The translations under genes and the position numbers were made by a program. A stretch of 64,000 bases of DNA, taken from assembly GCF_000012885.1 (NCBI RefSeq), contig NC_007498.2, positions 2,884,001-2,948,000 on the forward strand. The letters run 5' to 3'. This document shows, piece after piece, positions 1 to 64,000 of the stretch; position 1 is the stretch's first letter, and the number at the start of each line of letters is the position of its first letter. The notes beneath the pieces were generated by a model that was not told the origin of the DNA, did no database searches, and saw only the letters and a list, made by a program, of their open reading frames with translations. This DNA comes from Syntrophotalea carbinolica DSM 2380 (GTDB lineage Bacteria > Desulfobacterota > Desulfuromonadia > Desulfuromonadales > Syntrophotaleaceae).

Positions 1-443
1 TCGTAAGACTTATTCAAAGCCTTGAATTCGGGATACCACACGTCGTGAGGGTCTGCTGGACTTATTTTTTTGAGGATGCCGTTGAAGTGATAGTAGAAAC
101 CGGTCTTTTCCGAAACAAAAAAGGTGGAAAAAAATCCGTACTTCTCCTCGATCTCCTGCAGATAGCGGGTGATTTTATCGACATCCTGCTCACCGCCAAG
201 AGCCCAATCCTTGAGAAAGGTGTCGTTGGCCATCAACGAGGAGATAAAGATGGGGCGCATCAGATCGGATTGAATCTCGGAATAGATATTGTCACGGGTC
301 AGTGGCAGCGCATGCTCGACGATGTTTTTACGCACCGAGCGGATCGACACCCGGTAATTATTGAGATTGGTCAGGACAAACCCTAAAAGCAGAATGGTAC
401 TTAAAGAAACTATAAATTTTGTCTTGAGGGTAAGCCGCCGCAT
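1..443 (-). CDS. Partial membrane sensor protein (N-terminus only)
   Basis: The minus strand is open from an ATG at 443 to the left edge, so only about 147 residues are seen. The protein begins MRRLTLKTKFIVSLSTILLL, a short basic stretch followed by one membrane segment at residues 8-26. The rest reads as an extracytoplasmic domain with a FFSTFFVSEKTGFYYHF stretch, like the dCache-type domains at the front of Desulfuromonadales diguanylate cyclases and sensor kinases. The output domain lies outside the window, so the enzymatic class is unknown. It is 95 bases downstream of the aconitase gene on the same strand. The plus-strand frame over the same bases is a shadow. Confidence 0.75.
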   Translation of the reverse strand, partial: MRRLTLKTKFIVSLSTILLLGFVLTNLNNYRVSIRSVRKNIVEHALPLTRDNIYSEIQSDLMRPIFISSLMANDTFLKDWALGGEQDVDKITRYLQEIEEKYGFFSTFFVSEKTGFYYHFNGILKKISPADPHDVWYPEFKALNKSY

Positions 444-537
444 TTACCACCGTCTCCACGCCGAAAAATATCATCCTGAAAATCGAAGTCTTATTCCTAT
501 CAGAACAATCGTCCATAGCCAAGCACATATATAGCCC

Positions 538-2472
538 TCAGCCCAATTCTTTGCGCACCAGATTCAGCGTTCCCCCTGCCAACAGACAGGCCCGCTGGCG
601 TTCCGATACCGACAGCACAGCAAGAAGTTCAGTGCCGTTCACGCGTACGGGAATCTCGGTATCGCCCCGTTCGATACGTTGCCGCACCCCGTCAATCTCG
701 AGAACCGCGCCCTCTGTCAAGCGATCATAATCGGCAGGATTTTTAAAGGTCAGCGGCAATATACCGAAATTGCACAGATTGGCCTTGTGAATACGGGCGA
801 AGCTCTTGGCCAGCTTCAGTCTTACGCCGAGATAACGCGGCGCCAGGGCGGCATGTTCGCGACTGGAGCCCTGACCGTAGTTATCGCCGGCGACCACCGC
901 AGCCGCGCCCAGTTCACGGCAGCGGGCAGGAAAATCCGGATCGAGCTGATAAAAAACGTATGCGCTGATGGCCTCGATGTTGGAACGCAGCGGCAGCACC
1001 TGGTTGCCGGCGGGCATAATGCCGTCGGTGGAGATATTGTCGCCGACCTTGATCGCTACTGTCACGCGCAGGTTTTCGGGCAAGGCATCCAACTGTGGGA
1101 AGGGTTTGATATTGGGACCGCGCAACACCTCGGCCGCAGTATCCTCCGCGTTGGGATAAACGATGGACGAGCGGTCGACCACCCGCTGTTTGGGCTCTTC
1201 GATCCGAGGATAAGGCATATCGAGACCGAGATCGCGCGGATCGGTGATACGCCCGTGCAGCGCTGCCGCGGCGGCGGTTTCCGGTGAGCAGAGATACACC
1301 TGATCGTCCCTGGTACCGGAGCGGCCCGGGAAATTGCGCGGGAAAGTGCGCAGACTGACCTGGCCGGTCCCTGGCGCCTGCCCCATGCCGATACAGCCGA
1401 GACAACCGGACTGGTGGATCTTGGCTCCGGCCAGCATCAGCGGCAAAATGCCGTCGGCTTCGGCCACGTTTTCCAGCACCTGGCGGCTGCCGGGGTTGAT
1501 GTGGAAATCGGTATGGGCTGCGCTGTGGCGCCCGTCGACGATACGCACCACCCGCAACAGATCCTTGAGACCGCTGTTGGCGCTGGAACCGACGATAACC
1601 TGATCGACGGGGATACCGGCCACCTCGCGCACCGTCACAACCTTGCCCGGCGACGACGGGCAGGCGATCAGAGGCTCTAGGGTCGACAGATCGATCTCGT
1701 CGTAGGCGTCGTAGGTCGATCCGGGGTCGGCCTGCAGCTCCACCCAAACATCACCGCGCGCCTGGGACTGCAGGTAGGCGCGGGTCTGATCGTCGGAGGG
1801 AAAAATGGAACTGGTTGCGCCGAGTTCGGTACCCATGTTACCGATCACGGCGCGATCTTCCACCGACAGGGTCGCGACACCGGGGCCGTAATATTCGACG
1901 ACCTTGCCCAGACAGCCCTTGACGTCGTAGCGTCGCAGCATCTCGAGAATGATATCCTTGGCGCTGACCCAATCGGGCAGTTTACCGACCAGTTTCACCC
2001 CCAGCACCTCTGGGCAGGGCAGATAATAGGCCCGGCCGGCCATGGCCAACGCCACATCGAGGCCCCCGGCCCCCATGGCCAGCATCGAAAGGCCGGCGGC
2101 AGCCGGGGTATGACTATCGGCACCAAGCATGGTCAATCCCGGGCGACCGAAATTTTCCAGATGCACCTGGTGAGAAATGCCGTTGCCGGGGCGGCTGAAA
2201 TGGATACCGTAACGTGCGCAAGCCGTTTGCAGATAGCGGTGATCGTCGGCGTTTTTAAAATCCGTCTGCAACAGGTTATGATCGACATATTGCGCCGCCA
2301 ACTGCGTCCTTACCTTCTCCAGACCCAAGGCTTCGAACTCCAGCATGGCCATGGTTCCGGTTGCGTCTTGCAGCAGGGTATGATCGATGCGAACAGCGAT
2401 CTCCTCACCGGGAAGCAAGCGGCCTTCGACGAGGTGGTTTTCCAGAACTTTACGGGTGACATTGCTCGGCAT
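538..2472 (-). CDS. acn: Aconitate hydratase, Aquifex/Desulfuromonadales type
   Basis: This 644-residue enzyme should interconvert citrate and isocitrate in the cytoplasm. The aconitase core is clear: GADSHT at residues 117-122, the cluster motif GCLGCIGMGQ with Cys357 and Cys360, the NFPGRSGT stretch after it, and a C-terminal swivel domain with GDNYGQGSSREHAAL. It is shorter than AcnA (about 890 residues) and fits the compact family. The first cluster ligand, normally in SCTN, reads SSAN at residues 296-299. Cys271 in LIACPSSP lies nearby and might replace it. The start at 2472 follows AAGGAG by 7 bases; an upstream in-frame ATG lacks such a site. It is divergent from the MscS gene. Confidence 0.93.
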   Translation of the reverse strand: MPSNVTRKVLENHLVEGRLLPGEEIAVRIDHTLLQDATGTMAMLEFEALGLEKVRTQLAAQYVDHNLLQTDFKNADDHRYLQTACARYGIHFSRPGNGISHQVHLENFGRPGLTMLGADSHTPAAAGLSMLAMGAGGLDVALAMAGRAYYLPCPEVLGVKLVGKLPDWVSAKDIILEMLRRYDVKGCLGKVVEYYGPGVATLSVEDRAVIGNMGTELGATSSIFPSDDQTRAYLQSQARGDVWVELQADPGSTYDAYDEIDLSTLEPLIACPSSPGKVVTVREVAGIPVDQVIVGSSANSGLKDLLRVVRIVDGRHSAAHTDFHINPGSRQVLENVAEADGILPLMLAGAKIHQSGCLGCIGMGQAPGTGQVSLRTFPRNFPGRSGTRDDQVYLCSPETAAAAALHGRITDPRDLGLDMPYPRIEEPKQRVVDRSSIVYPNAEDTAAEVLRGPNIKPFPQLDALPENLRVTVAIKVGDNISTDGIMPAGNQVLPLRSNIEAISAYVFYQLDPDFPARCRELGAAAVVAGDNYGQGSSREHAALAPRYLGVRLKLAKSFARIHKANLCNFGILPLTFKNPADYDRLTEGAVLEIDGVRQRIERGDTEIPVRVNGTELLAVLSVSERQRACLLAGGTLNLVRKELG

Positions 2473-2748
2473 GGAGGGCTCCTTCATAACAGAGAAGTAT
2501 GACCGGCATTGCTGCAATAGGGCTTCGAATGTATTTCATGCCAACATTTGCCGGCGGAGGTGCTGGATAAAACCCGCTGCTTGGCAGATCTTTGACTCAT
2601 TGCGAATCGTTGGCAACCAGTCACCGAATTCCGATTCTCTCACTGTAACAGATAGATCCTGTCCTACATCCCATGGGCACCCTCCCCCTTGCATTGGAAA
2701 ACACCTTCTGTTAAACATCATGCATACAATTTCCAAGGAGGAACCACC

Positions 2749-3891
2749 ATGAGTGACTTTCTGGCGACACTGGATGCCATTTTCCACGAAACCTTTCTCG
2801 GTATCAGCGCCGGGCGATTTGCCGCAGCCTTCGGCATCGTGATCGCCGCCCTGATCCTGAAAAAGGTTTTCGGCCATATCTTTGTCAATGTCATCTTCCC
2901 CTTGGCTACACGTACCAAGAGCCGCTATGACGACGAATTTCTTAATTGTATCCGTAAACCGTCCGAATTTCTGGTGGTCATCATCGGTCTTTTCATCGCC
3001 GTGCAGGTATTGCAGCTGCCGACCACGCCGGTCGATACCCGTCGCGGTGCCCATGCCGTCCTCAAGGTATTGGTAACCTTCGATATCGGCTGGGCCCTGT
3101 TTAACCTGGTCAGCCTGCTCGACATTTTTTTATCCTCCTGGGTCGCCAAAACCGAATCGACCCTCGATGATCACCTGCTGCCCTTCATCCGCAAGAGTCT
3201 GCGGGCGTTCATCATCTTCCTGGCGGCGATCATGACCATTCAGAACCTCGGCTATTCCATCTCCGGGCTGCTGGCGTCCCTGGGGATCGGCGGTCTGGCC
3301 GTAGCTTTGGCGGCCAAGGACACCCTGTCCAATATTTTCGGCTCGTTCATGATCATTCTCGACCGGCCGTTTCTTATCGGCGACTGGGTCAAGGCCGGGG
3401 ATATGGAGGGGGTGGTCGAAGAGGTCGGTTTTCGTTCGACCAAGATCCGCACATTTGCCAAGACCCTTATCACCGTCCCCAACAACATTATCGCCAATCT
3501 GTCCATCGACAATTTCAGCCGCATGCCCAAACGACGTATCAAGCTTAATGTCGGGGTCACTTACGAAACAAGCCCGGCACAAATGCGCCGGGCCGTCTCC
3601 ATGATCCGTGAAATGTTGACTGCACATCCCGCAATCCAGCAGGATTTTTTCCTGGTCAATTTTACCGATTTCGGCGCCTCGTCCCTCGACATCATGGTCT
3701 ACTGCTTTACCACCACGACCGTTTGGGGCGAATACCTCGATGCACGTGAAGATGTCTGCCTGAAGATCATGGATATTCTGGAAAGCCTCGATCTCGAAAT
3801 CGCCTTTCCCAGTCGCTCGATCTACCTGCGTGAAACACAAGACGATGAGAACGGAGCCGCAGCGTTGCAGACACCGACGGCACCGGTTTGA
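2749..3891 (+). CDS. MscS-family mechanosensitive channel
   Basis: A 380-residue inner-membrane protein of the small-conductance mechanosensitive channel family, which releases solutes during hypo-osmotic shock. Hydrophobic segments lie around residues 20-50, 78-100, 105-130, 155-175 and 185-200. The pore-lining helix (GLLASLGIGGLAVALAAKD) leads into the conserved stretch SNIFGSFMIILDRPF and the beta domain with GVVEEVGFRSTKIRT and VPNNIIAN. The ATG at 2749 follows AAGGAGG; the upstream frame to 2689 has no ribosome site. The extra N-terminal helices are typical of the larger MscS relatives. No partner gene is evident. Confidence 0.93.
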   Translation: MSDFLATLDAIFHETFLGISAGRFAAAFGIVIAALILKKVFGHIFVNVIFPLATRTKSRYDDEFLNCIRKPSEFLVVIIGLFIAVQVLQLPTTPVDTRRGAHAVLKVLVTFDIGWALFNLVSLLDIFLSSWVAKTESTLDDHLLPFIRKSLRAFIIFLAAIMTIQNLGYSISGLLASLGIGGLAVALAAKDTLSNIFGSFMIILDRPFLIGDWVKAGDMEGVVEEVGFRSTKIRTFAKTLITVPNNIIANLSIDNFSRMPKRRIKLNVGVTYETSPAQMRRAVSMIREMLTAHPAIQQDFFLVNFTDFGASSLDIMVYCFTTTTVWGEYLDAREDVCLKIMDILESLDLEIAFPSRSIYLRETQDDENGAAALQTPTAPV

Positions 3892-3939
3892 GATGGGTTC
3901 ACATGCCCGTAAACCACGTAGTCGCGTTCCGGGCTGTCA

Positions 3940-4173
3940 CTACAGCTCCGCCAGATCCGCGGGAGGGTCCGCTGGCTCCAGGCCGACTTCTACAGTCAGG
4001 GATTGCAACAACGCCAAGGCATCCTGACGCCGCGACGGGTGAAAGCCTACTTCAATGAGCCCTTTTGCCGCATCGATGGTACGCATAAACAGCAGCCCGT
4101 CATAGCTTTCGAGAATGAACCGCATATAACCGATATCCTTGCGGGATACGATAAAATAAAGCTTTTCCAGCAT
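3940..4173 (-). CDS. DUF4911 domain-containing protein
   Basis: A 77-residue soluble protein starting MLEKLYFIVSRKDIGYMRFI, matching the small DUF4911 family found in delta-proteobacteria. Its function is not known. The sequence alternates short strands and helices (residues 1-10 strand, 10-25 helix, 27-42 strands, 48-62 helix), compatible with a ferredoxin-like alpha/beta fold. A GAGGCGG site precedes the ATG. It is convergent with the MscS gene, 48 bases away. Confidence 0.75.
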   Translation of the reverse strand: MLEKLYFIVSRKDIGYMRFILESYDGLLFMRTIDAAKGLIEVGFHPSRRQDALALLQSLTVEVGLEPADPPADLAEL

Positions 4174-4385
4174 GATCCGCCTCGCATGTTTTTTTGCTAC
4201 AGAATGCTTCCCACCGCAAAGGGGTTAGGAGTACCAGGCAAAGTTCAATCGCAGTGTTTAAGTTAAAATCGAAGGTACGTTCAAGCAGCTCGTTTTCAGC
4301 CGCAACGACCGCGCGATAAAAATGTTTCAGGGGCAGAACTTTGTGCGCGTCGTGATAAACAATTTATCGTTGAAACGGAACCGCC

Positions 4386-5318
4386 ATGGCCCCGACCGTC
4401 GAGCATGACCCCACCCTCTGGCGCACCATCGATCCGACCCGCATCGAGGCTTCCATGCGACAACCGCTGGATGCCGATGTGGCCCGCGATTGGCACCTGG
4501 TGCTGACGGCACAGGGCATCGATTCCCGCCTGCAGCCGCTCCTGGGGGGCTGGCAACTGGCCGTGCCCGCGCCGGAGCTGGAAAAAGCCGTACACGAGTT
4601 GCAACTCTTTACCGCGGAAAATCGGGATTGGCCGCCCCTGCCGCCAACAGCCACCGGATTCGACAACGCCTGGTTCAACGCCTGCCTTTTGGCCGCGCTG
4701 GCATTATTTCACAATATCACGCGTCTGCCAAACACCCCCTTCAGCCTGCGAACCGAGGATTGGCTGCATGCAGGCAACGCCCATGTCGCCGCGATCCGCA
4801 GCGGCCAATGGTGGCGTCTGGCCACCGCCCTGACGCTGCATTCCGGCCCATTGCACCTTGCAAGCAACATCCTCATCGGCGGGATATTCGTGATCCGCCT
4901 GTGCCGCGAACTCGGCTCGGGCGTCGGGTGGTTTCTGTTGTTGCTGGTCGGCATGGCCGGCAATTTTCTCAACAGCCTGATTCAACCCGGCTATCACCAG
5001 TCGGTGGGAGCCTCGACGGCCATTTTTGGCGCCATCGGCGTCCTGGCGGCCCTGAACGCCCGGCGTCACCGTTTGCGGCTGACAAGGAAATGGACCCTAC
5101 CGCTGGCCGCCGGCCTGGCGCTTCTGGCCCTGCTCGGTACCGGTGAACGCCGCACCGACCTGCTGGCGCACCTGTTCGGATTTCTGTGCGGCCTGCTGTC
5201 AGGCTGGTTCATCGCGCCGCTGCCGCAGGCCGGTCCCCGCCTCAATCGCTGGCTGGGGCTGCTGGCGGCCTTGATTATAGTGCTGGCATGGTTGTTAGCC
5301 TTGCAGACCATCAGGTAA
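4386..5318 (+). CDS. Rhomboid family intramembrane serine protease
   Basis: A 310-residue membrane protease that would cleave substrates within the bilayer. The first 90 residues are a soluble region with WQLAVPAPEL, seen in several bacterial rhomboids. Six hydrophobic helices follow. The catalytic serine is Ser210 in GASTAIFG, and the catalytic histidine is His262 in DLLAHLFGF. The HxxxN oxyanion motif is His157 and Asn161 in HLASN. The ribosome site before 4386 is weak (CGGAA). The gene converges on lspA with a shared terminator between them. Substrates cannot be inferred from context. Confidence 0.92.
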   Translation: MAPTVEHDPTLWRTIDPTRIEASMRQPLDADVARDWHLVLTAQGIDSRLQPLLGGWQLAVPAPELEKAVHELQLFTAENRDWPPLPPTATGFDNAWFNACLLAALALFHNITRLPNTPFSLRTEDWLHAGNAHVAAIRSGQWWRLATALTLHSGPLHLASNILIGGIFVIRLCRELGSGVGWFLLLLVGMAGNFLNSLIQPGYHQSVGASTAIFGAIGVLAALNARRHRLRLTRKWTLPLAAGLALLALLGTGERRTDLLAHLFGFLCGLLSGWFIAPLPQAGPRLNRWLGLLAALIIVLAWLLALQTIR

Positions 5319-5381
5319 GCAACGCTCACTTAATTGTCCATCATTTTTCACCGTGCAGCCCCTGAAACGACCCTGCAGAAT

Positions 5382-5419
5382 AAAAAAGCCGGCACGATGC
5401 TTCCATCGTACCGGCTTTT
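5382..5419. terminator. Bidirectional terminator between rhomboid gene and lspA
   Basis: An A-run, then GCCGGCACGATG, a CTTC loop, CATCGTACCGGC and TTTTA. The stem has one C-A mismatch. It lies between two convergent genes and has U-rich tails on both strands. Confidence 0.85.
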
Positions 5420-5442
5420 ATGTTTAGCGTTTCGCACTTTTC

Positions 5443-5928
5443 CTAGGCCTGGTGCCGAATGCCATCCCGCCACTGGGCCAGCAGTAACATACCCACACCG
5501 ACACAGATGGCCGAGTCCGCCACGTTGAAAGCCGGCCAGTGGTACTGATACCAGTGGACATCGAGAAAATCGACAACTTCTCCAAACCGTACCCGGTCGA
5601 TGAGATTGCCGATCGCGCCACCGAGCACCAGACTTACGGCGCATCGCCCCAGCACCTGATCGGGCCGATACTGGCGATAAAACCACGCCAGGAAAACCAC
5701 GGCCACCGAGGTGGTGATGATAAAAAAGGGCACCCGGTATTCGGTATTGGCCAGGATGCCGAAGGCCGCACCCTTATTGCGCACGTACACCAGATCGAAA
5801 AAATTCGGCACCACCGGCAGGGCCTCGTGCAATTTCAGGCAGCGCACGATGAGTCCCTTCGTAAGCTGGTCAACGGCCACCACCAGGGTGGCGATCAGCA
5901 GCAATATACGAAATTGGGCCAGTTTCAT
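5443..5928 (-). CDS. lspA: Lipoprotein signal peptidase (signal peptidase II)
   Basis: A 161-residue inner-membrane aspartyl peptidase that removes signal peptides from diacylated prolipoproteins. Four hydrophobic segments are visible. The two catalytic-aspartate motifs are [10 protein letters not shown] and [11 protein letters not shown] near residues 110-130, and the N-terminal DQLTKGLI is conserved. Its ATG at 5928 overlaps the ileS stop (ATGA), so the pair is translationally coupled. The window encodes at least two likely substrates, the lipoproteins at 11653-13011 and 13028-13450. Confidence 0.96.
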
Positions 5929-8708
5929 CGATCGGTAAGTACCGCAACGCAACGATGACACAAGGCCGGATGTTCGGCGCTGTCACCGACGGAGGTTGCA
6001 TAGTTCCAGCATCGCTCGCACTTCTCGCCCAGGGCTTTCTCCACCTTGACCTTGAGATCGGGAAGGTTTTCGCCCGTCAGACCATCCGCCAGATCATCGA
6101 CCAGTTCAACCTGGGAAACAATGAATAACGAGGCCAGCTGATCCCGGTATTTTTCCAGCAATTCCAGGGTCGCTCCGGCCGGCGCGCTCAGCAGTACCCG
6201 GGCATCGAGAGAGTGTCCGATAACCTTTTCATTACGCGCCAGCTCCAGAGCCTTGGAGACATCGGAGCGAATTTCGAGCAGGTTATCGTAACGCTCTTCC
6301 AGTGCGGCATCGCGGAAACTGGTGGGGAATTGAACAAATTCTCCCAGATGCACACTTTCCGAACGCTCACCGGGCATAAACGCCCAGATTTCCTCAGCGG
6401 TGAAGGACAGCACCGGTGCGATCAGGCGCGTGATACAATCCAGAATCCGGTACATGGCCGTCTGCGCACTGCGACGTGCGATACTGTCGGTTCCGGAAAC
6501 GTAAAGACGGTCTTTAAGCACATCGAGATAAAACGAACTCATTTCGACACTGCAGAAATTATGCACCGCGTGATAAATGATATGGAACTCGTAATCTTCG
6601 TAAGCCTTCTCCACCCGTCCGGCCAGGTCCTCGAGCTTGGCCAGGGCCCAGCGGTCGAGTTCCAGCAACTGATCGTCGGCCACCATATCCCGTGACGGGT
6701 CGAAACCGCTCAGGTTGCCGAGGATATAACGGGCGGTATTGCGGATACGACGATAAGCGTCGGAAAGCCGCTGCAGGATTTCGTTGCTGATACGAATATC
6801 ATCCCGATAGTCCTGGGCCGCTACCCACAAACGCAGGATTTCCGCACCGTACTTCTTGATCACTTCCTCCGGCGCGACCACGTTGCCCACCGACTTGGAC
6901 ATCTTTTTGCCCTTGCCGTCGACCACAAAGCCATGCGTCAGCACCGACTTATAGGGCGTGAGTTCGCGGGTTCCCACCGAAGCGAGCAGACTGGAATGAA
7001 ACCAGCCCCGGTGCTGATCGCTGCCTTCCAGATACAGATCGGCAGGCCAGCTGAGATAATCACGGTTATCGAGTACGGCGGCATGGGACACGCCGGAATC
7101 GAACCAGACGTCGAGAATATCGGTCTCCTTGGTAAACTCGTCGTGACCGCAGCCGGGGCAGGTCGTGCCGGCCGGCATCAACTCCTTCGCCGGTTTGTCG
7201 AACCAAAGGTCGCTGCCGCCTTCCTCGAACAGGTCAGCCACGTAGTCCATCACCTTGCTGTCTTCCAGGGCTTCGCCGCATTTGGCGCAATAGAAGATGG
7301 TGATAGGGACCCCCCAGCTACGCTGGCGGCTGATACACCAGTCGGGGCGGTTTTCAACCATATTGTAAATACGATCGCGGCCCCAACGCGGAACCCAGTT
7401 CACGTCATTGATGTGCCCCAGGGCTTTTTCCCGCAGCCCGTTGGCCTCCATGGAGATAAACCATTGCTCGGTGGCACGGAAAATTATGGGCTTTTTACAG
7501 CGCCAGCAATGCGGGTAGCTGTGACTGACCTCGGATTCTTTGAGCAATGCGCCCACCTCGGTCAGCTTGGCGTTCACCGCGCCGTTGGCCTGGTTGATTT
7601 TCATACCGCCGAAGAATTCGACGTCCTCGTAGTAGCGACCGTAATTGTCGACCGGATTGTAAACATCCAGGCCATAAGCCAGCCCGACCACATAGTCATC
7701 CTGGCCATGGCCAGGCGCGGTGTGAACACAACCGGTACCGGCTTCCAGCGTGACATGGTCACCCAGAATAAGCAGCGACGGCCGATCGTAAAACGGGTGG
7801 CGGCAGGTCTTGCGCTCGAATATCGGCGCTTCGAAGGTTTTCAGTACCCGGTAGTTTTCCAGCCCCAGCTCCTGCATGACACCGGAAACCAGCCCTTCGG
7901 CCATAACCAGCAGTTCGTCACCGGTTTCGACGACGGCATACGGCAGGTTCGGATTCAGGCATACTGCGAGATTGGCGGGAATGGTCCAGGGAGTCGTGGT
8001 CCAGATGACAAACGATAATTTACGCCCGGCAAGATCGTTCAACTCCGCAGGCAGTTCCCCGTCAAAGGGGAATTTAACGTAGATAGACGGCGACTTATGA
8101 TCGGCGTATTCCACCTCCGCTTCCGCCAGGGCGGTAACGCAGGAGGAGCACCAGTGAATCGGTTTTTTACCTTTAAACAGACCGCCTTTTTCCACAAAGC
8201 GCGCCAATTCGCGGGCCGTCACCGCTTCGTAGTGGTGAGTCATGGTCAGGTAGGGACGATCCCACTCCCCCATAACGCCCAGACGTTCGAACTCCTCACT
8301 CTGGATCTTGACCCACTGGTCGGCATAAACACGGCATTCCTTGCGGATTTCGACCTTGGTCATGTCCCGTTTTTTTTTGCCGAGTTTTTTATCCACCATC
8401 AACTCGATGGGCAGACCGTGGCAGTCCCAGCCCGGTACATAAGGAGCGTAGAACCCCTTCATGCGACGGCTTTTAAGGACAATATCCTTGAGAATTTTAT
8501 TCAGGGCATGGCCGATGTGAATGTGGCCGTTGGCATAAGGGGGGCCATCATGCAGAGTGAAATTGGGCCGGGTGCGACCGGCCTCCTCCATCTTTTCATA
8601 AAGCCCCATGGACTGCCATTTTTCGAGGATCTCAGGTTCCCGCTTAGGCAAGTTGCCACGCATGGGAAACTGGGTATCTGGCAGATTCAGGGTCTGTTTG
8701 TAGTCCAT
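5925..8708 (-). CDS. ileS: Isoleucyl-tRNA synthetase
   Basis: A 927-residue class I aminoacyl-tRNA synthetase charging tRNA-Ile. Motifs in order: the HIGH signature in [12 protein letters not shown] near residue 60, the editing domain with [13 protein letters not shown], the KMSKS signature in [12 protein letters not shown], the anticodon-binding region, and a C-terminal zinc site (CERCWNY and CHRC). The ATG at 8708 follows GGAGGAG; the frame is open 34 codons further up but lacks a site. ileS-lspA is a common pairing. No T-box leader is seen upstream. Confidence 0.97.
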
Positions 8709-8809
8709 CGTTCTCCTCCCGAAGGTCTTCTGGGTGGCAAAAAAACAAGTCTGATAAGGTAGCAAAACCCCCATATAAGTCAAGCAAAAAGGGGGTTTAC
8801 TGCACGACA

Positions 8810-8851
8810 AAGGGCTGCCTGGCGCGCTTCAGCACACGCCAGGCAGCCCTT
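8810..8851 (-). terminator. Strong hairpin downstream of the RHH gene
   Basis: AAGGGCTGCCTGGCG pairs perfectly over 15 bp with CGCCAGGCAGCCCTT around a 12-base loop. It sits 110 bases past the RHH stop and 100 bases before ileS. The U-tract on the minus strand is weak, so termination is likely but not certain. Confidence 0.6.
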
Positions 8852-8961
8852 CATCCCTTCCTCCCCCGGAAGTACGGTAAACTGCCTTCAAAAAATAAAC
8901 AAATGCTACGTCTGCCTTTAATACGGCAACACCGCGGATTTAGCGGTAAAAATCGTCAGGA

Positions 8962-9120
8962 TCAGGTATGACCCTGCGCCATGGACAAAATACTCTGGCG
9001 CATCAGATCAGAAATGTTGGTGCCGGCCTTTTTAGCCAGATCCTGCAGAGCCTGCATTTCCCGGTCGTTGACGCGACAGGAAATGATGTTCTTTTTCGGA
9101 TTCTCTACGCTTTTACCCAT
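8962..9120 (-). CDS. Small ribbon-helix-helix DNA-binding protein
   Basis: A 52-residue protein. After a basic start (MGKSVENPKKN), a short strand IISCRVND and two helices (EMQALQDLAKKAG and ISDLMRQSILSM) match the ribbon-helix-helix fold used by Arc/MetJ/CopG-type dimeric repressors. The ATG at 9120 follows AAAGGAGA. No toxin gene adjoins it, so it is more likely a solitary regulator than an antitoxin. A perfect 14-bp palindrome lies about 80 bases upstream and could be its operator. Confidence 0.75.
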   Translation of the reverse strand: MGKSVENPKKNIISCRVNDREMQALQDLAKKAGTNISDLMRQSILSMAQGHT

Positions 9121-9200
9121 TTTGTGTCTCCTTTGTGAGTCCCAATCCACATCACAGCAAACGAAAAACCGATAACATGCCTATGCAAAAACATAATGGC

Positions 9201-9214
9201 TACTGTATACAGTA
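9201..9214. promoter_or_regulatory. Perfect 14-bp palindrome, candidate operator
   Basis: TACTGTATACAGTA is its own reverse complement. It lies in the 264-base gap between nhaA and the RHH gene, upstream of the RHH start. The role is inferred from position only. Confidence 0.45.
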
Positions 9215-9384
9215 TTGCAAAGGGTCTGCCATCTTTTATTGTTTTTTTATTTTTGAATTTTCGTTTTAATTCCGAGATGTTAGAAAGACACCAAAGAAAA
9301 TCCGAAGCAGCCCTCCACACTGCCGGGGTGATCCAAAAGAGGACAGAGAGACACGTAGCGCAACAAATGTCCAATTTTTAATGG

Positions 9385-10701
9385 TCAATGGGCCTTGCGG
9401 GCAGAAGCACGCGAAAGAACAGTGAAACCTGCCGCACCGGCCAGCATGGACGCGATAAAAATGCCAAGCTTGGCGTTATTGGACATGACGATATTCATAA
9501 ACGCCAGATTACTGATAAATAACGACATGGTAAACCCGATGCCACCAAGGATGCCGACCCCAAAAACATCCATCCAGGAGGTTCCCCGTGGCAGAGCACA
9601 GAGTCCGACACGAACCGAAATCCATGAAAAAAACAGAATGCCAAGGGGCTTGCCCAGCAGCAATCCCAGGGCCACCCCGAGGGTGACCGGATGGGTCACC
9701 GCGGTAACCAGATTTCCCAGTTGCAGCACCAGACCGGCGTTTGCAAGGGCGAAGATCGGTATGACGCCGAAAATCACCCAGTGGTGCAACTCGTGCTCCA
9801 TGCGCTGCAAGGAACTCATGGCGTCATGGCAAATGTGCTCGAGCGCGAGCAGCGCGCCGAGCCGTTCCTCATGATGAAAAGGCCCGGGAACTTCTCCGAT
9901 TTCCTTATAACGTGCCATGTATTTTTCCGTCTGATCCACGAACTCCTCGTGGCAAAGGCGCGGCCTCGCAGGAATGACCATCCCTATCAACACCCCGGCA
10001 ATGGACGCATGCAACCCGGATTTCAACAACACCACCCACAGACAGAATCCGAGCAAACCGTAAAAATTGAGGGACTGCACCCCCAGGCGGTTGCCGGCGA
10101 TCAGAATCAGCAGCAACACCAGGGCCACAAGCAATTTTCCAACGGCCAATTCGCCGCTATAAAACAGGGCGATCACCAGCACCGCGCCGAGATCGTCAAC
10201 AATAGCCAGGGCCGTTAAAAAGATGGCAAGCGACCTGGAAATCTTGCCCCGGAGCAGCGCCAGAACCCCCAGGGCAAAAGCGATATCCGTCGCCATGGGG
10301 ATCCCCCAGCCCTTGGCTTCAGGTACCATCGGGTTGATGAAATGAAAAATCAGGGCAGGCACCAGCATACCGCCAAACGCCGCCGCAATGGGCAGCATAG
10401 CCTGGCGGAAACTGGCCAGTTCGCCGTCCATGAATTCTCGTTTGAGTTCCAGACCGACCAGGAAAAAAAACACGGCCATCAAGCCATCGTTGATCCAATG
10501 GTGTAACGTCTGGGTCAGACCGAAATGATCAAATCCGATGGTCAGCTTGATTTCCCAGAAATGGAAATACTGACCGCTCCAGGGGGAATTGGCCAGGACC
10601 AGAGCTAAAACCGTGGCCCCGAGCAAGACGATACCGCCGGACGCCTGGTGTTTGAAAAAGTCCTCGAACGGCTGCTTCAGAAAAGCGATTCGAAAAGGCA
10701 T
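9385..10701 (-). CDS. nhaA: Na+/H+ antiporter NhaA
   Basis: A 438-residue inner-membrane antiporter that exports Na+ in exchange for protons. About twelve hydrophobic helices are seen. The ion-binding aspartates are Asp139 in ATDIAFALGV and the Asp169-Asp170 pair in ALAIVDDLGAV. An insert of about 50 charged residues (from CHEEFVDQTEKY to MEHELHH) interrupts the middle and is found in a subset of NhaA proteins. The ATG at 10701 follows GAGGA. Adjacent genes are unrelated in function. Confidence 0.95.
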   Translation of the reverse strand: MPFRIAFLKQPFEDFFKHQASGGIVLLGATVLALVLANSPWSGQYFHFWEIKLTIGFDHFGLTQTLHHWINDGLMAVFFFLVGLELKREFMDGELASFRQAMLPIAAAFGGMLVPALIFHFINPMVPEAKGWGIPMATDIAFALGVLALLRGKISRSLAIFLTALAIVDDLGAVLVIALFYSGELAVGKLLVALVLLLILIAGNRLGVQSLNFYGLLGFCLWVVLLKSGLHASIAGVLIGMVIPARPRLCHEEFVDQTEKYMARYKEIGEVPGPFHHEERLGALLALEHICHDAMSSLQRMEHELHHWVIFGVIPIFALANAGLVLQLGNLVTAVTHPVTLGVALGLLLGKPLGILFFSWISVRVGLCALPRGTSWMDVFGVGILGGIGFTMSLFISNLAFMNIVMSNNAKLGIFIASMLAGAAGFTVLSRASARKAH

Positions 10702-10848
10702 GATAATCCTCGATGACTTACAAGGAAGCGTTTATCCGCAGCGCTCCGACAGAAGACTGCAGTCGGGTCAATCCGCCATAACATTCCCGCCGCCAACCTA
10801 AAAACCCCTCTCTAGATACCGCACCTTGGCAGATCGCAATCCACCAGG

Positions 10849-11619
10849 TTAATGCTGCTCGACCTGTTTTAATTCAACGCTACGGTCTTTACCAAGGTCG
10901 GCGCCGGAAAACGCCGATGAATCCGGCAGGCGCAACAATATTTCGTTGGTCTGGTCGGTTCGAACGCTGGCCTGCTGAACAGTGAAGGCGAGGATGTGTC
11001 CGCCGGCACGATGGTCGGAGGTAAGGAAATGCAGATGATAGCCGGGCACCCCGATGCCTTTGACAAAAGCCGGGCTGCGGTAACCGACGATCACCCCTTC
11101 GACATCCTTGAACTCGAATTCCGGCTGATGCCGGGCAACCTCCGCCAAAGCCGGATAGGGTTTGGTCTGCGCAGGAACGCTACGCGTTTTCATGAAACGA
11201 AAGCGTCCTTCGATCCGTATCGCATAAAACAGATTGGGATTGGGCAGCAAGTCATCGAGCCATTGCTGAAACCCTTTAAAATCGGTATTCGCGGGGATCT
11301 GCCGCTGGAGTTCGGCGTCAAAGAAGGTTACCGCGGCAAACGGAGTGGTCTCCGTACCGGATACGACATCCACCCCTCCGTCACTGCGGATACGGTAGAC
11401 CACACCATCGACCAGCATCATTTCTCCGTTGAGGCGATCAAAGGTACCGATGCCGAAATCACCGTCACGACGCAGCTCTTCGATAGACAGGGTACCGTCG
11501 TACAGTCCGCCCAGCAACGCATCGATGGTCGATACCTGCACCAGGGTATCGCGGCCGGCCCAGACCGGCGAACAAAACATCAACAGAGACATGCAACTTA
11601 ACACCAACTTTTTCATCAT
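10849..11619 (-). CDS. budA: Exported alpha-acetolactate decarboxylase
   Basis: The 256-residue protein should convert alpha-acetolactate to acetoin. The core matches the family: GTFDRLNGEM with Glu66, and the zinc ligands His195 and His197 in YHLHF plus His208 eleven residues on, the same spacing as in characterised enzymes. A signal peptide is evident (Met-Met-Lys-Lys, a hydrophobic run to residue 17, then SPVWAG), so it probably acts in the periplasm. Either of two adjacent ATGs could be the start. The next gene upstream encodes a lipoprotein, not an acetolactate synthase. Acetoin metabolism fits a Pelobacter-like host. Confidence 0.88.
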   Translation of the reverse strand: MMKKLVLSCMSLLMFCSPVWAGRDTLVQVSTIDALLGGLYDGTLSIEELRRDGDFGIGTFDRLNGEMMLVDGVVYRIRSDGGVDVVSGTETTPFAAVTFFDAELQRQIPANTDFKGFQQWLDDLLPNPNLFYAIRIEGRFRFMKTRSVPAQTKPYPALAEVARHQPEFEFKDVEGVIVGYRSPAFVKGIGVPGYHLHFLTSDHRAGGHILAFTVQQASVRTDQTNEILLRLPDSSAFSGADLGKDRSVELKQVEQH

Positions 11620-11652
11620 CTAAAATCTTTCCGAGACAGCTCCTGTCTCACG

Positions 11653-13011
11653 CTATTGTCGTTGTTCCCCGACCGGGTCGGCCTCACCAAAGGTCGTGAG
11701 CAAAACCAGCTGCTGAATCCGTTCCTGAAGCAACCCGCCGGGTCGTTTTATCCCGATCAGTTCCTCACCAACACGCAGTCCGGTGACGACGGTTTTCCCC
11801 ACCAGATAGCGACCTTCCCGCCCCTGGCGGTCCTCGACTTTGATCCCCCACATGGCATGCAAAAACACGGGCTGATCCCTGAACTCTCCTACATACAACA
11901 TAATATGCCCGGGCATATACGCCAGTGTCAACCAAGGCTGTGCCTGACTGCGGATAACCTGCGGCCGGTCCGTCACGGCAACCTCGCTCAAGCCGAGACG
12001 CTGCGCCACAACGGCCTGCGCAGCGGAATTGCGCGGTAGATAGAGTCCGAAACAGGCAAAAAGATCACGCAGAGTGGAGGAGCAGTCGCGTTCACCGAAC
12101 TGGTCGCCCCAGTCGTAGGGCTTGCCAAGCAGGCGATTGCCGATGATCGCCATATTCGCCGGCGTGCAAAGCACGGGGAAGCGGCGCACCGAGTCGGCAT
12201 GATAGTTTGCCCGCCGTAATTTGGCGCGACCGTCTTCGCCCCGCACCGCCACCCACACCACGCCGGACTCGGGTTGTGCCCAGAGGCTGCCGAGACCGGC
12301 CACCGCCAGCACATTACCGGCCGCATCGGTCAGCGGCACATCGTCCTTGACCGCAACGTACCAGGATGCGGCCTCGTACTGCTGTTGCAGCCGGGTGTCG
12401 ACAGCAGCCACATCCATGGCCGGCAACCAGCCGAACATGGCCTCGGTCTCCACCAAAACCCAGCAACCGTCGGCAGAACGGTGACGAACGCGCACCGGGG
12501 TACTGGCCGGGATCGAGGAATACTGCAGATAATCGAAAGGAAAGCCTTCTCCGGGCTGACTGAAAGCATAAAATGCCGGCTGCCGCGTCGGCAGGCCCCG
12601 GAGATTCGAGGGGCGTAAAGTGATGGCTGGGTAATCGGCATTGGGAAAGGTTTCGATGGCGCATTGGGCCAGCCATCGCTGCCGTCGCGGCATGGGGACA
12701 GGCTGGCGATTCCCGCCATATAGGGCATTTTCCATAAGCCATTGGCGGTTTCCAAACAGTTCTTCGGCAGAGCGCCCGCTCCACCCAGCCTGCCATGGAG
12801 CCGCAAAACGACAGCGATAATCCTCCGCCAGACGTTGCTGGCGAGCCTCCGAAAGCAACCTGACATCCGCTGTTTCAGAAGCGACATAGGCATAGAGGTT
12901 CTGTGGCGGCAACTGCAGCGCGCCCGGCCTGTGTTGCACGACCTGCTCGCCGCAGGCCGTCAACAACATCCATGTTATCCATACTGTTATGTTTTGTACC
13001 CACCTGGCCAC
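11653..13011 (-). CDS. NlpC/P60 lipoprotein, cell-wall peptidase
   Basis: A 452-residue lipoprotein with the lipobox LLTAC|G (Cys20). The middle (about residues 130-275) carries SH3b-like repeats (PVRVRHRSADGCWVLVETE). The C-terminal NlpC/P60 domain has the nucleophile Cys310 in GERDCSS, His369 in PGHIMLYVG and a third polar position at His385. Such enzymes cleave the D-gamma-Glu-diaminopimelate bond in peptide stems. The start is GTG at 13011 with GCAAGGAG ahead of it. It is 33 bases from the acetolactate decarboxylase start and 16 bases after the small lipoprotein gene, so the three may be co-transcribed. Confidence 0.9.
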   Translation of the reverse strand: MARWVQNITVWITWMLLTACGEQVVQHRPGALQLPPQNLYAYVASETADVRLLSEARQQRLAEDYRCRFAAPWQAGWSGRSAEELFGNRQWLMENALYGGNRQPVPMPRRQRWLAQCAIETFPNADYPAITLRPSNLRGLPTRQPAFYAFSQPGEGFPFDYLQYSSIPASTPVRVRHRSADGCWVLVETEAMFGWLPAMDVAAVDTRLQQQYEAASWYVAVKDDVPLTDAAGNVLAVAGLGSLWAQPESGVVWVAVRGEDGRAKLRRANYHADSVRRFPVLCTPANMAIIGNRLLGKPYDWGDQFGERDCSSTLRDLFACFGLYLPRNSAAQAVVAQRLGLSEVAVTDRPQVIRSQAQPWLTLAYMPGHIMLYVGEFRDQPVFLHAMWGIKVEDRQGREGRYLVGKTVVTGLRVGEELIGIKRPGGLLQERIQQLVLLTTFGEADPVGEQRQ

Positions 13012-13027
13012 GACCGCACTCCTTGCA

Positions 13028-13450
13028 CTAGGTGCAGGTTAACGCCGATGCCCCTAAACGCACCTGCAACGATCGGGTATCGCCCTTTTGGGGCGTAGAC
13101 TGCGGCATACGTCGGGAACGCACCAGTTCTTCGTCATCGACGACCATAAGCCATTCGCCGTCTTGTTCATGGGGAGGCACCGACACCTCGAAGGTTGTGG
13201 AGAACATCCAGAATCCGACGGTAAAATCGTGCCCCTTGAAACCTTTGATGGAACCGGTCAGGGATACCTGGCCTCCAGGCTTGCGTCGTTTATACTTTAC
13301 GGACCCGTTCGCCTGGATAAGGAGATACATGTCGGGCGAGGTCCATTCCCCGACATAATCGGCGAAGTCCTGAGGCACAGGCTCGCTGCAGGCGGTCAGA
13401 GTCAACAGCAATGAGAGAATTGCTAAATATCGTACCGTAAAACCCATCAT
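13028..13450 (-). CDS. Small hypothetical lipoprotein
   Basis: A 140-residue protein with a classic lipoprotein signal (hydrophobic run, then LTLTAC|S at residues 16-22). The mature part is predicted all-beta, with YVGEWTSPDMYLLI and repeated polar strands, resembling a lipocalin-like small barrel. I do not recognise a named family. AAAGGATAG precedes the tandem ATGs at 13450. It heads a possible three-gene run with the NlpC/P60 lipoprotein and the decarboxylase, suggesting an envelope role. Confidence 0.75.
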   Translation of the reverse strand: MMGFTVRYLAILSLLLTLTACSEPVPQDFADYVGEWTSPDMYLLIQANGSVKYKRRKPGGQVSLTGSIKGFKGHDFTVGFWMFSTTFEVSVPPHEQDGEWLMVVDDEELVRSRRMPQSTPQKGDTRSLQVRLGASALTCT

Positions 13451-13483
13451 CCAACTATCCTTTATAAAAAGCCGATCTTCAGC

Positions 13484-14989
13484 TCAGGAAACCCGGGGGC
13501 CGGACAGGAGGCCCTGCCGGATATCCGCCGCAGTAGCGGCCTCGGCCAGAATTTCCGCGCAGCTGGCCTGGCTTTCGATCAACTCCTTAAGCCGGGCGGA
13601 CAAACCTGTGTCACCCATCAGGATTGCCCCGACAAGGCGGGCATTGCGAAAGACAAAAAAGGCATAGCGGTCGTCGTCATGGTCTTCAAACAGCTGAAAA
13701 CTGCCATCGTCGGGATGAACCTCCCCAACACTGAACAGATCGACATCGAGCACCTTAAGAATACTGGAACGCGGAATGCCGGTAAAACGGGCCTGACCTC
13801 CTGCGGCATTGATACCGGCAACCTTTCCCTGATGTTGCGCCGGCATCCAGGTTCCGTAAATCACCCCCTGATGTTCGGCCACGTCGCCGACGGCGAAAAT
13901 ATCCGCATTGGAGGTACGCATGCTGTTGTCCACCAGGATGCCGTTGTTCACTTCCAGCTCGGCCTGGCGCGCCAAGGCGCTATTGCAGCGAACCCCCGCG
14001 GCAAAAATAACCATGTCCGCCGGCACGACTTCCCCCGACTCCAGCACGACACCGGATACGGCCTGTTCGCCCGCTAGCTCCCTGACCCGACCGCCGCAAA
14101 TCAGGCGCACCCCCAGAGCTTCGACATACCCGGCCAGACGTTCTCCGGCAGCCCGGTTCAGCTGCCGCGGCAGTAACCAGTCAAAACCCTCGATGATGGT
14201 CACAGAGACACCTCGTCGCGCCAGAGCGGCGCCCGTTTCCAACCCCAGCACTCCGCCGCCGATGACCACACACGACTTTTCGGGTCTGGCCGCTTCGAGA
14301 ATCTCCGCGGCGTCTTTCTGCGTGCGCAGGGTTTTGACATGGGCTTTGGTGGCCCCGCCTACAGGTGGCACGAACGAATGGGCCCCCATGGAAAGAATCA
14401 GCTTGTCATAACTGATGGTATCCCGGCTGCTGAGGCCGAGGGTCTTGTTCCGGACATCAACAGCCGTAACTTCGACACCGAGATGTAATTCGATGGCGTT
14501 ATCTTCGTACCACTGCGCCGGATGAATGAGCAGTTGTTCGGTGGTCAATTCCCCGGCCAGGTAGCGGGTCAGATTAATCCGATAGTAAGGCAAATCCGCT
14601 TCGCGACTGATAACACTGATTTTCGCTTGCGGTGCCGTCTTGCGCGCTGCCTCCGCAGCGGAGATTCCGGAAATACCCGCGCCGACGATGACGATGGCAT
14701 CGGCGGAGTCAACTTTTCCGGTCGGCTGCACCTGTTTAAATACCGGCTCAAACTGATCGGCACCAGCTCCGCATACCGGACATGACTCGGGCGGCACGGG
14801 GCCCTCGTGCAGATAATTGCAAATCAAACAGCGCCACGCCGTAGGCGCGGCTTCAGCGGCCTTCGAATCCGGGGCCTGTTTTTTCTCGAAAAGTTCTTTC
14901 TCAACGCCGCAGACCGGGCAACAGTCAGGCAAATCGGTTCCAACATGAATATATCCGCAAACGGTACACTGCATAAGGTCGTCGGCCAT
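13484..14989 (-). CDS. Double-rubredoxin NAD(P)H oxidoreductase
   Basis: A 501-residue flavoprotein. Two rubredoxin-like zinc/iron knuckles come first: CTVCGYIHVG...CCPVCG (residues 8-28) and CLICNYLHEG...CPVCG (about 55-75). The FAD domain begins at about residue 97 (IVIVGAGISGISAAE), the NAD(P)H site is at VVIGGGVLGLETG, and a second FAD motif is IFAVGDVAE. This resembles NADH:rubredoxin/nitrite-reductase-type oxidoreductases used against oxygen or peroxide in anaerobes. The knuckles would pass electrons within the same chain. The ATG at 14989 follows AAGGAG. No promoter was identified upstream. Confidence 0.88.
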   Translation of the reverse strand: MADDLMQCTVCGYIHVGTDLPDCCPVCGVEKELFEKKQAPDSKAAEAAPTAWRCLICNYLHEGPVPPESCPVCGAGADQFEPVFKQVQPTGKVDSADAIVIVGAGISGISAAEAARKTAPQAKISVISREADLPYYRINLTRYLAGELTTEQLLIHPAQWYEDNAIELHLGVEVTAVDVRNKTLGLSSRDTISYDKLILSMGAHSFVPPVGGATKAHVKTLRTQKDAAEILEAARPEKSCVVIGGGVLGLETGAALARRGVSVTIIEGFDWLLPRQLNRAAGERLAGYVEALGVRLICGGRVRELAGEQAVSGVVLESGEVVPADMVIFAAGVRCNSALARQAELEVNNGILVDNSMRTSNADIFAVGDVAEHQGVIYGTWMPAQHQGKVAGINAAGGQARFTGIPRSSILKVLDVDLFSVGEVHPDDGSFQLFEDHDDDRYAFFVFRNARLVGAILMGDTGLSARLKELIESQASCAEILAEAATAADIRQGLLSGPRVS

Positions 14990-15587
14990 TTTGCTTCTCC
15001 TTTTCAAACACTGGGGGCAGCCTTGCCCCGCATATGATTATGAGACCAGACTATAGCAAAAACGATCACAAAAGGCTTTACTCACCTTCCTCGAGCCTCA
15101 AAAAAACGTCGGCATTTCTTCCGCAAACATCATCCCCAGATAGACCCAATCGAGCCCCTGCCACCGCGTTTTTCAAAAAAATAAATCATTTTTATTAATT
15201 GCAGCCACATTTGCCAATAATTAGCCCGGACACAGGTTAATGTGTGGATATTTCTCTTTTTATTTGTAAAGACTTATCTTGGTCGGCCTTCCAGATGCTA
15301 AAATTACATAAACCTCATCATGATTGCAGTAAACCGAGCACTTTATTTAATAAAGTAAATTAAGACTCCTATTGAATTTGATTTATACAGTTATCTTCAT
15401 CAAATCTTTTGGCTTCTGTTGCCTTGGGTTAATGTTCAAACGGGCTTTTTTTCACGCATAAATAAAAATTCATGGCCATAGCGTTGCCCTCATGCGTTCC
15501 ATACCCGCTTTAATCCTTAAGGCCCGGAGATTAACAAAAACCCATACCTCCAACATATCGAAAAATCCGTTTTAGCGAAACAAAAAC
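14990..15587. other. 598-base AT-rich gap without a recognised gene
   Basis: The stretch between the oxidoreductase start and the folD terminator is AT-rich, with TTTATTAATTG and TTATTTAATAAAG tracts around 15190-15360. I find no convincing reading frame, no RNA gene and no repeat. It may hold the promoter for the oxidoreductase near 15000-15100. Confidence 0.4.
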
Positions 15588-15625
15588 AAAAAAAGGGCGC
15601 CACCCGCCAATCGCGAGGACGCCCC
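15588..15625 (-). terminator. Terminator after folD
   Basis: On the minus strand a GGGCGTC/GGCGCCC stem (one G-U pair) encloses about 16 bases and is followed directly by seven Ts. It lies 28 bases past the folD stop. Confidence 0.8.
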
Positions 15626-15652
15626 TGAATTAGTATTTATGCGTTTTGCGGA

Positions 15653-16525
15653 TCAGAGCTTGCCCGCCCGCCGAGCGCGCTCTTCTGCCGCCTGAACCGT
15701 ATTAAGCAACAGCATGGCAACCGTTGTGGGGCCAACGCCTCCGAGACGCGGGGTAATCCAACCGGCGACCTCGCCAACCGCCTCATCGACATCGGGCAGC
15801 AATTTGCGCCCTTCCCAGCTGATGCCGCCGCTGATAACGACAGCGCCGGGGCGGATCATGTCCGGCTGAACGATACCGGGACAGCCGGCAGCGGCGATAA
15901 CGATATCGGCCCGGCGGGTATAAGCGCCAAGATCCTTGATTCCGGAGTGCACCACGGTGACGGCGGCATTGGCATAAGGCTGTTTAAGGGTCAGCAGCAA
16001 AGACAGAGGGCGACCGAGAGTCGGTCCTCGACCGATGACCACGACCTCCTTGCCTTCGATGGCAATGTCATAATGCTGCAGCATGGCGCGAATACCGGCC
16101 GGGGTACAGGGCACCGGGCCGGGCTCTTGCAATACCAGCCGTCCGAGATTGACGGGATGCAGGCCATCGGCATCTTTTTCCGGAAGCATCAGATTAAGGG
16201 CTTCGTTAAAATCGAACCCCTTGGGCAGCGGATACTGGATAATGTAGGCATCCACATCCGGACTGTCGTTGAAATCGCGAACCGCCGCCAAAAGATCCGA
16301 CTGGGTGGCCGAAGCGGGGATTTCATTATGAAAAGAAGCGATGCCAACCTGCTTGCAGGTTTCGCGCTTTTTATTGACATAACTGACACTGGGACCGTCG
16401 TCACCGACCAGAATCGTACCGAGACCGGGCGAAATACCCTTGTCCTTGAGAACAGCCACCCGCCTTGCCACATCTTCCAGCACGGCAGCTGCGACGACTT
16501 TTCCTTCGAGTAATTGGGCAGACAT
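15653..16525 (-). CDS. folD: FolD bifunctional methylene-THF dehydrogenase/cyclohydrolase
   Basis: A 290-residue cytoplasmic enzyme interconverting 5,10-methylene- and 10-formyl-tetrahydrofolate, central to C1 metabolism. The catalytic lysine region is SYVNKKRETCKQVGI near residue 50, the QYPLPKG loop follows, and the NADP-binding loop is GRGPTLGRPLSLLL. Family signatures PGGVGPTT are seen as LGGVGPTT near the C-terminus. The ATG at 16525 follows AAAGGAG. Three tandem heptamers lie in its leader. It is last in a minus-strand run of five genes. Confidence 0.96.
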   Translation of the reverse strand: MSAQLLEGKVVAAAVLEDVARRVAVLKDKGISPGLGTILVGDDGPSVSYVNKKRETCKQVGIASFHNEIPASATQSDLLAAVRDFNDSPDVDAYIIQYPLPKGFDFNEALNLMLPEKDADGLHPVNLGRLVLQEPGPVPCTPAGIRAMLQHYDIAIEGKEVVVIGRGPTLGRPLSLLLTLKQPYANAAVTVVHSGIKDLGAYTRRADIVIAAAGCPGIVQPDMIRPGAVVISGGISWEGRKLLPDVDEAVGEVAGWITPRLGGVGPTTVAMLLLNTVQAAEERARRAGKL

Positions 16526-16546
16526 TTGGACTCCTTTTATAGAAAA

Positions 16547-16567
16547 CTTGTCACTTGTCACTTGTCA
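16547..16567. repeat. Three tandem CTTGTCA heptamers
   Basis: CTTGTCA occurs three times without gaps, 22 to 42 bases upstream of the folD start. On the coding strand they read TGACAAG. They could be a binding array or simple slippage. Confidence 0.7.
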
Positions 16568-16645
16568 CAGCGCAAGGAGGCCTCATCATAGATTCTCCCC
16601 ACGGAATGTCAAGGGATTATGCATATACACCTGCTGCGCACCGGG

Positions 16646-17614
16646 TCAGTTCACGACGTTTTGCGGCGTTCCCGCTAAAAAAGCCCGCACATTGTTCACC
16701 GCGATGTCCATCAGTCGCTGACGGGCTTCACAGCTTGCCCAGGCGATATGCGGCGTAATGAAAGTATTGGGAGCCTTGAGCAGAGGATTTCCGGCGGATG
16801 GCGGCTCGCAGGACAAAACGTCGGTTCCCAACCCGGCAATACGGTTTTGAGCAAGGGCAAGGGCCACAGCCTGCTCATCGAGCAAGTCGCCCCGCGCCGT
16901 GTTGATGAGCAGGGCGGAATCCTTCATCAGGGATAATCGACGGGTATCGACAAGCTGGCGGGTGGCATCGGTCAGGGGGCAATGCAGACTGATAACGTCA
17001 CTGCGCCGGAACAGTTCATCGAGAGAGACAAAGGCAACGTCTCCGCGCTTTCGATACGCGGTATATTTGTCGGGATGAGCGGTATGGGCGATGACCTGCA
17101 TGCCGAAAGCCCGGGCGATATCAGCCACCTGACGCCCGATCTGTCCGAAACCGACCACACCGAAAACAAGTCCGTCCAGTTCGATCAGAGGTTTATCCCA
17201 GAAACTGAAATCGGGACTGCGGCTCCATCGGTTCTCCTGTCGCACCAGATGGCTGTGATAACCGACCTGCTGGGTCATTTCCAGCAGCAGGGCAAAGACC
17301 ATCTGCGAAACAGAACGGGTACTGTAAGCCGGAACATTGGTCACCACGATCCCCCGCCGACGGGCCGCTTCAATATCCACAATATTGAAACCGGTGGCGG
17401 TAACACCGATATAGTCAAGTCCTTCAAGCTGAGCAAGGCGCGTTTCGTCAAAAGCAATCTTATTGGTCAACACCAGTTGCGCGCCTTTGGCCCGCGAAAT
17501 GATGTCATCTTGGGCGGTGCGATCGTAAACCGTCAGTTCTCCCAATGCGGCCAGTGCATCCCAACTGAGATCGCCGGGATTCAGGGTATGCCCATCCAAT
17601 ACAACTATTTTCAT
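16646..17614 (-). CDS. D-2-hydroxyacid dehydrogenase (glycerate dehydrogenase-like)
   Basis: A 322-residue NAD-dependent reductase of 2-ketoacids. The Rossmann motif is GVVGFGQIGRQVADIAR. The catalytic Arg-Glu-His set is seen in LINTARGDLLDE, a GLGTDVLSCEPP segment and HIAWASCEAR. The closest match by pattern is hydroxypyruvate/glycerate dehydrogenase (HprA-like), which would feed serine or C1 metabolism next to folD, but the substrate is not provable from sequence. ATG at 17614 follows GGGAGGT. The downstream gap to folD is 120 bases. Confidence 0.88.
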   Translation of the reverse strand: MKIVVLDGHTLNPGDLSWDALAALGELTVYDRTAQDDIISRAKGAQLVLTNKIAFDETRLAQLEGLDYIGVTATGFNIVDIEAARRRGIVVTNVPAYSTRSVSQMVFALLLEMTQQVGYHSHLVRQENRWSRSPDFSFWDKPLIELDGLVFGVVGFGQIGRQVADIARAFGMQVIAHTAHPDKYTAYRKRGDVAFVSLDELFRRSDVISLHCPLTDATRQLVDTRRLSLMKDSALLINTARGDLLDEQAVALALAQNRIAGLGTDVLSCEPPSAGNPLLKAPNTFITPHIAWASCEARQRLMDIAVNNVRAFLAGTPQNVVN

Positions 17615-17650
17615 TGTAGACCTCCCGGTCCGGAACACCACACCAGTCCG

Positions 17651-18259
17651 CTATTCGCCGGCAATCCTGTATCCCAGGCGTCTGGCCCTGTTTCGGGCAC
17701 GAGCAGGCAGTGGCTGATTCTTTTGTTGCGCGACCTGGCCGACAATCAACAATCCGACAATCCGTGCCCCCAGAACCGTCGCCGCCGATTTCATCTCCCG
17801 CGGCGCACCGCAGAACATACGAGCCAGAAATACCGGCATGGCGCAGGACAACAGCAACACAGCCCGGCGCGGACGACCTTTGGAACGTAACCTGGGGACC
17901 CTGGCGCCCCAGGGCCACCAGGCATAACAAACCAGGCGCTCGATAAACCGCTTGGTCAGCGCCGTCACGGTGAAAAAATTAATAGGGGATCCCAGCACGA
18001 TGCCGTCGGCGCTTTCAAGTTCATCCAGAAGTGCGGCCATGTCATCCTTAATCACGCAGACTCCGCGCCGATCGCCCTGTTGCTGGGTACAGCTGCGGCA
18101 GTTATCGCAGAAACCGATCTGCTTTTCCGATAGATAGATTTTGCTGACACGGGCTCCACGCTCACCGGCCGCGGCCAGAACTTCGTCTACAGCAGAATCG
18201 ATAATACCTCCCTTGCGGTAACTTCCGACCACGGCCACGATTTTCTTTGGCTGTTGCAT
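17651..18259 (-). CDS. Flavodoxin-like iron-sulfur flavoprotein
   Basis: A 202-residue NADPH-dependent FMN-reductase-family protein. The FMN phosphate loop is VVGSYRKGGIID at the N-terminus. CDNCRSC at about residues 51-57 is a cysteine cluster of the type that holds Fe-S in iron-sulfur flavoproteins. SPINFFTVTALTKRFIERL is the family signature for the flavin site and dimer contact. It probably carries electrons in the cytoplasm. The gene lies 26 bases after the DUF2284 gene on the same strand. Confidence 0.88.
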   Translation of the reverse strand: MQQPKKIVAVVGSYRKGGIIDSAVDEVLAAAGERGARVSKIYLSEKQIGFCDNCRSCTQQQGDRRGVCVIKDDMAALLDELESADGIVLGSPINFFTVTALTKRFIERLVCYAWWPWGARVPRLRSKGRPRRAVLLLSCAMPVFLARMFCGAPREMKSAATVLGARIVGLLIVGQVAQQKNQPLPARARNRARRLGYRIAGE

Positions 18260-18285
18260 AAAACCTCCGTAAAGGTGTCTTTCGG

Positions 18286-18825
18286 TTAGGCCACCATCAA
18301 GAAAGCATACCGCGCCATAGGCTGTCCTGCAGTCTGTGCTATTGCCGCCTCAAATCCAGCCAGCCTTGCGGTACCGAAGATATCGACCCCGAGAGCCTCG
18401 GGACTGGGACGGATATCGGCGGGACGGTGGCACGTCCGTCGTTCACCGCTGCACGTCCGGCACAACCGACAAGGGCCGGGAAACAGGACCTGTGCCTTCA
18501 CGTAGCCGGCCAAAAAGACAGACCGTTCCAGCTCAAGCAGCGCCTGGCCGACATGACGGTTCCAGACCTCATCCTCCTCAAGCCCGCTCACCGATGCGCT
18601 CAGGCGAAGAACGGCAACATGTTCGTAATCGGCAAAGAATTCCCGACACTCGTCAAGGTTCGGTACAGAGGGCGGACATGCCGCATGTGTGCCGAAATTG
18701 GGACACCCGTAGCGGCATTTGAACCGGACCCACTGGCGCACCGGCAGTTGCGCACCGGCCAGCCAGCGAAAATCGTCGTAACCGCTTTGCCGCAGCAATT
18801 TTTCCACGTCGGCACGATCCAGCAT
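18286..18825 (-). CDS. DUF2284 metal-binding protein
   Basis: A 179-residue cysteine-rich protein of the DUF2284 family. Cysteines cluster in FKCRYGCPNFGTHAACPP (residues about 35-53) and in CRLCRTCSGERRTC (about 118-132), two probable Fe-S or metal sites. The biochemical role is not established. It lies 13 bases after the HAD gene and 26 bases before the flavodoxin-like gene, so it is likely a redox partner in that operon. Confidence 0.82.
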   Translation of the reverse strand: MLDRADVEKLLRQSGYDDFRWLAGAQLPVRQWVRFKCRYGCPNFGTHAACPPSVPNLDECREFFADYEHVAVLRLSASVSGLEEDEVWNRHVGQALLELERSVFLAGYVKAQVLFPGPCRLCRTCSGERRTCHRPADIRPSPEALGVDIFGTARLAGFEAAIAQTAGQPMARYAFLMVA

Positions 18826-18838
18826 ACAGCCTCCGCTC

Positions 18839-19678
18839 TTAACCCTGATAGGTCTGGGCTCTTAGCTTGAGTTTACGGGCCAGGTTTTCCACCGCCATCA
18901 TCAGCGACAGAGACAATGCCGAATTCTTGCTGAAATCCGCCGGCACCAGGTTGGACACCCGACCGTCTTCGATAAAGCCCCAGGCGCGGCCCCATTTGGC
19001 CTTGTTGTCCCGGTCGAAAACACCGAGAGCATACCCGCCGCTGCGGCGGACCAGGGAAAAACAGGGGATATCGGTGAGACCGTCGCCAACCACGATCATC
19101 TGATCGAAAGGCACGCGCAGTTGCCGTTGGCTGATTTTACGGTTGACGGCAAAGGGTTCGCGTCGACATTCCGGACCGGTGATCCCCTTGGCGATCTGAA
19201 ATAAAAAGCGGGTTTTGTCCGTGAAACTGACAATATTCTTGGGATAGACAATACCGCCATCATCGCCATAGTGAAAATCACAGGCCCATATATCGCTGAA
19301 TTGGCGAGCCAAACGGGTATGACGCAGAATATCTCCGATACCGCTGCTGATCAGATAAAATTCAACCACTACCTTTTCGTTGATCGACTCGGCATGTCGG
19401 CGAACCCGATCAAAGATCCGCGTGGCGCCGGTAAAAGGCTTGATACGTTTGCCCCATCGGACAAAATCGTCCCGCCGGATGGGGGAACCGCTATCGGACA
19501 ACACGATCATTTCGTAAAGGTAGGCCGGCACCGGATCCCAGCCGGCTTCAATCCGGGGGAGCACCTTGTGTTGCCAGAAGTGCGGCACATCGATGCCCCG
19601 CGTATCGAGAAAACTCGAGGTACTGTCCGGTGCCAGGGTATCGTCGAAATCGAATACGATCGCAATGGTTTCCTGCAT
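18839..19678 (-). CDS. HAD-superfamily phosphatase
   Basis: A 279-residue hydrolase. Motif I is DFDDTLAPDSTSS at residues about 9-21 (nucleophile Asp and acid/base Asp), motif II is FYLISSGI, and the metal motif is VVGDGLTDIPCF. The cap region is alpha-helical. The overall plan resembles phosphoserine-phosphatase-like enzymes, but the substrate is unknown. The ATG at 19678 follows AAAGGACA; another ATG five codons upstream is possible. It heads the minus-strand run that ends with folD. Confidence 0.85.
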   Translation of the reverse strand: MQETIAIVFDFDDTLAPDSTSSFLDTRGIDVPHFWQHKVLPRIEAGWDPVPAYLYEMIVLSDSGSPIRRDDFVRWGKRIKPFTGATRIFDRVRRHAESINEKVVVEFYLISSGIGDILRHTRLARQFSDIWACDFHYGDDGGIVYPKNIVSFTDKTRFLFQIAKGITGPECRREPFAVNRKISQRQLRVPFDQMIVVGDGLTDIPCFSLVRRSGGYALGVFDRDNKAKWGRAWGFIEDGRVSNLVPADFSKNSALSLSLMMAVENLARKLKLRAQTYQG

Positions 19679-19990
19679 ACCTGTCCTTTTCATAGGGTAT
19701 CGATACGCGCTCCATGCACAAGCCGGAGCATCTTCCAACCGACGGCAACCAGCCGGGCAAAAATTGCAGGCGTCGGCAAACAACGACATTCCACACCACC
19801 ATTACCACAAAAAAACCCATAAAACCATATCGGCAACGGGGCAACCGATTGTTCTTCGCAAATGTGCTGAGGAGTGGTATTCTTTTTGCAAAATGAAACA
19901 TGGTTAATCTTACTACACTAAGAACGGGGCGCCAAAATAAACAAAACCACACATTCGCCTCGACTCCGATACAACCGAAAGGAGAATACC
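19679..19990. other. Divergent intergenic region, HAD gene / response regulator
   Basis: This 312-base gap separates two divergent genes, so it must hold promoters for both. Apart from the ribosome site AAAGGAG before the response regulator, I see no clear element. Confidence 0.5.
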
Positions 19991-20713
19991 ATGGACCGAA
20001 CCTTCCGCGTCATGTTGCTGGGAGAAAACCAACGTCTGTCGAACTTTCTTACGGATTACCTGCACCGTCACGGCTATGAAACCATGGCGGCATTGCAGGA
20101 ACCTGGCATTTGTGCCGCCGTCGCCTGCGATAAGCCGGACCTGATGATTATCGATTCAACACCTTCTGCCACCGACGCCGATACATTGTTCCACGATATA
20201 CGCACGGTTTACCAGGGACCGGTGATCGTGCTGACCGAACCGACGGATACTCAGCCCATGCAGGATGATACAACCCTGCTGTCCGATGCCTATGTCAGCA
20301 AACCTATCGAACCGCATACCCTGTTGGCCAGGATGCGGACACTGCTGAAACGATTTTACGGCTCCAGGGGATCGGATCTCTCGGCGGACATGGCCAAAAG
20401 GCCAATACTGCACTTCGGCCGGTTGCTGATCAACCGTCCATCCCGCAAAGTCATGTTCCAGAAAAAAACCATCCCCTTGAGCAGCACCGAGTTCGACCTG
20501 CTCACCCTGCTGGCCGGCCATGCCGGTACCATACTCGACCGGGACACCATCAACCGGCGATTGCGCGGTATCCCGTACGACGGAATCGACCGCTCCATCG
20601 ATGTCTCTGTGTCGCGCCTGCGTAAAAAGCTGGGTGACCAAAAAGGGCACCATTCCCGTATTAAGACGGTCTGGGGCAAAGGATACCTGTTTGTACCCGA
20701 CGCCTGGGAATGA
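19991..20713 (+). CDS. OmpR/PhoB-type response regulator, degenerate receiver
   Basis: A 240-residue regulator. The receiver domain (residues 5-120) has the phospho-acceptor Asp55 in LMIIDS, Thr82 and Lys104 in SKPIEP. The usual acidic pair that binds Mg2+ is reduced to Gly11-Glu12 in LLGENQRL. The C-terminal winged helix (about 135-238) has SSTEFDLLTLL, DRSIDVSVSRLRKKLGD and KGYLF, closest in pattern to RstA-type regulators. AAAGGAG precedes the ATG. No histidine kinase adjoins, so it is an orphan. Confidence 0.9.
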   Translation: MDRTFRVMLLGENQRLSNFLTDYLHRHGYETMAALQEPGICAAVACDKPDLMIIDSTPSATDADTLFHDIRTVYQGPVIVLTEPTDTQPMQDDTTLLSDAYVSKPIEPHTLLARMRTLLKRFYGSRGSDLSADMAKRPILHFGRLLINRPSRKVMFQKKTIPLSSTEFDLLTLLAGHAGTILDRDTINRRLRGIPYDGIDRSIDVSVSRLRKKLGDQKGHHSRIKTVWGKGYLFVPDAWE

Positions 20714-21044
20714 CAACCTTTCCCAGGGTCTGCGACAGCAAAAATTGGCGAGCCTAGTCTAACCCCTTTTGGCGAATCGGTGCTTTGACATTTCCCCTAT
20801 TCTAATCATTCCCAATAAATGGTATATTTTGTCCTTGCCTATAGGCATGACATACCTGAAGGGTATGATTTCCCTCTTATTCACACACTGTCAGTCAATA
20901 TATCCTCCCGCCCTGGCCGGTTTCATCGAAGACCAAGGCGTTTTTTACACTGCGGCATCCGCTCACCGCTAGCTTCCATCAGGCGATGAGAGCCGGGGCG
21001 AGCAGATCCGCAGAGAGGATATTTGCCTTCCGGGGAGAATAGCG
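20714..21044. other. 331-base leader region of the chemoreceptor gene
   Basis: The gap holds two adjacent short palindromes (20836-20847 and 20851-20867) and the ribosome site GGGGAGAATAGCG before 21045. I looked for a c-di-GMP riboswitch and a sigma-54 site and found neither. Confidence 0.4.
20836..20867. repeat. Two adjacent inverted repeats
   Basis: TGCCTATAGGCA is a perfect 12-bp palindrome at 20836-20847. CATACC and GGTATG pair around TGAAG at 20851-20867. They lie about 180 bases upstream of the chemoreceptor start and could be operators. Confidence 0.4.
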
Positions 21045-23234
21045 ATGAAGATCCAGGGCAAAATCATTGCCATGGGGGTTACTCTGGTAGTGCTCACGAC
21101 AGCGGCTATCGTCGGCATTACCCACCTCCAGGAAAAACGCATCGGTCAGAGCGTCACCAACGTCATAGAAAACCAGGCCCGCCAGGAAACCGCCAAAGTA
21201 GCGCGTAATATCCATCTGATGTGCGAGGTGATGCGCGAATCGGTGACCGAGACGGTTCTGCACAATCTCAAAGTCACCGAGGCCCTTATGCATCGGGAGG
21301 GCGACATCTCCTTCGCTTCCGAAAAGGTGCGATGGGTGGCGGTCAACCAATTTACCAAAGAAACAAAATCCCTTCTTTTGCCTAAAATGCTTCTCGGCAA
21401 TCAGTGGTTCGGACAGAACCGCGATGCCGAATATCCCACGCCCCTGGTCGATGAGGTCGAACGCCTGGCCGGGGGGACCACCAGTGTTTTTCAGCGCATG
21501 AATGAACAGGGAGATATGCTGCGCATTGCCACCAATGTTCTGCAAAACAACGGCATGCGGGCCATCGGCACCTATATCCCCGCCGAAAACCCGGACGGTA
21601 CCCCCAACGAGGTCATTACGGCGGTCATGCGCGGCGAGACCTTTCTGGGCCGCGCTTTTGTCGTCAATGCCTGGTACATAACCGCTTATCAGCCAATTTG
21701 GGACAAGGGCCACAAGGAAGTCATCGGAGTTCTTTATTATGGCGCCAAGCAGGAGAATGTCGCCAGTTTGCGACAAGGCGTAAAAGCCATGCAGGTTGGC
21801 CAGACGGGTGAAGTTTTTATCCTCGGCGGCAAGAACAAAAATCGCGGCATCGTTCAGATCAGCCGCCAAAGCAAACTGGAAGGCACCAGTTTATGGGATT
21901 TTCAGGATAGCCGGAACGGTCGTTTCTTCATCCGCAGCCTGGTGGACAAGGCGCTGGCGCTGCATACCGAATCCGAAACCGATATTCCTGTCGCGTTTGA
22001 ACGGTTTGAGTTTCAGCACAAAGGGGAAAAAGCGCCCCGCCTGCGTACCGCGGCGGTGACCTATTTCGAACCTTCGGACTGGGTGATTGTCGCCATTTTC
22101 AACGAAGACGATCTGCAGGCGGCCCAGGATTCGGTCAAGGCCGGGCTGTTTGCCATTATCCGTTCCACGATGACCGTAGCGGCCCTGGTGCTCGTGGTGG
22201 CCGTTATCGTGGGATTGATCATGGCCCGCAGCATCAGTAAGCCACTGAAACAAACCCTCGACATGATCCTCGATTTGGAGGAAGGCAATCTGGACCAGCG
22301 GTTGAATTTCTCCCGCTCCGACGAGATCGGTGAAATCGCCGGAGCCGTGGACCATTTTGCCGACAACCTGCAGGAAGAAATCCATACGGCTTTCGATAAG
22401 CTGGCGCATGGCGATTTCACCTTCAAAGCCAAAGGCCTCATCGCCAAGCCGCTGGCCCGGGCCAACATCGCGCTGAATGAACTGGTGCAGGAAATCCAGG
22501 ATATTGCCAACCAGGTTGCCAGTTGCGCCGCCGATGTTTCGTCGGAAATAACCATACCGCTCCCCGACGGACAGTCTGAACCCAACGGGCATGATCTTAT
22601 GGACGGCATGGCACAGACCGTCGCGGAGATGAACGCCTCGGCGGAGGATATATCCAAAATCATCAAGATCGTGGATGAAATCGCCTTCCAGACCAACCTG
22701 CTTACCCTTAACTCCGCGATGGTGGCAACCCGCGACGGCCAGCAGAGCAAGGGCTTTGCGGCAGTGGCCGAAGAAGTGCGGACCCTGGCCGCCCGCAGTG
22801 CCCGCGCCGCCAAAGAGACGGCAGATCTGATTGAGAGCACCGGCGACAGCAACGGCAGCGAGCTGGCCGACCATACCGCCCAGACACTACGAAAGATCGT
22901 TGCCGGCATCGGAAAGATCACCGACCTTGCATCGGAAATCGCCGTCGCCAGCCGGGAAAAATCCCTCGGCATCACCCTGTATCCGCCAACGCAGCCAGAG
23001 GACAATGATGCCACCGAGCATCTACCCGCCACGCAGGAAAGCACCGACTCGGCAAAGACCCTGGCGGAACAGGCGCAGAGATTGAAACAGTTGCTCGGCA
23101 ATTTCAAGGTTATGCAGAAAAACAACCTTGCGGCCTGGACGGAACTGCGCGCCCAGGCCATAACCCGCAAGGCGCAGAAACAATCACGACGCTCCCCCAA
23201 GCCGTCGGAAACGGCGCAGGATGAGGAAACCTGA
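21045..23234 (+). CDS. Methyl-accepting chemotaxis-type protein, degenerate tip
   Basis: A 729-residue membrane receptor. Transmembrane helix 1 is at residues 8-26 and helix 2 at about 371-394, enclosing a Cache-type sensor domain of about 340 residues (a Cache3/Cache2-like layout with YITAYQPIWD and GEVFILGG). A HAMP domain follows (395-450). The signalling hairpin is short: its tip is DEIAFQTNLLTLNSAMVAT at residues 544-562, where the canonical Glu of VEAAR is Val560. Weak similarity after residue 600 suggests a trimmed bundle. It may signal poorly to CheA. No che genes adjoin. Confidence 0.88.
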   Translation: MKIQGKIIAMGVTLVVLTTAAIVGITHLQEKRIGQSVTNVIENQARQETAKVARNIHLMCEVMRESVTETVLHNLKVTEALMHREGDISFASEKVRWVAVNQFTKETKSLLLPKMLLGNQWFGQNRDAEYPTPLVDEVERLAGGTTSVFQRMNEQGDMLRIATNVLQNNGMRAIGTYIPAENPDGTPNEVITAVMRGETFLGRAFVVNAWYITAYQPIWDKGHKEVIGVLYYGAKQENVASLRQGVKAMQVGQTGEVFILGGKNKNRGIVQISRQSKLEGTSLWDFQDSRNGRFFIRSLVDKALALHTESETDIPVAFERFEFQHKGEKAPRLRTAAVTYFEPSDWVIVAIFNEDDLQAAQDSVKAGLFAIIRSTMTVAALVLVVAVIVGLIMARSISKPLKQTLDMILDLEEGNLDQRLNFSRSDEIGEIAGAVDHFADNLQEEIHTAFDKLAHGDFTFKAKGLIAKPLARANIALNELVQEIQDIANQVASCAADVSSEITIPLPDGQSEPNGHDLMDGMAQTVAEMNASAEDISKIIKIVDEIAFQTNLLTLNSAMVATRDGQQSKGFAAVAEEVRTLAARSARAAKETADLIESTGDSNGSELADHTAQTLRKIVAGIGKITDLASEIAVASREKSLGITLYPPTQPEDNDATEHLPATQESTDSAKTLAEQAQRLKQLLGNFKVMQKNNLAAWTELRAQAITRKAQKQSRRSPKPSETAQDEET

Positions 23235-23273
23235 ACCGAGCGGCAGCCTGATAATGCTACGCCAGGATTGACG

Positions 23274-23305
23274 GCGCCATGAGAGGCAAAAACCTCTCAT
23301 GGCGC
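23274..23305. terminator. 13-bp perfect hairpin across the MFS stop codon
   Basis: GCGCCATGAGAGG pairs fully with CCTCTCATGGCGC around CAAAAA. It lies between two convergent genes and includes the MFS stop codon. There is no U-tract on either side, so it may stop transcription poorly or protect mRNA ends. Confidence 0.6.
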
Positions 23306-24469
23306 TTGACGACGTAGTCCCCAGGGCAGCACGACCAAACCGCTGAAAAGCGCCAGTCCGGCAACCATGAACAATATCTGCAGCCCCAGCCATTCACCGA
23401 TATAACCGAGCAAAATGGAGCCGCAAAAGTTGCCGCCATCCAAAGCGCCGGTGTAAATCCCGGTAATTTTGCCGCGTATACCGCCCGGTTCATCGCGTAC
23501 CGCCAGGGAATTCAGGGAGGGGAACAACAACCCATGCCCGCAACCGGTCACGGCGCCGGCCAGAGTCAGGGACCAGGCCTGGTAAGCCACGCTGAGAGCC
23601 AGCAATCCCCCTCCGGTAATGACCAGGGCGTAGGGGATAACCCGCAACTCCCCCACCCGATCAGCCAAACGCCCCCCACCGATCCGCACCAGTGCGGCCG
23701 CCACCGAATACGCGACAAAAAACAGCGAGACATGTACCACCTGGCGTGCTGCGGCCAACGGTGCCACAAAGTTTCCGGTGCTCGCCTGTCCCAGACCGAA
23801 CAGTATGGCCAGCAAGGCCACGGTCGTGATTTTAGGGCGTTTGAGAACGTCTAAGAACGAGGTGTCCACGTCACGGGCTTGCCGTTCGATCACAGGCTCG
23901 GACAGTGGCAGGTGGGCCACCAGCCCGACGCCGGCAAGCAGCGAAGCGACCACAAACATGGCGAAAAAACCGTAACGGTGAAGCGCGAACTCGGCCAGGG
24001 CCGGACCGACCGCCATGCCGACCAGTCCGGATATGCCAAAGATCCCGATCCCTTCGTTGAGACGTTCCGGCGGCACGATATCGGCAACAAAAGTGAACGC
24101 CGCGGTAAAGCACAAGGCCATGCCCACCCCATGCAGAATCCGCAACAACATCAACCCCGGATAGAATCCGGCCAACGGGCCGGACAACAACATATATCCG
24201 ACGGGCAGACCGACCATCATCAGGGAACCGACGGTAAAGCTGCGTCGCCGGCCGATGCGATCGACCAATCCGGAAACCCAGGGACGACAGAGGGTCGCCG
24301 CCAGCCCGAATACCCCCATAATGATACCGATATCGGCTTCGGATCCGCCACGCGCTTCGATAAAAAGAGGAAACAAAAAAAACACGCCGAAACTGGCCGC
24401 AGTGGAAAAGTTGGCCAGCGACATGGCCCAGAAGGCCCGGCTGTACAATTGTGACGAAAAACAAACCAT
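23297..24469 (-). CDS. Major facilitator superfamily transporter
   Basis: A 390-residue inner-membrane transporter with about twelve hydrophobic helices. The signature between helices 2 and 3 reads GLVDRIGRRRSFTVG, and a second copy after helix 8 reads GGRLADRVGELRV. The pattern is like the drug/metabolite efflux members of the family; the substrate cannot be told. The ATG at 24469 follows TGGAG, better than the upstream in-frame codons. It is divergent from the MscS gene at 24576, only 106 bases away. Confidence 0.9.
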   Translation of the reverse strand: MVCFSSQLYSRAFWAMSLANFSTAASFGVFFLFPLFIEARGGSEADIGIIMGVFGLAATLCRPWVSGLVDRIGRRRSFTVGSLMMVGLPVGYMLLSGPLAGFYPGLMLLRILHGVGMALCFTAAFTFVADIVPPERLNEGIGIFGISGLVGMAVGPALAEFALHRYGFFAMFVVASLLAGVGLVAHLPLSEPVIERQARDVDTSFLDVLKRPKITTVALLAILFGLGQASTGNFVAPLAAARQVVHVSLFFVAYSVAAALVRIGGGRLADRVGELRVIPYALVITGGGLLALSVAYQAWSLTLAGAVTGCGHGLLFPSLNSLAVRDEPGGIRGKITGIYTGALDGGNFCGSILLGYIGEWLGLQILFMVAGLALFSGLVVLPWGLRRQAP

Positions 24470-24575
24470 GCTGGCTCCAGATTTGACGCAGCCGGACAGC
24501 GCCGTCCATTTTACAGTTGCATAACTTCGATATTTGATTAATGTAGAACCATTGCCTATTCGCCTGGGAGGACTC

Positions 24576-25385
24576 ATGAACCAGATTAAACCATGGCTGA
24601 CCGTCTATGGACTCAACCTGTTGGGTGCTGTCCTGATCCTGGCCATCGGACTGTGGCTCAGCAAACTGATTTCAAAACTGGTACGCAGGCTGATGAAAGC
24701 CCGCGCCCTCGATCCGACCCTGATCGCCTTCTGCGGCAATCTGATCTACGCGTCCCTGGTGACGTTTGTCATCATCGCCGCCTTGAGCAAGCTGGGCGTG
24801 CAAACCGCCTCGCTGATCGCCGTATTGGGTGCCGCCGGTCTGGCCGTCGGCTTGTCTTTGCAGAGTTCGCTGTCCAATTTCGCCGCCGGCATCATGATGA
24901 TCGTCCTGCGGCCCTTCAAGGCCGGCGATTTCATCGAAGGCGGCGGTATAGCCGGCACCGTGGAACTGATCCACATCTTCAGCACACGACTGAAAACGCC
25001 CGATAACCGCACCGTCATCGTTCCCAATGCCAAGTTGCTCGGCGACAATATCATTAACTATACCGAACGGGGCACGCGGCGCATGGATCTGGTCATCGGC
25101 GTCAGCTACGAAGACGACATCCGGCAGGTCAAACAGACCCTGCTGGATATCATCGCCGAGGACAAACGCTTCCTGACCGACCCGGCGCCGGTGGTCGCCT
25201 TGCACGAATTCGCCGACAGCAGTCTCAACTTTGTCATGCGGCCCTGGATCAGCGTGAAAAACTACTGGCCGACCTATTTCGACACCATGGAAAAGATCAA
25301 GCTGCGTTTCGATGAAGCCGGCATCTGCATCCCCTTTCCGCAGCGGGACGTGCATCTCGTCCCGGCACCGGAAAATGCCGACTGA
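24576..25385 (+). CDS. mscS: MscS-family mechanosensitive channel, short form
   Basis: A 269-residue protein close in length to E. coli MscS (286). Three hydrophobic helices lie at about residues 12-32, 50-75 and 80-105. The pore helix is the glycine/alanine-rich AVLGAAGLAVGLSLQSSLSN, followed by FAAGIMMIVLRPF and the beta domain with VPNAKLLGDNIINY. ATG 24576 follows GGGAGG. This is the second MscS homologue in the window and is simpler than the one at 2749. Confidence 0.95.
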   Translation: MNQIKPWLTVYGLNLLGAVLILAIGLWLSKLISKLVRRLMKARALDPTLIAFCGNLIYASLVTFVIIAALSKLGVQTASLIAVLGAAGLAVGLSLQSSLSNFAAGIMMIVLRPFKAGDFIEGGGIAGTVELIHIFSTRLKTPDNRTVIVPNAKLLGDNIINYTERGTRRMDLVIGVSYEDDIRQVKQTLLDIIAEDKRFLTDPAPVVALHEFADSSLNFVMRPWISVKNYWPTYFDTMEKIKLRFDEAGICIPFPQRDVHLVPAPENAD

Positions 25386-25408
25386 GACCGCGAGTCGCCA
25401 ACATCGCC

Positions 25409-25446
25409 AAAAGCCCTGGGAGCAGCCGCTCCTCAGGGCTTTTTTC
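25409..25446. terminator. Terminator shared by mscS and hrpB
   Basis: AAAAGCCCTGGGAGC, a short loop, then GCTCCTCAGGGCTTTTTT. It terminates mscS on the plus strand. The hrpB stop at 25433 lies inside its right arm. Confidence 0.88.
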
Positions 25447-27967
25447 GTTTTGTGGAGCGTGTCGGGATCGCCCGCCATGGATCGTCGGGCCAGGGATGTT
25501 TGGGATAACGCCCGGCCATTTCCCGGCGCACCTCGGGATACACATGGTCCCAGAAATGGCGCAGGTCCTGGGTTACGGCAAGGGGCCTGCGCGCGGGAGA
25601 CAACAGGTGCAACTGCACGGCGACCCTCCCGCCGGCCACGCTGGGCGTATCGGCCAGGCCGAAGAGTTCCTGCAGTTTAACCGCCAGTATCGGTGGCCCG
25701 TTTTGCTGGTAAGTCAATCGCACCCGATGACCGCTGGGGACAGCGAGATGGGTTGGCACCTCCGTATCCAGGAGACGGAGGTGCGACCAGTCAAGGCGAC
25801 TGCGCAACACCTCCACCAGATCGAGGCGCTTCAGATCGGCCGCGCGGCGCATGCCCGCCACAAAGGGCGACAACCATTCCGCAAGGCTTTCCCGCAAGGC
25901 GTCATCGGACAGATCCGGCCATGACTGCTCAGCGTAAGCCTCCGCCATCACAGCTACGCGATACTGCAACTGGCGCGCTTCGTCCTCCCAGGGCAGGGCA
26001 TCCAGGCCAAGCTGGCGGATACCTTCCAGCAGGGCCTGGTGCATTTCATCGCCGCTCGCTTCAACCGGCCGGCTGGCCAGCAACAAGGCTCCGAGGCTAC
26101 GCTCCTCCCGGGCCACGATACGCTGCTGGGCGGCATCCCAGAAAACCCGGCGCTGCCAGCCAAGACGCTCAGCATAGAACGACTCGATCGAGGCAAGGCC
26201 CACGGAACTGGCCTGGTGAATAAAGGCATCCCCGGTGCGCCCCCCGCTGACATGTACCGCAACCAGATATTCCGTCCCGCGCAAGCCGCTGCGCGGCGAC
26301 AGGCAGCCTCCCTGACCATTGGCCAGCACATAGCGTTTTGACCCGACCTCGCGCTGCCGTGCCAGCCGGTCGGGATAAGCGGCCAGCAACAGTCCACCGA
26401 TGGAGTCGGCATCGGGCATGGCTGTCTGTGCCCCTTGCTCCAGACGCGAACGTCGCCGCCAGGCACGCGCCGCGCGATCCACGGTTCGACAGGCGGAGGC
26501 ATCCACCCCCTCGGGCAAGGACGCTTTGGTTCGCCAGGCCTGCAAAATATCGAGACGTTCCAGCAGATCGCTGTCCGTGGCATGGGATGCGCGGCGGTTG
26601 CCCCGTAACAGATCCCGCTCTTCCAGCAAAGCCGCCAGATCGCAGGCCCACGGTGCCAGGGGGTTGCCACGACCGGCCACCAGAAGAGCGGCGATGCGGG
26701 GATGAGCCGGCAGCTCGGCCATCGCCTGCCCCAAACGGGTCAGGCGCTGCCGGGCGTCCAGAGCCCCCAACTGCCGGAGCAATGCCCGCGCTGCGCTCAA
26801 AGCACCGGCGGGCGGCGCATCGAGCCAGCACAGAGACATGGCATCCGGCACCCCCCAGCGGGCCAGTTCAAGAGCCAGGAGGGTCAGGTCGGCGCTGCGT
26901 ATTTCCGGTGCGGCAAAAGGCAGCAAACCGCCATGGGTAGCTTCGGTCCAGAGTCGATAACAGCGACCGGGCCCCAGACGCCCGGCGCGCCCGGCGCGCT
27001 GATCGGCATTGGCGGCGGTAATCCGCACCGAAACCAGGCGCGGCAGACCGGAGCCTGCATCGAATCGGGACTGTCGCATAAAACCGCTGTCGATAACCAC
27101 CCGCACCCCCTCGATGGTCAGACTGGTTTCGGCAATATTGGTCGCCAACACCACCTTGCGCCGTGGCCCGGGGCGCAAAGCGCGTTCCTGCTCCGCAAAA
27201 GGCAAATCGCCATACAAAACGTTGATCTGCGGATCGTCGACAACCGGTTCCCGCAACAGCAGATCGCGGCAGCGAAGGATTTCCCCGGCACCGGGCAAAA
27301 ACACCAGCATATCGCCTTCGGTTTCGCGAGCCGCCCGCCGCACGGCCCGTGCGACCACTTCGGCCAGCGGCCCTTGAGGTTCTCGGGGCAGGTAGGTCAC
27401 CTCCACAGGATGGCAGCGACCGGGACAGCGCAGCAACGGTGCATCCCCCAACAGACGCGCCACCGGTTCGCCATCAAGAGTGGCCGACATGACCAGCAGC
27501 TTGAGATCTTCGCGCAACCCCAGCTGCGCATCCCGGCACAGGGCCAGGGCCAGGTCGGAATTCAGATTGCGTTCGTGAAACTCGTCAAAAATCACCAGAC
27601 CGACCCCCTCAAGAGTCGGATCGGCCTGCAAGCGCCGGGTCAGGATGCCTTCGGTGACCACCTCCAGACGGGTCGCCGCCGAAGTTCGTCGATCAAAGCG
27701 AATGGCATAACCGACGGTCGCGCCGACCTGTTCCCCCAGGCAACCGGCCATATAACGCGCGGCATTGGTCGCTGCCAGCCGACGCGGTTCGAGCATGAGA
27801 ATACGCTGGCCGGCCAACCAGGGCTCATCCAACAATGCCAGAGGAACACGTGTGGTTTTGCCGGCCCCCGGTTCGGCCTGCAAGACGGCGGCCTGGTTCG
27901 ATCGCAAAGCCAGCGCAACATCGCCAAGGATACTATCGATGGGGAATTTTCCGTAATTCGAAATCAT
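25433..27967 (-). CDS. hrpB: ATP-dependent RNA helicase HrpB
   Basis: An 844-residue DEAH-type helicase. Walker A is AEPGAGKTTRVP near residue 37, the DExH box is IFDEFHERNLNSD, motif III is SATLDGEP, and motif VI is QRAGRAGRLGPGRCYRLW. The HrpB-specific C-terminal domain follows to the end. Family members remodel RNA in the cytoplasm, though the cellular role of HrpB is unclear. The ribosome site is weak (GAGG 11 bases upstream). It is 13 bases after the M20 peptidase gene, likely one transcript. Confidence 0.95.
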   Translation of the reverse strand: MISNYGKFPIDSILGDVALALRSNQAAVLQAEPGAGKTTRVPLALLDEPWLAGQRILMLEPRRLAATNAARYMAGCLGEQVGATVGYAIRFDRRTSAATRLEVVTEGILTRRLQADPTLEGVGLVIFDEFHERNLNSDLALALCRDAQLGLREDLKLLVMSATLDGEPVARLLGDAPLLRCPGRCHPVEVTYLPREPQGPLAEVVARAVRRAARETEGDMLVFLPGAGEILRCRDLLLREPVVDDPQINVLYGDLPFAEQERALRPGPRRKVVLATNIAETSLTIEGVRVVIDSGFMRQSRFDAGSGLPRLVSVRITAANADQRAGRAGRLGPGRCYRLWTEATHGGLLPFAAPEIRSADLTLLALELARWGVPDAMSLCWLDAPPAGALSAARALLRQLGALDARQRLTRLGQAMAELPAHPRIAALLVAGRGNPLAPWACDLAALLEERDLLRGNRRASHATDSDLLERLDILQAWRTKASLPEGVDASACRTVDRAARAWRRRSRLEQGAQTAMPDADSIGGLLLAAYPDRLARQREVGSKRYVLANGQGGCLSPRSGLRGTEYLVAVHVSGGRTGDAFIHQASSVGLASIESFYAERLGWQRRVFWDAAQQRIVAREERSLGALLLASRPVEASGDEMHQALLEGIRQLGLDALPWEDEARQLQYRVAVMAEAYAEQSWPDLSDDALRESLAEWLSPFVAGMRRAADLKRLDLVEVLRSRLDWSHLRLLDTEVPTHLAVPSGHRVRLTYQQNGPPILAVKLQELFGLADTPSVAGGRVAVQLHLLSPARRPLAVTQDLRHFWDHVYPEVRREMAGRYPKHPWPDDPWRAIPTRSTKRKKP

Positions 27968-27980
27968 AAAGACAGGGACC

Positions 27981-29117
27981 TCAGGCCAGGCGAATAACCT
28001 CCACCAGCAGTTCGGCTACCCGGACCATATCCGTCACCCGCACCGACTCGTCGATGGTATGTACATCGGTCATGCCGGTGCCGATAATCACCGTTTCGAT
28101 ACCGTGACCGTTGAAAATGTTGGCGTCGCTGCCTCCCCCGCCATCCCGCAGTTCGATGGTTCGATCGAGACGTTCGGCCGCTTGTTCGATCAGCTGCAGG
28201 ATGCCGGCCTCTCGCGCCACCGCCATATGGGGATAATCGCTGAGGACCTCGGTTTCGATACTTACCGTCACCAGGTCCCCCTGAACGATCTGCTGCGTCG
28301 CGCCGGTGGCCTGTTTGAGGCAGGCAAGCATATGCTCGGTCTGGGCCTGGAGCTTGGCAGGATCGTGACTGCGCGCTTCGCCTTCCAAAACGACCTGGCG
28401 GGGGATAATATTGGTTGCCTGGCCGCCATGAATGGTGCCGATGTTGGCTGTGGTTTCATGGTCGATACGCCCCAGACGCATGGCCGCTATGCCTTTGGCG
28501 GCAGCGACGATAGCCGAGACCCCGTTTTCCGGCTCGATGCCGGCATGGGATTCGCGCCCGGTCAGCACGATGCGCATTTTATTGGCCGCCGGTGCCGTAT
28601 TGATGACACGGTCGGTACCGGAGGTATCGAGGGCCAGCCCGCGTTTGGAAACCACTTTGGAGTAATCGAGATATTTGGCGCCCAGCAGGCCCTTCTCTTC
28701 GCAGATGGTGATGACGACCTCAATCAGGCCATGGGGAATGTCCTGTTCGATGACCACCTCCAGCGCTTCGATAATTTCGGCCAGACCGGCCTTGTCATCG
28801 GCACCCAGAATGGTATCCCCGGCGCTGGTGAAAACGCCGTCGCAAAGAACCGGCTCGACGCCGTCGGCAGGCACCACCGTATCCATGTGCGCCGACAGCA
28901 ACAGCGGCTCGCAAACTTTGCCCCTGGCCGACAAGGTGGCGATCAGGTTGCCGCTTTCACTGCCGACCTTGGGCCCCGCATCGTCCATGACCACCGTCAT
29001 GCCAAGTCCCTCGAAACGTTCAACCAGGTAACGGGAGATTTCCCCTTCCCGAAAAGACGGACTGGCTATACCGGCCTGCCGGGCAAATTCTGCAATCAGA
29101 CGTTCGCTGTTTACCAT
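27981..29117 (-). CDS. Peptidase-T-like M20 metallopeptidase
   Basis: A 374-residue zinc peptidase. Metal-site motifs are LLLSAHMDTVVPADG (about residues 72-86), GADDKAGLAEI, and CEEKGLLGAKYLD with the catalytic glutamate, then a dimerisation domain and a C-terminal GGGSDANIFNGHG. The pattern matches the PepT-like branch of the M20 family, which removes residues from short peptides. The start at 29117 has only a weak site (GGGGGTG), so another start is possible. It probably forms an operon with hrpB. Confidence 0.88.
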   Translation of the reverse strand: MVNSERLIAEFARQAGIASPSFREGEISRYLVERFEGLGMTVVMDDAGPKVGSESGNLIATLSARGKVCEPLLLSAHMDTVVPADGVEPVLCDGVFTSAGDTILGADDKAGLAEIIEALEVVIEQDIPHGLIEVVITICEEKGLLGAKYLDYSKVVSKRGLALDTSGTDRVINTAPAANKMRIVLTGRESHAGIEPENGVSAIVAAAKGIAAMRLGRIDHETTANIGTIHGGQATNIIPRQVVLEGEARSHDPAKLQAQTEHMLACLKQATGATQQIVQGDLVTVSIETEVLSDYPHMAVAREAGILQLIEQAAERLDRTIELRDGGGGSDANIFNGHGIETVIIGTGMTDVHTIDESVRVTDMVRVAELLVEVIRLA

Positions 29118-29372
29118 ATCCACACCCCCATCTGCGATGAAGTTAAATTGTCGTATCTGCCGCCCCGACAAGCTTGCACGGATGTTCTCGCGGACAACCC
29201 TGCCGACTACATACATAGACTATATGACCATGCTTTGGCAACGACCTTGCAACGGTCGCTGTGGATCATCGCGAACCGCTGGACAATGGCGGCGAGAAGC
29301 TGGTAGCATAATCGCGGATTATGATCCGCCCCGTGAGCTTCATCCCCCGACCATCAACCACAAGAGAATCCT

Positions 29373-30698
29373 ATGCTGCGAGACAGACAACCGCCCCGGC
29401 GTTTCGAAAAATCGAAAAATCTTTACACCTTGCTTTGTTTGGCGACAGGACTGGCCGTGGGGTGCTTTTTTCTCGGGCTGTGGTTCGGAAAAACCTCCGC
29501 CCCTCCGGAAAAGCCGGTCCTGGCCGCACCGGCGGAGCCCCCGGCCCCGGTCATCGACAGAAAAGTGACCAAAAGCACCGTCCAGCCAGGGGATACCGTC
29601 ACGTCGCTGCTTGGAGACATTTTCACCCCGCGGCAGATTTACCTTCTCAATCAGTCGTCCCAGTCGGTGTTTCCCCTTTCCCGGCTGTGCGCCGGGCAAA
29701 ACTACGAGCTGTGCCTGCTCGACGGCAGGTTCGAAAGCTTCGTGTACGATATTGACCGCGAAGAGCAACTTGTCGTGAAACCGGAAGGCGACGGATTCGC
29801 CGTCAGCAAAATCCCCATCGAATATGCGGTCAAAACCGAACTGGTGACCGGCACCATCAACTCCAGCCTGTTTGAAGCCGTGGTCGCAAGCGGCGAAAAA
29901 GAGGCACTGGCCATTAACCTGGCCGATATCTTTGCCTGGGATATCGATTTCATCCGCGACATTCAGGTTGGCGACTCTTTCGAAGCCCTGGTGGAAAAAC
30001 GCTATAGGGAAGGAAACGAGGCCGGCTATGGGCGCATCCTGGCGGCCCGATTTACCAATCAGGGACAGGCATATAATGCCTACCTGTTCCAGGATGGAGA
30101 CCAGGCCCCGGCCTACTACGATGAAAAAGGCCGCAGCGTACGCAAGGCTTTTTTGAAAGCGCCGTTGTCCTTTTCACGGATCTCTTCCGGCTTCAATATG
30201 CGGCGCTTGCACCCCATCACGAAAAAAGTGCGACCACACCCCGCCATCGATTACGCCGCACCGACCGGCACCCCGATCAAGACGGTTGCCGACGGCACGG
30301 TTACCTTTGCGGCGTATAAGCGTTACAACGGTAACTGTGTCAAGGTTCGCCACCCCGGCGGGTGGGTCACCATGTACAATCATATGAGCCGTTTCGGGCG
30401 CGGCATTAAAAAAGGCGTCAAGGTCCGTCAGGGACAGTTCATCGGCTATGTCGGAACCACGGGGCGTTCAACCGGCCCGCATCTCGATTTTCGTATGTAT
30501 AAAAATGGCGTGGCCGTCAATCCCCTTAAAGTCAAATCGCCGCCATCGGCGCCTGTTTCCTCGCAGCGACTGGCGTCTTTCAAGCTGGTGGTGAATCGAC
30601 TTGCATCCCGCCTGGACGGCATAGACGCTATCCAGACAGCCCAGCTTGAGGTCGGCAATCAGCTGACCTCTGAGGACACGAACACCCTCGCCAATTAA
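29373..30698 (+). CDS. M23 peptidoglycan endopeptidase with membrane anchor
   Basis: A 441-residue protein anchored by one helix at residues 19-39. A LysM/opacity-associated-like region follows (VQPGDTVTSLL, about 70-150), then the M23 (LytM) domain with the metal site HPAIDYAAPTGTP and, at the end, GPHLDFRMYKNG. The second site reads HLDF rather than HLHF, which is common in this subfamily. It should cut peptidoglycan cross-links in the periplasm. AAGAGAA precedes the ATG. It is divergent from the M20 gene. Confidence 0.9.
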   Translation: MLRDRQPPRRFEKSKNLYTLLCLATGLAVGCFFLGLWFGKTSAPPEKPVLAAPAEPPAPVIDRKVTKSTVQPGDTVTSLLGDIFTPRQIYLLNQSSQSVFPLSRLCAGQNYELCLLDGRFESFVYDIDREEQLVVKPEGDGFAVSKIPIEYAVKTELVTGTINSSLFEAVVASGEKEALAINLADIFAWDIDFIRDIQVGDSFEALVEKRYREGNEAGYGRILAARFTNQGQAYNAYLFQDGDQAPAYYDEKGRSVRKAFLKAPLSFSRISSGFNMRRLHPITKKVRPHPAIDYAAPTGTPIKTVADGTVTFAAYKRYNGNCVKVRHPGGWVTMYNHMSRFGRGIKKGVKVRQGQFIGYVGTTGRSTGPHLDFRMYKNGVAVNPLKVKSPPSAPVSSQRLASFKLVVNRLASRLDGIDAIQTAQLEVGNQLTSEDTNTLAN

Positions 30699-30758
30699 AC
30701 GCGAACCTGCGCTCTGCCTCAGCAAGGCGGACGCAAGGATATACAACGGGAAAGCTTT

Positions 30759-31358
30759 TTGAACCATCTGCTGCATCTTTATCTGGTCGATCCGCATCCG
30801 GAGTGTCGCCTGGGGGCGTTATTCGGGGATTATGTCAAGGGGCCACTCGATCAACGGCTGCCCGACGGCATACGCCATGGCATCATGCACCACCGGCGAC
30901 TCGACAGCTTTGCCGAAACCTCGGTGGTGTTTCGTCGCAGTCGAAAACGTCTGAATCCGGCCTTGCGGCACTGCCGCGGGATTTTGGTCGACATGGCTTA
31001 CGACCATTTCCTGGCGCAAAACTGGGAAACCTACCACCATCAACCTCTGGAGGACTTCGCCACCTCCATTTACCGTCTCCTTCAGCATCACCAAAGCACC
31101 CTTCCCAAAAGGCTGCAAGCGAGTCTGCCACGCATGCTGGCAGCCAACTGGCTTGTTGCCCTGCGCCACATCGAGCATATCGACAGCGTTCTGCATCGGC
31201 TGGCATCGCGCCTCAGCCGTCCGAACCTGCTGGCCACCGGCAAGGCGGAAATCCTGCGAAACCGTCATGGCCTTGAAGCGGACTTTACCGCCTTTATGGT
31301 GGAATGCCGCCACCGGTTTCAGAGCCCTCCATCCCGGCATCTCATGCAATCCCGATAA
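30759..31358 (+). CDS. acpH: Acyl carrier protein phosphodiesterase
   Basis: A 199-residue cytoplasmic hydrolase that removes 4'-phosphopantetheine from holo-ACP. The family start is MNHLLHLYLVDP, GDYVKGPL and HHRRLDSFAE follow, with MAYDHFLAQNWETY as a further signature. The HD-like histidine/aspartate set (His in MHHRRLD and Asp in AYDHF) is present. The start is TTG at 30759 with a weak GGGA site; the alignment to the family start supports it. It is 60 bases downstream of the M23 gene, on the same strand. Confidence 0.88.
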   Translation: MNHLLHLYLVDPHPECRLGALFGDYVKGPLDQRLPDGIRHGIMHHRRLDSFAETSVVFRRSRKRLNPALRHCRGILVDMAYDHFLAQNWETYHHQPLEDFATSIYRLLQHHQSTLPKRLQASLPRMLAANWLVALRHIEHIDSVLHRLASRLSRPNLLATGKAEILRNRHGLEADFTAFMVECRHRFQSPPSRHLMQSR

Positions 31359-31408
31359 CAGCCCGAAGCGCAATAATCAAACAACATTTTGTAGTAAAAT
31401 TTAATCTA

Positions 31409-31436
31409 TTGACACAAACCTTGCTTTTAATATATT
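31409..31436 (+). promoter_or_regulatory. Sigma-70 promoter of the FIST/roadblock operon
   Basis: TTGACA at 31409-31414, a 16-base spacer, then TATATT at 31431-31436. The predicted leader is about 150 bases long. Confidence 0.7.
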
Positions 31437-31526
31437 AATCATAGCTACTTGAGTTCATTTGCCAAGGTTGTCTCCTCGCACTCCCCTCAACACCATTCGG
31501 CAAGATCAACCCCACAAACAAAGGTA

Positions 31527-31564
31527 TTCAGCTGCACAAACCCTGTTCGGTTTGAGCAGCTGAA
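31527..31564 (+). promoter_or_regulatory. Long leader hairpin before the FIST gene
   Basis: TTCAGCTGC-A-CAAACC pairs with GGTTTG-A-GCAGCTGAA around a six-base loop, a 15-bp stem with one A-A mismatch. It ends 16 bases before the AGGAGG ribosome site. A T-rich stretch (TTTCTTTTT) follows after six bases, so it could be an attenuator or an mRNA stabiliser. Confidence 0.65.
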
Positions 31565-31592
31565 GGATGATTTCTTTTTCAGGAGGTGTTTC

Positions 31593-32936
31593 ATGGCAGG
31601 GAAAATACGGCAGATGATCGACAGCATCATCGCCCAGACGGCAACGAACAATCCCGTACTGGAACGTGTAATCAAAACCAAGATGATTCTCAAAGGAATC
31701 AACCCGGCTAAATTCACCGCCGAGTCGGATGACGACCCCGCCATTATCGCCAAACTTGAAAACATGAAGCAGGCATTCACAGGCACCGGCGGCAAAAACA
31801 CCCCCGCAGCACGGCAACGCTCCGGCGCGGGAAAAATCAAGACAGCCTTCTCCAGCAAAACCACAACGGCCGATTGCGTCAGGGAAATCCAAAGCCAGAT
31901 CGCAGACCTGGATCCGTCCGCTGTCATTTTTTTCGCGTCCACCGTCCATGCTCCCGAGGCCATAAGCCGCCAGATGCAGGACGCCTTTCCCAAGGCGCAG
32001 GTTTTCGGGTGTTCTTCGGCGGGGGAAATCACCAGCGGAGCCATGCTCAACGACTCTGTCGTCGCCATGGCTTTTTCTGCCGAGATGGCACCGGATCTTA
32101 AACTCGAGGTTATCCGGAACCTCGGGCAACGCCACGGCATCGAACAGGCATTCGGGAATTTTGAAAAACACTTCGGGCAACCGGTGGCCGCCATGGATCC
32201 GACCCGCTATGTGGGCCTGCTGTTGATCGATGGCCTGGCCGGGGTGGAAGAGAAGGTGACGGAAACCCTCGGCGATTTGACCAACGTGCCTTTTATCGGA
32301 GGATCCGCCGGGGACGATCTGCAGTTCACCGGCACCTATGTTTATGCCAACGGCAACTGTTACCGGAATGCCGCCCTGCTTGCCCTGCTGAAACCGGGGG
32401 TTCGTTTTTCGTTCATAAAAACGCAAAGCTTCCGCCTTCTGGGCAAAACCCTCAAGGTCACCCGGGCCAACGAAGCCAACCGGGAAGTCATTGCGTTTAA
32501 CGGCAAACCCGCAGCCCAGGCCTATGCCGAAGCCATCGGGGTGCCGACCCCAGAAGTCAGCCGCCGGTTTATGCGCAACCCCATCGGCCTTATTGTCGAC
32601 GGCGAGCCTTATGTCCGCAGCCCGCAAAGGCTGAAGGGCGACACCATGGCGTTTTACTGCAGCGTCAAAGAGGGCATGAAGCTCTCCCTCCTGGAGTCAA
32701 CCGACATGCTTAGCGACACTCGTGACGCCATTTCCCGGGCCGAGAAAACAATGGGGCGCATATCCGGGATACTCGATTTCGACTGCATTTTGCGAACACT
32801 CGACCTGCGGCAGAAAAACCTTTCCACCGAATACGGCAGGATTTTTACCGATATTCCAACCGTCGGATTCAGTACCTATGGCGAACAGTACATAGGGCAT
32901 ATCAATCAAACAGCAACCATGCTGGTCTTCGGCTGA
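31593..32936 (+). CDS. FIST-domain sensory protein
   Basis: A 447-residue soluble protein. After about 90 residues of linker-like sequence, FIST_N runs from about residue 105 (SQIADLDPSAVIFFAST, FGCSSAGEITSG), and FIST_C follows with GGSAGDDLQFTGTYVYAN and a C-terminal FSTYGEQYIGHINQTATMLV. FIST domains are predicted to bind small ligands, perhaps amino acids, and usually feed kinases, cyclases or chemotaxis proteins. None is fused here. ATG 31593 follows AGGAGG. It is first in a six-gene plus-strand run with roadblock, V4R-like and MinD/ParA proteins. Confidence 0.88.
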   Translation: MAGKIRQMIDSIIAQTATNNPVLERVIKTKMILKGINPAKFTAESDDDPAIIAKLENMKQAFTGTGGKNTPAARQRSGAGKIKTAFSSKTTTADCVREIQSQIADLDPSAVIFFASTVHAPEAISRQMQDAFPKAQVFGCSSAGEITSGAMLNDSVVAMAFSAEMAPDLKLEVIRNLGQRHGIEQAFGNFEKHFGQPVAAMDPTRYVGLLLIDGLAGVEEKVTETLGDLTNVPFIGGSAGDDLQFTGTYVYANGNCYRNAALLALLKPGVRFSFIKTQSFRLLGKTLKVTRANEANREVIAFNGKPAAQAYAEAIGVPTPEVSRRFMRNPIGLIVDGEPYVRSPQRLKGDTMAFYCSVKEGMKLSLLESTDMLSDTRDAISRAEKTMGRISGILDFDCILRTLDLRQKNLSTEYGRIFTDIPTVGFSTYGEQYIGHINQTATMLVFG

Positions 32937-33024
32937 CATGAACATACCTGGCCCCAGGACCGGATTCCCGAATACCAATGGCAACAATCCGCAGTGAACA
33001 CCTTCACAATGAGGATGGTTTCCC

Positions 33025-33801
33025 ATGACCGGTTTCAACAGCTCCACCCTGACAGGACCTCCGAAGGATAACGGTCTGCACGGCAGTCTGTCCCTGACCA
33101 CCATTACGGATCTTTTGCAGTTTCTGGCCGCCAGTGCCAAAAGCGGCGCCATCAGAATCATACGCGAACCGGAAAATGACGAGGGCATGATTTATTTCGC
33201 CAAAGGAGAGATCCTTTCCGCCCGGACCGGCGAAACGACGGGCCTCCACAGTTTCGCCACCATGATGAACTGGGAAAAGGGAACTTTCTATTTTCTGCCC
33301 GGCATCGCCCCCCTGGAAACATCCATCGGCTTGCCCGTTCAGCATGCCATCCTTGAAGCCATTGTCCTGCTGGAAAACAAGGCGAACAGTTTCTCACCCA
33401 TCACCGAGCAAGAGATTGAAGAAGGGAGCACGCATATGGAACAGGAACCGAGAGAGTCTACCGAGGTCATGAATAATCTGCTGGAGATCTCCGGCATCGA
33501 TGCCGTGGTGGTCGTCGGTCGTGACGGTTTTGTCATTGAATCCACCGGCAGCAGCGCACGCATCAATATCGACGAACTCGGTGCATCTCTGGCCCACGCC
33601 ATCAACGGCATTGAGGAAATGGGTACGGAATTGAACATCAACTGTTTCCAGGACATGTTCATCGAGTACGGCAGCGCCGTCATCATGTGCAAACCGGTAG
33701 GCGATGCCATCGCCGCCGTCGTTACCCCCGATGCATCCAAGTTGGGCATCATCCGCCACAAGACCAAAAAGTTATTCCAGGAGCTTGGCCTGTCATTCTA
33801 G
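33025..33801 (+). CDS. DUF4388 plus roadblock/LC7 protein
   Basis: A 258-residue soluble protein. Residues about 16-115 are a DUF4388 (PATAN-like) module: GLHGSLSLTTITDLLQFLAA, GAIRI, GMIYFAKGEILSA. Residues about 143-255 are a roadblock/LC7 module: GIDAVVVVGRDGFVIESTG, IEYGSAVIMCKPVGD. Roadblock proteins such as MglB regulate small GTPases or ATPases; DUF4388 is common in delta-proteobacterial signalling. ATG 33025 has only a weak GAGG site ahead. It follows the FIST gene by 88 bases and precedes the first V4R-like gene by 14. Confidence 0.88.
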   Translation: MTGFNSSTLTGPPKDNGLHGSLSLTTITDLLQFLAASAKSGAIRIIREPENDEGMIYFAKGEILSARTGETTGLHSFATMMNWEKGTFYFLPGIAPLETSIGLPVQHAILEAIVLLENKANSFSPITEQEIEEGSTHMEQEPRESTEVMNNLLEISGIDAVVVVGRDGFVIESTGSSARINIDELGASLAHAINGIEEMGTELNINCFQDMFIEYGSAVIMCKPVGDAIAAVVTPDASKLGIIRHKTKKLFQELGLSF

Positions 33802-33815
33802 GAGGAAACATCACG

Positions 33816-34328
33816 ATGCTTAACCTCGATTTTACCCTCGATGAAAAAACCTACCGCCACTACCTCAACGGACACCCGGTGGTCATGCACTCGCATCACT
33901 ACCTGGCGCTTATAACCAAGCTGGCGGAAGATCTCGGCGATGTTCGCGGGCCCCAGATCCTGGCCGAAACGGTTGAAGACAGCATGCGCGCCATTTTTGA
34001 CGATTATTTTCAGAAAAACGCCATCAGCTCCACCCAGGACAGGGCGGCTGTATGCACCCGGTACTTTTCAGCTTTCGGCTTGGGAAAAATGAGTATCAAG
34101 GGTGACGAACAAAACGGCGAAGCCCGTTTGATCCACTCCCATATCGATGAAGGCTGGCTGAGAAAATGGGGCAACCACGACAAGCCCGTCAATCATTTTA
34201 CCCGCGGTTATGTAGCCGCCGCTTTTGCCGCGCTTTTCAATCGCCCCGCCAGAAGTTACGTCGTCACTGAAACCGCCAGCATGGTCACAGGCGAAGAACA
34301 AAGCGTCTTCGTCGTCAAAGCGGCCTGA
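33816..34328 (+). CDS. V4R-like small-molecule-binding protein 1
   Basis: A 170-residue soluble protein beginning MLNLDFTLDEKTYRHYLNG. The layout of helices, then a C-terminal half with NHFTRGYVAAAFAALF and a final strand pair YVVTETASMVTGEEQSVF, resembles the 4-vinyl-reductase (V4R) fold, which binds small hydrophobic ligands. The assignment is by pattern, so it is tentative. A histidine-rich stretch (VVMHSHHYLAL) could be a ligand or metal site. TAGGAGGA precedes the ATG. It appears distantly related to the next gene, suggesting duplication. Confidence 0.65.
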   Translation: MLNLDFTLDEKTYRHYLNGHPVVMHSHHYLALITKLAEDLGDVRGPQILAETVEDSMRAIFDDYFQKNAISSTQDRAAVCTRYFSAFGLGKMSIKGDEQNGEARLIHSHIDEGWLRKWGNHDKPVNHFTRGYVAAAFAALFNRPARSYVVTETASMVTGEEQSVFVVKAA

Positions 34329-34347
34329 ACAAGGAGAACAGACTCAA

Positions 34348-34926
34348 ATGACGGTCATGCGTAATAACGTGGTAAAAGCCCTTGCCAAGGTTACCGTGCA
34401 GAGCAACGAACAGGGATTGATCCCCGAATACGAGGTGCTGGTCAACCTGCTGCCGGTATCCCTGCTCAATACCTTGACGGAAAGACTGCTCGCCGCGGCC
34501 CCCGAGCGCAAAGAAGAAATCGAAGCGGGCCTGGTCAGGGCTGCCTATGAATGCGGCTATCACACCGGTTGCGGCATCATCACTTCCGATATTTTCAGCG
34601 AAGTCGTCATGCCTATGGTTACCGAAGGCGAGAAAGACATCCTGCGCGGTGCCTATGCGGCCTTTACCGCCTGGGGCTGGGCCAAATCGGGCATCGTACA
34701 GCTTAAAGAAGGCCAGAGAATGATTATCCGCGCCTTTGATTATTACGAAGCGGACAGCCAGGGAGAAGGATTGCGGGCGTATATGCTGCGCGGACTCAAT
34801 CAGGCCTTCTTCGATCTGGCCTACGCCGACCCTTACCCGGATGGCATGAATACCTTTGTCTGCAAACAGACCAAAGGCCTGGAAACCGGTGACACTTATG
34901 GGGAATTTATCGTTACCCTGAAGTGA
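34348..34926 (+). CDS. V4R-like small-molecule-binding protein 2
   Basis: A 192-residue soluble protein with the same plan as its neighbour: an N-terminal helical part, GYHTGCGIITSDIF, then RGAYAAFTAWGWAKSGIVQL and closing strands MIIRAFDYYEAD and NTFVCKQTKGLETGD. Cysteines at GCG and FVCKQ may be relevant, as V4R domains often carry metal-binding Cys. AAGGAG lies 11 bases before 34348; an ATG three codons later is also possible. A G/C hairpin and 158 bases separate it from the ATPase gene. Confidence 0.65.
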   Translation: MTVMRNNVVKALAKVTVQSNEQGLIPEYEVLVNLLPVSLLNTLTERLLAAAPERKEEIEAGLVRAAYECGYHTGCGIITSDIFSEVVMPMVTEGEKDILRGAYAAFTAWGWAKSGIVQLKEGQRMIIRAFDYYEADSQGEGLRAYMLRGLNQAFFDLAYADPYPDGMNTFVCKQTKGLETGDTYGEFIVTLK

Positions 34927-34949
34927 CCACAGCCGTCACTTCTGTAAAC

Positions 34950-34973
34950 GGGCCCAAGCTGCGATAGGGGCCC
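34950..34973 (+). other. GC-rich hairpin between V4R-like and ATPase genes
   Basis: GGGCCC, 12 bases, then GGGCCC. It lies in the only long gap of the operon and could weaken read-through or set an mRNA boundary. There is no U-tract. Confidence 0.4.
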
Positions 34974-35084
34974 TTCCGACTATGCAACACAAATCGCAAT
35001 GGCGGACCAGGCAATCCCAGGACCGTACCAGTAGGCAGGCCCGGTCGAACCAACAGCGCTTCATGTAATGCGGTGAATAAAATT

Positions 35085-35900
35085 ATGGCGAATATTATTT
35101 CGATTATCAGCTCCAAAGGCGGGGCGGGAAAAACCACCATTGCCCTGAATCTCGCAGTGGCCCTGGCTGAAACAGGAGATTCGACCCTGCTCATCGATGT
35201 TGACCCCCTCGGGGCGGTGGGGTTTTCATTGGCCCGTAACGACACGGAATGGCGAGGCCTGGCGGAACATATCGTGGACGAGACGCCCCTGGATGAAGTC
35301 ATCATACAAACCAAACTCCCACAGCTCTCCATCCTGGCACGGGGGTGTCTGGATCCTTTGGACATAGACATTTACGAAAATGTCCTGCGCTGTTCGGATG
35401 CCTTGAAGGACATCGTATCGGCAGTCGAGAATCAATTCCGCCACATCATCATCGACACCCCCTCGGGCCTCGGTTCCGTCACGCGCGCGGCCCTGTCTGT
35501 CAGTACCCACACCCTGCTCCCGCTACAGGCCGAGCCCTTGGCGCTGCGCTCCATTTCGCAAGCATTGCATGTCATCCAGCATGTCAAGGAAAATGAAAAC
35601 CAGGATCTGGAGTTACTCGGGATTCTGGCCATCATGGTGCAGTTGAACAAGGATGTTTCCTTCACCATAATGAATGCCGCCTGGTCGTCCCTGCATGGCG
35701 TGCTGGAAACATACATCCCGCGTGCGGAAGTATTCCATGTAGCCAGTGAAAAAGGGCTGCCGGTAGCGTTCCTGCCCGGCAGATACCCCCCGGAAGCCAA
35801 ACGCTTCGAAATGTTGGCCAGCGAAATCAAAACCCTCATCCAGGATATGGGTGGCGACATGGGAGTCGAAGATGAAAGGCCGCAACGTGAACTCATATAA
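35085..35900 (+). CDS. MinD/ParA-family ATPase
   Basis: A 271-residue deviant-Walker ATPase. Walker A is SSKGGAGKTTIALNLA at about residues 8-23, followed by LLIDVDPLGAVGF, the Walker B-like HIIIDTPSGLGS, and a helical C-terminal half. ParB is absent, and no oriC or plasmid context is seen, so plasmid partition is unlikely. Proteins of this type switch between ATP and ADP forms and position other complexes. The ATG at 35085 has GGTGA 8 bases before; GTG at 35073 is an alternative. Its last 29 bases overlap the next gene, showing tight coupling. Confidence 0.88.
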   Translation: MANIISIISSKGGAGKTTIALNLAVALAETGDSTLLIDVDPLGAVGFSLARNDTEWRGLAEHIVDETPLDEVIIQTKLPQLSILARGCLDPLDIDIYENVLRCSDALKDIVSAVENQFRHIIIDTPSGLGSVTRAALSVSTHTLLPLQAEPLALRSISQALHVIQHVKENENQDLELLGILAIMVQLNKDVSFTIMNAAWSSLHGVLETYIPRAEVFHVASEKGLPVAFLPGRYPPEAKRFEMLASEIKTLIQDMGGDMGVEDERPQRELI

Positions 35901-36465
35901 TCTGGTGTACGCCCGACAGATCCTGTCGACTTTGGCACCACGCAAACAAGCACAGCACACCGCTACCTTTCGCCAGGAACCCCGCTCCTTCGTGCGGCTG
36001 TCCGCGCAAAAAAAGCTGGCCAAAGCAGCGCAACCTTCCCTCCCCGAGCCACCGGATGCAACAACTCCAGGCACATCGTCTGTCGATGCGCCGTCACAGC
36101 CCTTCGCCGATTGGGAAAGCTGCATCGCATGGTGTATGGGCGTGACCCGTGCCGAATCCGCCTTTGTGGTCGATTCACAGGGATTTGTCATCGCCATGCG
36201 CGGCCGTATCCCCGGCCATGGCTTCGAGTGCACGGGAGCGGAATTGATCTACGCCATGGATCAACTGGAGCGCATCGACCCCGAAGCAGGCAGGCTTTTG
36301 TGGATAGATCTCGACTTTAACAAACGCCGTCTGGTCGGCTTTGTCACCCCGGGAGAAAGTGCCGAATATTTCATTGTGGGACTGGTCGCACCGGACGCTT
36401 CCTACAATGCATCAAAGCACGTTATGTCAAAACACATTATCGCCAATCTGGCGAACATGAATTAG
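35872..36465 (+). CDS. Roadblock-like protein with disordered N-terminus
   Basis: A 197-residue protein. Residues 1-75 are polar and proline-rich (basic, probably disordered). Residues about 80-195 look like a roadblock/LC7 fold: ESAFVVDSQGFVIAMRGRI, AELIYAMDQLERID, RLLWIDLDFNKRRLVGFV, AEYFIVGLVAPDAS. The family call is by pattern and less certain than for the DUF4388-roadblock gene. ATG 35872 follows GGGAGTCGAAG and lies inside the end of the ATPase gene. The overlap suggests that the two proteins work together, perhaps as ATPase and regulator. Confidence 0.6.
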   Translation: MKGRNVNSYNLVYARQILSTLAPRKQAQHTATFRQEPRSFVRLSAQKKLAKAAQPSLPEPPDATTPGTSSVDAPSQPFADWESCIAWCMGVTRAESAFVVDSQGFVIAMRGRIPGHGFECTGAELIYAMDQLERIDPEAGRLLWIDLDFNKRRLVGFVTPGESAEYFIVGLVAPDASYNASKHVMSKHIIANLANMN

Positions 36466-36513
36466 CCCTTTTGCAAAGCCCCTGTTTCCCTGGCGGCAGG
36501 AGCTATCCGTTCA

Positions 36514-36843
36514 TCACTTACCCTGGCGCCGTAACAGATCGAGCCCCCGGATAACATTGTCCTGATGTCGGATGATGCGCTGTTGCTCCTGTAGTTTCTG
36601 CTGTTGTTGCAGGATAATGCCCTGCTGGGTTCGGATGACGGAACGCAATCGCCGGTTGCGTTTTTCGCAGACAGCGACGGAGTCGTCCGGTTTCTGAGGC
36701 ACATCTTGGACTACCGGGGGTTCTTCTTTGCGCACTTCCACCTCCCCGCTCTCCCAATCAACCGTTACTTCCGTAGCGGCGTAACCAATCCCGTTACCCA
36801 GGCAAGAGACCGCCAACAGCAAAAGAACGTTCCAACCCCGCAT
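36514..36843 (-). CDS. Small exported coiled-coil protein
   Basis: A 109-residue protein with a signal peptide (MRGWNVLLLLAVSCLGNG, ending GYAA). The mature part has an acidic stretch, then a glutamine-rich coiled coil at about residues 70-100 (LQQQQKLQEQQRIIRHQ). No named family is recognised. GAGGTGAT precedes the ATG at 36843. It faces the operon just described and is not part of it. Confidence 0.7.
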   Translation of the reverse strand: MRGWNVLLLLAVSCLGNGIGYAATEVTVDWESGEVEVRKEEPPVVQDVPQKPDDSVAVCEKRNRRLRSVIRTQQGIILQQQQKLQEQQRIIRHQDNVIRGLDLLRRQGK

Positions 36844-37120
36844 AGGATCACCTCTTGTGTCATCATATTTGTCGCATAGACCTCATAGATATTTATAGCA
36901 TGTCGACTCGGGCTCGGCGGCACCGGCCCCCTTCTGCGTAAAAATGTTCTGGTCACACACATGAATAGGCCCTATCATAGTACCGATTCGGCGTTTACAA
37001 CTATCGAGCGCCTTGACCGGCGCAGCGAAAACTCCTGTGACATCTGATTCCGGCGACCCCAGGCAAAACGTGTGCAGAGGGAACCGGCGGTCTGTCACCA
37101 AGCCCCGAAAACTACGATTC

Positions 37121-37780
37121 ATGACGATCCCAGCAACCTTTTTGATACCGACCGAAACCATCGCCGTCGAACAGGAAGTCAAGCGCAGTCGATTCACCGC
37201 TGTTGTCGGGCGTGCCAAGGGGCGTGAAGAAGCCCACCGCTTCATCGCCGAGGCAAAAACCCGCTGGCCCGGCGCGCAACACTATTGCTGGGGGTTTGTG
37301 GCCGGCGACCCGGCTGCGACCATGGATCTCGGCATGAGCGATGACGGCGAACCGCAGGGCACGGCGGGCCGGCCGATTCTCAATATACTGCGCCACAGCG
37401 GCATCGGGGAGGTGGTGGCCGTGGTCGTGCGCTATTTCGGCGGCATTCATCTTGGCACCGGAGGACTGGTGCGCGCCTATTCGGGAGTGGTTCAAAAAGC
37501 CCTGGAACAGGTACCGCTGGAGGCATTCGTACCGTCGCAGACGGTGCAGCTGCTGGTACCCTTCGCCGATGAAGATGCCGTAAGGCGTCTGGTGGCCGAC
37601 AAGGGGTTTACTCTGGCGGATATCCGTTATGCTCAAACCGTGGAGATGTTCGTGAATTTACCCAGCTGCCGCGTATCCGATTTTTGCACCTGGGTACAGG
37701 ATCGCTGTCGGGGACGTATCCGAATCAAAGCTACCTCGCAGTCAGACGCAGCTGCGGATCATCCGGATTCAATTCCATAA
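37121..37780 (+). CDS. YigZ/IMPACT family protein
   Basis: A 219-residue cytoplasmic protein of the IMPACT (UPF0029) family. The signature is KRSRFTAVVGRAKGREEAHRF, then the central MSDDGEPQGTAGRPILN and VVRYFGGIHLGTGGLVRAYSG. The family is linked to translation control in eukaryotes; the bacterial role is unknown. The chosen start fits the family length but has a weak ribosome site. A GTG-started small gene follows after 15 bases. Confidence 0.9.
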   Translation: MTIPATFLIPTETIAVEQEVKRSRFTAVVGRAKGREEAHRFIAEAKTRWPGAQHYCWGFVAGDPAATMDLGMSDDGEPQGTAGRPILNILRHSGIGEVVAVVVRYFGGIHLGTGGLVRAYSGVVQKALEQVPLEAFVPSQTVQLLVPFADEDAVRRLVADKGFTLADIRYAQTVEMFVNLPSCRVSDFCTWVQDRCRGRIRIKATSQSDAAADHPDSIP

Positions 37781-37795
37781 GGGGAGGGAAAAATC

Positions 37796-38077
37796 GTGAA
37801 AAAACTTTTGATGCTCGTCATTGCAGCGGCCATCGGCTATGCCGCCTACACCAACCCGGACCTCGACGCCCATCAGCAGGCTATTTCCGACCAGCTTCCG
37901 GGCGGGCAGTATTATTCCGAAGAGCAGAATCTTGCGCGTTTTAGCGACCTGGACTATTCCAATTTCCTGATCGCATCGGCCACCAAGGACACCACTAAAA
38001 TGAGCATGGTTTCTTACGGTTTCCTGGGGCGGGTTACCGTCGTGGATGAAGACTGGCAACCGGGCCAAGCCCCATAA
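37796..38077 (+). CDS. Small exported or anchored protein, DUF4359-like
   Basis: A 93-residue protein with one N-terminal hydrophobic segment (residues 3-18, LLMLVIAAAIGYAAYTNP). The rest has FLIASATKD and YGFLGRVTVVDE, resembling DUF4359 proteins, though the match is weak. The start is GTG with GGGGAGGG ahead. It is 15 bases after yigZ and 15 bases before the TauE-type gene, so the three may form an operon. Confidence 0.6.
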   Translation: MKKLLMLVIAAAIGYAAYTNPDLDAHQQAISDQLPGGQYYSEEQNLARFSDLDYSNFLIASATKDTTKMSMVSYGFLGRVTVVDEDWQPGQAP

Positions 38078-38092
38078 GCAGGAATAACCGTC

Positions 38093-38452
38093 ATGACATT
38101 GCACTTTTTTTTATTGGCACTGCTGGGCATCCTGGTCGGAGTCGGGGCTTCCTTCAGCGGCCTGGGCGGCGGCTTTTTGATGATTCCGCTGCTGCTGTTT
38201 CTGGGTTTTTCGGCGCAAAAAGCGGTGGGAACGTCCTTCCTTGCGATCCTGGTTATTTCCGCATCGGCATTGCTCGCCCACAACAAACTGGCCAATGTCG
38301 ATTACCGGGTCGGCCTGCTGCTCGGCGTCGGCGGCATCATCGGCGCACAGCTGGGGGCACGTGTCCTGGAACATGTATCGACGGCCAGCTTCAAGCGCGT
38401 CTTTGCCTGCATCCTGCTCGGTCTGGCCGGTTATCTGTTCTTTCAGAAATAA
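38093..38452 (+). CDS. Half-size TauE/SafE-type membrane protein
   Basis: A 119-residue protein with four hydrophobic helices. Its GVGASFSGLGGGFLMIPLLL followed by KAVGTSFLAILVISASA is the N-terminal repeat signature of TauE/SafE anion/sulfonate exporters. Ordinary members have about 250 residues and two such repeats; here there is only one. It could act as a dimer. There is no sign of a broken second half downstream. AGGAATAA precedes the ATG. Confidence 0.85.
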   Translation: MTLHFFLLALLGILVGVGASFSGLGGGFLMIPLLLFLGFSAQKAVGTSFLAILVISASALLAHNKLANVDYRVGLLLGVGGIIGAQLGARVLEHVSTASFKRVFACILLGLAGYLFFQK

Positions 38453-38557
38453 ATCGGTGCCGGATAGCCTGGCGGCTCGCTGCGCAATCCCCTTTGAGGT
38501 GCTATACTTGGGGCCACCCAGGCAACCCTGATGCCAGGGTGTGGAGTGGAGATAAGC

Positions 38558-39685
38558 ATGGTTTGGTTTTTGCTGACATTCCTGTGCCTGTACGGTGCCA
38601 TGCACACCCTGGTCTACTGGGGGCTAGTGCCGTTGCTGGCCGGCAACCGCAACGTGATCAATGCCGGCCGGGCATGGATGGCCCTGATGCTGGTAGCCCC
38701 GATCATGGTTCGGCTGCTCGATCGCCACGGCTTCCCTGCTCTGGCCCGCTACATGGCCTGGACCGGTTACAGCTGGATGGGACTACTGTTTATCGCCTTC
38801 AGCATGCTGCTGCCGGTTTTTTGCTGGGAGTTGCTGATACACGCCTGGCAACGTCGGTATCCCGCCCTTGCGCGTTTTTCCCTGCGCGGTCCGGTTTGCG
38901 CGGGCATCATTCTGGTCGTCACCCTGGGCGTGGGAATGTATGGATTTTACGAAGCAGCGTATCTTCGCGTTGAACGTATTATCCTGATCTGCAACAAACT
39001 CCCGTCCGGCACGCCACCGCTACGGGTGGCCCAAATTTCGGATCTGCATCTGGGCCTTATGCATCGGGATAAAGCCCTGACGCCGGTCATCGCCATTTTG
39101 CAGCGTCTGCAACCGGATCTGCTGGTGGTCACCGGCGACATGGTCGATGCGCAGATGGATCACCTCAACGGTCTGAGCGATATGTGGCGTAGCATCGATC
39201 CGCCGCTGGGTAAATATGCCGTACTTGGCAACCACGAGGTCTATGCCGGCGTACAGCAGTCCCTCGACTTTCTCCAGCGCAGCGGCTTTACCCTGCTGCG
39301 TAACACCAGCGTCCCGATAGGCCGGTGGCTGCTGCTGGCCGGTGTTGACGACCCGGCCCTCGCCTCGCCACCCGCATCCCCCCTGCTCGCGGGAGGCCCC
39401 ACAGAACGTTTCAGCATACTGCTCAAACATCGACCCGTTATCAACGTGGCGGCCACCGGGTTATTCGACCTGCAGCTGTCCGGCCATGCCCACCGCGGCC
39501 AGATTTTCCCCTTCAACCTGCTGACGCACCTTGCCTACCCCATGCAGAACGGTCTTTACCGACTGCCGGCCGGCAACATCCTTTATGCCAGTCGCGGAAC
39601 CGGCAGTTGGGGCCCCCCCATGCGTATCGGCGCGCCGCCGGAAATCACCTTGTTCGAGCTTGTCGCGCCAAGTCCGAAACCATGA
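38558..39685 (+). CDS. Membrane-anchored metallophosphoesterase
   Basis: A 375-residue protein. Four hydrophobic helices occupy about residues 1-140, and a calcineurin-like phosphoesterase domain follows: SDLHLGLMHRD, VTGDMVDAQ, LGNHEVYAG and SGHAHRGQIFP, covering all metal ligands. The family includes YkuE/YaeI-like enzymes, some acting on phospholipid headgroups. ATG 38558 follows GGAGATAA; the upstream frame from 38531 lacks a site. Confidence 0.92.
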   Translation: MVWFLLTFLCLYGAMHTLVYWGLVPLLAGNRNVINAGRAWMALMLVAPIMVRLLDRHGFPALARYMAWTGYSWMGLLFIAFSMLLPVFCWELLIHAWQRRYPALARFSLRGPVCAGIILVVTLGVGMYGFYEAAYLRVERIILICNKLPSGTPPLRVAQISDLHLGLMHRDKALTPVIAILQRLQPDLLVVTGDMVDAQMDHLNGLSDMWRSIDPPLGKYAVLGNHEVYAGVQQSLDFLQRSGFTLLRNTSVPIGRWLLLAGVDDPALASPPASPLLAGGPTERFSILLKHRPVINVAATGLFDLQLSGHAHRGQIFPFNLLTHLAYPMQNGLYRLPAGNILYASRGTGSWGPPMRIGAPPEITLFELVAPSPKP

Positions 39686-39739
39686 AATCTCCTACTGAAA
39701 CCGAGGGAAACAGCCTTCTGGCCTATGCTTTTATCCACT

Positions 39740-40093
39740 TTAAAAAGCCCAGAGAAAAGCCAAAATCCCCGCAATGCAGCACAGCGCCGGCAACACAAGA
39801 GAAACGCGCCACTCGTCGCTACGTCGCCGATGACGACGGCTGTTAACGAGGAGGCCGGCAAGGCTCACCACGAGTCCCGCCACCAGCAGCCACAGTAAAG
39901 GGCGAAGCCATGCCGTGTCCCAATACAACCGCAGGTGAATATCGTAATAACGATCAAAAAAGGTTTCGACTTGAGGTTTGGCCCGGCCAAAGATGAAAAA
40001 GCAGATGATTAAAGCCGTCCAGCCAGCCAGAGCCAGATAACGCAATGAGCGCACCCGGATATCGGGACCCCGCCGGCGATCCTCACGCTCCAT
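39740..40093 (-). CDS. Small hypothetical membrane protein
   Basis: A 117-residue protein with three hydrophobic segments at about residues 20-37, 61-82 and 96-115, separated by a basic stretch (NSRRHRRRSDEW). GGAGGGGGT just before the ATG at 40093 is a strong ribosome site, the best argument that the gene is real. No family recognised. It converges on the phosphoesterase gene and is divergent from the transglycosylase gene. Confidence 0.6.
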   Translation of the reverse strand: MEREDRRRGPDIRVRSLRYLALAGWTALIICFFIFGRAKPQVETFFDRYYDIHLRLYWDTAWLRPLLWLLVAGLVVSLAGLLVNSRRHRRRSDEWRVSLVLPALCCIAGILAFLWAF

Positions 40094-40215
40094 ACCCCCT
40101 CCAAGCTTTGGAAAGATGCTTCCCTTTGATTATTTATCGGACAAACAGCAACCTGGGCACACAAGCTGCAAAAAAAATATTCCCTGCGCTAAACCTTATC
40201 TGCCCGGAGGTCGCC

Positions 40216-40941
40216 ATGAGTATCAAAATTGAGTCCATCGGTTTGCCGCCCGCTGCCCGCACTGTCAGCGACAAAAAAAACTCGACCGACTTCGAGGGTC
40301 GGTTGCGACAGGTTCTGGCCGAGCAGAGCCCTCAGGCCGCGGCGGCCCGCCAGGCCCAGCTTAAAATGCATATGTGCCAACTGGAGCTGGCCCGCAGCCT
40401 GTTTGAAGAAACGGACGGTGCGGAGCTGGACGCCATGCCGGGAACCATCCCCATCGGCGGACAAGACAGCCTGGACGGCCTGACGGACAGGCGGATTTTT
40501 GACAGTCCGCCAACACATGGCAGAGCGTTGACAGGGTCAAGCTCACCGGTAACGGCAGCACCACGAGTCCAATCGCCTGCCATGGAACAGATCATCCAGC
40601 AGGCAGCTGCCAGTCACGACATGGATCCCGAACTGATCCGCTCGGTGATTCGCACCGAAAGCGCCTTCGACCCAAAGGCGAAGTCACCGGCCGGTGCCCA
40701 GGGGCTGATGCAACTGATGCCCGACACCGCCGCCGAACTGGGCGTCACCGACCCCTTCGACCCGGAACAGAACGTCATGGCCGGTACCCGTTACCTGCGG
40801 CAGCTGCTCGACCGTTACGATGGCGACCTCGACCATGCCCTGGCTGCCTACAACTGGGGCATGGGCAATGTCGACCGCCACGGCCTTGAGCGTCTGCCCG
40901 AAGAAACCCGCAACTATTTGGCTCGAGTCCGCCAGTCCTGA
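40216..40941 (+). CDS. Lytic transglycosylase (SLT domain)
   Basis: A 241-residue protein with a C-terminal SLT domain (about residues 115-235): the catalytic Glu in IRTESAFDP, SPAGAQGLMQLMP, NVMAGTRYLRQLL and ALAAYNWGMGNVDR. It cleaves glycan strands of peptidoglycan. The first 110 residues are polar, with no signal peptide, as in enzymes exported by the flagellar route or by other non-Sec paths. GGAGGTC precedes the ATG at 40216. It is convergent with the radical-SAM gene, with 9 bases between. Confidence 0.9.
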   Translation: MSIKIESIGLPPAARTVSDKKNSTDFEGRLRQVLAEQSPQAAAARQAQLKMHMCQLELARSLFEETDGAELDAMPGTIPIGGQDSLDGLTDRRIFDSPPTHGRALTGSSSPVTAAPRVQSPAMEQIIQQAAASHDMDPELIRSVIRTESAFDPKAKSPAGAQGLMQLMPDTAAELGVTDPFDPEQNVMAGTRYLRQLLDRYDGDLDHALAAYNWGMGNVDRHGLERLPEETRNYLARVRQS

Positions 40942-40950
40942 ATAGCCCTG

Positions 40951-42726
40951 TCAGCCCATCACAATAAGACCTTCGGCCAGGGCCGCATCGCAAAACCCGG
41001 CCAACTCCTTGTCGGATGGACGCACGCCGCCACAATCCTGCAGACTCTTTAGCCAGGACAATTCCTGTGGAGAAAAAATCCCCAGGGCGACACTGCCCTG
41101 GTGGACGTACAGCAACCCTTCGCAAGGTTCCTCGGCAACCAGCATGGCCACCACTTCCAGATCGGTGACGCCCATCTCCAGTTTTTCCAGCAAGGCCTCG
41201 GGATTCCGCTCGAAGGAGACGAAGCAGCTGTCAGGGTTCAGATAAAGCCGCCCTGCTTCCTTCGGCCCAGGGTCTTGTCCCAACTCGCCGCACATGAGCG
41301 CCGAAGAATAACCGAACCAGGCGACGACATCGGCGGCAAGAGCCGCAGCCACCATCTTGTCCTGGGACCGGAACTTTCCGGCCAGCACCTGCTGTTGCCA
41401 GTCTATGAGTGCCACACCGGCAGGATCATGCTCCGGGAGCAGACCCGCCAGGCTGGTAAAGAATTGCCCCGGTGTAATCTCCAGGTTATCCAGCATCAGA
41501 TCGAACCAGGGCACGGCACGGCCTTGATTGTAAAAGAGATCGCAGGCCCGGGCGATCCCCGCCGCGCTCTCCATGTCATCGGCACTGAAATGCGGGGACG
41601 ACAACAGGGTGTAAGGGGCCTGGTGCCGGTACTGCAGTCCGAAACCGTTGGCGGTTTCAGCCAGGCGCGTACCGGGCAGCACCGCCAGGGGAAAGATATC
41701 GAGATGGTTGGGGCGCAGGCCGAGAGCGAAGTCCAGGCTGTCAATAAAACCCTGCAGCGTGTCGCCGGGCAATCCGTAGATCAGGTCGAACCCATAAATC
41801 ACCCCGGCTTCATGCAGCAACAGAATGCGTTCGGTAAAATCCTCCGCATCGAACTGCCGGTGAACACGGGCCAGTACCGCCGGATCGGCGCTTTGCAAAC
41901 CGATCTGCAAAGCACAGTTGATGTCGGCAAACAGACCGGCCATTTCTTCGTCGATAAACTCGGCGCGAACCTCGATGGTATAGTGGATTTCCGGGGCCAG
42001 CTCCGCCATCATGCGCAGCATCTGTTTGGCCTGCGGCTGATGGTAATTGAAGGTCGGGTCGAGCACGAACAGCTGCCGGACGCCAGCGGCCGCGAAGGAC
42101 TCCAGTTCCGCCCGCAGGCGTTCCGGGGGAAAACGCCGTACTTTGTCGCTGCCGCGGGATTCGAAACAGAAATCACAGCGGAACGGACAGCCTCTGGATA
42201 ACTCCCACAAAAGACCGGGATAGCGCTCGGGGGGGAGAAGCCCTGTGAGGAAGGGAGAGGGCAGGGTCGCCAGATCCGTTACCGGAGAGGGATTAAGCTG
42301 CTCACCGACCTGCGCGGGAAGGCAGCCCTCCTGCAGCAAACGCAGGGCTGCGACCACGATCTCCTCGCCCTCCCCCGGCAGCACGAAATCGATGGCGGGA
42401 TGTTGCTCAATCCCGGACGGGGCAGCCGTCACCTCCGCCCCCCCGGCAAAAAGAACCAACTGCGGCCGACGCGCCTTCAGCTCGGTCGCCAACGCCAGCA
42501 ACGCCTCCCGGTTCCAGACATAAACAGACAGCCCCACCACATCGGGATCCTGCCGCAGGATCTCAGCGACGCATTCGGCGCGGTCCTGGCCCAGGTAAAA
42601 ATCGGCCAGCCGCGTTTGCAGTCGCCCTGCAAAGGCCTGCCCGAGATTGGCCGCCAACATCGCTGTGGCCAAGGGCACGGCCCGCGCCGAGGGTTCAATA
42701 TGCATGGAAACAAGGGTGAGATTCAT
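40951..42726 (-). CDS. B12-binding radical SAM protein with DUF4080 region
   Basis: A 591-residue protein. An N-terminal B12-binding-like domain (about 1-145) has VVGLSVYVWNREALL and VLPGEGEE. The radical SAM domain follows with the cluster motif RGCPFRCDFCFESRG (CxxxCxxC), and the last 200 residues match the DUF4080 extension. Such enzymes use adenosylmethionine to start radical chemistry; this subfamily's substrate is unknown. AAAGGCGAT precedes ATG 42726. A 305-base gap separates it from the OsmC gene. Confidence 0.88.
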   Translation of the reverse strand: MNLTLVSMHIEPSARAVPLATAMLAANLGQAFAGRLQTRLADFYLGQDRAECVAEILRQDPDVVGLSVYVWNREALLALATELKARRPQLVLFAGGAEVTAAPSGIEQHPAIDFVLPGEGEEIVVAALRLLQEGCLPAQVGEQLNPSPVTDLATLPSPFLTGLLPPERYPGLLWELSRGCPFRCDFCFESRGSDKVRRFPPERLRAELESFAAAGVRQLFVLDPTFNYHQPQAKQMLRMMAELAPEIHYTIEVRAEFIDEEMAGLFADINCALQIGLQSADPAVLARVHRQFDAEDFTERILLLHEAGVIYGFDLIYGLPGDTLQGFIDSLDFALGLRPNHLDIFPLAVLPGTRLAETANGFGLQYRHQAPYTLLSSPHFSADDMESAAGIARACDLFYNQGRAVPWFDLMLDNLEITPGQFFTSLAGLLPEHDPAGVALIDWQQQVLAGKFRSQDKMVAAALAADVVAWFGYSSALMCGELGQDPGPKEAGRLYLNPDSCFVSFERNPEALLEKLEMGVTDLEVVAMLVAEEPCEGLLYVHQGSVALGIFSPQELSWLKSLQDCGGVRPSDKELAGFCDAALAEGLIVMG

Positions 42727-43031
42727 GGTATCGCCTTTCAACGAACGCCGGCCCAACCGAAGCAAGGCCCGTCGACACATCAATAATCGGCTTAAAGTGG
42801 ATAGTCGCCGACCTGCTCAGCCAGCATTTCAGCCCTTTCTATACGGCAAATCGGGTTGCGAAGCAAGTTATCCCTGTGCGCGACATACCGCCGCAAGGGC
42901 TGATCGCCCCCCCTGCTATCGACACAAATGACCGCAGGGCTTGCGATGCCCGGATCACAAGCCCTGCCTTTACGCCGCATGCCGGATCAGCATCCGGCAC
43001 CGACCATATCACAAGTGAAAAACCGGGGTCG
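42727..43031. other. 305-base gap with one hairpin
   Basis: Upstream of the radical-SAM gene and downstream of the OsmC gene on the minus strand. It holds an 8-bp hairpin at 42980-42999 (TGCCGGAT, CAGC, ATCCGGCA), which may end the OsmC transcript. No gene seen. Confidence 0.5.
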
Positions 43032-43610
43032 TCAGTGCGCCGTCTCAACCACCTTTTCCCCTTTGACGCTGACGGGAATCGGATTACTCACCACATCGAA
43101 TACCGGCGAACGCTGCACGGCCAGACGGATGAGTTCCTCGATTTTCTCCTGGGGGGCATCGGCTTTGATGCGGAAGTTCACACGGATGTGCTCGTAACCG
43201 TTACGAACCTCCTCCGACAATCCCAAAAAACCGCGAATATCCAGATCCCCTTCGAGATCCGATTCGACTTCCCGCAGGGTGATGCCTTGAGCTGCGGCAA
43301 GATAGATCAGCGATGTCGTCAAGCAGGCGGACAAGGCGGTCAACACATATTCGACAGGGTTGGCGCCGATATCCTCACCCAGCAGCAACGGCGGTTCATC
43401 GGCATCCATCCGAAAATCATGCCGGTGGGTGATCTCCTGCCCGGCCCCATGAAAATCATGAATAACCGTCTGGGAATGCCCTCCGCCCTGCCATCGATTG
43501 GTGGCCCTGAACTGGCAGTGGGCAAGAGAAGGGTCTTTTTCTATATTGGATATGTTCTGCCGCAATTGCTCTATATCTACACCATTGATGCAGGTCTGTT
43601 TTCCTTTCAT
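43032..43610 (-). CDS. OsmC-family peroxiredoxin-like protein
   Basis: A 192-residue cytoplasmic protein. OsmC features are PVEYVLTALSACLTTSL with one active-site cysteine (about residue 95), and a distant NPVEY/GANP helix. The partner cysteine is not obvious: the other cysteines are near the N-terminus, so peroxidase activity is uncertain. ATG 43610 has AGGAG at six bases; upstream codons could also serve. It is divergent from efp. Confidence 0.85.
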   Translation of the reverse strand: MKGKQTCINGVDIEQLRQNISNIEKDPSLAHCQFRATNRWQGGGHSQTVIHDFHGAGQEITHRHDFRMDADEPPLLLGEDIGANPVEYVLTALSACLTTSLIYLAAAQGITLREVESDLEGDLDIRGFLGLSEEVRNGYEHIRVNFRIKADAPQEKIEELIRLAVQRSPVFDVVSNPIPVSVKGEKVVETAH

Positions 43611-43883
43611 ATCCATCTCCTGTGGTTTGCGTGCTTCCATGTAAGGGTTTACCTATTCATTATACCTCTGCGGCCGTCCCCATTGTTCAAAAAAACACCC
43701 TAAATCATTGATTTACAGACAACACCTGGCCGACTTAACATTCTTGGTTCAGACCCCGGGCGTGGCAACGCCCCCACGACAAAGACCACTTTTTCCATGA
43801 CAACAGCGGTTTTCCTGTGCTTTAATGCCATGTTTGAATGATCCGCCGTTTACACGGCTTATACATTTAGAGGAGAAAGAACC

Positions 43884-44447
43884 ATGCTGACCTGTTCCGA
43901 CCTGCGTAAAGGCACCAAACTGATGATCGATGGCGAACCGCATGTCATCGTCCAGTTCGATTTCACCAAACCGGGCAAAGGCCAGGCCCTGTACAAATGC
44001 AAACTGCGCAACATGATCACCGGCTCCCTGTTCGATCGCACCTACCGTTCAGGCGAATCCTTCGAACCTGCCGCCCTGGAAGAACGCGACATGCAGTACC
44101 TCTACCAGGATGAAACCGGTTATGTCTTCATGGACCAGAAGAGTTACGAGCAGACCACCCTCGGCGAAGAAGCCCTGGGCGATCAAAAATACTTCCTGGT
44201 CGACAACATGGAAGTCAAAATCCTGATGTTCGGCGATCGCGGCATCGGCATCACCCTGCCCAACTTCGTCAACCTGCGCGTCACCATGGCCGAGCCCTGG
44301 GTCAAGGGCGACACCGCTGCCGGCAACAACAAACCGGCTACCGTGGAAACCGGTTACAATCTGCAGGTACCGTCCTTCGTTGAAGAAGGCACTTTGATCC
44401 AGATCGATACCCGCACCGGCGAGTACGTCACCCGGGTTAAGGAATAA
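43884..44447 (+). CDS. efp: Elongation factor P
   Basis: A 187-residue factor that helps the ribosome at polyproline stretches. The three beta-barrel domains are complete. The tip of domain I reads KPGKGQALYKCKLRN, where Lys32 is the site equivalent to the modified Lys34 of E. coli. The next gene encodes the ligase for that modification. AGAGGAGAAAG precedes the ATG. Expression should be high, and a terminator-like hairpin lies just inside the following gene. Confidence 0.97.
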   Translation: MLTCSDLRKGTKLMIDGEPHVIVQFDFTKPGKGQALYKCKLRNMITGSLFDRTYRSGESFEPAALEERDMQYLYQDETGYVFMDQKSYEQTTLGEEALGDQKYFLVDNMEVKILMFGDRGIGITLPNFVNLRVTMAEPWVKGDTAAGNNKPATVETGYNLQVPSFVEEGTLIQIDTRTGEYVTRVKE

Positions 44448-44450
44448 AGC

Positions 44451-45365
44451 ATGATGCAAGGCAACTGGACGCTGGCAAAGAAGCGTACCAGACTCGAACA
44501 AAGGGCCCGGATCGTTCAAACGATCCGGTCCTTTTTCGTTGGACGGGATTTTTTGGAGGTCGAAACTCCGCACCGGATCCCCGGCAACGCCCCCGAGGCG
44601 CATATCGATGCGGTGCAAAGCGACGACTGGTTCCTGCATACCAGCCCCGAACTGTGCATGAAACGGCTGCTGGCCGCCGGCTATCCGCAATTGTTCCAAC
44701 TGTGCCGCTGCTGGCGCGCCGCCGAACGCGGCTCCCGGCACCTGCCGGAATTCACCATGCTCGAATGGTACGCCGCCGGCTGCGACTACCATACTCTGAT
44801 GGAGCAATGCGAAAGCCTGCTGGCAACGCTTCTGCCCGGCGGCAATCTCACCTATCGGGGACAAACCATCGATTTGACGCCCCCCTGGGAACGTCTTACC
44901 GTCGATGAGGCCTTTGACCGCTACGGCTCGCTATCCTTGCGACAGGCTCTGGACGAAGACCGTTTTGACGAAATCATCTCCTTTGAAATCGAACCTCGCC
45001 TCGGCATCGGCAAACCGACCTTTTTGATGGAATATCCGGCCGAGCTGGCAGCCCTGGCACGTCGGCACCCGGAGCGTCCCCATGTGGCGGAACGCTTCGA
45101 GCTCTACATCGCCGGACTGGAACTGGCCAACGCCTTTTCCGAACTGACCGACCCCGTTGAACAACGCGGGCGATTTGTCGCCGAAGAAGCAATGCGCAGA
45201 GACACCGGCAAGCCCCCCTACCCGTCTCCGGAGAAATTCCTACGGGAACTTGAAGCCATGCCTGAAGCCGCCGGCATTGCCCTCGGAGTAGACCGTCTGG
45301 TGATGCTCATCACCGGCGCCGAAACCATCGACGAGATCGTGGCCTTTACGCCCGAATTGCTTTAA
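44451..45365 (+). CDS. epmA: EF-P lysine ligase EpmA
   Basis: A 304-residue enzyme resembling the catalytic core of class II lysyl-tRNA synthetase without the anticodon domain. Class II motifs are DFLEVETPHR, CRCWRAAERGSRHLPEFTMLEW and GIALGVDRLVML. It attaches (R)-beta-lysine to EF-P. EpmB, which makes that lysine, is not in the window. The start lies 3 bases after efp, so the pair is coupled. Bases 44504-44536 of the gene form a terminator-like hairpin. Confidence 0.95.
   Translation: MMQGNWTLAKKRTRLEQRARIVQTIRSFFVGRDFLEVETPHRIPGNAPEAHIDAVQSDDWFLHTSPELCMKRLLAAGYPQLFQLCRCWRAAERGSRHLPEFTMLEWYAAGCDYHTLMEQCESLLATLLPGGNLTYRGQTIDLTPPWERLTVDEAFDRYGSLSLRQALDEDRFDEIISFEIEPRLGIGKPTFLMEYPAELAALARRHPERPHVAERFELYIAGLELANAFSELTDPVEQRGRFVAEEAMRRDTGKPPYPSPEKFLRELEAMPEAAGIALGVDRLVMLITGAETIDEIVAFTPELL
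44504..44536 (+). terminator. Terminator-like hairpin within epmA
   Basis: CCGGATCGTT (44507-44516) pairs perfectly with AACGATCCGG (44519-44528) around a two-base gap, with two more G-C pairs beyond a mismatch. TTTTT follows at 44532-44536. It lies 57 bases past the efp stop, inside the epmA reading frame. If active, most efp transcripts would end here. Confidence 0.6.
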
Positions 45366-45370
45366 CTGTC

Positions 45371-46183
45371 TTAGCCCGCACCCGCGGATCGCCGGCGATA
45401 AAACCCCATCATTCCGTGACAGGGAGCGAACAGCCGCAGCTCTTCACCTCGCAGAGACTCCCTGGCCCCGATCAGCAACATTCCGCCGGGTCGCAAGGCA
45501 CGCCACAGACGCCGCGCCGCCTGCAGACGGCGCGCACCCCGGTAATAGGTGAAGGGAAGATAACGGGCCAGGATCAGATCGAAACTTCCGGGCGGGGGAT
45601 CACGCATAAAATTGTGGTGAATAAAACGCACTCGGCCGGTCACACGCGGGGACAACCGCCACAGCCCCCCATAGACGGAAAACCACCTACCCCGCAGAGC
45701 ACCGGAAAGTTCCCGCAAAGAAGAAGGGGCATAACAGGCCTGCCGAGCCCGCCGCAGGGAAACGGCATCACAGTCGCTGCCCAGAATCAGCAAACGTCGC
45801 TGCGGATAACGGAACCGCAGCCGCTCGAGCCACAACAAGGCAAGACTGTAAGGCTCCTCGCCGCCGGCACATCCGACACTCCACACATGCAGTGGACGCC
45901 TCCCGGCAACCCCCGCCAACAACTTCGGTAAAACCTGCCCTTCAAGCATTTCCCACACCTGTGCCTCACGGAAAAACCGACTGACACTCACCGCCATGCG
46001 CTCCGCCAGAGCAGAAGCCTCGGCAGCGTCCGCATACAGACAGGCAAGATATTGCTCGTAACTCTCCAGGCCGAGTTCCGCCATGCGCTTCTGCACCCGA
46101 TGACGGGCGGCGCGACGACGATATTTGCGCCAGTCCAGACCCAGGCGCGGACAAATCTGCTTCAAAAACGCATCAAAATGCAT
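45371..46183 (-). CDS. CheR-like methyltransferase, atypical
   Basis: A 270-residue SAM-dependent methyltransferase of the CheR type. The N-terminal helical part (FDAFLKQICPRLGLDW) and the SAM loop VWSVGCAGGEEPYSLALL match. The later motif, usually FDLIFCRNVLIYF, reads FDLILARYLPFTYYRG, so the substrate pocket differs. No CheB, CheW or receptor gene adjoins. The start at 46183 is preceded only by GGATG; an ATG three codons upstream is possible. It may modify a receptor elsewhere or a different protein. Confidence 0.82.
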   Translation of the reverse strand: MHFDAFLKQICPRLGLDWRKYRRRAARHRVQKRMAELGLESYEQYLACLYADAAEASALAERMAVSVSRFFREAQVWEMLEGQVLPKLLAGVAGRRPLHVWSVGCAGGEEPYSLALLWLERLRFRYPQRRLLILGSDCDAVSLRRARQACYAPSSLRELSGALRGRWFSVYGGLWRLSPRVTGRVRFIHHNFMRDPPPGSFDLILARYLPFTYYRGARRLQAARRLWRALRPGGMLLIGARESLRGEELRLFAPCHGMMGFYRRRSAGAG

Positions 46184-46615
46184 AAGGGACATCCATAGGG
46201 AAAAGCAAAATGCCCGGGGTGGATTGGGGACCGATCCTGCTCGAGCCAATATGCAACCTATTCCCAGCTATTATACCTCTAAGCCGGCGCAAACGACCGG
46301 GCATTCCTCCGGTTGCAACTCTCTAAAACCACCCTGCCATCCCCGATAGGACCTTGGCCGGTGTATTGGTTTGCGGTTTTGTAAGATGTACTCAAAACTA
46401 ACCGGGCGAAGCCATAAACAGGTTGAGAAAAAAAGTGCCTGGATGGAAGCGTATCGGCATCGTTTTCGAACCCCGCTGCGTTTATGGAGATTTCCGTCAA
46501 TCATTCATATGGCAAAAAGGTTTTCTGCGTTTCTCAACCGTTCGCCTTGAAATTTAGCCCTGAGCCGGGAAAATATAAGGGTGGCAAAACGTTAACCCCA
46601 AAAAAGGACAAAACA
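46184..46615. other. 432-base divergent gap with a structured element
   Basis: Between the CheR-like gene and the small rubredoxin-like gene. At 46325-46380 AAAACC pairs with GGTTTT, enclosing nested CACC/GGTG and GCC/GGC. A TATAAT-like box faces the CheR-like gene near 46270. Nothing else is seen. Confidence 0.45.
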
Positions 46616-46735
46616 ATGAGCTCTGTCCCAAGATGGCAATGCACAGTCTGCGGCTTGATCGTTGAAGGCCCTGCGCCCCCTAAAATGTGTCCCAAATGTG
46701 GCGCCAGATCCAATCGCTTTATCAAGATCAATTAA
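46616..46735 (+). CDS. 39-residue rubredoxin-like protein
   Basis: A very small protein of the rubredoxin-like fold: WQCTVCGLIVEG and PPKMCPKCGARSNRF supply two CxxC knuckles for iron or zinc. It matches the N-terminal modules of the oxidoreductase at 13484-14989 and of rubrerythrin tails. AAGGACAAAACA precedes the ATG at 46616; the longer frame upstream is non-coding. It may be a free electron carrier in oxidative stress or in fermentation. Confidence 0.8.
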   Translation: MSSVPRWQCTVCGLIVEGPAPPKMCPKCGARSNRFIKIN

Positions 46736-46802
46736 ACGGAAATAGTTAGCATTGCCGATTCCGGCAGCGGAATTTCCGGCGAGTGGGAGGGAAAAAAGCG
46801 GC

Positions 46803-48149
46803 GTGGATGCCCTGTTGCAACAAGTGGCGGATGTGGTGTGGGGACCGGTCACGATCGTCCTGCTGGTCGGTACCGGCGCGCTCATGACCGCGCTGCTCGG
46901 CCTGGTGCAGCTGCGTCGGTTCCGCTATGCCTGGCAACTTGTCTCCGGCCGCTTCGACAGCCTCGAGGATGCCGGCGAGATCAGTCATTTTCAAGCGTTG
47001 AGTACGGCTCTTTCGGCCACCATCGGCACCGGCAATATCGCCGGGGTCGGAACCGCCATTGCCATGGGCGGGCCCGGTGCGGTGTTCTGGATGTGGATCA
47101 CGGCAATATTCGGCATGTCACTCAAATTTTCCGAATGTCTGCTGGCCCTTCACTTTCGCACCATCCACAGTGACGGCACGATCAGTGCCGGCCCCATGTA
47201 TTATCTGGAAAAGGGCTTGGGCTGCAAATGGCTCGGTCGCCTGTTCGCCCTGTTTGCCGTGCTGGTATCCTTCGGCCTCGGCAATATGGCCCAGGCCAAT
47301 TCCGTGGCCGAACCGGTACGGACCCTGTTCGGAGTGCCCAAGCTTTTTACCGGGCTGTTTATCGGCGGTCTGGTTTTCGCCGTGACTGTCGGTGGCATCC
47401 GCCGCATCGGCAAAGTGGCCAGTTGCCTAGTGCCGTTCATGTCGGCATTCTACGTGCTGGGGGCTCTTTTTGTACTGGCCCGCCATTGGCAGGCGATTCC
47501 GGCCGGGCTTGTCACCATCGTGCAAGATGCTTTTTCCGGCAGTGCCGCGGCCGGCGGTTTTGCAGGAGCGGCCGTAGCGCAGGCGGTGCGCTTCGGCGTT
47601 GCGCGCGGCGTATTCTCCAACGAGGCGGGGCTCGGCAGTGCGCCTATCGCCCACGGCGCGGCGCGCACCAAAGAACCTGTGCGCGAAGGCCTGGTCGCCA
47701 TGCTCGGCCCCTTCATCGACACCCTGGTCATATGCACCATGACCGCCCTGGTGATCATTCACACCGGCGCCTATCGCAGCGGCCTGAGCGGCGCCGACCT
47801 GACCGCCCGGGCCTTCGACACCGGTTTGCCGGGGCCGGGCGGATACATAGTCGCCATCGGTATTATATTTTTCGCTTTTTCCACCTCCCTGAGTTGGTCC
47901 TACTACGGCGATCGTTCCGTGGAATACCTGTTCGGAGGCAAAGTCGTGTTGCCTTACCGGGTGCTGTTCTGCCTGCTTTTGCCGGTAGGCGCTTCCATCC
48001 GTCTCGAACTGGTCTGGATCATCTCCGATATTTTCAATGCGCTTATGGCCTGGCCCAACCTGGTCGGTCTGCTCTGGCTCTGTCCCCTGGTGGTACGCCA
48101 GACCCGGATCTATTTCCGTGACCCCGGCCGTATGTATCCGGATCATTAA
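46803..48149 (+). CDS. Alanine/glycine:sodium symporter (AGCS family)
   Basis: A 448-residue inner-membrane transporter with about eleven helices that imports alanine or glycine with Na+. Family signatures are GTGNIAGVGTAIAMGGPGAVF, LEKGLGCKWLGRLFA and GVARGVFSNEAGLGSAPIAH. GTG 46803 is chosen because the family begins with a short helix and GGAGGG lies upstream; an ATG at 46752 would add 17 unusual residues. Followed by a strong terminator. Confidence 0.95.
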   Translation: MDALLQQVADVVWGPVTIVLLVGTGALMTALLGLVQLRRFRYAWQLVSGRFDSLEDAGEISHFQALSTALSATIGTGNIAGVGTAIAMGGPGAVFWMWITAIFGMSLKFSECLLALHFRTIHSDGTISAGPMYYLEKGLGCKWLGRLFALFAVLVSFGLGNMAQANSVAEPVRTLFGVPKLFTGLFIGGLVFAVTVGGIRRIGKVASCLVPFMSAFYVLGALFVLARHWQAIPAGLVTIVQDAFSGSAAAGGFAGAAVAQAVRFGVARGVFSNEAGLGSAPIAHGAARTKEPVREGLVAMLGPFIDTLVICTMTALVIIHTGAYRSGLSGADLTARAFDTGLPGPGGYIVAIGIIFFAFSTSLSWSYYGDRSVEYLFGGKVVLPYRVLFCLLLPVGASIRLELVWIISDIFNALMAWPNLVGLLWLCPLVVRQTRIYFRDPGRMYPDH

Positions 48150-48219
48150 ACAGAATAGGCAGAATGCCGAAAAAGTATATCCATGCCTACCACAGGCAGT
48201 TTTCCAATAGCCTGCCAAA

Positions 48220-48274
48220 GGCCCGCCAGAAGAACCGACGGCCCTGCCAGCATTTCTGGCGGGCCGCTTTTTTT
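48220..48274 (+). terminator. Terminator after the symporter
   Basis: GGCCCGCCAGA pairs with TCTGGCGGGCC across a 25-base loop, followed by seven Ts at 48268-48274. The IS element begins ten bases later. Confidence 0.88.
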
Positions 48275-48278
48275 GCTG

Positions 48279-48284
48279 GCTAGC
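48279..48284. repeat. Target-site copy GCTAGC, left of IS
   Basis: GCTAGC flanks the element on both sides (copy at 49362-49367). Because GCTAGC is its own reverse complement, it could also be the outermost part of the inverted repeats. IS481 of Bordetella is known to insert at NCTAGN. Confidence 0.65.
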
Positions 48285-49257
48285 TGTCAGGTCCCGCATG
48301 ATTCCTGACCTGTTTACGGAAAAGTTTTGGTTTCTTTTTTTGCCAATCCTTCAGAGCTTGTATGGGAGTTTTATGCCCCAACGCTCGCTGAGGAATATGC
48401 TGGTTGTATAGATAACCATAACGTAACAATGTCTGCTCCAAATTTTCGGCGGAATCGAACCGGGTTGTTGCCAAAACCTCGCTGATGCGACCGTTGAATC
48501 GCTCAACCATCCCGTTGGTCTGAGGGTGGCGTGGAGGAATAAGCCGATGTTCAATACCATGCTGAACGCAGGTTTTGTCGAATACATGATTCCCTGTTGG
48601 CTTTCTCTCTCCAGCAGTGGAAAATCGATCCGTGAATGCCTTGTCGTTGTCGGTGAGCAATTTTTTGATCACAAATGGCGCTTTGGCTACCAGGCGATTC
48701 AAAAAGCCCTTTGCGGCTTGGGCGGATTTGCTCTTGCACACTTCCAGGTAAACCCAGCGGGTAGCACGGTCGATGCCTACAAACAGGTAACGCCGAGAGG
48801 TTTCGTCCGGCATCTGTGGCAAATATTTGATATCGACATGAACGAACCCCGGATCGTAGTTTTTAAATGTTTTGGGCTTGTTGTTGGCCGTTTCCTCTTT
48901 CGGGATCAGGTCCGCCAATCGGGATACCCCATGTCGTCGCAAACAACGGTCAAGTCCCGCACGAGAGACGTCAGCATTGACAAATTCCCGAGTGACGACC
49001 AGGAGATCATCGAGAGACAACAACAAAGAGCGACGCAACTCGATGACAACAGCTTCCTGGGCTTCGGTCATCGTTGTATTCAGTCGGTGTGCCGTATGAG
49101 ACCGATCGTGAACATCGTCACGTTTGCGCCAGCGACGTACCGTGTCAATGGATATGCCCAGTTCTTTAGCTAAAGCCTTGTGCGATTTTTCCGACTCTTG
49201 GATATATCGTCGGATTTTCGGGGTCGTTGTGGCATTAGCGTGTAACCGTATCGTCAT
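48280..49257 (-). CDS. IS481-family transposase
   Basis: A 325-residue DDE transposase. An N-terminal helix-turn-helix (KALAKELGISIDTVRRWRKR) precedes the integrase core with Asp142 in HVDIKYL, Asp203 in LTDNDKAF and Glu252 in MVERFNG. About 14 extra residues separate the second Asp from the Glu (residues 214-228). AAAGGAG precedes the ATG at 49257. The stop codon TAG (48282-48280) lies outside the inverted repeat, in the flanking GCTAGC, so the element seems to borrow its stop from the target. Confidence 0.92.
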   Translation of the reverse strand: MTIRLHANATTTPKIRRYIQESEKSHKALAKELGISIDTVRRWRKRDDVHDRSHTAHRLNTTMTEAQEAVVIELRRSLLLSLDDLLVVTREFVNADVSRAGLDRCLRRHGVSRLADLIPKEETANNKPKTFKNYDPGFVHVDIKYLPQMPDETSRRYLFVGIDRATRWVYLEVCKSKSAQAAKGFLNRLVAKAPFVIKKLLTDNDKAFTDRFSTAGERKPTGNHVFDKTCVQHGIEHRLIPPRHPQTNGMVERFNGRISEVLATTRFDSAENLEQTLLRYGYLYNQHIPQRALGHKTPIQALKDWQKKKPKLFRKQVRNHAGPDS

Positions 49258-49361
49258 GTCAGACTCCTTTAGATTTCACCGCAGAGAATATCAAAAAGCA
49301 TATCCCGAGCTAAGAATAACGGGAAGCTTTTTCTGCTAATGGAATCATCCGGGACCCAACA
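48285..49361 (-). mobile_element. IS481-family insertion sequence, apparently intact
   Basis: A 1077-bp element. Terminal inverted repeats at 48285-48305 and 49341-49361 match at 18 of 21 positions and begin TGT, with GGTCCC in common. It carries one transposase gene on the minus strand. It is inserted ten bases after the terminator of the symporter gene. The short, matching ends and unbroken frame suggest recent movement. Confidence 0.9.
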
Positions 49362-49367
49362 GCTAGC
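49362..49367. repeat. Target-site copy GCTAGC, right of IS
   Basis: Second GCTAGC, directly after the right inverted repeat. See the left copy for the ambiguity between target duplication and inverted-repeat end. Confidence 0.65.
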
Positions 49368-49589
49368 ATCTTGGAATTTAGGGAGGATTGGAACCATCAA
49401 CCCGTGAGAAATTGACCATTGTTCTTTTCAGCGAGAAGATATATCGGGTTGCGTTTACGGTAAAGCTTGTTAACTTGTTTTTAGTAGCAACCATCTTTTA
49501 TCAGACCTACTTTCAAAGATGTGACCGATCCGCTAATTGCCGGGGGCGAATTTTCGGATCTGTTCACCAAAGAGATATGGAGGTTCAAG

Positions 49590-49913
49590 ATGGAAATTGT
49601 GGGTAAAGGTAAGGTGTTGCGAATTTTCGTTGGGGAAAACGCTATCTGGGAGTCCCGTCCTCTTTATGAAGTCATTATCGAAAAGGCTCTGGAGGAGGGC
49701 CTCGCTGGTGCCACGGTTGCCAAAGGGGACGAAGGTTTTGGGGCGTCTTCACGCATTCGAAAAGTCAGAGCTCTGCGTTCCACTCATTTGCCTGTTATGG
49801 TTGAAATAGCGGACAAGCCAGAAAGAATCGCTAAGTTTATACCTCTATTGGAAAAAATGGTGGACAAGGGGCTGGTTTACCAAGAAGATATTGACATTCT
49901 GATCTATAAGTAA
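49590..49913 (+). CDS. DUF190 protein
   Basis: A 107-residue soluble protein of the DUF190 family (KVLRIFVGENAIWESRPLYEVI, AGATVAKGDEGFGA, PVMVEIADKPERI), which has a PII-like ferredoxin fold and often accompanies the fluoride channel CrcB. ATG 49590 follows GGAGGTTCAAG. The frame is open upstream to about 49488 (FKDVTDPLIAGGEFSD), possibly a relic of a neighbouring gene. Whatever was upstream is now separated from it by the IS element. A terminator follows. Confidence 0.85.
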   Translation: MEIVGKGKVLRIFVGENAIWESRPLYEVIIEKALEEGLAGATVAKGDEGFGASSRIRKVRALRSTHLPVMVEIADKPERIAKFIPLLEKMVDKGLVYQEDIDILIYK

Positions 49914-49940
49914 CAGGTTGATGTTTTCATTTGTTTGGTT

Positions 49941-49981
49941 AAAATCCCTCCAGTCTTAAGTGGGTTGGGGGGATTTTTTTA
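49941..49981 (+). terminator. Terminator after the DUF190 gene
   Basis: AATCCCTCC pairs with GGGGGGATT (one G-U pair) around about 15 bases, followed by a run of seven Ts. Confidence 0.85.
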
Positions 49982-50149
49982 TCCGGAAAAATCTCAGGTA
50001 GTGATCATCTAAGAACAAGGTGTCTCAGAGTGCAGGGTTTGGGGAAACGCAGAAAAGTTACCAGAGATCAGCCTGGAATCATTCTGAGACAATAAGCAAG
50101 ACAGCCTTGCCAGCACACCTGGCCGGTCGTTTTCCCATGGTGCTTATGT

Positions 50150-50178
50150 CTTGGATTTGGAGGGGCCCCGGATCCAAG
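50150..50178. repeat. 7-bp inverted repeat in the AT-rich gap
   Basis: CTTGGAT at 50150-50156 and ATCCAAG at 50172-50178 flank a G/C-rich centre with GGGGCCCC. Purpose unknown. Confidence 0.35.
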
Positions 50179-50536
50179 TTTAATGCTTGACTATTCAATT
50201 GAATACTAGTATAGATATGTAGCTGTCTACTTGACGGGGAAGCTTACGATACTACTTCTGCAACAACACAGCAGAATGCCTCGTTTCTTCTTTTATATAT
50301 GTGTAAATTCTTGAAAAGGATATTTTAATTTGAACTAAATCCAGTTTTCTTGGCGGTCTGACATGCGTAACAGAGTTTTTCCTCCCCTTGTGAGCTTAAG
50401 CGACATACGAAAGAAACTAGAGTCTTCAGCCTCTATCCTTCCTTGCTTATAACCATACTCACTTCTGTTTTTGTGTGTCAGGCCGCAATTTTTATTAAAA
50501 ACACTACATAGATAGCCCTCTTCAGGGTGTTTCTAA

Positions 50537-50692
50537 ATGATAGTTTCAATCTCTCAAGAACAACTTCCGAGACATGTTTTAACCATTGACCAAAGATTAG
50601 ACTTTTTATTTGACGGAACAGCCTCAGTCGGCTTTATCGGTGAATTCGTGATCATGTTTCAAGAGGAGATGATTGATCGTGTTTATCTTTAA
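50537..50692 (+). CDS. Possible 51-residue small protein or relic
   Basis: ATG at 50537 to TAA at 50692 encodes MIVSISQEQLPRHVL and ends FQEEMIDRVYL. There is no good ribosome site. The amino-acid composition is protein-like, but no family is recognised. It could be a gene fragment. Confidence 0.25.
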   Translation: MIVSISQEQLPRHVLTIDQRLDFLFDGTASVGFIGEFVIMFQEEMIDRVYL

Positions 50693-50743
50693 ATAAATCT
50701 TAAACTTTTTAATTTTTTATAAGATAAGTATGGGATGGATGGC

Positions 50744-51193
50744 ATGAAGAAAATTATTATCTTTTTAATTCTTTCTTTTTCGATAAATAGTTTTGCGGGT
50801 ACATTAAATAGTCCAAGCCTTTCTCAAACAAAAACTGAGGGAGTTGAGGTTGTTGAAAAAGTTATGGATAATTTAATGGCTTATTTAAGTCTTGAAACCA
50901 GTGATAGATATAATAGGGATAAATATAAAACTGCAATAATTGGCCAGTTTTCAGAAAAATACTTTAGAGACGCTGGCATTGATAAATATATGCTTAAGAT
51001 AAATTATTATATGCCTGAAGGATATAGAATAGTAAGTATTGATCCTGGGTTTATAAATGTAAAGTTGTATAGCAATACGTATGGATGGAAAAAATATATA
51101 TCTATTAAACTAGTAAATGAAAATGGTTGTTTACTTATAAGGCCATCAAAAATTTATAAAAATTATATTTATTGGTGGACGGATACAAAATAG
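50744..51193 (+). CDS. AT-rich exported hypothetical protein
   Basis: A 149-residue protein with a clear signal peptide (MKKIIIFLILSFSINSFAG). The mature part is rich in Tyr, Lys, Ile and Asn (KYMLKINYYMPEGYRIV, YWWTDTK). The gene is far more AT-rich than its neighbours, with AAA, ATA and TTT codons throughout, a sign of transfer. No family recognised. A weak GGATGG site precedes 50744; an ATG three codons before is the alternative. Confidence 0.7.
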   Translation: MKKIIIFLILSFSINSFAGTLNSPSLSQTKTEGVEVVEKVMDNLMAYLSLETSDRYNRDKYKTAIIGQFSEKYFRDAGIDKYMLKINYYMPEGYRIVSIDPGFINVKLYSNTYGWKKYISIKLVNENGCLLIRPSKIYKNYIYWWTDTK

Positions 51194-51572
51194 TGTTTTA
51201 CCAGATTAGTGAAAGTTAGAAATATAATATATGCGGATTGTGTTTGATATATGTTCTTTAAAAAATATGGAGCAGTTTCCGCATTTCCGACAAATCACAA
51301 GAAACAAACAACCCATGGCCTGACCTGTTTCCCACAGGTTGGGCCTTCTCGTATCTTGTCCCAAATTGATTATCAGATTATCAGGGAACTATCGGACATA
51401 AGGCAAAAACCGGCCGGGCCGCCTCCCTGCAAACATAAACCTCTGCGGAAAATAGCAAACCACGATGGCCAAATGGGCACGTACACTGTATGCTGAAACA
51501 AACGGCAGAACACCATACGAACGACGGTAAATGGGCCGGATGCCACCGACACCGTCTCTCTGGAGTATTGTC
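51194..51572. other. 379-base gap after the AT-rich gene
   Basis: Contains a hairpin at 51317-51345 (ACCTGT, TTCCC, ACAGGT with GGCC outer pairs). No U-tract follows. The ribosome site GGAGTATT of rtcA is at its end. No gene seen. Confidence 0.45.
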
Positions 51573-52598
51573 ATGCTATGCATCGACGGATCCCGGGGCG
51601 AAGGGGGCGGCCAGATCCTACGTAGCGCCCTGGCCCTGTCCCTCGTTACCGGAACCCCCTTTCGCATCATCAACATCCGCCGCGGCCGCAAAAGACCGGG
51701 GCTTATGCGTCAGCATCTCGCGGCAGTACATGCCGCGGCCGAGGTCGGTGCGGCGGAAGTCGAGGGGGCCGATCTCCACTCCCGACAATTAACCTTTATC
51801 CCGCGGACCATCCGGTCGGGAAGATTCCATTTCGACGTGGGCAGCGCCGGCAGTTGCACCCTGGTTTTGCAGACGGTCCTCCCCGCCCTGTGTCTGGCTG
51901 AAGGGCCTTCCTCCCTGGAACTCGAAGGCGGCACCCATAACCCCTTCGCGCCCCCCTTCGATTTTTTAGCCCGTGCCTTTTTGCCGTTATTGACGCGCAT
52001 GGGGCCGGGGGTCGAGGCGCACCTCAAACGCCCCGGATTTTACCCTGCCGGCGGGGGCAAAATGACCTTTCGCATTTCACCGGTGGCCGATTTCAACCCC
52101 ATCGAACTATGCCGAAGGGGCAGAATCCTCGACTGCCGCGCCCGCGCCCTGGTGGCAAATCTGCCACGCCATATCGCCGAACGGGAATTGCAGACCGTCG
52201 GCCAAAAACTCGGTTGGAACCCGGAGCAACTCCTTGTCGAGGAGATCACCGACGCCCGGGGGCACGGCAATGTTCTGCTGCTCGAAATCACCGGCGAACA
52301 TGTCACCGAAGTCTTTTCCGCATTCGGTGCGAGAGGCGTTCCCGCCGAACAGGTAGCACGGCAGGCATGCGGTGAGGCCCGACAATACCTGGCTGCGCCG
52401 GTTCCGGTCGCCTTTCACCTTGCCGACCAACTCCTGCTTCCTCTGGCTCTGGCCGGCGGCGGAGCTTTCCGGACCCTACACCCCACCCCTCATACCCTGA
52501 CCAATATCGAGGTGATAAAAATTTTCCTTCCGGTCGACGTCAAGATAAATGAGGCAGAATGCAACGGTTGGGAAATCCGCCTTGAAAAAAGGAGATAA
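51573..52598 (+). CDS. rtcA: RNA 3'-terminal phosphate cyclase
   Basis: A 341-residue enzyme that converts RNA 3'-phosphate ends to 2',3'-cyclic phosphates using ATP. Features: GSRGEGGGQILRSALALSL at the start, PGFYPAGGGKM in the middle, and near the C-terminus PHTLTNIEVI, which holds the catalytic histidine that is adenylylated. Length matches E. coli RtcA (338). The ATG 51573 has GGAG nearby. The ligase RtcB and the regulator RtcR are not in the window. Confidence 0.95.
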   Translation: MLCIDGSRGEGGGQILRSALALSLVTGTPFRIINIRRGRKRPGLMRQHLAAVHAAAEVGAAEVEGADLHSRQLTFIPRTIRSGRFHFDVGSAGSCTLVLQTVLPALCLAEGPSSLELEGGTHNPFAPPFDFLARAFLPLLTRMGPGVEAHLKRPGFYPAGGGKMTFRISPVADFNPIELCRRGRILDCRARALVANLPRHIAERELQTVGQKLGWNPEQLLVEEITDARGHGNVLLLEITGEHVTEVFSAFGARGVPAEQVARQACGEARQYLAAPVPVAFHLADQLLLPLALAGGGAFRTLHPTPHTLTNIEVIKIFLPVDVKINEAECNGWEIRLEKRR

Positions 52599-52751
52599 CA
52601 ATGGCCATGGAGTAATGAGCCTAAATGCGCTCCCCGCGGACCAGGACAGATCGCTCATATCAAAAAAAAGACTGGCATTTCCCTGCGTTTAAGCTCATGA
52701 TGCGCCGGAGACATTGACACAGGCCCAATATACATTGCGGAGAGCAGCACC

Positions 52752-53114
52752 ATGCAAGACATCGACCTGGATCTTCTCGAGTATCTGGTTTACACCGATA
52801 CCGACTACATAAAAGCCGCCGTTGCCGACACCACTTACCTGCCCCGTACTGTCCTGGGGGTCGGCACGTTTCTGCTCGACAACGAGGGGCAGGTGGATCT
52901 GTTGACGGCCAAGCAGCAAGTCACGTTCACAAAATTTCTCAAGCCGCTGCTGTTCGATGTCGCTTGCCACGGCATCGCCGGGCCGGAAACCTGTATGGGC
53001 AACGGCCGGATCGAAGGGGATGGGCTGCTGCAATGTTACAAGAGCAACATTTTCCGTTGCCGCGCCTGCCGCAACGCCACCAAGACCCAATCCAGCTCTC
53101 CCGAGGAAGCATAA
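52752..53114 (+). CDS. Hypothetical protein with C-terminal cysteine cluster
   Basis: A 120-residue protein starting MQDIDLDLLEYLVYTDTDYI. The C-terminal part has Cys in VACHGIAGPETCMGN and FRCRACRNAT, which could bind metal. I do not recognise the family. It precedes the ywbE-like gene by only 4 bases, so they are probably co-translated. A weak GGAGAG site lies upstream. Confidence 0.65.
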   Translation: MQDIDLDLLEYLVYTDTDYIKAAVADTTYLPRTVLGVGTFLLDNEGQVDLLTAKQQVTFTKFLKPLLFDVACHGIAGPETCMGNGRIEGDGLLQCYKSNIFRCRACRNATKTQSSSPEEA

Positions 53115-53118
53115 AGAT

Positions 53119-53325
53119 ATGGCAGGCGAATACCGTAAGGACATCCATCCCGGCCTGCAGGTGGCCATCGTACTGAAAAAGGATCAGCGTACCGGCGTAC
53201 TGAGCTACGGTATCGTTGACACGCTACTTACCAAAGCGCCCTTCCACTCCAGGGGTATCAAAGTGAGCCTGACCGATGGCAGGATTGGCCGGGTTCGACA
53301 TATCGGACCGCAGCAGACGGATTGA
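53119..53325 (+). CDS. YwbE family protein
   Basis: A 68-residue protein matching the YwbE (DUF2196) family: DIHPGLQVAIVLKKDQRTG, GIVDTLLTKAPFHSRGIKV, DGRIGRVRHI. It is predicted to be a small beta-rich fold. The function is unknown, though family members often lie near RNA-related genes, as here. ATG 53119 follows GAGGAAGC. Confidence 0.88.
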   Translation: MAGEYRKDIHPGLQVAIVLKKDQRTGVLSYGIVDTLLTKAPFHSRGIKVSLTDGRIGRVRHIGPQQTD

Positions 53326-53401
53326 GCAACCTGATTTCAGAACCGCCCTGGTGCAACCAGGCGCAAGCGTTTTAAACACCCATCTCCACGGAAAGACAAC
53401 C

Positions 53402-53725
53402 ATGAGTAAAGATCTGTACGTCAAAAACCTTCCTCCCGAAATCACCGAAGAGGAACTGCGAAAACTCTTTTCCGTAGCGGGAAAAGTATCCTATATCCAC
53501 ATGGGGAAAGACACCAAATCCGGCCAATTCCGCGGATACGGGTACGTCAAAATGGCCAGCGAAGCCGAGGCCAAGGAAGCCGTGGTGTGTCTCGACGGCG
53601 CACGCATCAACGATCGTTACATTTCCGTCAGCATTGCCAAACCGCAGCAACCTGGCGGCGCCCGCCGCAACCCCGCCCCCAACACACAAGGCCCGGCAAA
53701 ACAACGGCAGAAACGCCGTAAATAG
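53402..53725 (+). CDS. RRM RNA-binding protein
   Basis: A 107-residue protein with one RNA recognition motif (residues 3-80). RNP2 is LYVKNL and RNP1 is FRGYGYVKM, followed by a basic, proline-rich tail (KQRQKRRK). Bacterial proteins of this type resemble cyanobacterial cold-responsive Rbp proteins and bind single-stranded RNA. GGAAAG precedes the ATG. It lies in an RNA-related group with rtcA and ywbE. Confidence 0.92.
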   Translation: MSKDLYVKNLPPEITEEELRKLFSVAGKVSYIHMGKDTKSGQFRGYGYVKMASEAEAKEAVVCLDGARINDRYISVSIAKPQQPGGARRNPAPNTQGPAKQRQKRRK

Positions 53726-53944
53726 GTCGACACGCAACCAGGCACCACCGAACAAAGCTCATCTTACAGGCGAGGCCGTACCGCGCCGTGGCATAGGGGG
53801 CAGGCATTTTAAATATTGACATAAATGCCATGGGATTAGAAAATACCCGCAAATCCTGCAAAATCAGCTGCCCTTATTCTTCAATGTTGTTCCAAGTCTC
53901 CAGTGTTCCGTTGACCAGGGCCTTGGGCACGGGTGGAGGCCACT

Positions 53945-55036
53945 TTGACCAATCCCGAAACTCTGCTTAGCCTTGAAGAACGCATTCGAGAACTCGAAAT
54001 CGAAAACAAATCCCTCGCTGAAACCTGTCACAACCTTGCAACCAGCCAGAAGAAACTCGAAGAACTCGTCGCGGCTTCGACAAAAAAACAACTGGCCATG
54101 GAAATGCAAAGCATGGAACTGGAGCAGATTTTTTCGTCCTCTTCCGACCCGATCTGGGTCGTACGCCAGGACGGAACCATCGTGCGTGCCAACAGCGCCA
54201 TGCTCCGACTTCTCAACAGGACTCACGATGCCGTGGTAGGACATGCCTGCCATGATGTATTCGATTTCTGCTCCAGGGACAGTGCCCGCTGCCCTCTGAC
54301 CCAGGCCCATCTTCCCCAATCGTTTCATGAATGGGATATCGAGTGCCCCAACGCCAAGGGCGAATCCGATTTCTATATGGTCTCCACTGCGTCCCTGGTA
54401 ACCCTCGATGGCTCGCCCGGCATCGTCGGACATTTTCGGGACATCACCATACGCAAGCGCGCGGAAGCGGCCTTGGAGCAAGCCAATACCGCCCTCTCCC
54501 ATCTGGCGCGTGTCGACGCCCTGACCCAGATCCCCAATCGACGGGCATTCGATGAGGCACTGCAGGCGGAATGGGGGCGTTTGGCCCGCGAAGAAGGTCC
54601 GTTGTCGCTGGTTCTGTGTGACATCGACTGTTTTAAAAAATATAACGATCACTACGGCCACCAGGCTGGCGACAAAGTTCTTCGTCGGGTTGCCGAGGCA
54701 CTGGCGGATTGCGCCCGGCGCCCCGCCGATCTTGCATCCCGCTACGGCGGCGAAGAGTTTGCCCTGCTGCTTCCCCAGACCCCCCTGGAAGGCGCTTTGA
54801 GCGTTGCTGAAAAAGCACGCCAGGCCGTAGAGGATCTGGCCTTGCAACACCCCACCTCCAGCGTAAAACCGATCCTTACCCTCAGTCTGGGAGTCGCCTC
54901 AGTCATCCCCTCGCTGCATATAGCCCCAACGACCCTTATCGAATCCGCCGACAAGGCTCTCTACCAAGCCAAAAACGCCGACCGCAATCGGGTAGTGCCC
55001 GCGGTATGCAGCTCCCCAACCAGCCTTAACCTCTGA
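53945..55036 (+). CDS. PAS-GGDEF diguanylate cyclase
   Basis: A 363-residue soluble protein. An N-terminal coiled coil (about residues 5-50) precedes a PAS domain (about 60-170, WVVRQDGTIVRANSAM and GHFRDITIRKRAE), then the GGDEF domain with RYGGEEFALL, intact for making c-di-GMP. The inhibitory site RPAD lies five residues before GGEEF, so product feedback is likely. The start is taken as TTG 53945, because GGAGG lies 6 bases ahead; a GTG at 53933 is possible. No transmembrane segment is seen. Confidence 0.88.
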   Translation: MTNPETLLSLEERIRELEIENKSLAETCHNLATSQKKLEELVAASTKKQLAMEMQSMELEQIFSSSSDPIWVVRQDGTIVRANSAMLRLLNRTHDAVVGHACHDVFDFCSRDSARCPLTQAHLPQSFHEWDIECPNAKGESDFYMVSTASLVTLDGSPGIVGHFRDITIRKRAEAALEQANTALSHLARVDALTQIPNRRAFDEALQAEWGRLAREEGPLSLVLCDIDCFKKYNDHYGHQAGDKVLRRVAEALADCARRPADLASRYGGEEFALLLPQTPLEGALSVAEKARQAVEDLALQHPTSSVKPILTLSLGVASVIPSLHIAPTTLIESADKALYQAKNADRNRVVPAVCSSPTSLNL

Positions 55037-55500
55037 CCAGAGCTCATGGCCATCACCAAAAAACCCAACGCAAATATGCTCTGGATGTCGCGGGGAATCA
55101 GCCGGGTTATTCCTCCATCACCATAAAGATATTCCACCGAACAACTCAAATACAGGGAACAAGCATTTCTCCCGAAGTACCTCACTGTCATGGGCATACG
55201 CTTTATCGGGCAGGATCCGTTGCCGCTCTTCTCTGCAAAGAAACGACTTCACCAGCGTTGCCTGAAGCTCCCTTGAAACACCATGCAGGCGTTGTTCATG
55301 TAAATAAAATCATCCGATACGACTTCGGTTCCCCAAAAAGCATGTCACTAAACTACAAGTGCTACCATTCCCGGTAAGGAAGGTGGGGTTGGGATTGTAC
55401 ACAATTTTGGTTGCTTATCTTTTTCAACTTTAGTATTCTGAAAAAAATAAAAGAACCTTTTAAATATTTGGCTATTTGAAGAAAATAGATCGAGGTCACT
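55037..55500. other. 464-base gap with a possible gene relic
   Basis: On the minus strand 55118-55306 is open without a start codon. It encodes ILPDKAYAHDSEVLREKC, loosely like transposase fragments with a DKAY motif. A promoter-like pair lies at 55411-55439 before the GntR gene. The match to transposase is weak. Confidence 0.35.
55411..55439 (+). promoter_or_regulatory. Candidate promoter of the GntR-family gene
   Basis: TTGCTT at 55411-55416, 17 bases, then TATTCT at 55434-55439. It lies about 60 bases before the start codon. Fair but not perfect consensus. Confidence 0.45.
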
Positions 55501-56232
55501 ATGTTCCGTTCAGCAAGTCATGACAAAATGTCAACCCACATTATCCGTCAGGTGAGAGAAGCGATACTAAAGGGCCAGTTGCAACCCGGGCAATGCCTGC
55601 CGCCTGAAAAGGACCTGATTACACAATTCGGGGTAAGCAAGCACACCCTGCGCGAAGCGCTCCGCAGCCTGGAGGCCATGGGTTTCATTGAAATCAAACG
55701 AGGCGCCGGCGGCGGACCGGTGGTCAGCGAGGTCGATATGGAAACGACCCGCGACTCCATCGCCAATTTCCTTCATTTTCAGAATGTCTCTGTGAAGGAT
55801 CTCTCTGAAATCCGCAAGATTATCGAACCCTACCTGGCAAGGCTTGCGGCAGAACGTTTCAGCGCCCAGGAAATCGAGAAACTGGAAGACATCGACCGCA
55901 AATGCCGGAAGATTTTTGAAAAGAAAAAGAATGTGGTTGGTGCCAAAGAAGAGGTCGACTTCCATGTTTTTCTGGCCCAGGCCAGCCGCAATCCGGTAAT
56001 GGTCATGATTCTCGATTTTGTCAACAGCATGCTGACGGATCTGAAAACCCATATCAAACCGGGCCAGGAATTTTCGCAGCATGTCCTTGACTCCCATGAA
56101 AAAATCTTCAATGCGATCAAGGCCGGAGATGCCGATGCGGCAGAAAAAGCCATGTTGGGCCATATCTGCGATGTCGAAAATGAGCTGGAGGCTATGCGGG
56201 ACAAAGAAGAGAAACAACCCAATCCCAAATAA
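55501..56232 (+). CDS. GntR/FadR (FCD) transcription regulator
   Basis: A 243-residue regulator. The GntR winged helix is at residues about 10-75 (GQCLPPEKDLITQFGVSKHT, REALRSLEAMGFIEIKRGAGGG). The FCD domain follows with the metal-binding pattern DFHVFLAQASRNPVM and SHEKIFNAIKAGD AEDAE-like helices. Such proteins sense organic acids and repress their catabolic genes. No target operon adjoins downstream, so its regulon is unknown. GAGGT precedes the ATG. A terminator follows. Confidence 0.9.
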   Translation: MFRSASHDKMSTHIIRQVREAILKGQLQPGQCLPPEKDLITQFGVSKHTLREALRSLEAMGFIEIKRGAGGGPVVSEVDMETTRDSIANFLHFQNVSVKDLSEIRKIIEPYLARLAAERFSAQEIEKLEDIDRKCRKIFEKKKNVVGAKEEVDFHVFLAQASRNPVMVMILDFVNSMLTDLKTHIKPGQEFSQHVLDSHEKIFNAIKAGDADAAEKAMLGHICDVENELEAMRDKEEKQPNPK

Positions 56233-56262
56233 GCAGTCTGACGATGTGAAAATCACCCTCAT

Positions 56263-56295
56263 AAAAAGGGCGGAGCCTTGGCTCCGCCCTTTTTA
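56263..56295 (+). terminator. Terminator after the GntR gene
   Basis: AAAAAGGGCGGAGC pairs with GCTCCGCCCTTTTT around a short CTTG loop. A-run and T-run make it usable on both strands. Confidence 0.9.
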
Positions 56296-56429
56296 TGTCT
56301 CTATATCGTACTTCTTGCCTTCCTCAGGTCGGATATGGCCCCGTCATATAAGAGACAGCATGTCCGTCATTATTCTCCCCTCAGAGAAACATGGGTATAA
56401 CCTTCCCCCGAGATTGTGAACAGTCCGAA

Positions 56430-57073
56430 AAGCTGCCACAACAACACCAGAAGGACTGGCATGGCTTCCTCGATCAGAACCAGTACCTTTTTTCTGGCTA
56501 TGGGGTCGTGTTGTCGTCCTCGTCCCCCCAGATGTCGTGGGCTTTTTTTTTGAGAACCAGCAAGGCTGCAGCCTCAGCCAGGACCCTGTCTTTGCGCCGA
56601 ATCTCCTTCTCTAGTTCATGGATTCGTTTTCGCTCGTTGCGCTTGGCTGGCGATGGCTCAAGCCCGACCAGCATCTGATCGAGCCATTGCTGCAAATGGG
56701 CTTCATGCAGACCTCGGCTGAGCAAGAAAGGGCCAAGGTCTTCTTCATAAAGCGAGGCAGCTTCTAGAACGGCTGCCAACTTTTCTTCGGGAGTCCAATC
56801 TTGCGGACGCTTCATGACCGATATCCTCTGCATCGACTTGGAGAAGGAGGGTGGATCCGGTTGCTCAGCAACATCCACCGTATCAGTTTCGCTCATCCAT
56901 CGATAGAGTGTACTGCGCGATACCCCGTTTTCCTTGGCAATCGACATGGGGCCAAGGCTATCGGGGTCTGCCAGCTTCCTGATCATCAGGGCTCTGAATG
57001 ACTTGGAATACATGCGCCTCCTGACTGCCTTCGATCTTTTGGAGTTCAGTTAGAGGCGACAGTTATGCTGACA
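56430..57073 (-). mobile_element. Truncated IS3-type element
   Basis: Its right end (57073) begins TGTCAGCATAACTGTCGCC on the minus strand, a plausible inverted repeat. orfA is complete. orfB starts in another frame just past orfA (IARKKVLVLIEEAMP) and then loses resemblance near 56440, so the rest is deleted. The left limit is approximate. Confidence 0.6.
56498..57013 (-). CDS. IS3-type transposase orfA
   Basis: A 171-residue protein: a helix-turn-helix (GPMSIAKENGVSRSTLYRWM, residues 21-40), a linker, and a C-terminal leucine-zipper-like region (ERKRIHELEKEIRRKDRVLA) ending DIWGDEDDNTTP. In intact elements a frameshift near this end joins orfA to orfB, which is missing here. The protein therefore cannot catalyse transposition by itself but might bind its own ends. 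Confidence 0.8.
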   Translation of the reverse strand: MYSKSFRALMIRKLADPDSLGPMSIAKENGVSRSTLYRWMSETDTVDVAEQPDPPSFSKSMQRISVMKRPQDWTPEEKLAAVLEAASLYEEDLGPFLLSRGLHEAHLQQWLDQMLVGLEPSPAKRNERKRIHELEKEIRRKDRVLAEAAALLVLKKKAHDIWGDEDDNTTP

Positions 57074-57255
57074 CAGGGGGCGACCGGTTTGGCGGAATGT
57101 GTCACCAAAGCCCTGTAGTCCCCCCGTCCAACAATAGTTTTTCCCTCTTCCGGGAAAAACTCCTGCAAGCATTTCAGACAAATTCCGTGGCTTTCACCTT
57201 TAGAGGCATTAACCCACCCCAACCGTCTCTTGCACCAACTGCAAATGATAATCAC
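57046..57255 (-). pseudogene. Small zinc-finger gene disrupted by the IS remnant
   Basis: GTG-started, 69 residues. The first 40 (MIIICSWCKRRLG and GICLKCLQEFF, two CxxC knuckles) look like a conserved small zinc-finger protein. The tail (about VSITVASN) and the stop codon come from the IS end at 57073. So the original C-terminus is probably lost. Its role is unknown, and it may still fold. Confidence 0.55.
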
Positions 57256-57358
57256 GGAAACCCCGATCTTTTAGTCCTAGTGGTTTCTGATGGTGTTTCG
57301 CCGCATGAGGCTGCGACTTACTGTTACTCCGGTTGTAAAGATGCAGCTTGCACCGTTC

Positions 57359-59155
57359 CTACCGGCCTTCCGAAAGCTCGTCCCAGATTTCCTTAATGGT
57401 GTGTTTCACCACCCGCTTCTTGTCCGTATAGGTGGTGTGAAGATATTTATGCGACCGCTCGGACGAGTAGGGTTCGCCGAAATAGCTGTCGTACATCTCT
57501 TTCACCAAAGGATTGCGGTGGGACTGGCGCAGTTCGCTGCCAGCGTCGATGTCGTAGATGGCCTTCTGACGCGCCGTGAGGAATTCTCGGTAGTTGCGCT
57601 TGTGCTTGGGCTGACCTCCGCCTCCCATACAGCCGCCGGGGCAGGCCATGACCTCGATGAAATGGTACTCCTTCTCGCCGCTGCGCACGCGTTCCAACAA
57701 CTCCCTTGCGGACTTCAGACTGTTGGCAATGGCCACGTTCACAGTACCCAGCTCGCCCAGATCCACGCTGGCTTCACGGATGCCCTCCAGGCCGCGCACA
57801 GCTTTCAGGTCCACGCCGGGGATTTCCTCGCCCGTGACGATGTAGTGCACGGTGCGCACGGCCGCCTCCATCACACCACCGGTGGAGCCGAAGATCTCGG
57901 CCGCGCCCGTGGCCACGCCCATCCAGGGATTGTCGAAATTCCCCTCCTCCAGATCGGGCAACCAGATGCCTTCCCGTTTCAGCAGCGAGCCAAGCTCGCG
58001 GGTGGTGAGCACCACATCCACCTCAGGACGGTCTCCGATAGTGAATTCAGGACGCTTAGCCTCTTCCTTCTTGGCCGTGCAGGGCATGATGGAGATGACG
58101 CGCATCTTGGCCGGATCAATTGCCATCTTCTCGGCCAGATAGGTCTTGGCGATGGCGCCCAGACACTGCTGAGGCGACTTGGTGGTGGAGAGATTGCAGA
58201 TCATATCGGGATAGAATTTCTCCACGTAGTTGATCCAGCCGGGGGAGCATGATGTGAGTAGGGGCAGGGTGCCGCCCTCTTTCACGCGGTGAAGCAGTTC
58301 GCTGCCCTCTTCCATGATAACCACGTCGGCCGTGAAGTTTGTGTCCAGCACCACATCGGCCCCCATCTTGCGGAAGGCGGTGATCATCTGGCCCTCCACA
58401 TTGCTGCCGGGTTTCATGTTGAACTCCTCGCCCAGTGCCACGCGGGTGGCTGGAGCGAACTGAACCACGGTGAACATCTCGGGATCGTTGAGGTAGTCAA
58501 TCACCTCTTCGGTATCATCCCTTTCGGCCAGGGCTCCCACAGGACAGACCAGGGTGCACTGGCCGCAGCTCACGCAATCCGACGTGTTCAAAAGATCGCT
58601 GTCGCGCACGCCTATCTCGGAGTCGACGCCCTTGTTCGCATAGAACAGCACGTCCGTGCCCTGTACTTCGCGGCAGATAGTCACACATCGTCCACAGCGG
58701 ATGCACTTGGTCATGTCGCGGATCACCGACGGCGAGCTGATATCCTTGGTACGGCCCCCTGAAAAGTCGTACTTGAAGCGCGCCTCTTTCAGGCCCACAA
58801 ACTGGGCCACGTCCTGCAGTTCACAGTCGCCGTGGCGCACGCATGTGGCACAGTCCTCTTCATGATCGGTGAGCAGCAGATTCACCTGAAGACGCTGCTG
58901 CTCGCGCACCTTGCGACTACGAGTCTGCACCTCAATACCCTCCTCCATAGGCGTATTGCACGAGGTCACGATCTGGGTGAAGTCATCCCCCTTGCGCTTG
59001 ATCTCCACCAGACAGACGCGGCAGGTGCCGGGCGTGTGGTCGAGATTCTCCAGCTCGCAAAGGGTGGGAATAAACATATCGTAACGTCTCGCGGTCTGGA
59101 GAATGGTCTCGTCTGCCCCAAATTCCACGAGTTTTCCGTTGATGGTTCCTTGCAT
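57359..59155 (-). CDS. hydA: [FeFe] hydrogenase catalytic subunit
   Basis: A 598-residue cytoplasmic enzyme making or oxidising H2. N-terminal [2Fe-2S] (Cys33, 45, 48, 66), a His98-Cys102-Cys105-Cys111 cluster, two [4Fe-4S] clusters (Cys151-161 and Cys194-204), then H-cluster motifs TSCSPGW (301-307), MPCTAKK (357-363) and EVMACPGGCMGG (501-512), and a C-terminal small-subunit-like tail. In most hydrogenases the first motif is TSCCP, where the second Cys relays protons; here it is Ser304. AGGAG precedes the ATG. The partner is the GltD-like gene upstream, consistent with the GltD-linked (A2-like) group. Confidence 0.95.
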   Translation of the reverse strand: MQGTINGKLVEFGADETILQTARRYDMFIPTLCELENLDHTPGTCRVCLVEIKRKGDDFTQIVTSCNTPMEEGIEVQTRSRKVREQQRLQVNLLLTDHEEDCATCVRHGDCELQDVAQFVGLKEARFKYDFSGGRTKDISSPSVIRDMTKCIRCGRCVTICREVQGTDVLFYANKGVDSEIGVRDSDLLNTSDCVSCGQCTLVCPVGALAERDDTEEVIDYLNDPEMFTVVQFAPATRVALGEEFNMKPGSNVEGQMITAFRKMGADVVLDTNFTADVVIMEEGSELLHRVKEGGTLPLLTSCSPGWINYVEKFYPDMICNLSTTKSPQQCLGAIAKTYLAEKMAIDPAKMRVISIMPCTAKKEEAKRPEFTIGDRPEVDVVLTTRELGSLLKREGIWLPDLEEGNFDNPWMGVATGAAEIFGSTGGVMEAAVRTVHYIVTGEEIPGVDLKAVRGLEGIREASVDLGELGTVNVAIANSLKSARELLERVRSGEKEYHFIEVMACPGGCMGGGGQPKHKRNYREFLTARQKAIYDIDAGSELRQSHRNPLVKEMYDSYFGEPYSSERSHKYLHTTYTDKKRVVKHTIKEIWDELSEGR

Positions 59156-59273
59156 TGCAATCTCCTAAAAGATTTGTCAACGCTGAATAGCGCATGCAAT
59201 CTTAACTGAAAACACTCATTGTTTTCTAATGGGTATAACGGTATCGCTGTCGTCTTTTATGTTGCCAAAGCCA

Positions 59274-61265
59274 TTAATGATCCGTTATCACAGAATAAAT
59301 CCGATAACATCGCAGACACCGATCCGCCTCGCGAAACGCCTCGTCCTCGGTGATGACCTTCTCAACCTCCTCGAAGATCTCTTTCCGCTTCTCGGGCTCC
59401 AGTTCCTCAATGCGCACCCGGTACTGATGCTTCACGGGCTGAATCACGTCGTCGTCGGCATGCTTACGGACACATTTAACGAACTGGCTCATGCGGCTAT
59501 CCGAATCGAACTGGGGGCGGCCGTAAGTCAAGTACTCGTCTATGGATCGGGCCGCCATCTCGCCCTGGGCCATGGCCTGGATCAGGGTGGCTGGCCCCAG
59601 CACGCAATCACCGCCCGCGAACACACCCTTGCGGGTGGTGGCCAGATGGTCGTCGGTCTTCAGGCATTCCCAACGATCGAGCTCCATCCCGTCATCCTCG
59701 CCGAGGAAGGAGGTATCCACTTCCTGGCCGATGGCGACCACCGCGTTGTCGGTATCGATGATGAATTCCGATCCCGGCTTGGGAGTCACACCCCGGCGTC
59801 CGCTGGAGTCCACCTCGCCCAGCTCCATCTCAACGAATTCAATGCCGGTGACCTGTCCCTTTTCAGAAATCACCCGAACCGGCTGACTGAGGAAATGGAA
59901 GCGAATACCCTCTTCCTTGGCCGCGTGGATCTCTTCCACATCGGCGGGCATCTGCTCTTCGGCGCGACGGTAGGCCACATGCACCTCTTCCACGCCCATG
60001 CGCAGGGCGGAGCGAGCGCAGTCCATGGCCACATTGCCACCGCCCATCACCAGCAGCTTCTTGCCCAGCTTCAGCGGGAATTCGGTCTGCTCTTCATTGA
60101 GGACAAACTGATTGATATAGAGTAAGAACTTGACGCCGCTGATATAGCCTTCCAGAGAATCGTCTTCACCGGCCACTTTCAACTTCTTGCCCTTGTGGGC
60201 GCCCACGCCGATGAAGACCGACTTGTACCCCTGCTTGATCAGATCGTCGAGGGAAAAATCCTTACCCATCTTCTTGCCATAATGGATATGTCCGCCAAGC
60301 GACTCGATGATGCTGACCTCTTTGTTGAGAATCTCCTCCTTGGGCAAGCGGTACTTGGGAATGCCCACACCCGCCATGCCGCCGGGTTCTGTGAGGGACT
60401 CGTACACGTCCACGGGATAGCCCTTGAGCAGCAGATGGTAGGCCGCAGAGATGCCGGCCGGGCCCGCGCCGATGACGGCCACTTTCAGATCGTCGCCCTT
60501 TTTTTCATGGATGAGGTCCTCGTTGAACCACTGATCCTTGATGTAGCGCTCCTTGTCGGCCACGAAGCGCTTGAGCACCTTGATACCCACGGGCTCGTCC
60601 ACGCGACTGCGGCGGCAGGCGGCCTCGCAGAAGCGCACACACACGCGGCCGCAGGTGGCGGCCATGGGGTATTTCTTCAGAATCACGCCGATTGAACGGT
60701 CGAATTTACTGTCTTTCACATACTCGATGTAGCGAGGGATATCTACCCGGGAGGGGCACTGCTCGATGCATGGGGCGGTCACATATTCGGTGTAGGCCTG
60801 CCTTCCGGTCTCATCGTACCGGCCGATATTGACCTCGAATTCATCCCGAAAATGCCGGAGCATGGCGATAAGGGGATCGGTGGCGGTCTGCCCCAGGCCG
60901 CACATGGAAGTGGACTTGATATGTTCGGCCAGAGTCAGAATCTCATCCACGGCATCAGCTCCAAGCTCGCCCTTGCTGAGCGCTTCCAGCTTTGAGGTGA
61001 GCACCTCGGTGCCCACACGGCAGGGCGTACACTTGCCGCAGGACTCCCTGGCTGCAGTGGCGACATACTGATGTGCGGCGTCAAGAATGCTGGTCTCCTT
61101 GTCGAAGACAAAAAAACCGTTGGCACCCAGGAACGCTTTCACCGGATTTCCGGGATCGAATTCATCCATCTGATCGAACTCTTTCAGCTCTTCTATCTCG
61201 AAAAACCGCTTGTCCCGGTTGTCGGCGATCTCTTCATTCCATACTCCGTAGAGTATCCTTGCCAT
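59274..61265 (-). CDS. GltD-like NAD(P)H flavoprotein with NuoF-type Fe-S domain
   Basis: A 663-residue protein. Residues 1-145 hold the NuoF-type [4Fe-4S] domain (SCGKCTPCR with Cys76, 79, 82, and Cys122). Residues 160-660 are like the glutamate synthase small subunit: Cys166, 170, then CGRVC and FCEAAC (205-217), the FAD site VIGAGPAGISAAYH at about 264, and the NAD(P)H site VMGGGNVAMDCARSA. It should pass electrons between NAD(P)H and the hydrogenase. GAGGAG precedes the ATG. It resembles SfrB of Geobacter. Followed 118 bases later by hydA. Confidence 0.92.
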   Translation of the reverse strand: MARILYGVWNEEIADNRDKRFFEIEELKEFDQMDEFDPGNPVKAFLGANGFFVFDKETSILDAAHQYVATAARESCGKCTPCRVGTEVLTSKLEALSKGELGADAVDEILTLAEHIKSTSMCGLGQTATDPLIAMLRHFRDEFEVNIGRYDETGRQAYTEYVTAPCIEQCPSRVDIPRYIEYVKDSKFDRSIGVILKKYPMAATCGRVCVRFCEAACRRSRVDEPVGIKVLKRFVADKERYIKDQWFNEDLIHEKKGDDLKVAVIGAGPAGISAAYHLLLKGYPVDVYESLTEPGGMAGVGIPKYRLPKEEILNKEVSIIESLGGHIHYGKKMGKDFSLDDLIKQGYKSVFIGVGAHKGKKLKVAGEDDSLEGYISGVKFLLYINQFVLNEEQTEFPLKLGKKLLVMGGGNVAMDCARSALRMGVEEVHVAYRRAEEQMPADVEEIHAAKEEGIRFHFLSQPVRVISEKGQVTGIEFVEMELGEVDSSGRRGVTPKPGSEFIIDTDNAVVAIGQEVDTSFLGEDDGMELDRWECLKTDDHLATTRKGVFAGGDCVLGPATLIQAMAQGEMAARSIDEYLTYGRPQFDSDSRMSQFVKCVRKHADDDVIQPVKHQYRVRIEELEPEKRKEIFEEVEKVITEDEAFREADRCLRCYRIYSVITDH

Positions 61266-61445
61266 GCTTATCTCCTCTATTTGACTTTTACCGGGAACTT
61301 CTATACTTAGATCTTCCCGTATAAGACTCTACATAGTGCCGAACTCTTTCTGCGCCAAGTTACCGATGAGTGATCTTGCCGTTGCTGGAACAGTTCAGAA
61401 ATCTGCTGCGTTTAGCAGAATCTCAAACATTTAAAACCTCTTTGT

Positions 61446-61916
61446 TCACGGTTTACTTACCGAATGCCTGCACCACAGAGGCCCTCTAATATCTGGGACC
61501 CCACCTCCCACGGGAGTACCGACAAGTTTCAGCGAAGCTGCACTGACCGCATGAACAATCAAACTAATGGTGCCTTCTGTAGGATCGGCGTCATCAATGG
61601 TAAGGGGGACACCGTCGCCGTCCTCTTCGGCACCGATGATGACAAACTGCCCCGGCTGACGAACCTTGGCAATCCACGGGGCGCGAATAACCATACGGTG
61701 GACATCCGGCGCCAGAATCTCGTTTTCCAAAATCTCAAACTTGTGAGTCAGATCAAAAACCTTATGCGCATTCAATAGAAAAGCTTTGCGCCACTCCCAG
61801 AGCTGTGTCTTTTCAACGTCATACTCCCGGCATATCTCTGCCACAGTACGACCGGCCAGGCTTTCCAGCACGATAATCGCCTTAGTTTGGGCATCTATGT
61901 CTTTAACAACATGCAT
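61446..61916 (-). pseudogene. Transposase-like HTH fused to a truncated FNR-type flavoprotein
   Basis: About 156 residues. The N-terminal 55 (DAQTKAIIVLESLAGRTVAE, CREYDVEKTQLWEWRKAF) are an IS3-orfA-like helix-turn-helix. Then FEILENEILAPDVHRMVI and PGQFVIIG, GVPLTIDDAD follow, the FAD-binding half of a ferredoxin-NADP-reductase/SudB/NfnA-like protein. It stops after DIRGPL, before the NAD-binding half, with an unrelated tail CRHSVSKP. It looks like a recombination product next to the hydrogenase genes. Whether it is expressed is unknown. The start at 61916 follows GGGGGA. Confidence 0.6.
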
Positions 61917-62005
61917 CGTCATCCCCCAGGCTCTGGCAAAACAGCTGCGGGCGGCCCGGCCTTGTGATGCCGAGCCGCCAGACTCTTCATTACTTAAGAG
62001 ACCTA

Positions 62006-63553
62006 TTATAGTTCTCTGTTGATAGTGCCTTCCCAGGTGGAAACCCTGTCCTGATCACTGAGTTCCTCTGGAGATACCCACTTCGTGGTAACGGTCTTGG
62101 TCTGGGTATAGAACTTGACCCCGTCGCGCCCCAGGCAGTGGAGATCGCCGAAGAAGGAGCGCTTATGGCCAGAGAAGGGGAAGAACGCCAAGGGCACCGG
62201 AATACCGACGTTGATGCCGACCATGCCACCGTCAGTCCGACGGGCGAATTCCCTGGATTTATGGCCGTCGCGCGTAAAGATCGACGAACCGTTGGCGAAC
62301 TCGTTGTTATTCATGATGGTGATGCCTTCTTCGAAGTCTTTAACCCGCTTGATGCTGACTACCGGGCCGAAGATCTCCTCATCGCCAACAACCATATCCG
62401 GCTTGACGTTATCGAAGATGGTGGGACCGACGAAGTAGCCCTCTTCGCAGCCTTCGACGACGACTTCGCGACCGTCGAGCACCAGTTCGGCACCTTCTTC
62501 AACACCCTTATTGATCATGTCGACAACGAACTTCTTCTGGCCGGCGCTTACCAGGGGACCAAGCTGGGTGGTTTCTTCGTAAGCCGGACCCATGGTCAAT
62601 TCCTGGGCATACTTTTTCAGCAGGGCGACGAATTCGTCGGCGATGCAGTCCTCGACAACTACGGTCGGCAGAGCCATGCAGCGCTGACCGGCACAACCGA
62701 AAGCCGAGTTGATAATCCGACGCGCAGACCAGTCCAAAGGAGCGTCGCGCAGTACCAGAGCATGGTTCTTGGCCTGGGTCAGGGCTTGCACCCGCTTACC
62801 GCTTGCGGCGCCGGCCTGATAGATCTTCAGGCCGACGGGAGTGGAGCCAACAAAGGAGATGCCGCGGATGTCCGGGTGGGACAGCAGGTCAGTCAATTCG
62901 TTACGGCTGCAAGTAATCAGATTGACGACGCCTTTGGGCAGGCCGGCTTCGATCAGCAGCTCGAGCAGACGCATGCTGGTCATCGGAACCAGGCTGGCAG
63001 ACTTCAGAACCACGGTGTTGCCGCAAGCAATGGCCAGGGGGATGAACCAGCCAAAGGGAATCATCGCCGGGAAGTTGTAGGGGGCGATGCCGAGAAAAAC
63101 ACCGACCGGCTCACGATAGAGCACCGAGTCGTGCCCGCGAGTAACCTCCATAGTGGAGTGACCCTGCATCTCCAGCGGTGCGGCGACAGCTACTTCGCAG
63201 GCCTCGACGACCTTGTGCACATCGCCGCGGGCTTCATTGAGGTTCTTGCCCATCTCGGTGGCAAGGATGGTGGCCAGCTCATCGAAATGGTCGTTGACCA
63301 GGTCGCGGAATTTGAACAGTATCTGGGTGCGAATCGCGGCCGGCTTGCTCGACCATCCGGGGAAGGCCGCCTTGGCAGACTGTACGGCAGCTTCAACTTC
63401 CTCGGTGGTGCAGCAGGGGGTTTCGGCAATCTGAACCCCGAGACTCGGGTTCATGATGGCCATGTACTTTTCGGTTTTCGAGTCTCTCCACTCGTTGTCG
63501 ATGCAATACTGCAGTCTTTTGATTTCAGGAGCCAGTTCTCTAGCTTCACCCAT
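62006..63553 (-). CDS. CoA-acylating-type aldehyde dehydrogenase (MMSDH-like)
   Basis: A 515-residue enzyme of the methylmalonate-semialdehyde dehydrogenase branch. The nucleophile is Cys292 in GQRCMALP, the cofactor region is FVGSTPVGLKIY, and the position of the usual general-base Glu motif (ELGG) reads LTQAKNHALV, as in CoA-dependent members. It should oxidise an aldehyde to an acyl-CoA with NAD. It stands 137 bases after an iron alcohol dehydrogenase, so acetaldehyde from ethanol is a likely substrate in this host. AAGGGAGA precedes the ATG. Confidence 0.9.
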   Translation of the reverse strand: MGEARELAPEIKRLQYCIDNEWRDSKTEKYMAIMNPSLGVQIAETPCCTTEEVEAAVQSAKAAFPGWSSKPAAIRTQILFKFRDLVNDHFDELATILATEMGKNLNEARGDVHKVVEACEVAVAAPLEMQGHSTMEVTRGHDSVLYREPVGVFLGIAPYNFPAMIPFGWFIPLAIACGNTVVLKSASLVPMTSMRLLELLIEAGLPKGVVNLITCSRNELTDLLSHPDIRGISFVGSTPVGLKIYQAGAASGKRVQALTQAKNHALVLRDAPLDWSARRIINSAFGCAGQRCMALPTVVVEDCIADEFVALLKKYAQELTMGPAYEETTQLGPLVSAGQKKFVVDMINKGVEEGAELVLDGREVVVEGCEEGYFVGPTIFDNVKPDMVVGDEEIFGPVVSIKRVKDFEEGITIMNNNEFANGSSIFTRDGHKSREFARRTDGGMVGINVGIPVPLAFFPFSGHKRSFFGDLHCLGRDGVKFYTQTKTVTTKWVSPEELSDQDRVSTWEGTINREL

Positions 63554-63690
63554 TGCGGTTCTCCCTTCAGTTTTTGAATATTACCGTCTCGTAGTCACGA
63601 GAGGCTTTCAGGTTTATGTCGCCGACATCCATTGCCGACATCCATACATTCAATTGTTTGGCTATTTTTTTCAACCGATAAAAAACACTC

Positions 63691-64000
63691 CTAGAGTGCT
63701 GCCCGATAAAGCTCGATAATCTCCCCCTTAGAAGGCTTGCGCGGATTGTTGCCCGGGCTGCCGCTGGCGATGGCATCCTCGGCCATCTTCTCTACCACTG
63801 GCTCCAGCTTCTCGCTGGTAACGCCCAGCTCGCTAAGGGTCGGCACTTCCAGCATTCTGATCAAATTCTTAACCCTTTCGGCGCCGACTTTGGCGACCCC
63901 CATGGTGTCCTGACTACCGTTTTCGACCCCCATGGCCCTGGCAATATCAGCATAACGCTGAGGATTACCCTCAAGCGAATAGTCCATGACAACACCCAAC
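63691..64000 (-). CDS. Iron-containing alcohol dehydrogenase, C-terminal part
   Basis: Only the last 103 residues lie in the window; the gene runs off the right edge. VMDYSLEGNPQRYADIARAMG and the closing DAIASGSPGNNPRKPSKGEI are the C-terminal signature of Fe-dependent alcohol dehydrogenases. It would oxidise ethanol or another primary alcohol with NAD. The aldehyde dehydrogenase downstream forms its natural partner. Confidence 0.93.
   Translation of the reverse strand, partial: LGVVMDYSLEGNPQRYADIARAMGVENGSQDTMGVAKVGAERVKNLIRMLEVPTLSELGVTSEKLEPVVEKMAEDAIASGSPGNNPRKPSKGEIIELYRAAL

Follow-up and report, generated by a model that had tools for sequence, protein, structure and literature searches.

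The stretch of DNA analysed here (hereafter the window; 64,000 nucleotides) is part of the genome of Syntrophotalea carbinolica DSM 2380, a single contig of 3,665,893 bases, and the ORF list and Pfam place in it a cassette of six genes (FIST, DUF4388-roadblock, V4Ra, V4Rb, ParA, and Rb2), all on the plus strand, at 31593-36465 (Table 1). The initial annotation had described six plus-strand genes behind one good promoter, and this observation was confirmed: the promoter, 11/12 consensus, recurs as TTGACA-16-TATATT in close relatives at -190 (L003) and -215 (L004) relative to FIST, and the leaders of L010, L011, and L015 carry TTGACA-18-TATAxx. The intergenic gaps are, from 5' to 3', 88, 14, 19, 158, and -29 nt; the description of them as short applies to all but the 158 nt ahead of ParA. 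The assignments of FIST, DUF4388-roadblock, and ParA/MinD domains were borne out by Pfam.

Table 1. Features of the cassette and its leader (positions in the window)
Feature	Positions	Strand	Evidence or remark
Sigma-70-type promoter TTGACA-16-TATATT	31409..31436	+	184 nt upstream of FIST start; 11/12 consensus
FIST/FIST_C sensor protein	31593..32936	+	Pfam FIST 4e-43, FIST_C 5e-23
DUF4388 (PATAN-like) + roadblock/LC7 protein	33025..33801	+	Pfam DUF4388 6e-17, Robl_LC7 9e-11
V4Ra, V4R fold, invariant HxHH (H25, H27, H28)	33816..34328	+	Alignment, AlphaFold, MopR/PoxR Z
V4Rb, V4R fold, invariant CGYxTGxGI + FTAWGWAK	34348..34926	+	Alignment, AlphaFold, PoxR/MopR Z
158-nt gap, c7 position of relatives	34927..35084	+	Locus comparison
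ParA/MinD-type deviant Walker ATPase, SSKGGAGKTT, conserved C-terminal tail	35085..35900	+	Pfam AAA_31 1e-31
Rb2: conserved N-terminal peptide, variable linker, C-terminal roadblock-like domain	35872..36465	+	Alignment, hhalign

V4Rb was used as the sole query in a scan of 84,980 genomes, which gave 56 loci; since the loci were selected by V4Rb alone, the other cassette genes that co-occur with it are independent evidence, with the loci themselves being related by descent. V4Ra lies immediately 5' of V4Rb in 55 of the 56 scan loci and in 12/12 further loci of a phylum survey (67/68), so that the adjacency is far beyond chance, and the reading of the genes as chance neighbours is ruled out by synteny. 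Three architectures were distinguished. In the first (18 Desulfuromonadales-type loci), the order is FIST, DUF4388-roadblock, V4Ra, V4Rb, usually c7, ParA, and Rb2 (ParA and Rb2 were counted where the contig reaches that far), and FIST is present in all 18. In the second (Acidobacteriota, Myxococcota, and others), the genes are roadblock, V4Ra, and V4Rb, with or without ParA-Rb2, plus c5 (cysteine-desulfurase-like, TIGR01977-related) and c8 (a 100-aa unnamed protein with an invariant Cys). In the third (Planctomycetes and others), c11, a protein of 60-70 aa, precedes V4Ra and V4Rb, c5-c8 and/or chemoreceptors accompany them, and neither roadblock nor ParA is found. ParA occurs at 22 loci, which span at least three phyla, and the ParA-Rb2 combination is found in Acidobacteriota and Myxococcota as well. 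Thus the co-occurrence raised in the initial annotation is seen in many genomes, and the gene order is kept across several phyla and not only here; the six genes are shown to be one conserved co-directional unit. Inside the taxonomic order of the source, the V4R pair was found in 11/14 genomes of its own family and in 0/122 others, and in the phylum survey (395 genomes) V4Rb was found in 13 and Rb2 in one, the source genome.

The gene c7 (DUF4388/roadblock-like, ~300 aa) is present in 17/56 related loci, including 13/18 of the Desulfuromonadales type, and occupies there the place of the 158-nt gap between V4Rb and ParA in the window; a c7 remnant inside this gap was not accepted (best tblastn E 0.06). 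Note that c7, the partner c5, and the riboswitch of the relatives (see below) were not included in the initial annotation.

Against Pfam V4R, V4Ra gave 7e-4 and 20.1 bits, under the 31-bit gathering score, and V4Rb had no Pfam match; searching the PDB by sequence yielded nothing usable for FIST, V4Ra, V4Rb, or Rb2. AlphaFold models were obtained from the family alignments (pLDDT 94.7 for V4Ra and 86.2 for V4Rb), and the best matches of both were the phenol-sensor domains of PoxR/MopR/DmpR (Z 18.5 for V4Ra and 17.6 for V4Rb, over ~167-170 residues), with TRAPP Bet3-family proteins as the next structural matches (Z 10-13). The models show a V4R/Bet3 fold for both predicted structures, and the two middle proteins are accordingly V4R-like, as had been claimed, and not of an unrelated fold. 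Resemblance to H-NOX (Z about 7) was too weak a basis for assigning heme binding to the V4R proteins. By its sequence profile, V4Rb is a divergent paralogue of V4Ra (hhalign of the C-terminal parts, E 3e-5). The PoxR/MopR/DmpR proteins (XylR_N-V4R) share the fold over nearly all of V4Ra and V4Rb, but the cassette has two free-standing proteins, 11-17% identical to those domains, without a fused sigma-54 activator and, in the family alignments, without a conserved four-cysteine zinc site, which is reported for PoxR and Thor-TRAPPC3 (PMC10933270). No Cys is invariant in V4Ra; in V4Rb, C69 is invariant and C172 nearly so. Dimerisation and a ligand cavity are known features of V4R proteins, as in PoxR, TRAPPC3/C6, and Thor-TRAPPC3 (PMC10933270; PMC2253512). 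The cassette is like the TRAPP core (Bet3/Trs33 with a Rab GTPase) and Asgard TRAPPC3 in its V4R/Bet3 fold (at the Z of 10-13 given above), in the heteromeric paralogue pair proposed here, and in the genomic linkage of its V4R genes to roadblock-type proteins and a P-loop NTPase; unlike TRAPP, it is bacterial, has neither a small GTPase nor a longin subunit, and has a ParA ATPase as its NTPase.

The FIST protein is the sole FIST of the genome. Its N-terminal piece (~65 aa) is conserved and is encoded by a small gene of its own in about 10 relatives; this piece may be homologous to the small protein c11 (hhalign P 4e-4, probability 35%). H436 is one invariant His across the 18 FIST proteins of these loci. 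NosP-type FIST domains use heme to detect NO and then act upon a partner, normally a kinase (PMC12570481), and the FIST protein might accordingly be a NosP-type NO sensor for a kinase encoded elsewhere, with the other genes as passengers or effectors of a two-component NO pathway. Such a role is consistent with the presence of both FIST and FIST_C domains, with the kinase as the usual target of NosP (PMC12570481), and with a full-length match of about 266 bits to the NosP model. However, the score (NF041558, 266.5 bits over the full model) is under the 450-bit equivalog cut-off, for which reason we did not file the protein as NosP, the gene run has no adjacent kinase in 18/18 FIST loci, and FIST is always accompanied in these loci by V4R and roadblock; we regard this explanation as rather improbable. 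NosP operons (nosRPK) likewise have a FIST sensor gene in the operon, but the cassette differs from them in having neither kinase nor response regulator and in not reaching the NosP equivalog score.

Roadblock proteins act as dimers that serve nucleotide switches as platforms, as established for MglB. The DUF4388-roadblock protein scores 41.9 bits against Robl_LC7, above the 23-bit Pfam gathering score, and the structure matches of its roadblock part are MglB and CvnB. An MglA-like gene (196 aa) lies at genome position 469592 with a roadblock (MglB-like) gene just upstream; given this MglA-MglB pair in the genome, roadblock proteins could also act on other switches, a point against the main reading below. 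It might be argued from this gene pair and from the match of MglB structures to the cassette roadblock domain that the roadblock proteins regulate the MglA GTPase of the genome, and that ParA-Rb2 is a separate positioning pair sharing the operon by happenstance; yet an MglB-like gene already adjoins MglA, and in 22 loci of several phyla ParA-Rb2 comes after the roadblock-V4R genes without an MglA in the vicinity, so that we consider it very improbable. Actinobacterial conservons (Cvn) consist of a kinase-like protein, an MglB-type roadblock, CvnC, and a small GTPase (PMC13343842). The cassette is like them an operon with a sensor, a roadblock, and a P-loop switch, and unlike them it has V4R and FIST sensors, without the kinase-like CvnA and the Ras-like GTPase CvnD.

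The deviant Walker A motif with the signature lysine (KGGxGKTT) is present in the ATPase, and in the ParA alignment of 14 sequences G12, G13, G15, K16, and T17 are invariant and the signature K11 nearly invariant. ParA/Soj proteins are the nearest solved structures; assignment of the ATPase as BcsQ was rejected (75.3 bits on TIGR03371, cut-off 157.85). The gene directly after ParA is Rb2 in 20/20 loci, and the 29-base overlap noticed initially in the window has exactly this length in all 20, the Acidobacteriota and Myxococcota records included; ParA and Rb2 are thus locked together by the invariant 29-nt overlap. Rb2 has no Pfam match in the window, with 1/19 family members reaching E 0.23, and the Rb2 family profile matched the cassette roadblock profile with an hhalign probability of 90% (E 1.8e-6). 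The last gene, designated roadblock-like in the initial annotation, thus matches roadblock by hhalign profile comparison only, not by Pfam. Residues 10-22 of Rb2, which lie beyond the overlap, have a conservation of 0.60 versus 0.29 in the linker; that of its first nine codons is confounded, since they overlap ParA. From the invariant overlap and the conserved N-terminal peptide beyond it, we propose Rb2 as the cognate ParA partner. The cassette at this locus has no ParB, in agreement with the initial annotation, and the place next to ParA is taken by Rb2, the proposed partner. In ParA/MinD positioning systems, too, the gene of a deviant Walker ATPase is overlapped by that of the partner downstream, and the partner has a conserved peptide at its N-terminus, but the partner proposed here is roadblock-like and not ParB, MinE, or McdB.

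In seven Desulfuromonadales-type loci (L008, L009, L012, L013, L014, L016, and L034), an aptamer of the c-di-GMP-I class (GEMM-I) is encoded 95-357 nt upstream of the first gene and in the same orientation, with an intrinsic terminator after it. The base just 5' of the first stem of the aptamer, which we take to be position 20 of the Vc2 aptamer, is A in five loci and G in two (L014 and L016); an A at Vc2 position 20 is associated with cGAMP, and a G with c-di-GMP. The leader of the window operon has no Rfam riboswitch match, also at a permissive threshold, and nine GEMM-I aptamers are present elsewhere in the source genome. Since the aptamer is found in the seven relatives and not in the window leader, the predicted control by cyclic dinucleotide is assigned to the relatives only and not to the window operon. 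Thus the seven relatives, having aptamer and terminator in the operon leader, are like the Geobacter GEMM-I regulons, and the window operon is not. GEMM-Ib riboswitches in Geobacter control cytochrome, pilus, and polysaccharide genes (PMC6456294); FIST, roadblock, and V4R are unmentioned in the Geobacter papers examined, that report among them.

No kinase was found within the cassette at this locus, and in this sense the cassette had rightly been called kinase-free. As a general trait, however, the label does not hold and was rejected as a defining one: the V4R pair has beside it a PAS-GAF histidine kinase and sigma-54 response regulators in L055, receiver-DUF4388 proteins in L040, and chemoreceptors in L037, L047, and L049. 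Because kinases, regulators, and chemoreceptors adjoin the same core elsewhere, kinase-free describes one branch only, and for the same reason the V4R pair appears to be a portable input module coupled to various outputs. The main rival explanation concerns another set of neighbours: the V4R pair would be a redox/sulfur unit that handles persulfide or a thio-cofactor with c5 and c8, the ParA/roadblock genes having joined in some lineages. Outside Desulfuromonadales, c5 is present in 28/38 and c8 in 27/38 loci, the R-x-G-L-H-C catalytic motif is found in 21/23 c5 proteins, c8 has its invariant Cys, and V4Rb has C69 and C172, invariant and nearly invariant, respectively. On the other hand, none of the 18 Desulfuromonadales-type cassettes has c5 or c8 beside it, searches for c8 found none in the source genome or in 5/6 related cassette-bearing genomes (3/3 controls positive), and the nearest folds of V4Ra and V4Rb are ligand sensors. 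As the genome is without c8 by profile search and c5 does not adjoin the cassette, the sulfur unit cannot hold in the same form here, and we judge it unlikely overall. Within the literature searched, nothing joined V4R with cysteine desulfurase.

Our main reading, which we offer tentatively and with slightly more doubt than confidence, is a V4R heterodimer sensor that acts through roadblock proteins on a ParA switch partnered by Rb2; its heterodimer, ligand, contacts, and output are what we infer from the above. V4Ra and V4Rb would form a heterodimer with a small hydrophobic or aromatic ligand bound in the V4R pocket of the pair, and FIST would be a second sensor. The DUF4388-roadblock protein (plus c7 in relatives) would pass the sensor state to the ParA ATPase, and Rb2 would replace ParB as the ParA partner, its conserved N-terminal peptide contacting ParA and its roadblock domain contacting the rest of the cassette. 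The ligand state would thereby set the ATP cycle and, through it, the localisation of ParA and cargo, with the dose of the system set by cyclic dinucleotide in relatives and by the promoter in the source genome. Against this main reading, the ParA branch is narrow and the V4R pair wide; with Rb2 in 1/395 phylum genomes, most lineages presumably have a pair that functions independently of ParA. The strict conservation of the V4Rb motifs would also fit an enzyme, and the zinc site of PoxR/Thor-TRAPPC3 is not conserved in the pair. The initial annotation, in which FIST and V4R proteins sense ligands and act through roadblock proteins on the ATPase, is thus partly supported as a whole.

The component families are known, and what is new here, within the literature searched, is their combination and broad synteny: no description of this gene set with its synteny was found, nor any literature joining FIST with roadblock or FIST with Geobacter. 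Since the order is kept across several phyla and relatives carry a cyclic-dinucleotide riboswitch, the cassette looks like an undescribed signalling unit. It is conceivable, although we hold this wider proposal to be distinctly doubtful, that it represents a new sensory class with a V4R heterodimer core, a counterpart of Bet3/Trs33, plugged into varied outputs, here ParA via roadblock, in which ParA would have Rb2 instead of ParB as its partner and the Geobacter group would place the system under cyclic-dinucleotide control. The V4R pair with a cysteine-desulfurase-like partner presents a testable puzzle in many uncultured phyla. If the proposal is true, bacterial V4R (Bet3-fold) pairs and roadblock proteins would work with a P-loop switch, which would bear on the origins of TRAPP/Ragulator assemblies, an additional type of ParA partner would be added, and an uncharacterised sensory operon would join the cyclic-dinucleotide regulon of electro-active Desulfuromonadales.

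In the leaders of seven orthologous operons at loci found with the V4Rb-based scan, the c-di-GMP-I-class aptamers (see table) are accompanied by terminators, and the putative ligand-contact position is occupied by two nucleotide types. At L017, a c-di-GMP-I riboswitch a few kb from the cassette precedes a minus-strand gene resembling a GGDEF-domain gene.

Features at related loci and in the source genome
Locus	Position	Strand	Feature	Context
L008	566-644		c-di-GMP-I-class riboswitch aptamer	leader of orthologous operon
L009	150-228		same	same
L012	3645-3724		same	same
L013	4865-4945		same	same
L014	993-1070		same	same
L016	4998-5076		same	same
L034	4911-4988		same	same
L017	12119-12195	-	c-di-GMP-I riboswitch	
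L046	5777-7204		ferredoxin/iron-hydrogenase-type gene	
L094	C1:469592		MglA-like GTPase gene	
Window	19991-20713		OmpR-type response regulator gene	
Window	21045-23234		chemoreceptor-like gene	

In the source genome, an MglA-like GTPase gene lies apart from the cassette, with a roadblock (MglB-like) gene immediately 5'. The response regulator and chemoreceptor-like genes are located ~8-11 kb 5' of the cassette, and nothing ties them to it.

Outside Desulfuromonadales, two genes recur next to the V4R pair (adjoining V4Ra and V4Rb): one is cysteine-desulfurase-like (TIGR01977-related, RxGLHC motif), and the other encodes an unnamed protein of ~100 aa in which a Cys is invariant (near V4Rb at L020, L022-L024, L027, L029, L036, L040-L044, L046-L047 and L049-L056). 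An unnamed protein of 60-70 aa, c11, is encoded immediately 5' of V4Ra, ahead of the pair, at 20 loci within L036-L056; a weak hhalign match (P 4e-4) to the FIST protein's N-terminal piece hints at a possible relationship between the two. Methyl-accepting chemotaxis proteins are encoded <=6.5 kb from the pair at L037, L038, L043, L045, L047, L048, L049 and L054; three were confirmed with Pfam, and one has a CZB zinc domain. At L046, the ferredoxin/iron-hydrogenase-type protein (FeS domain at the C-terminal end) could act as a hydrogenase-like sensory input; its gene lies just 5' of those for the small protein and the V4R pair.
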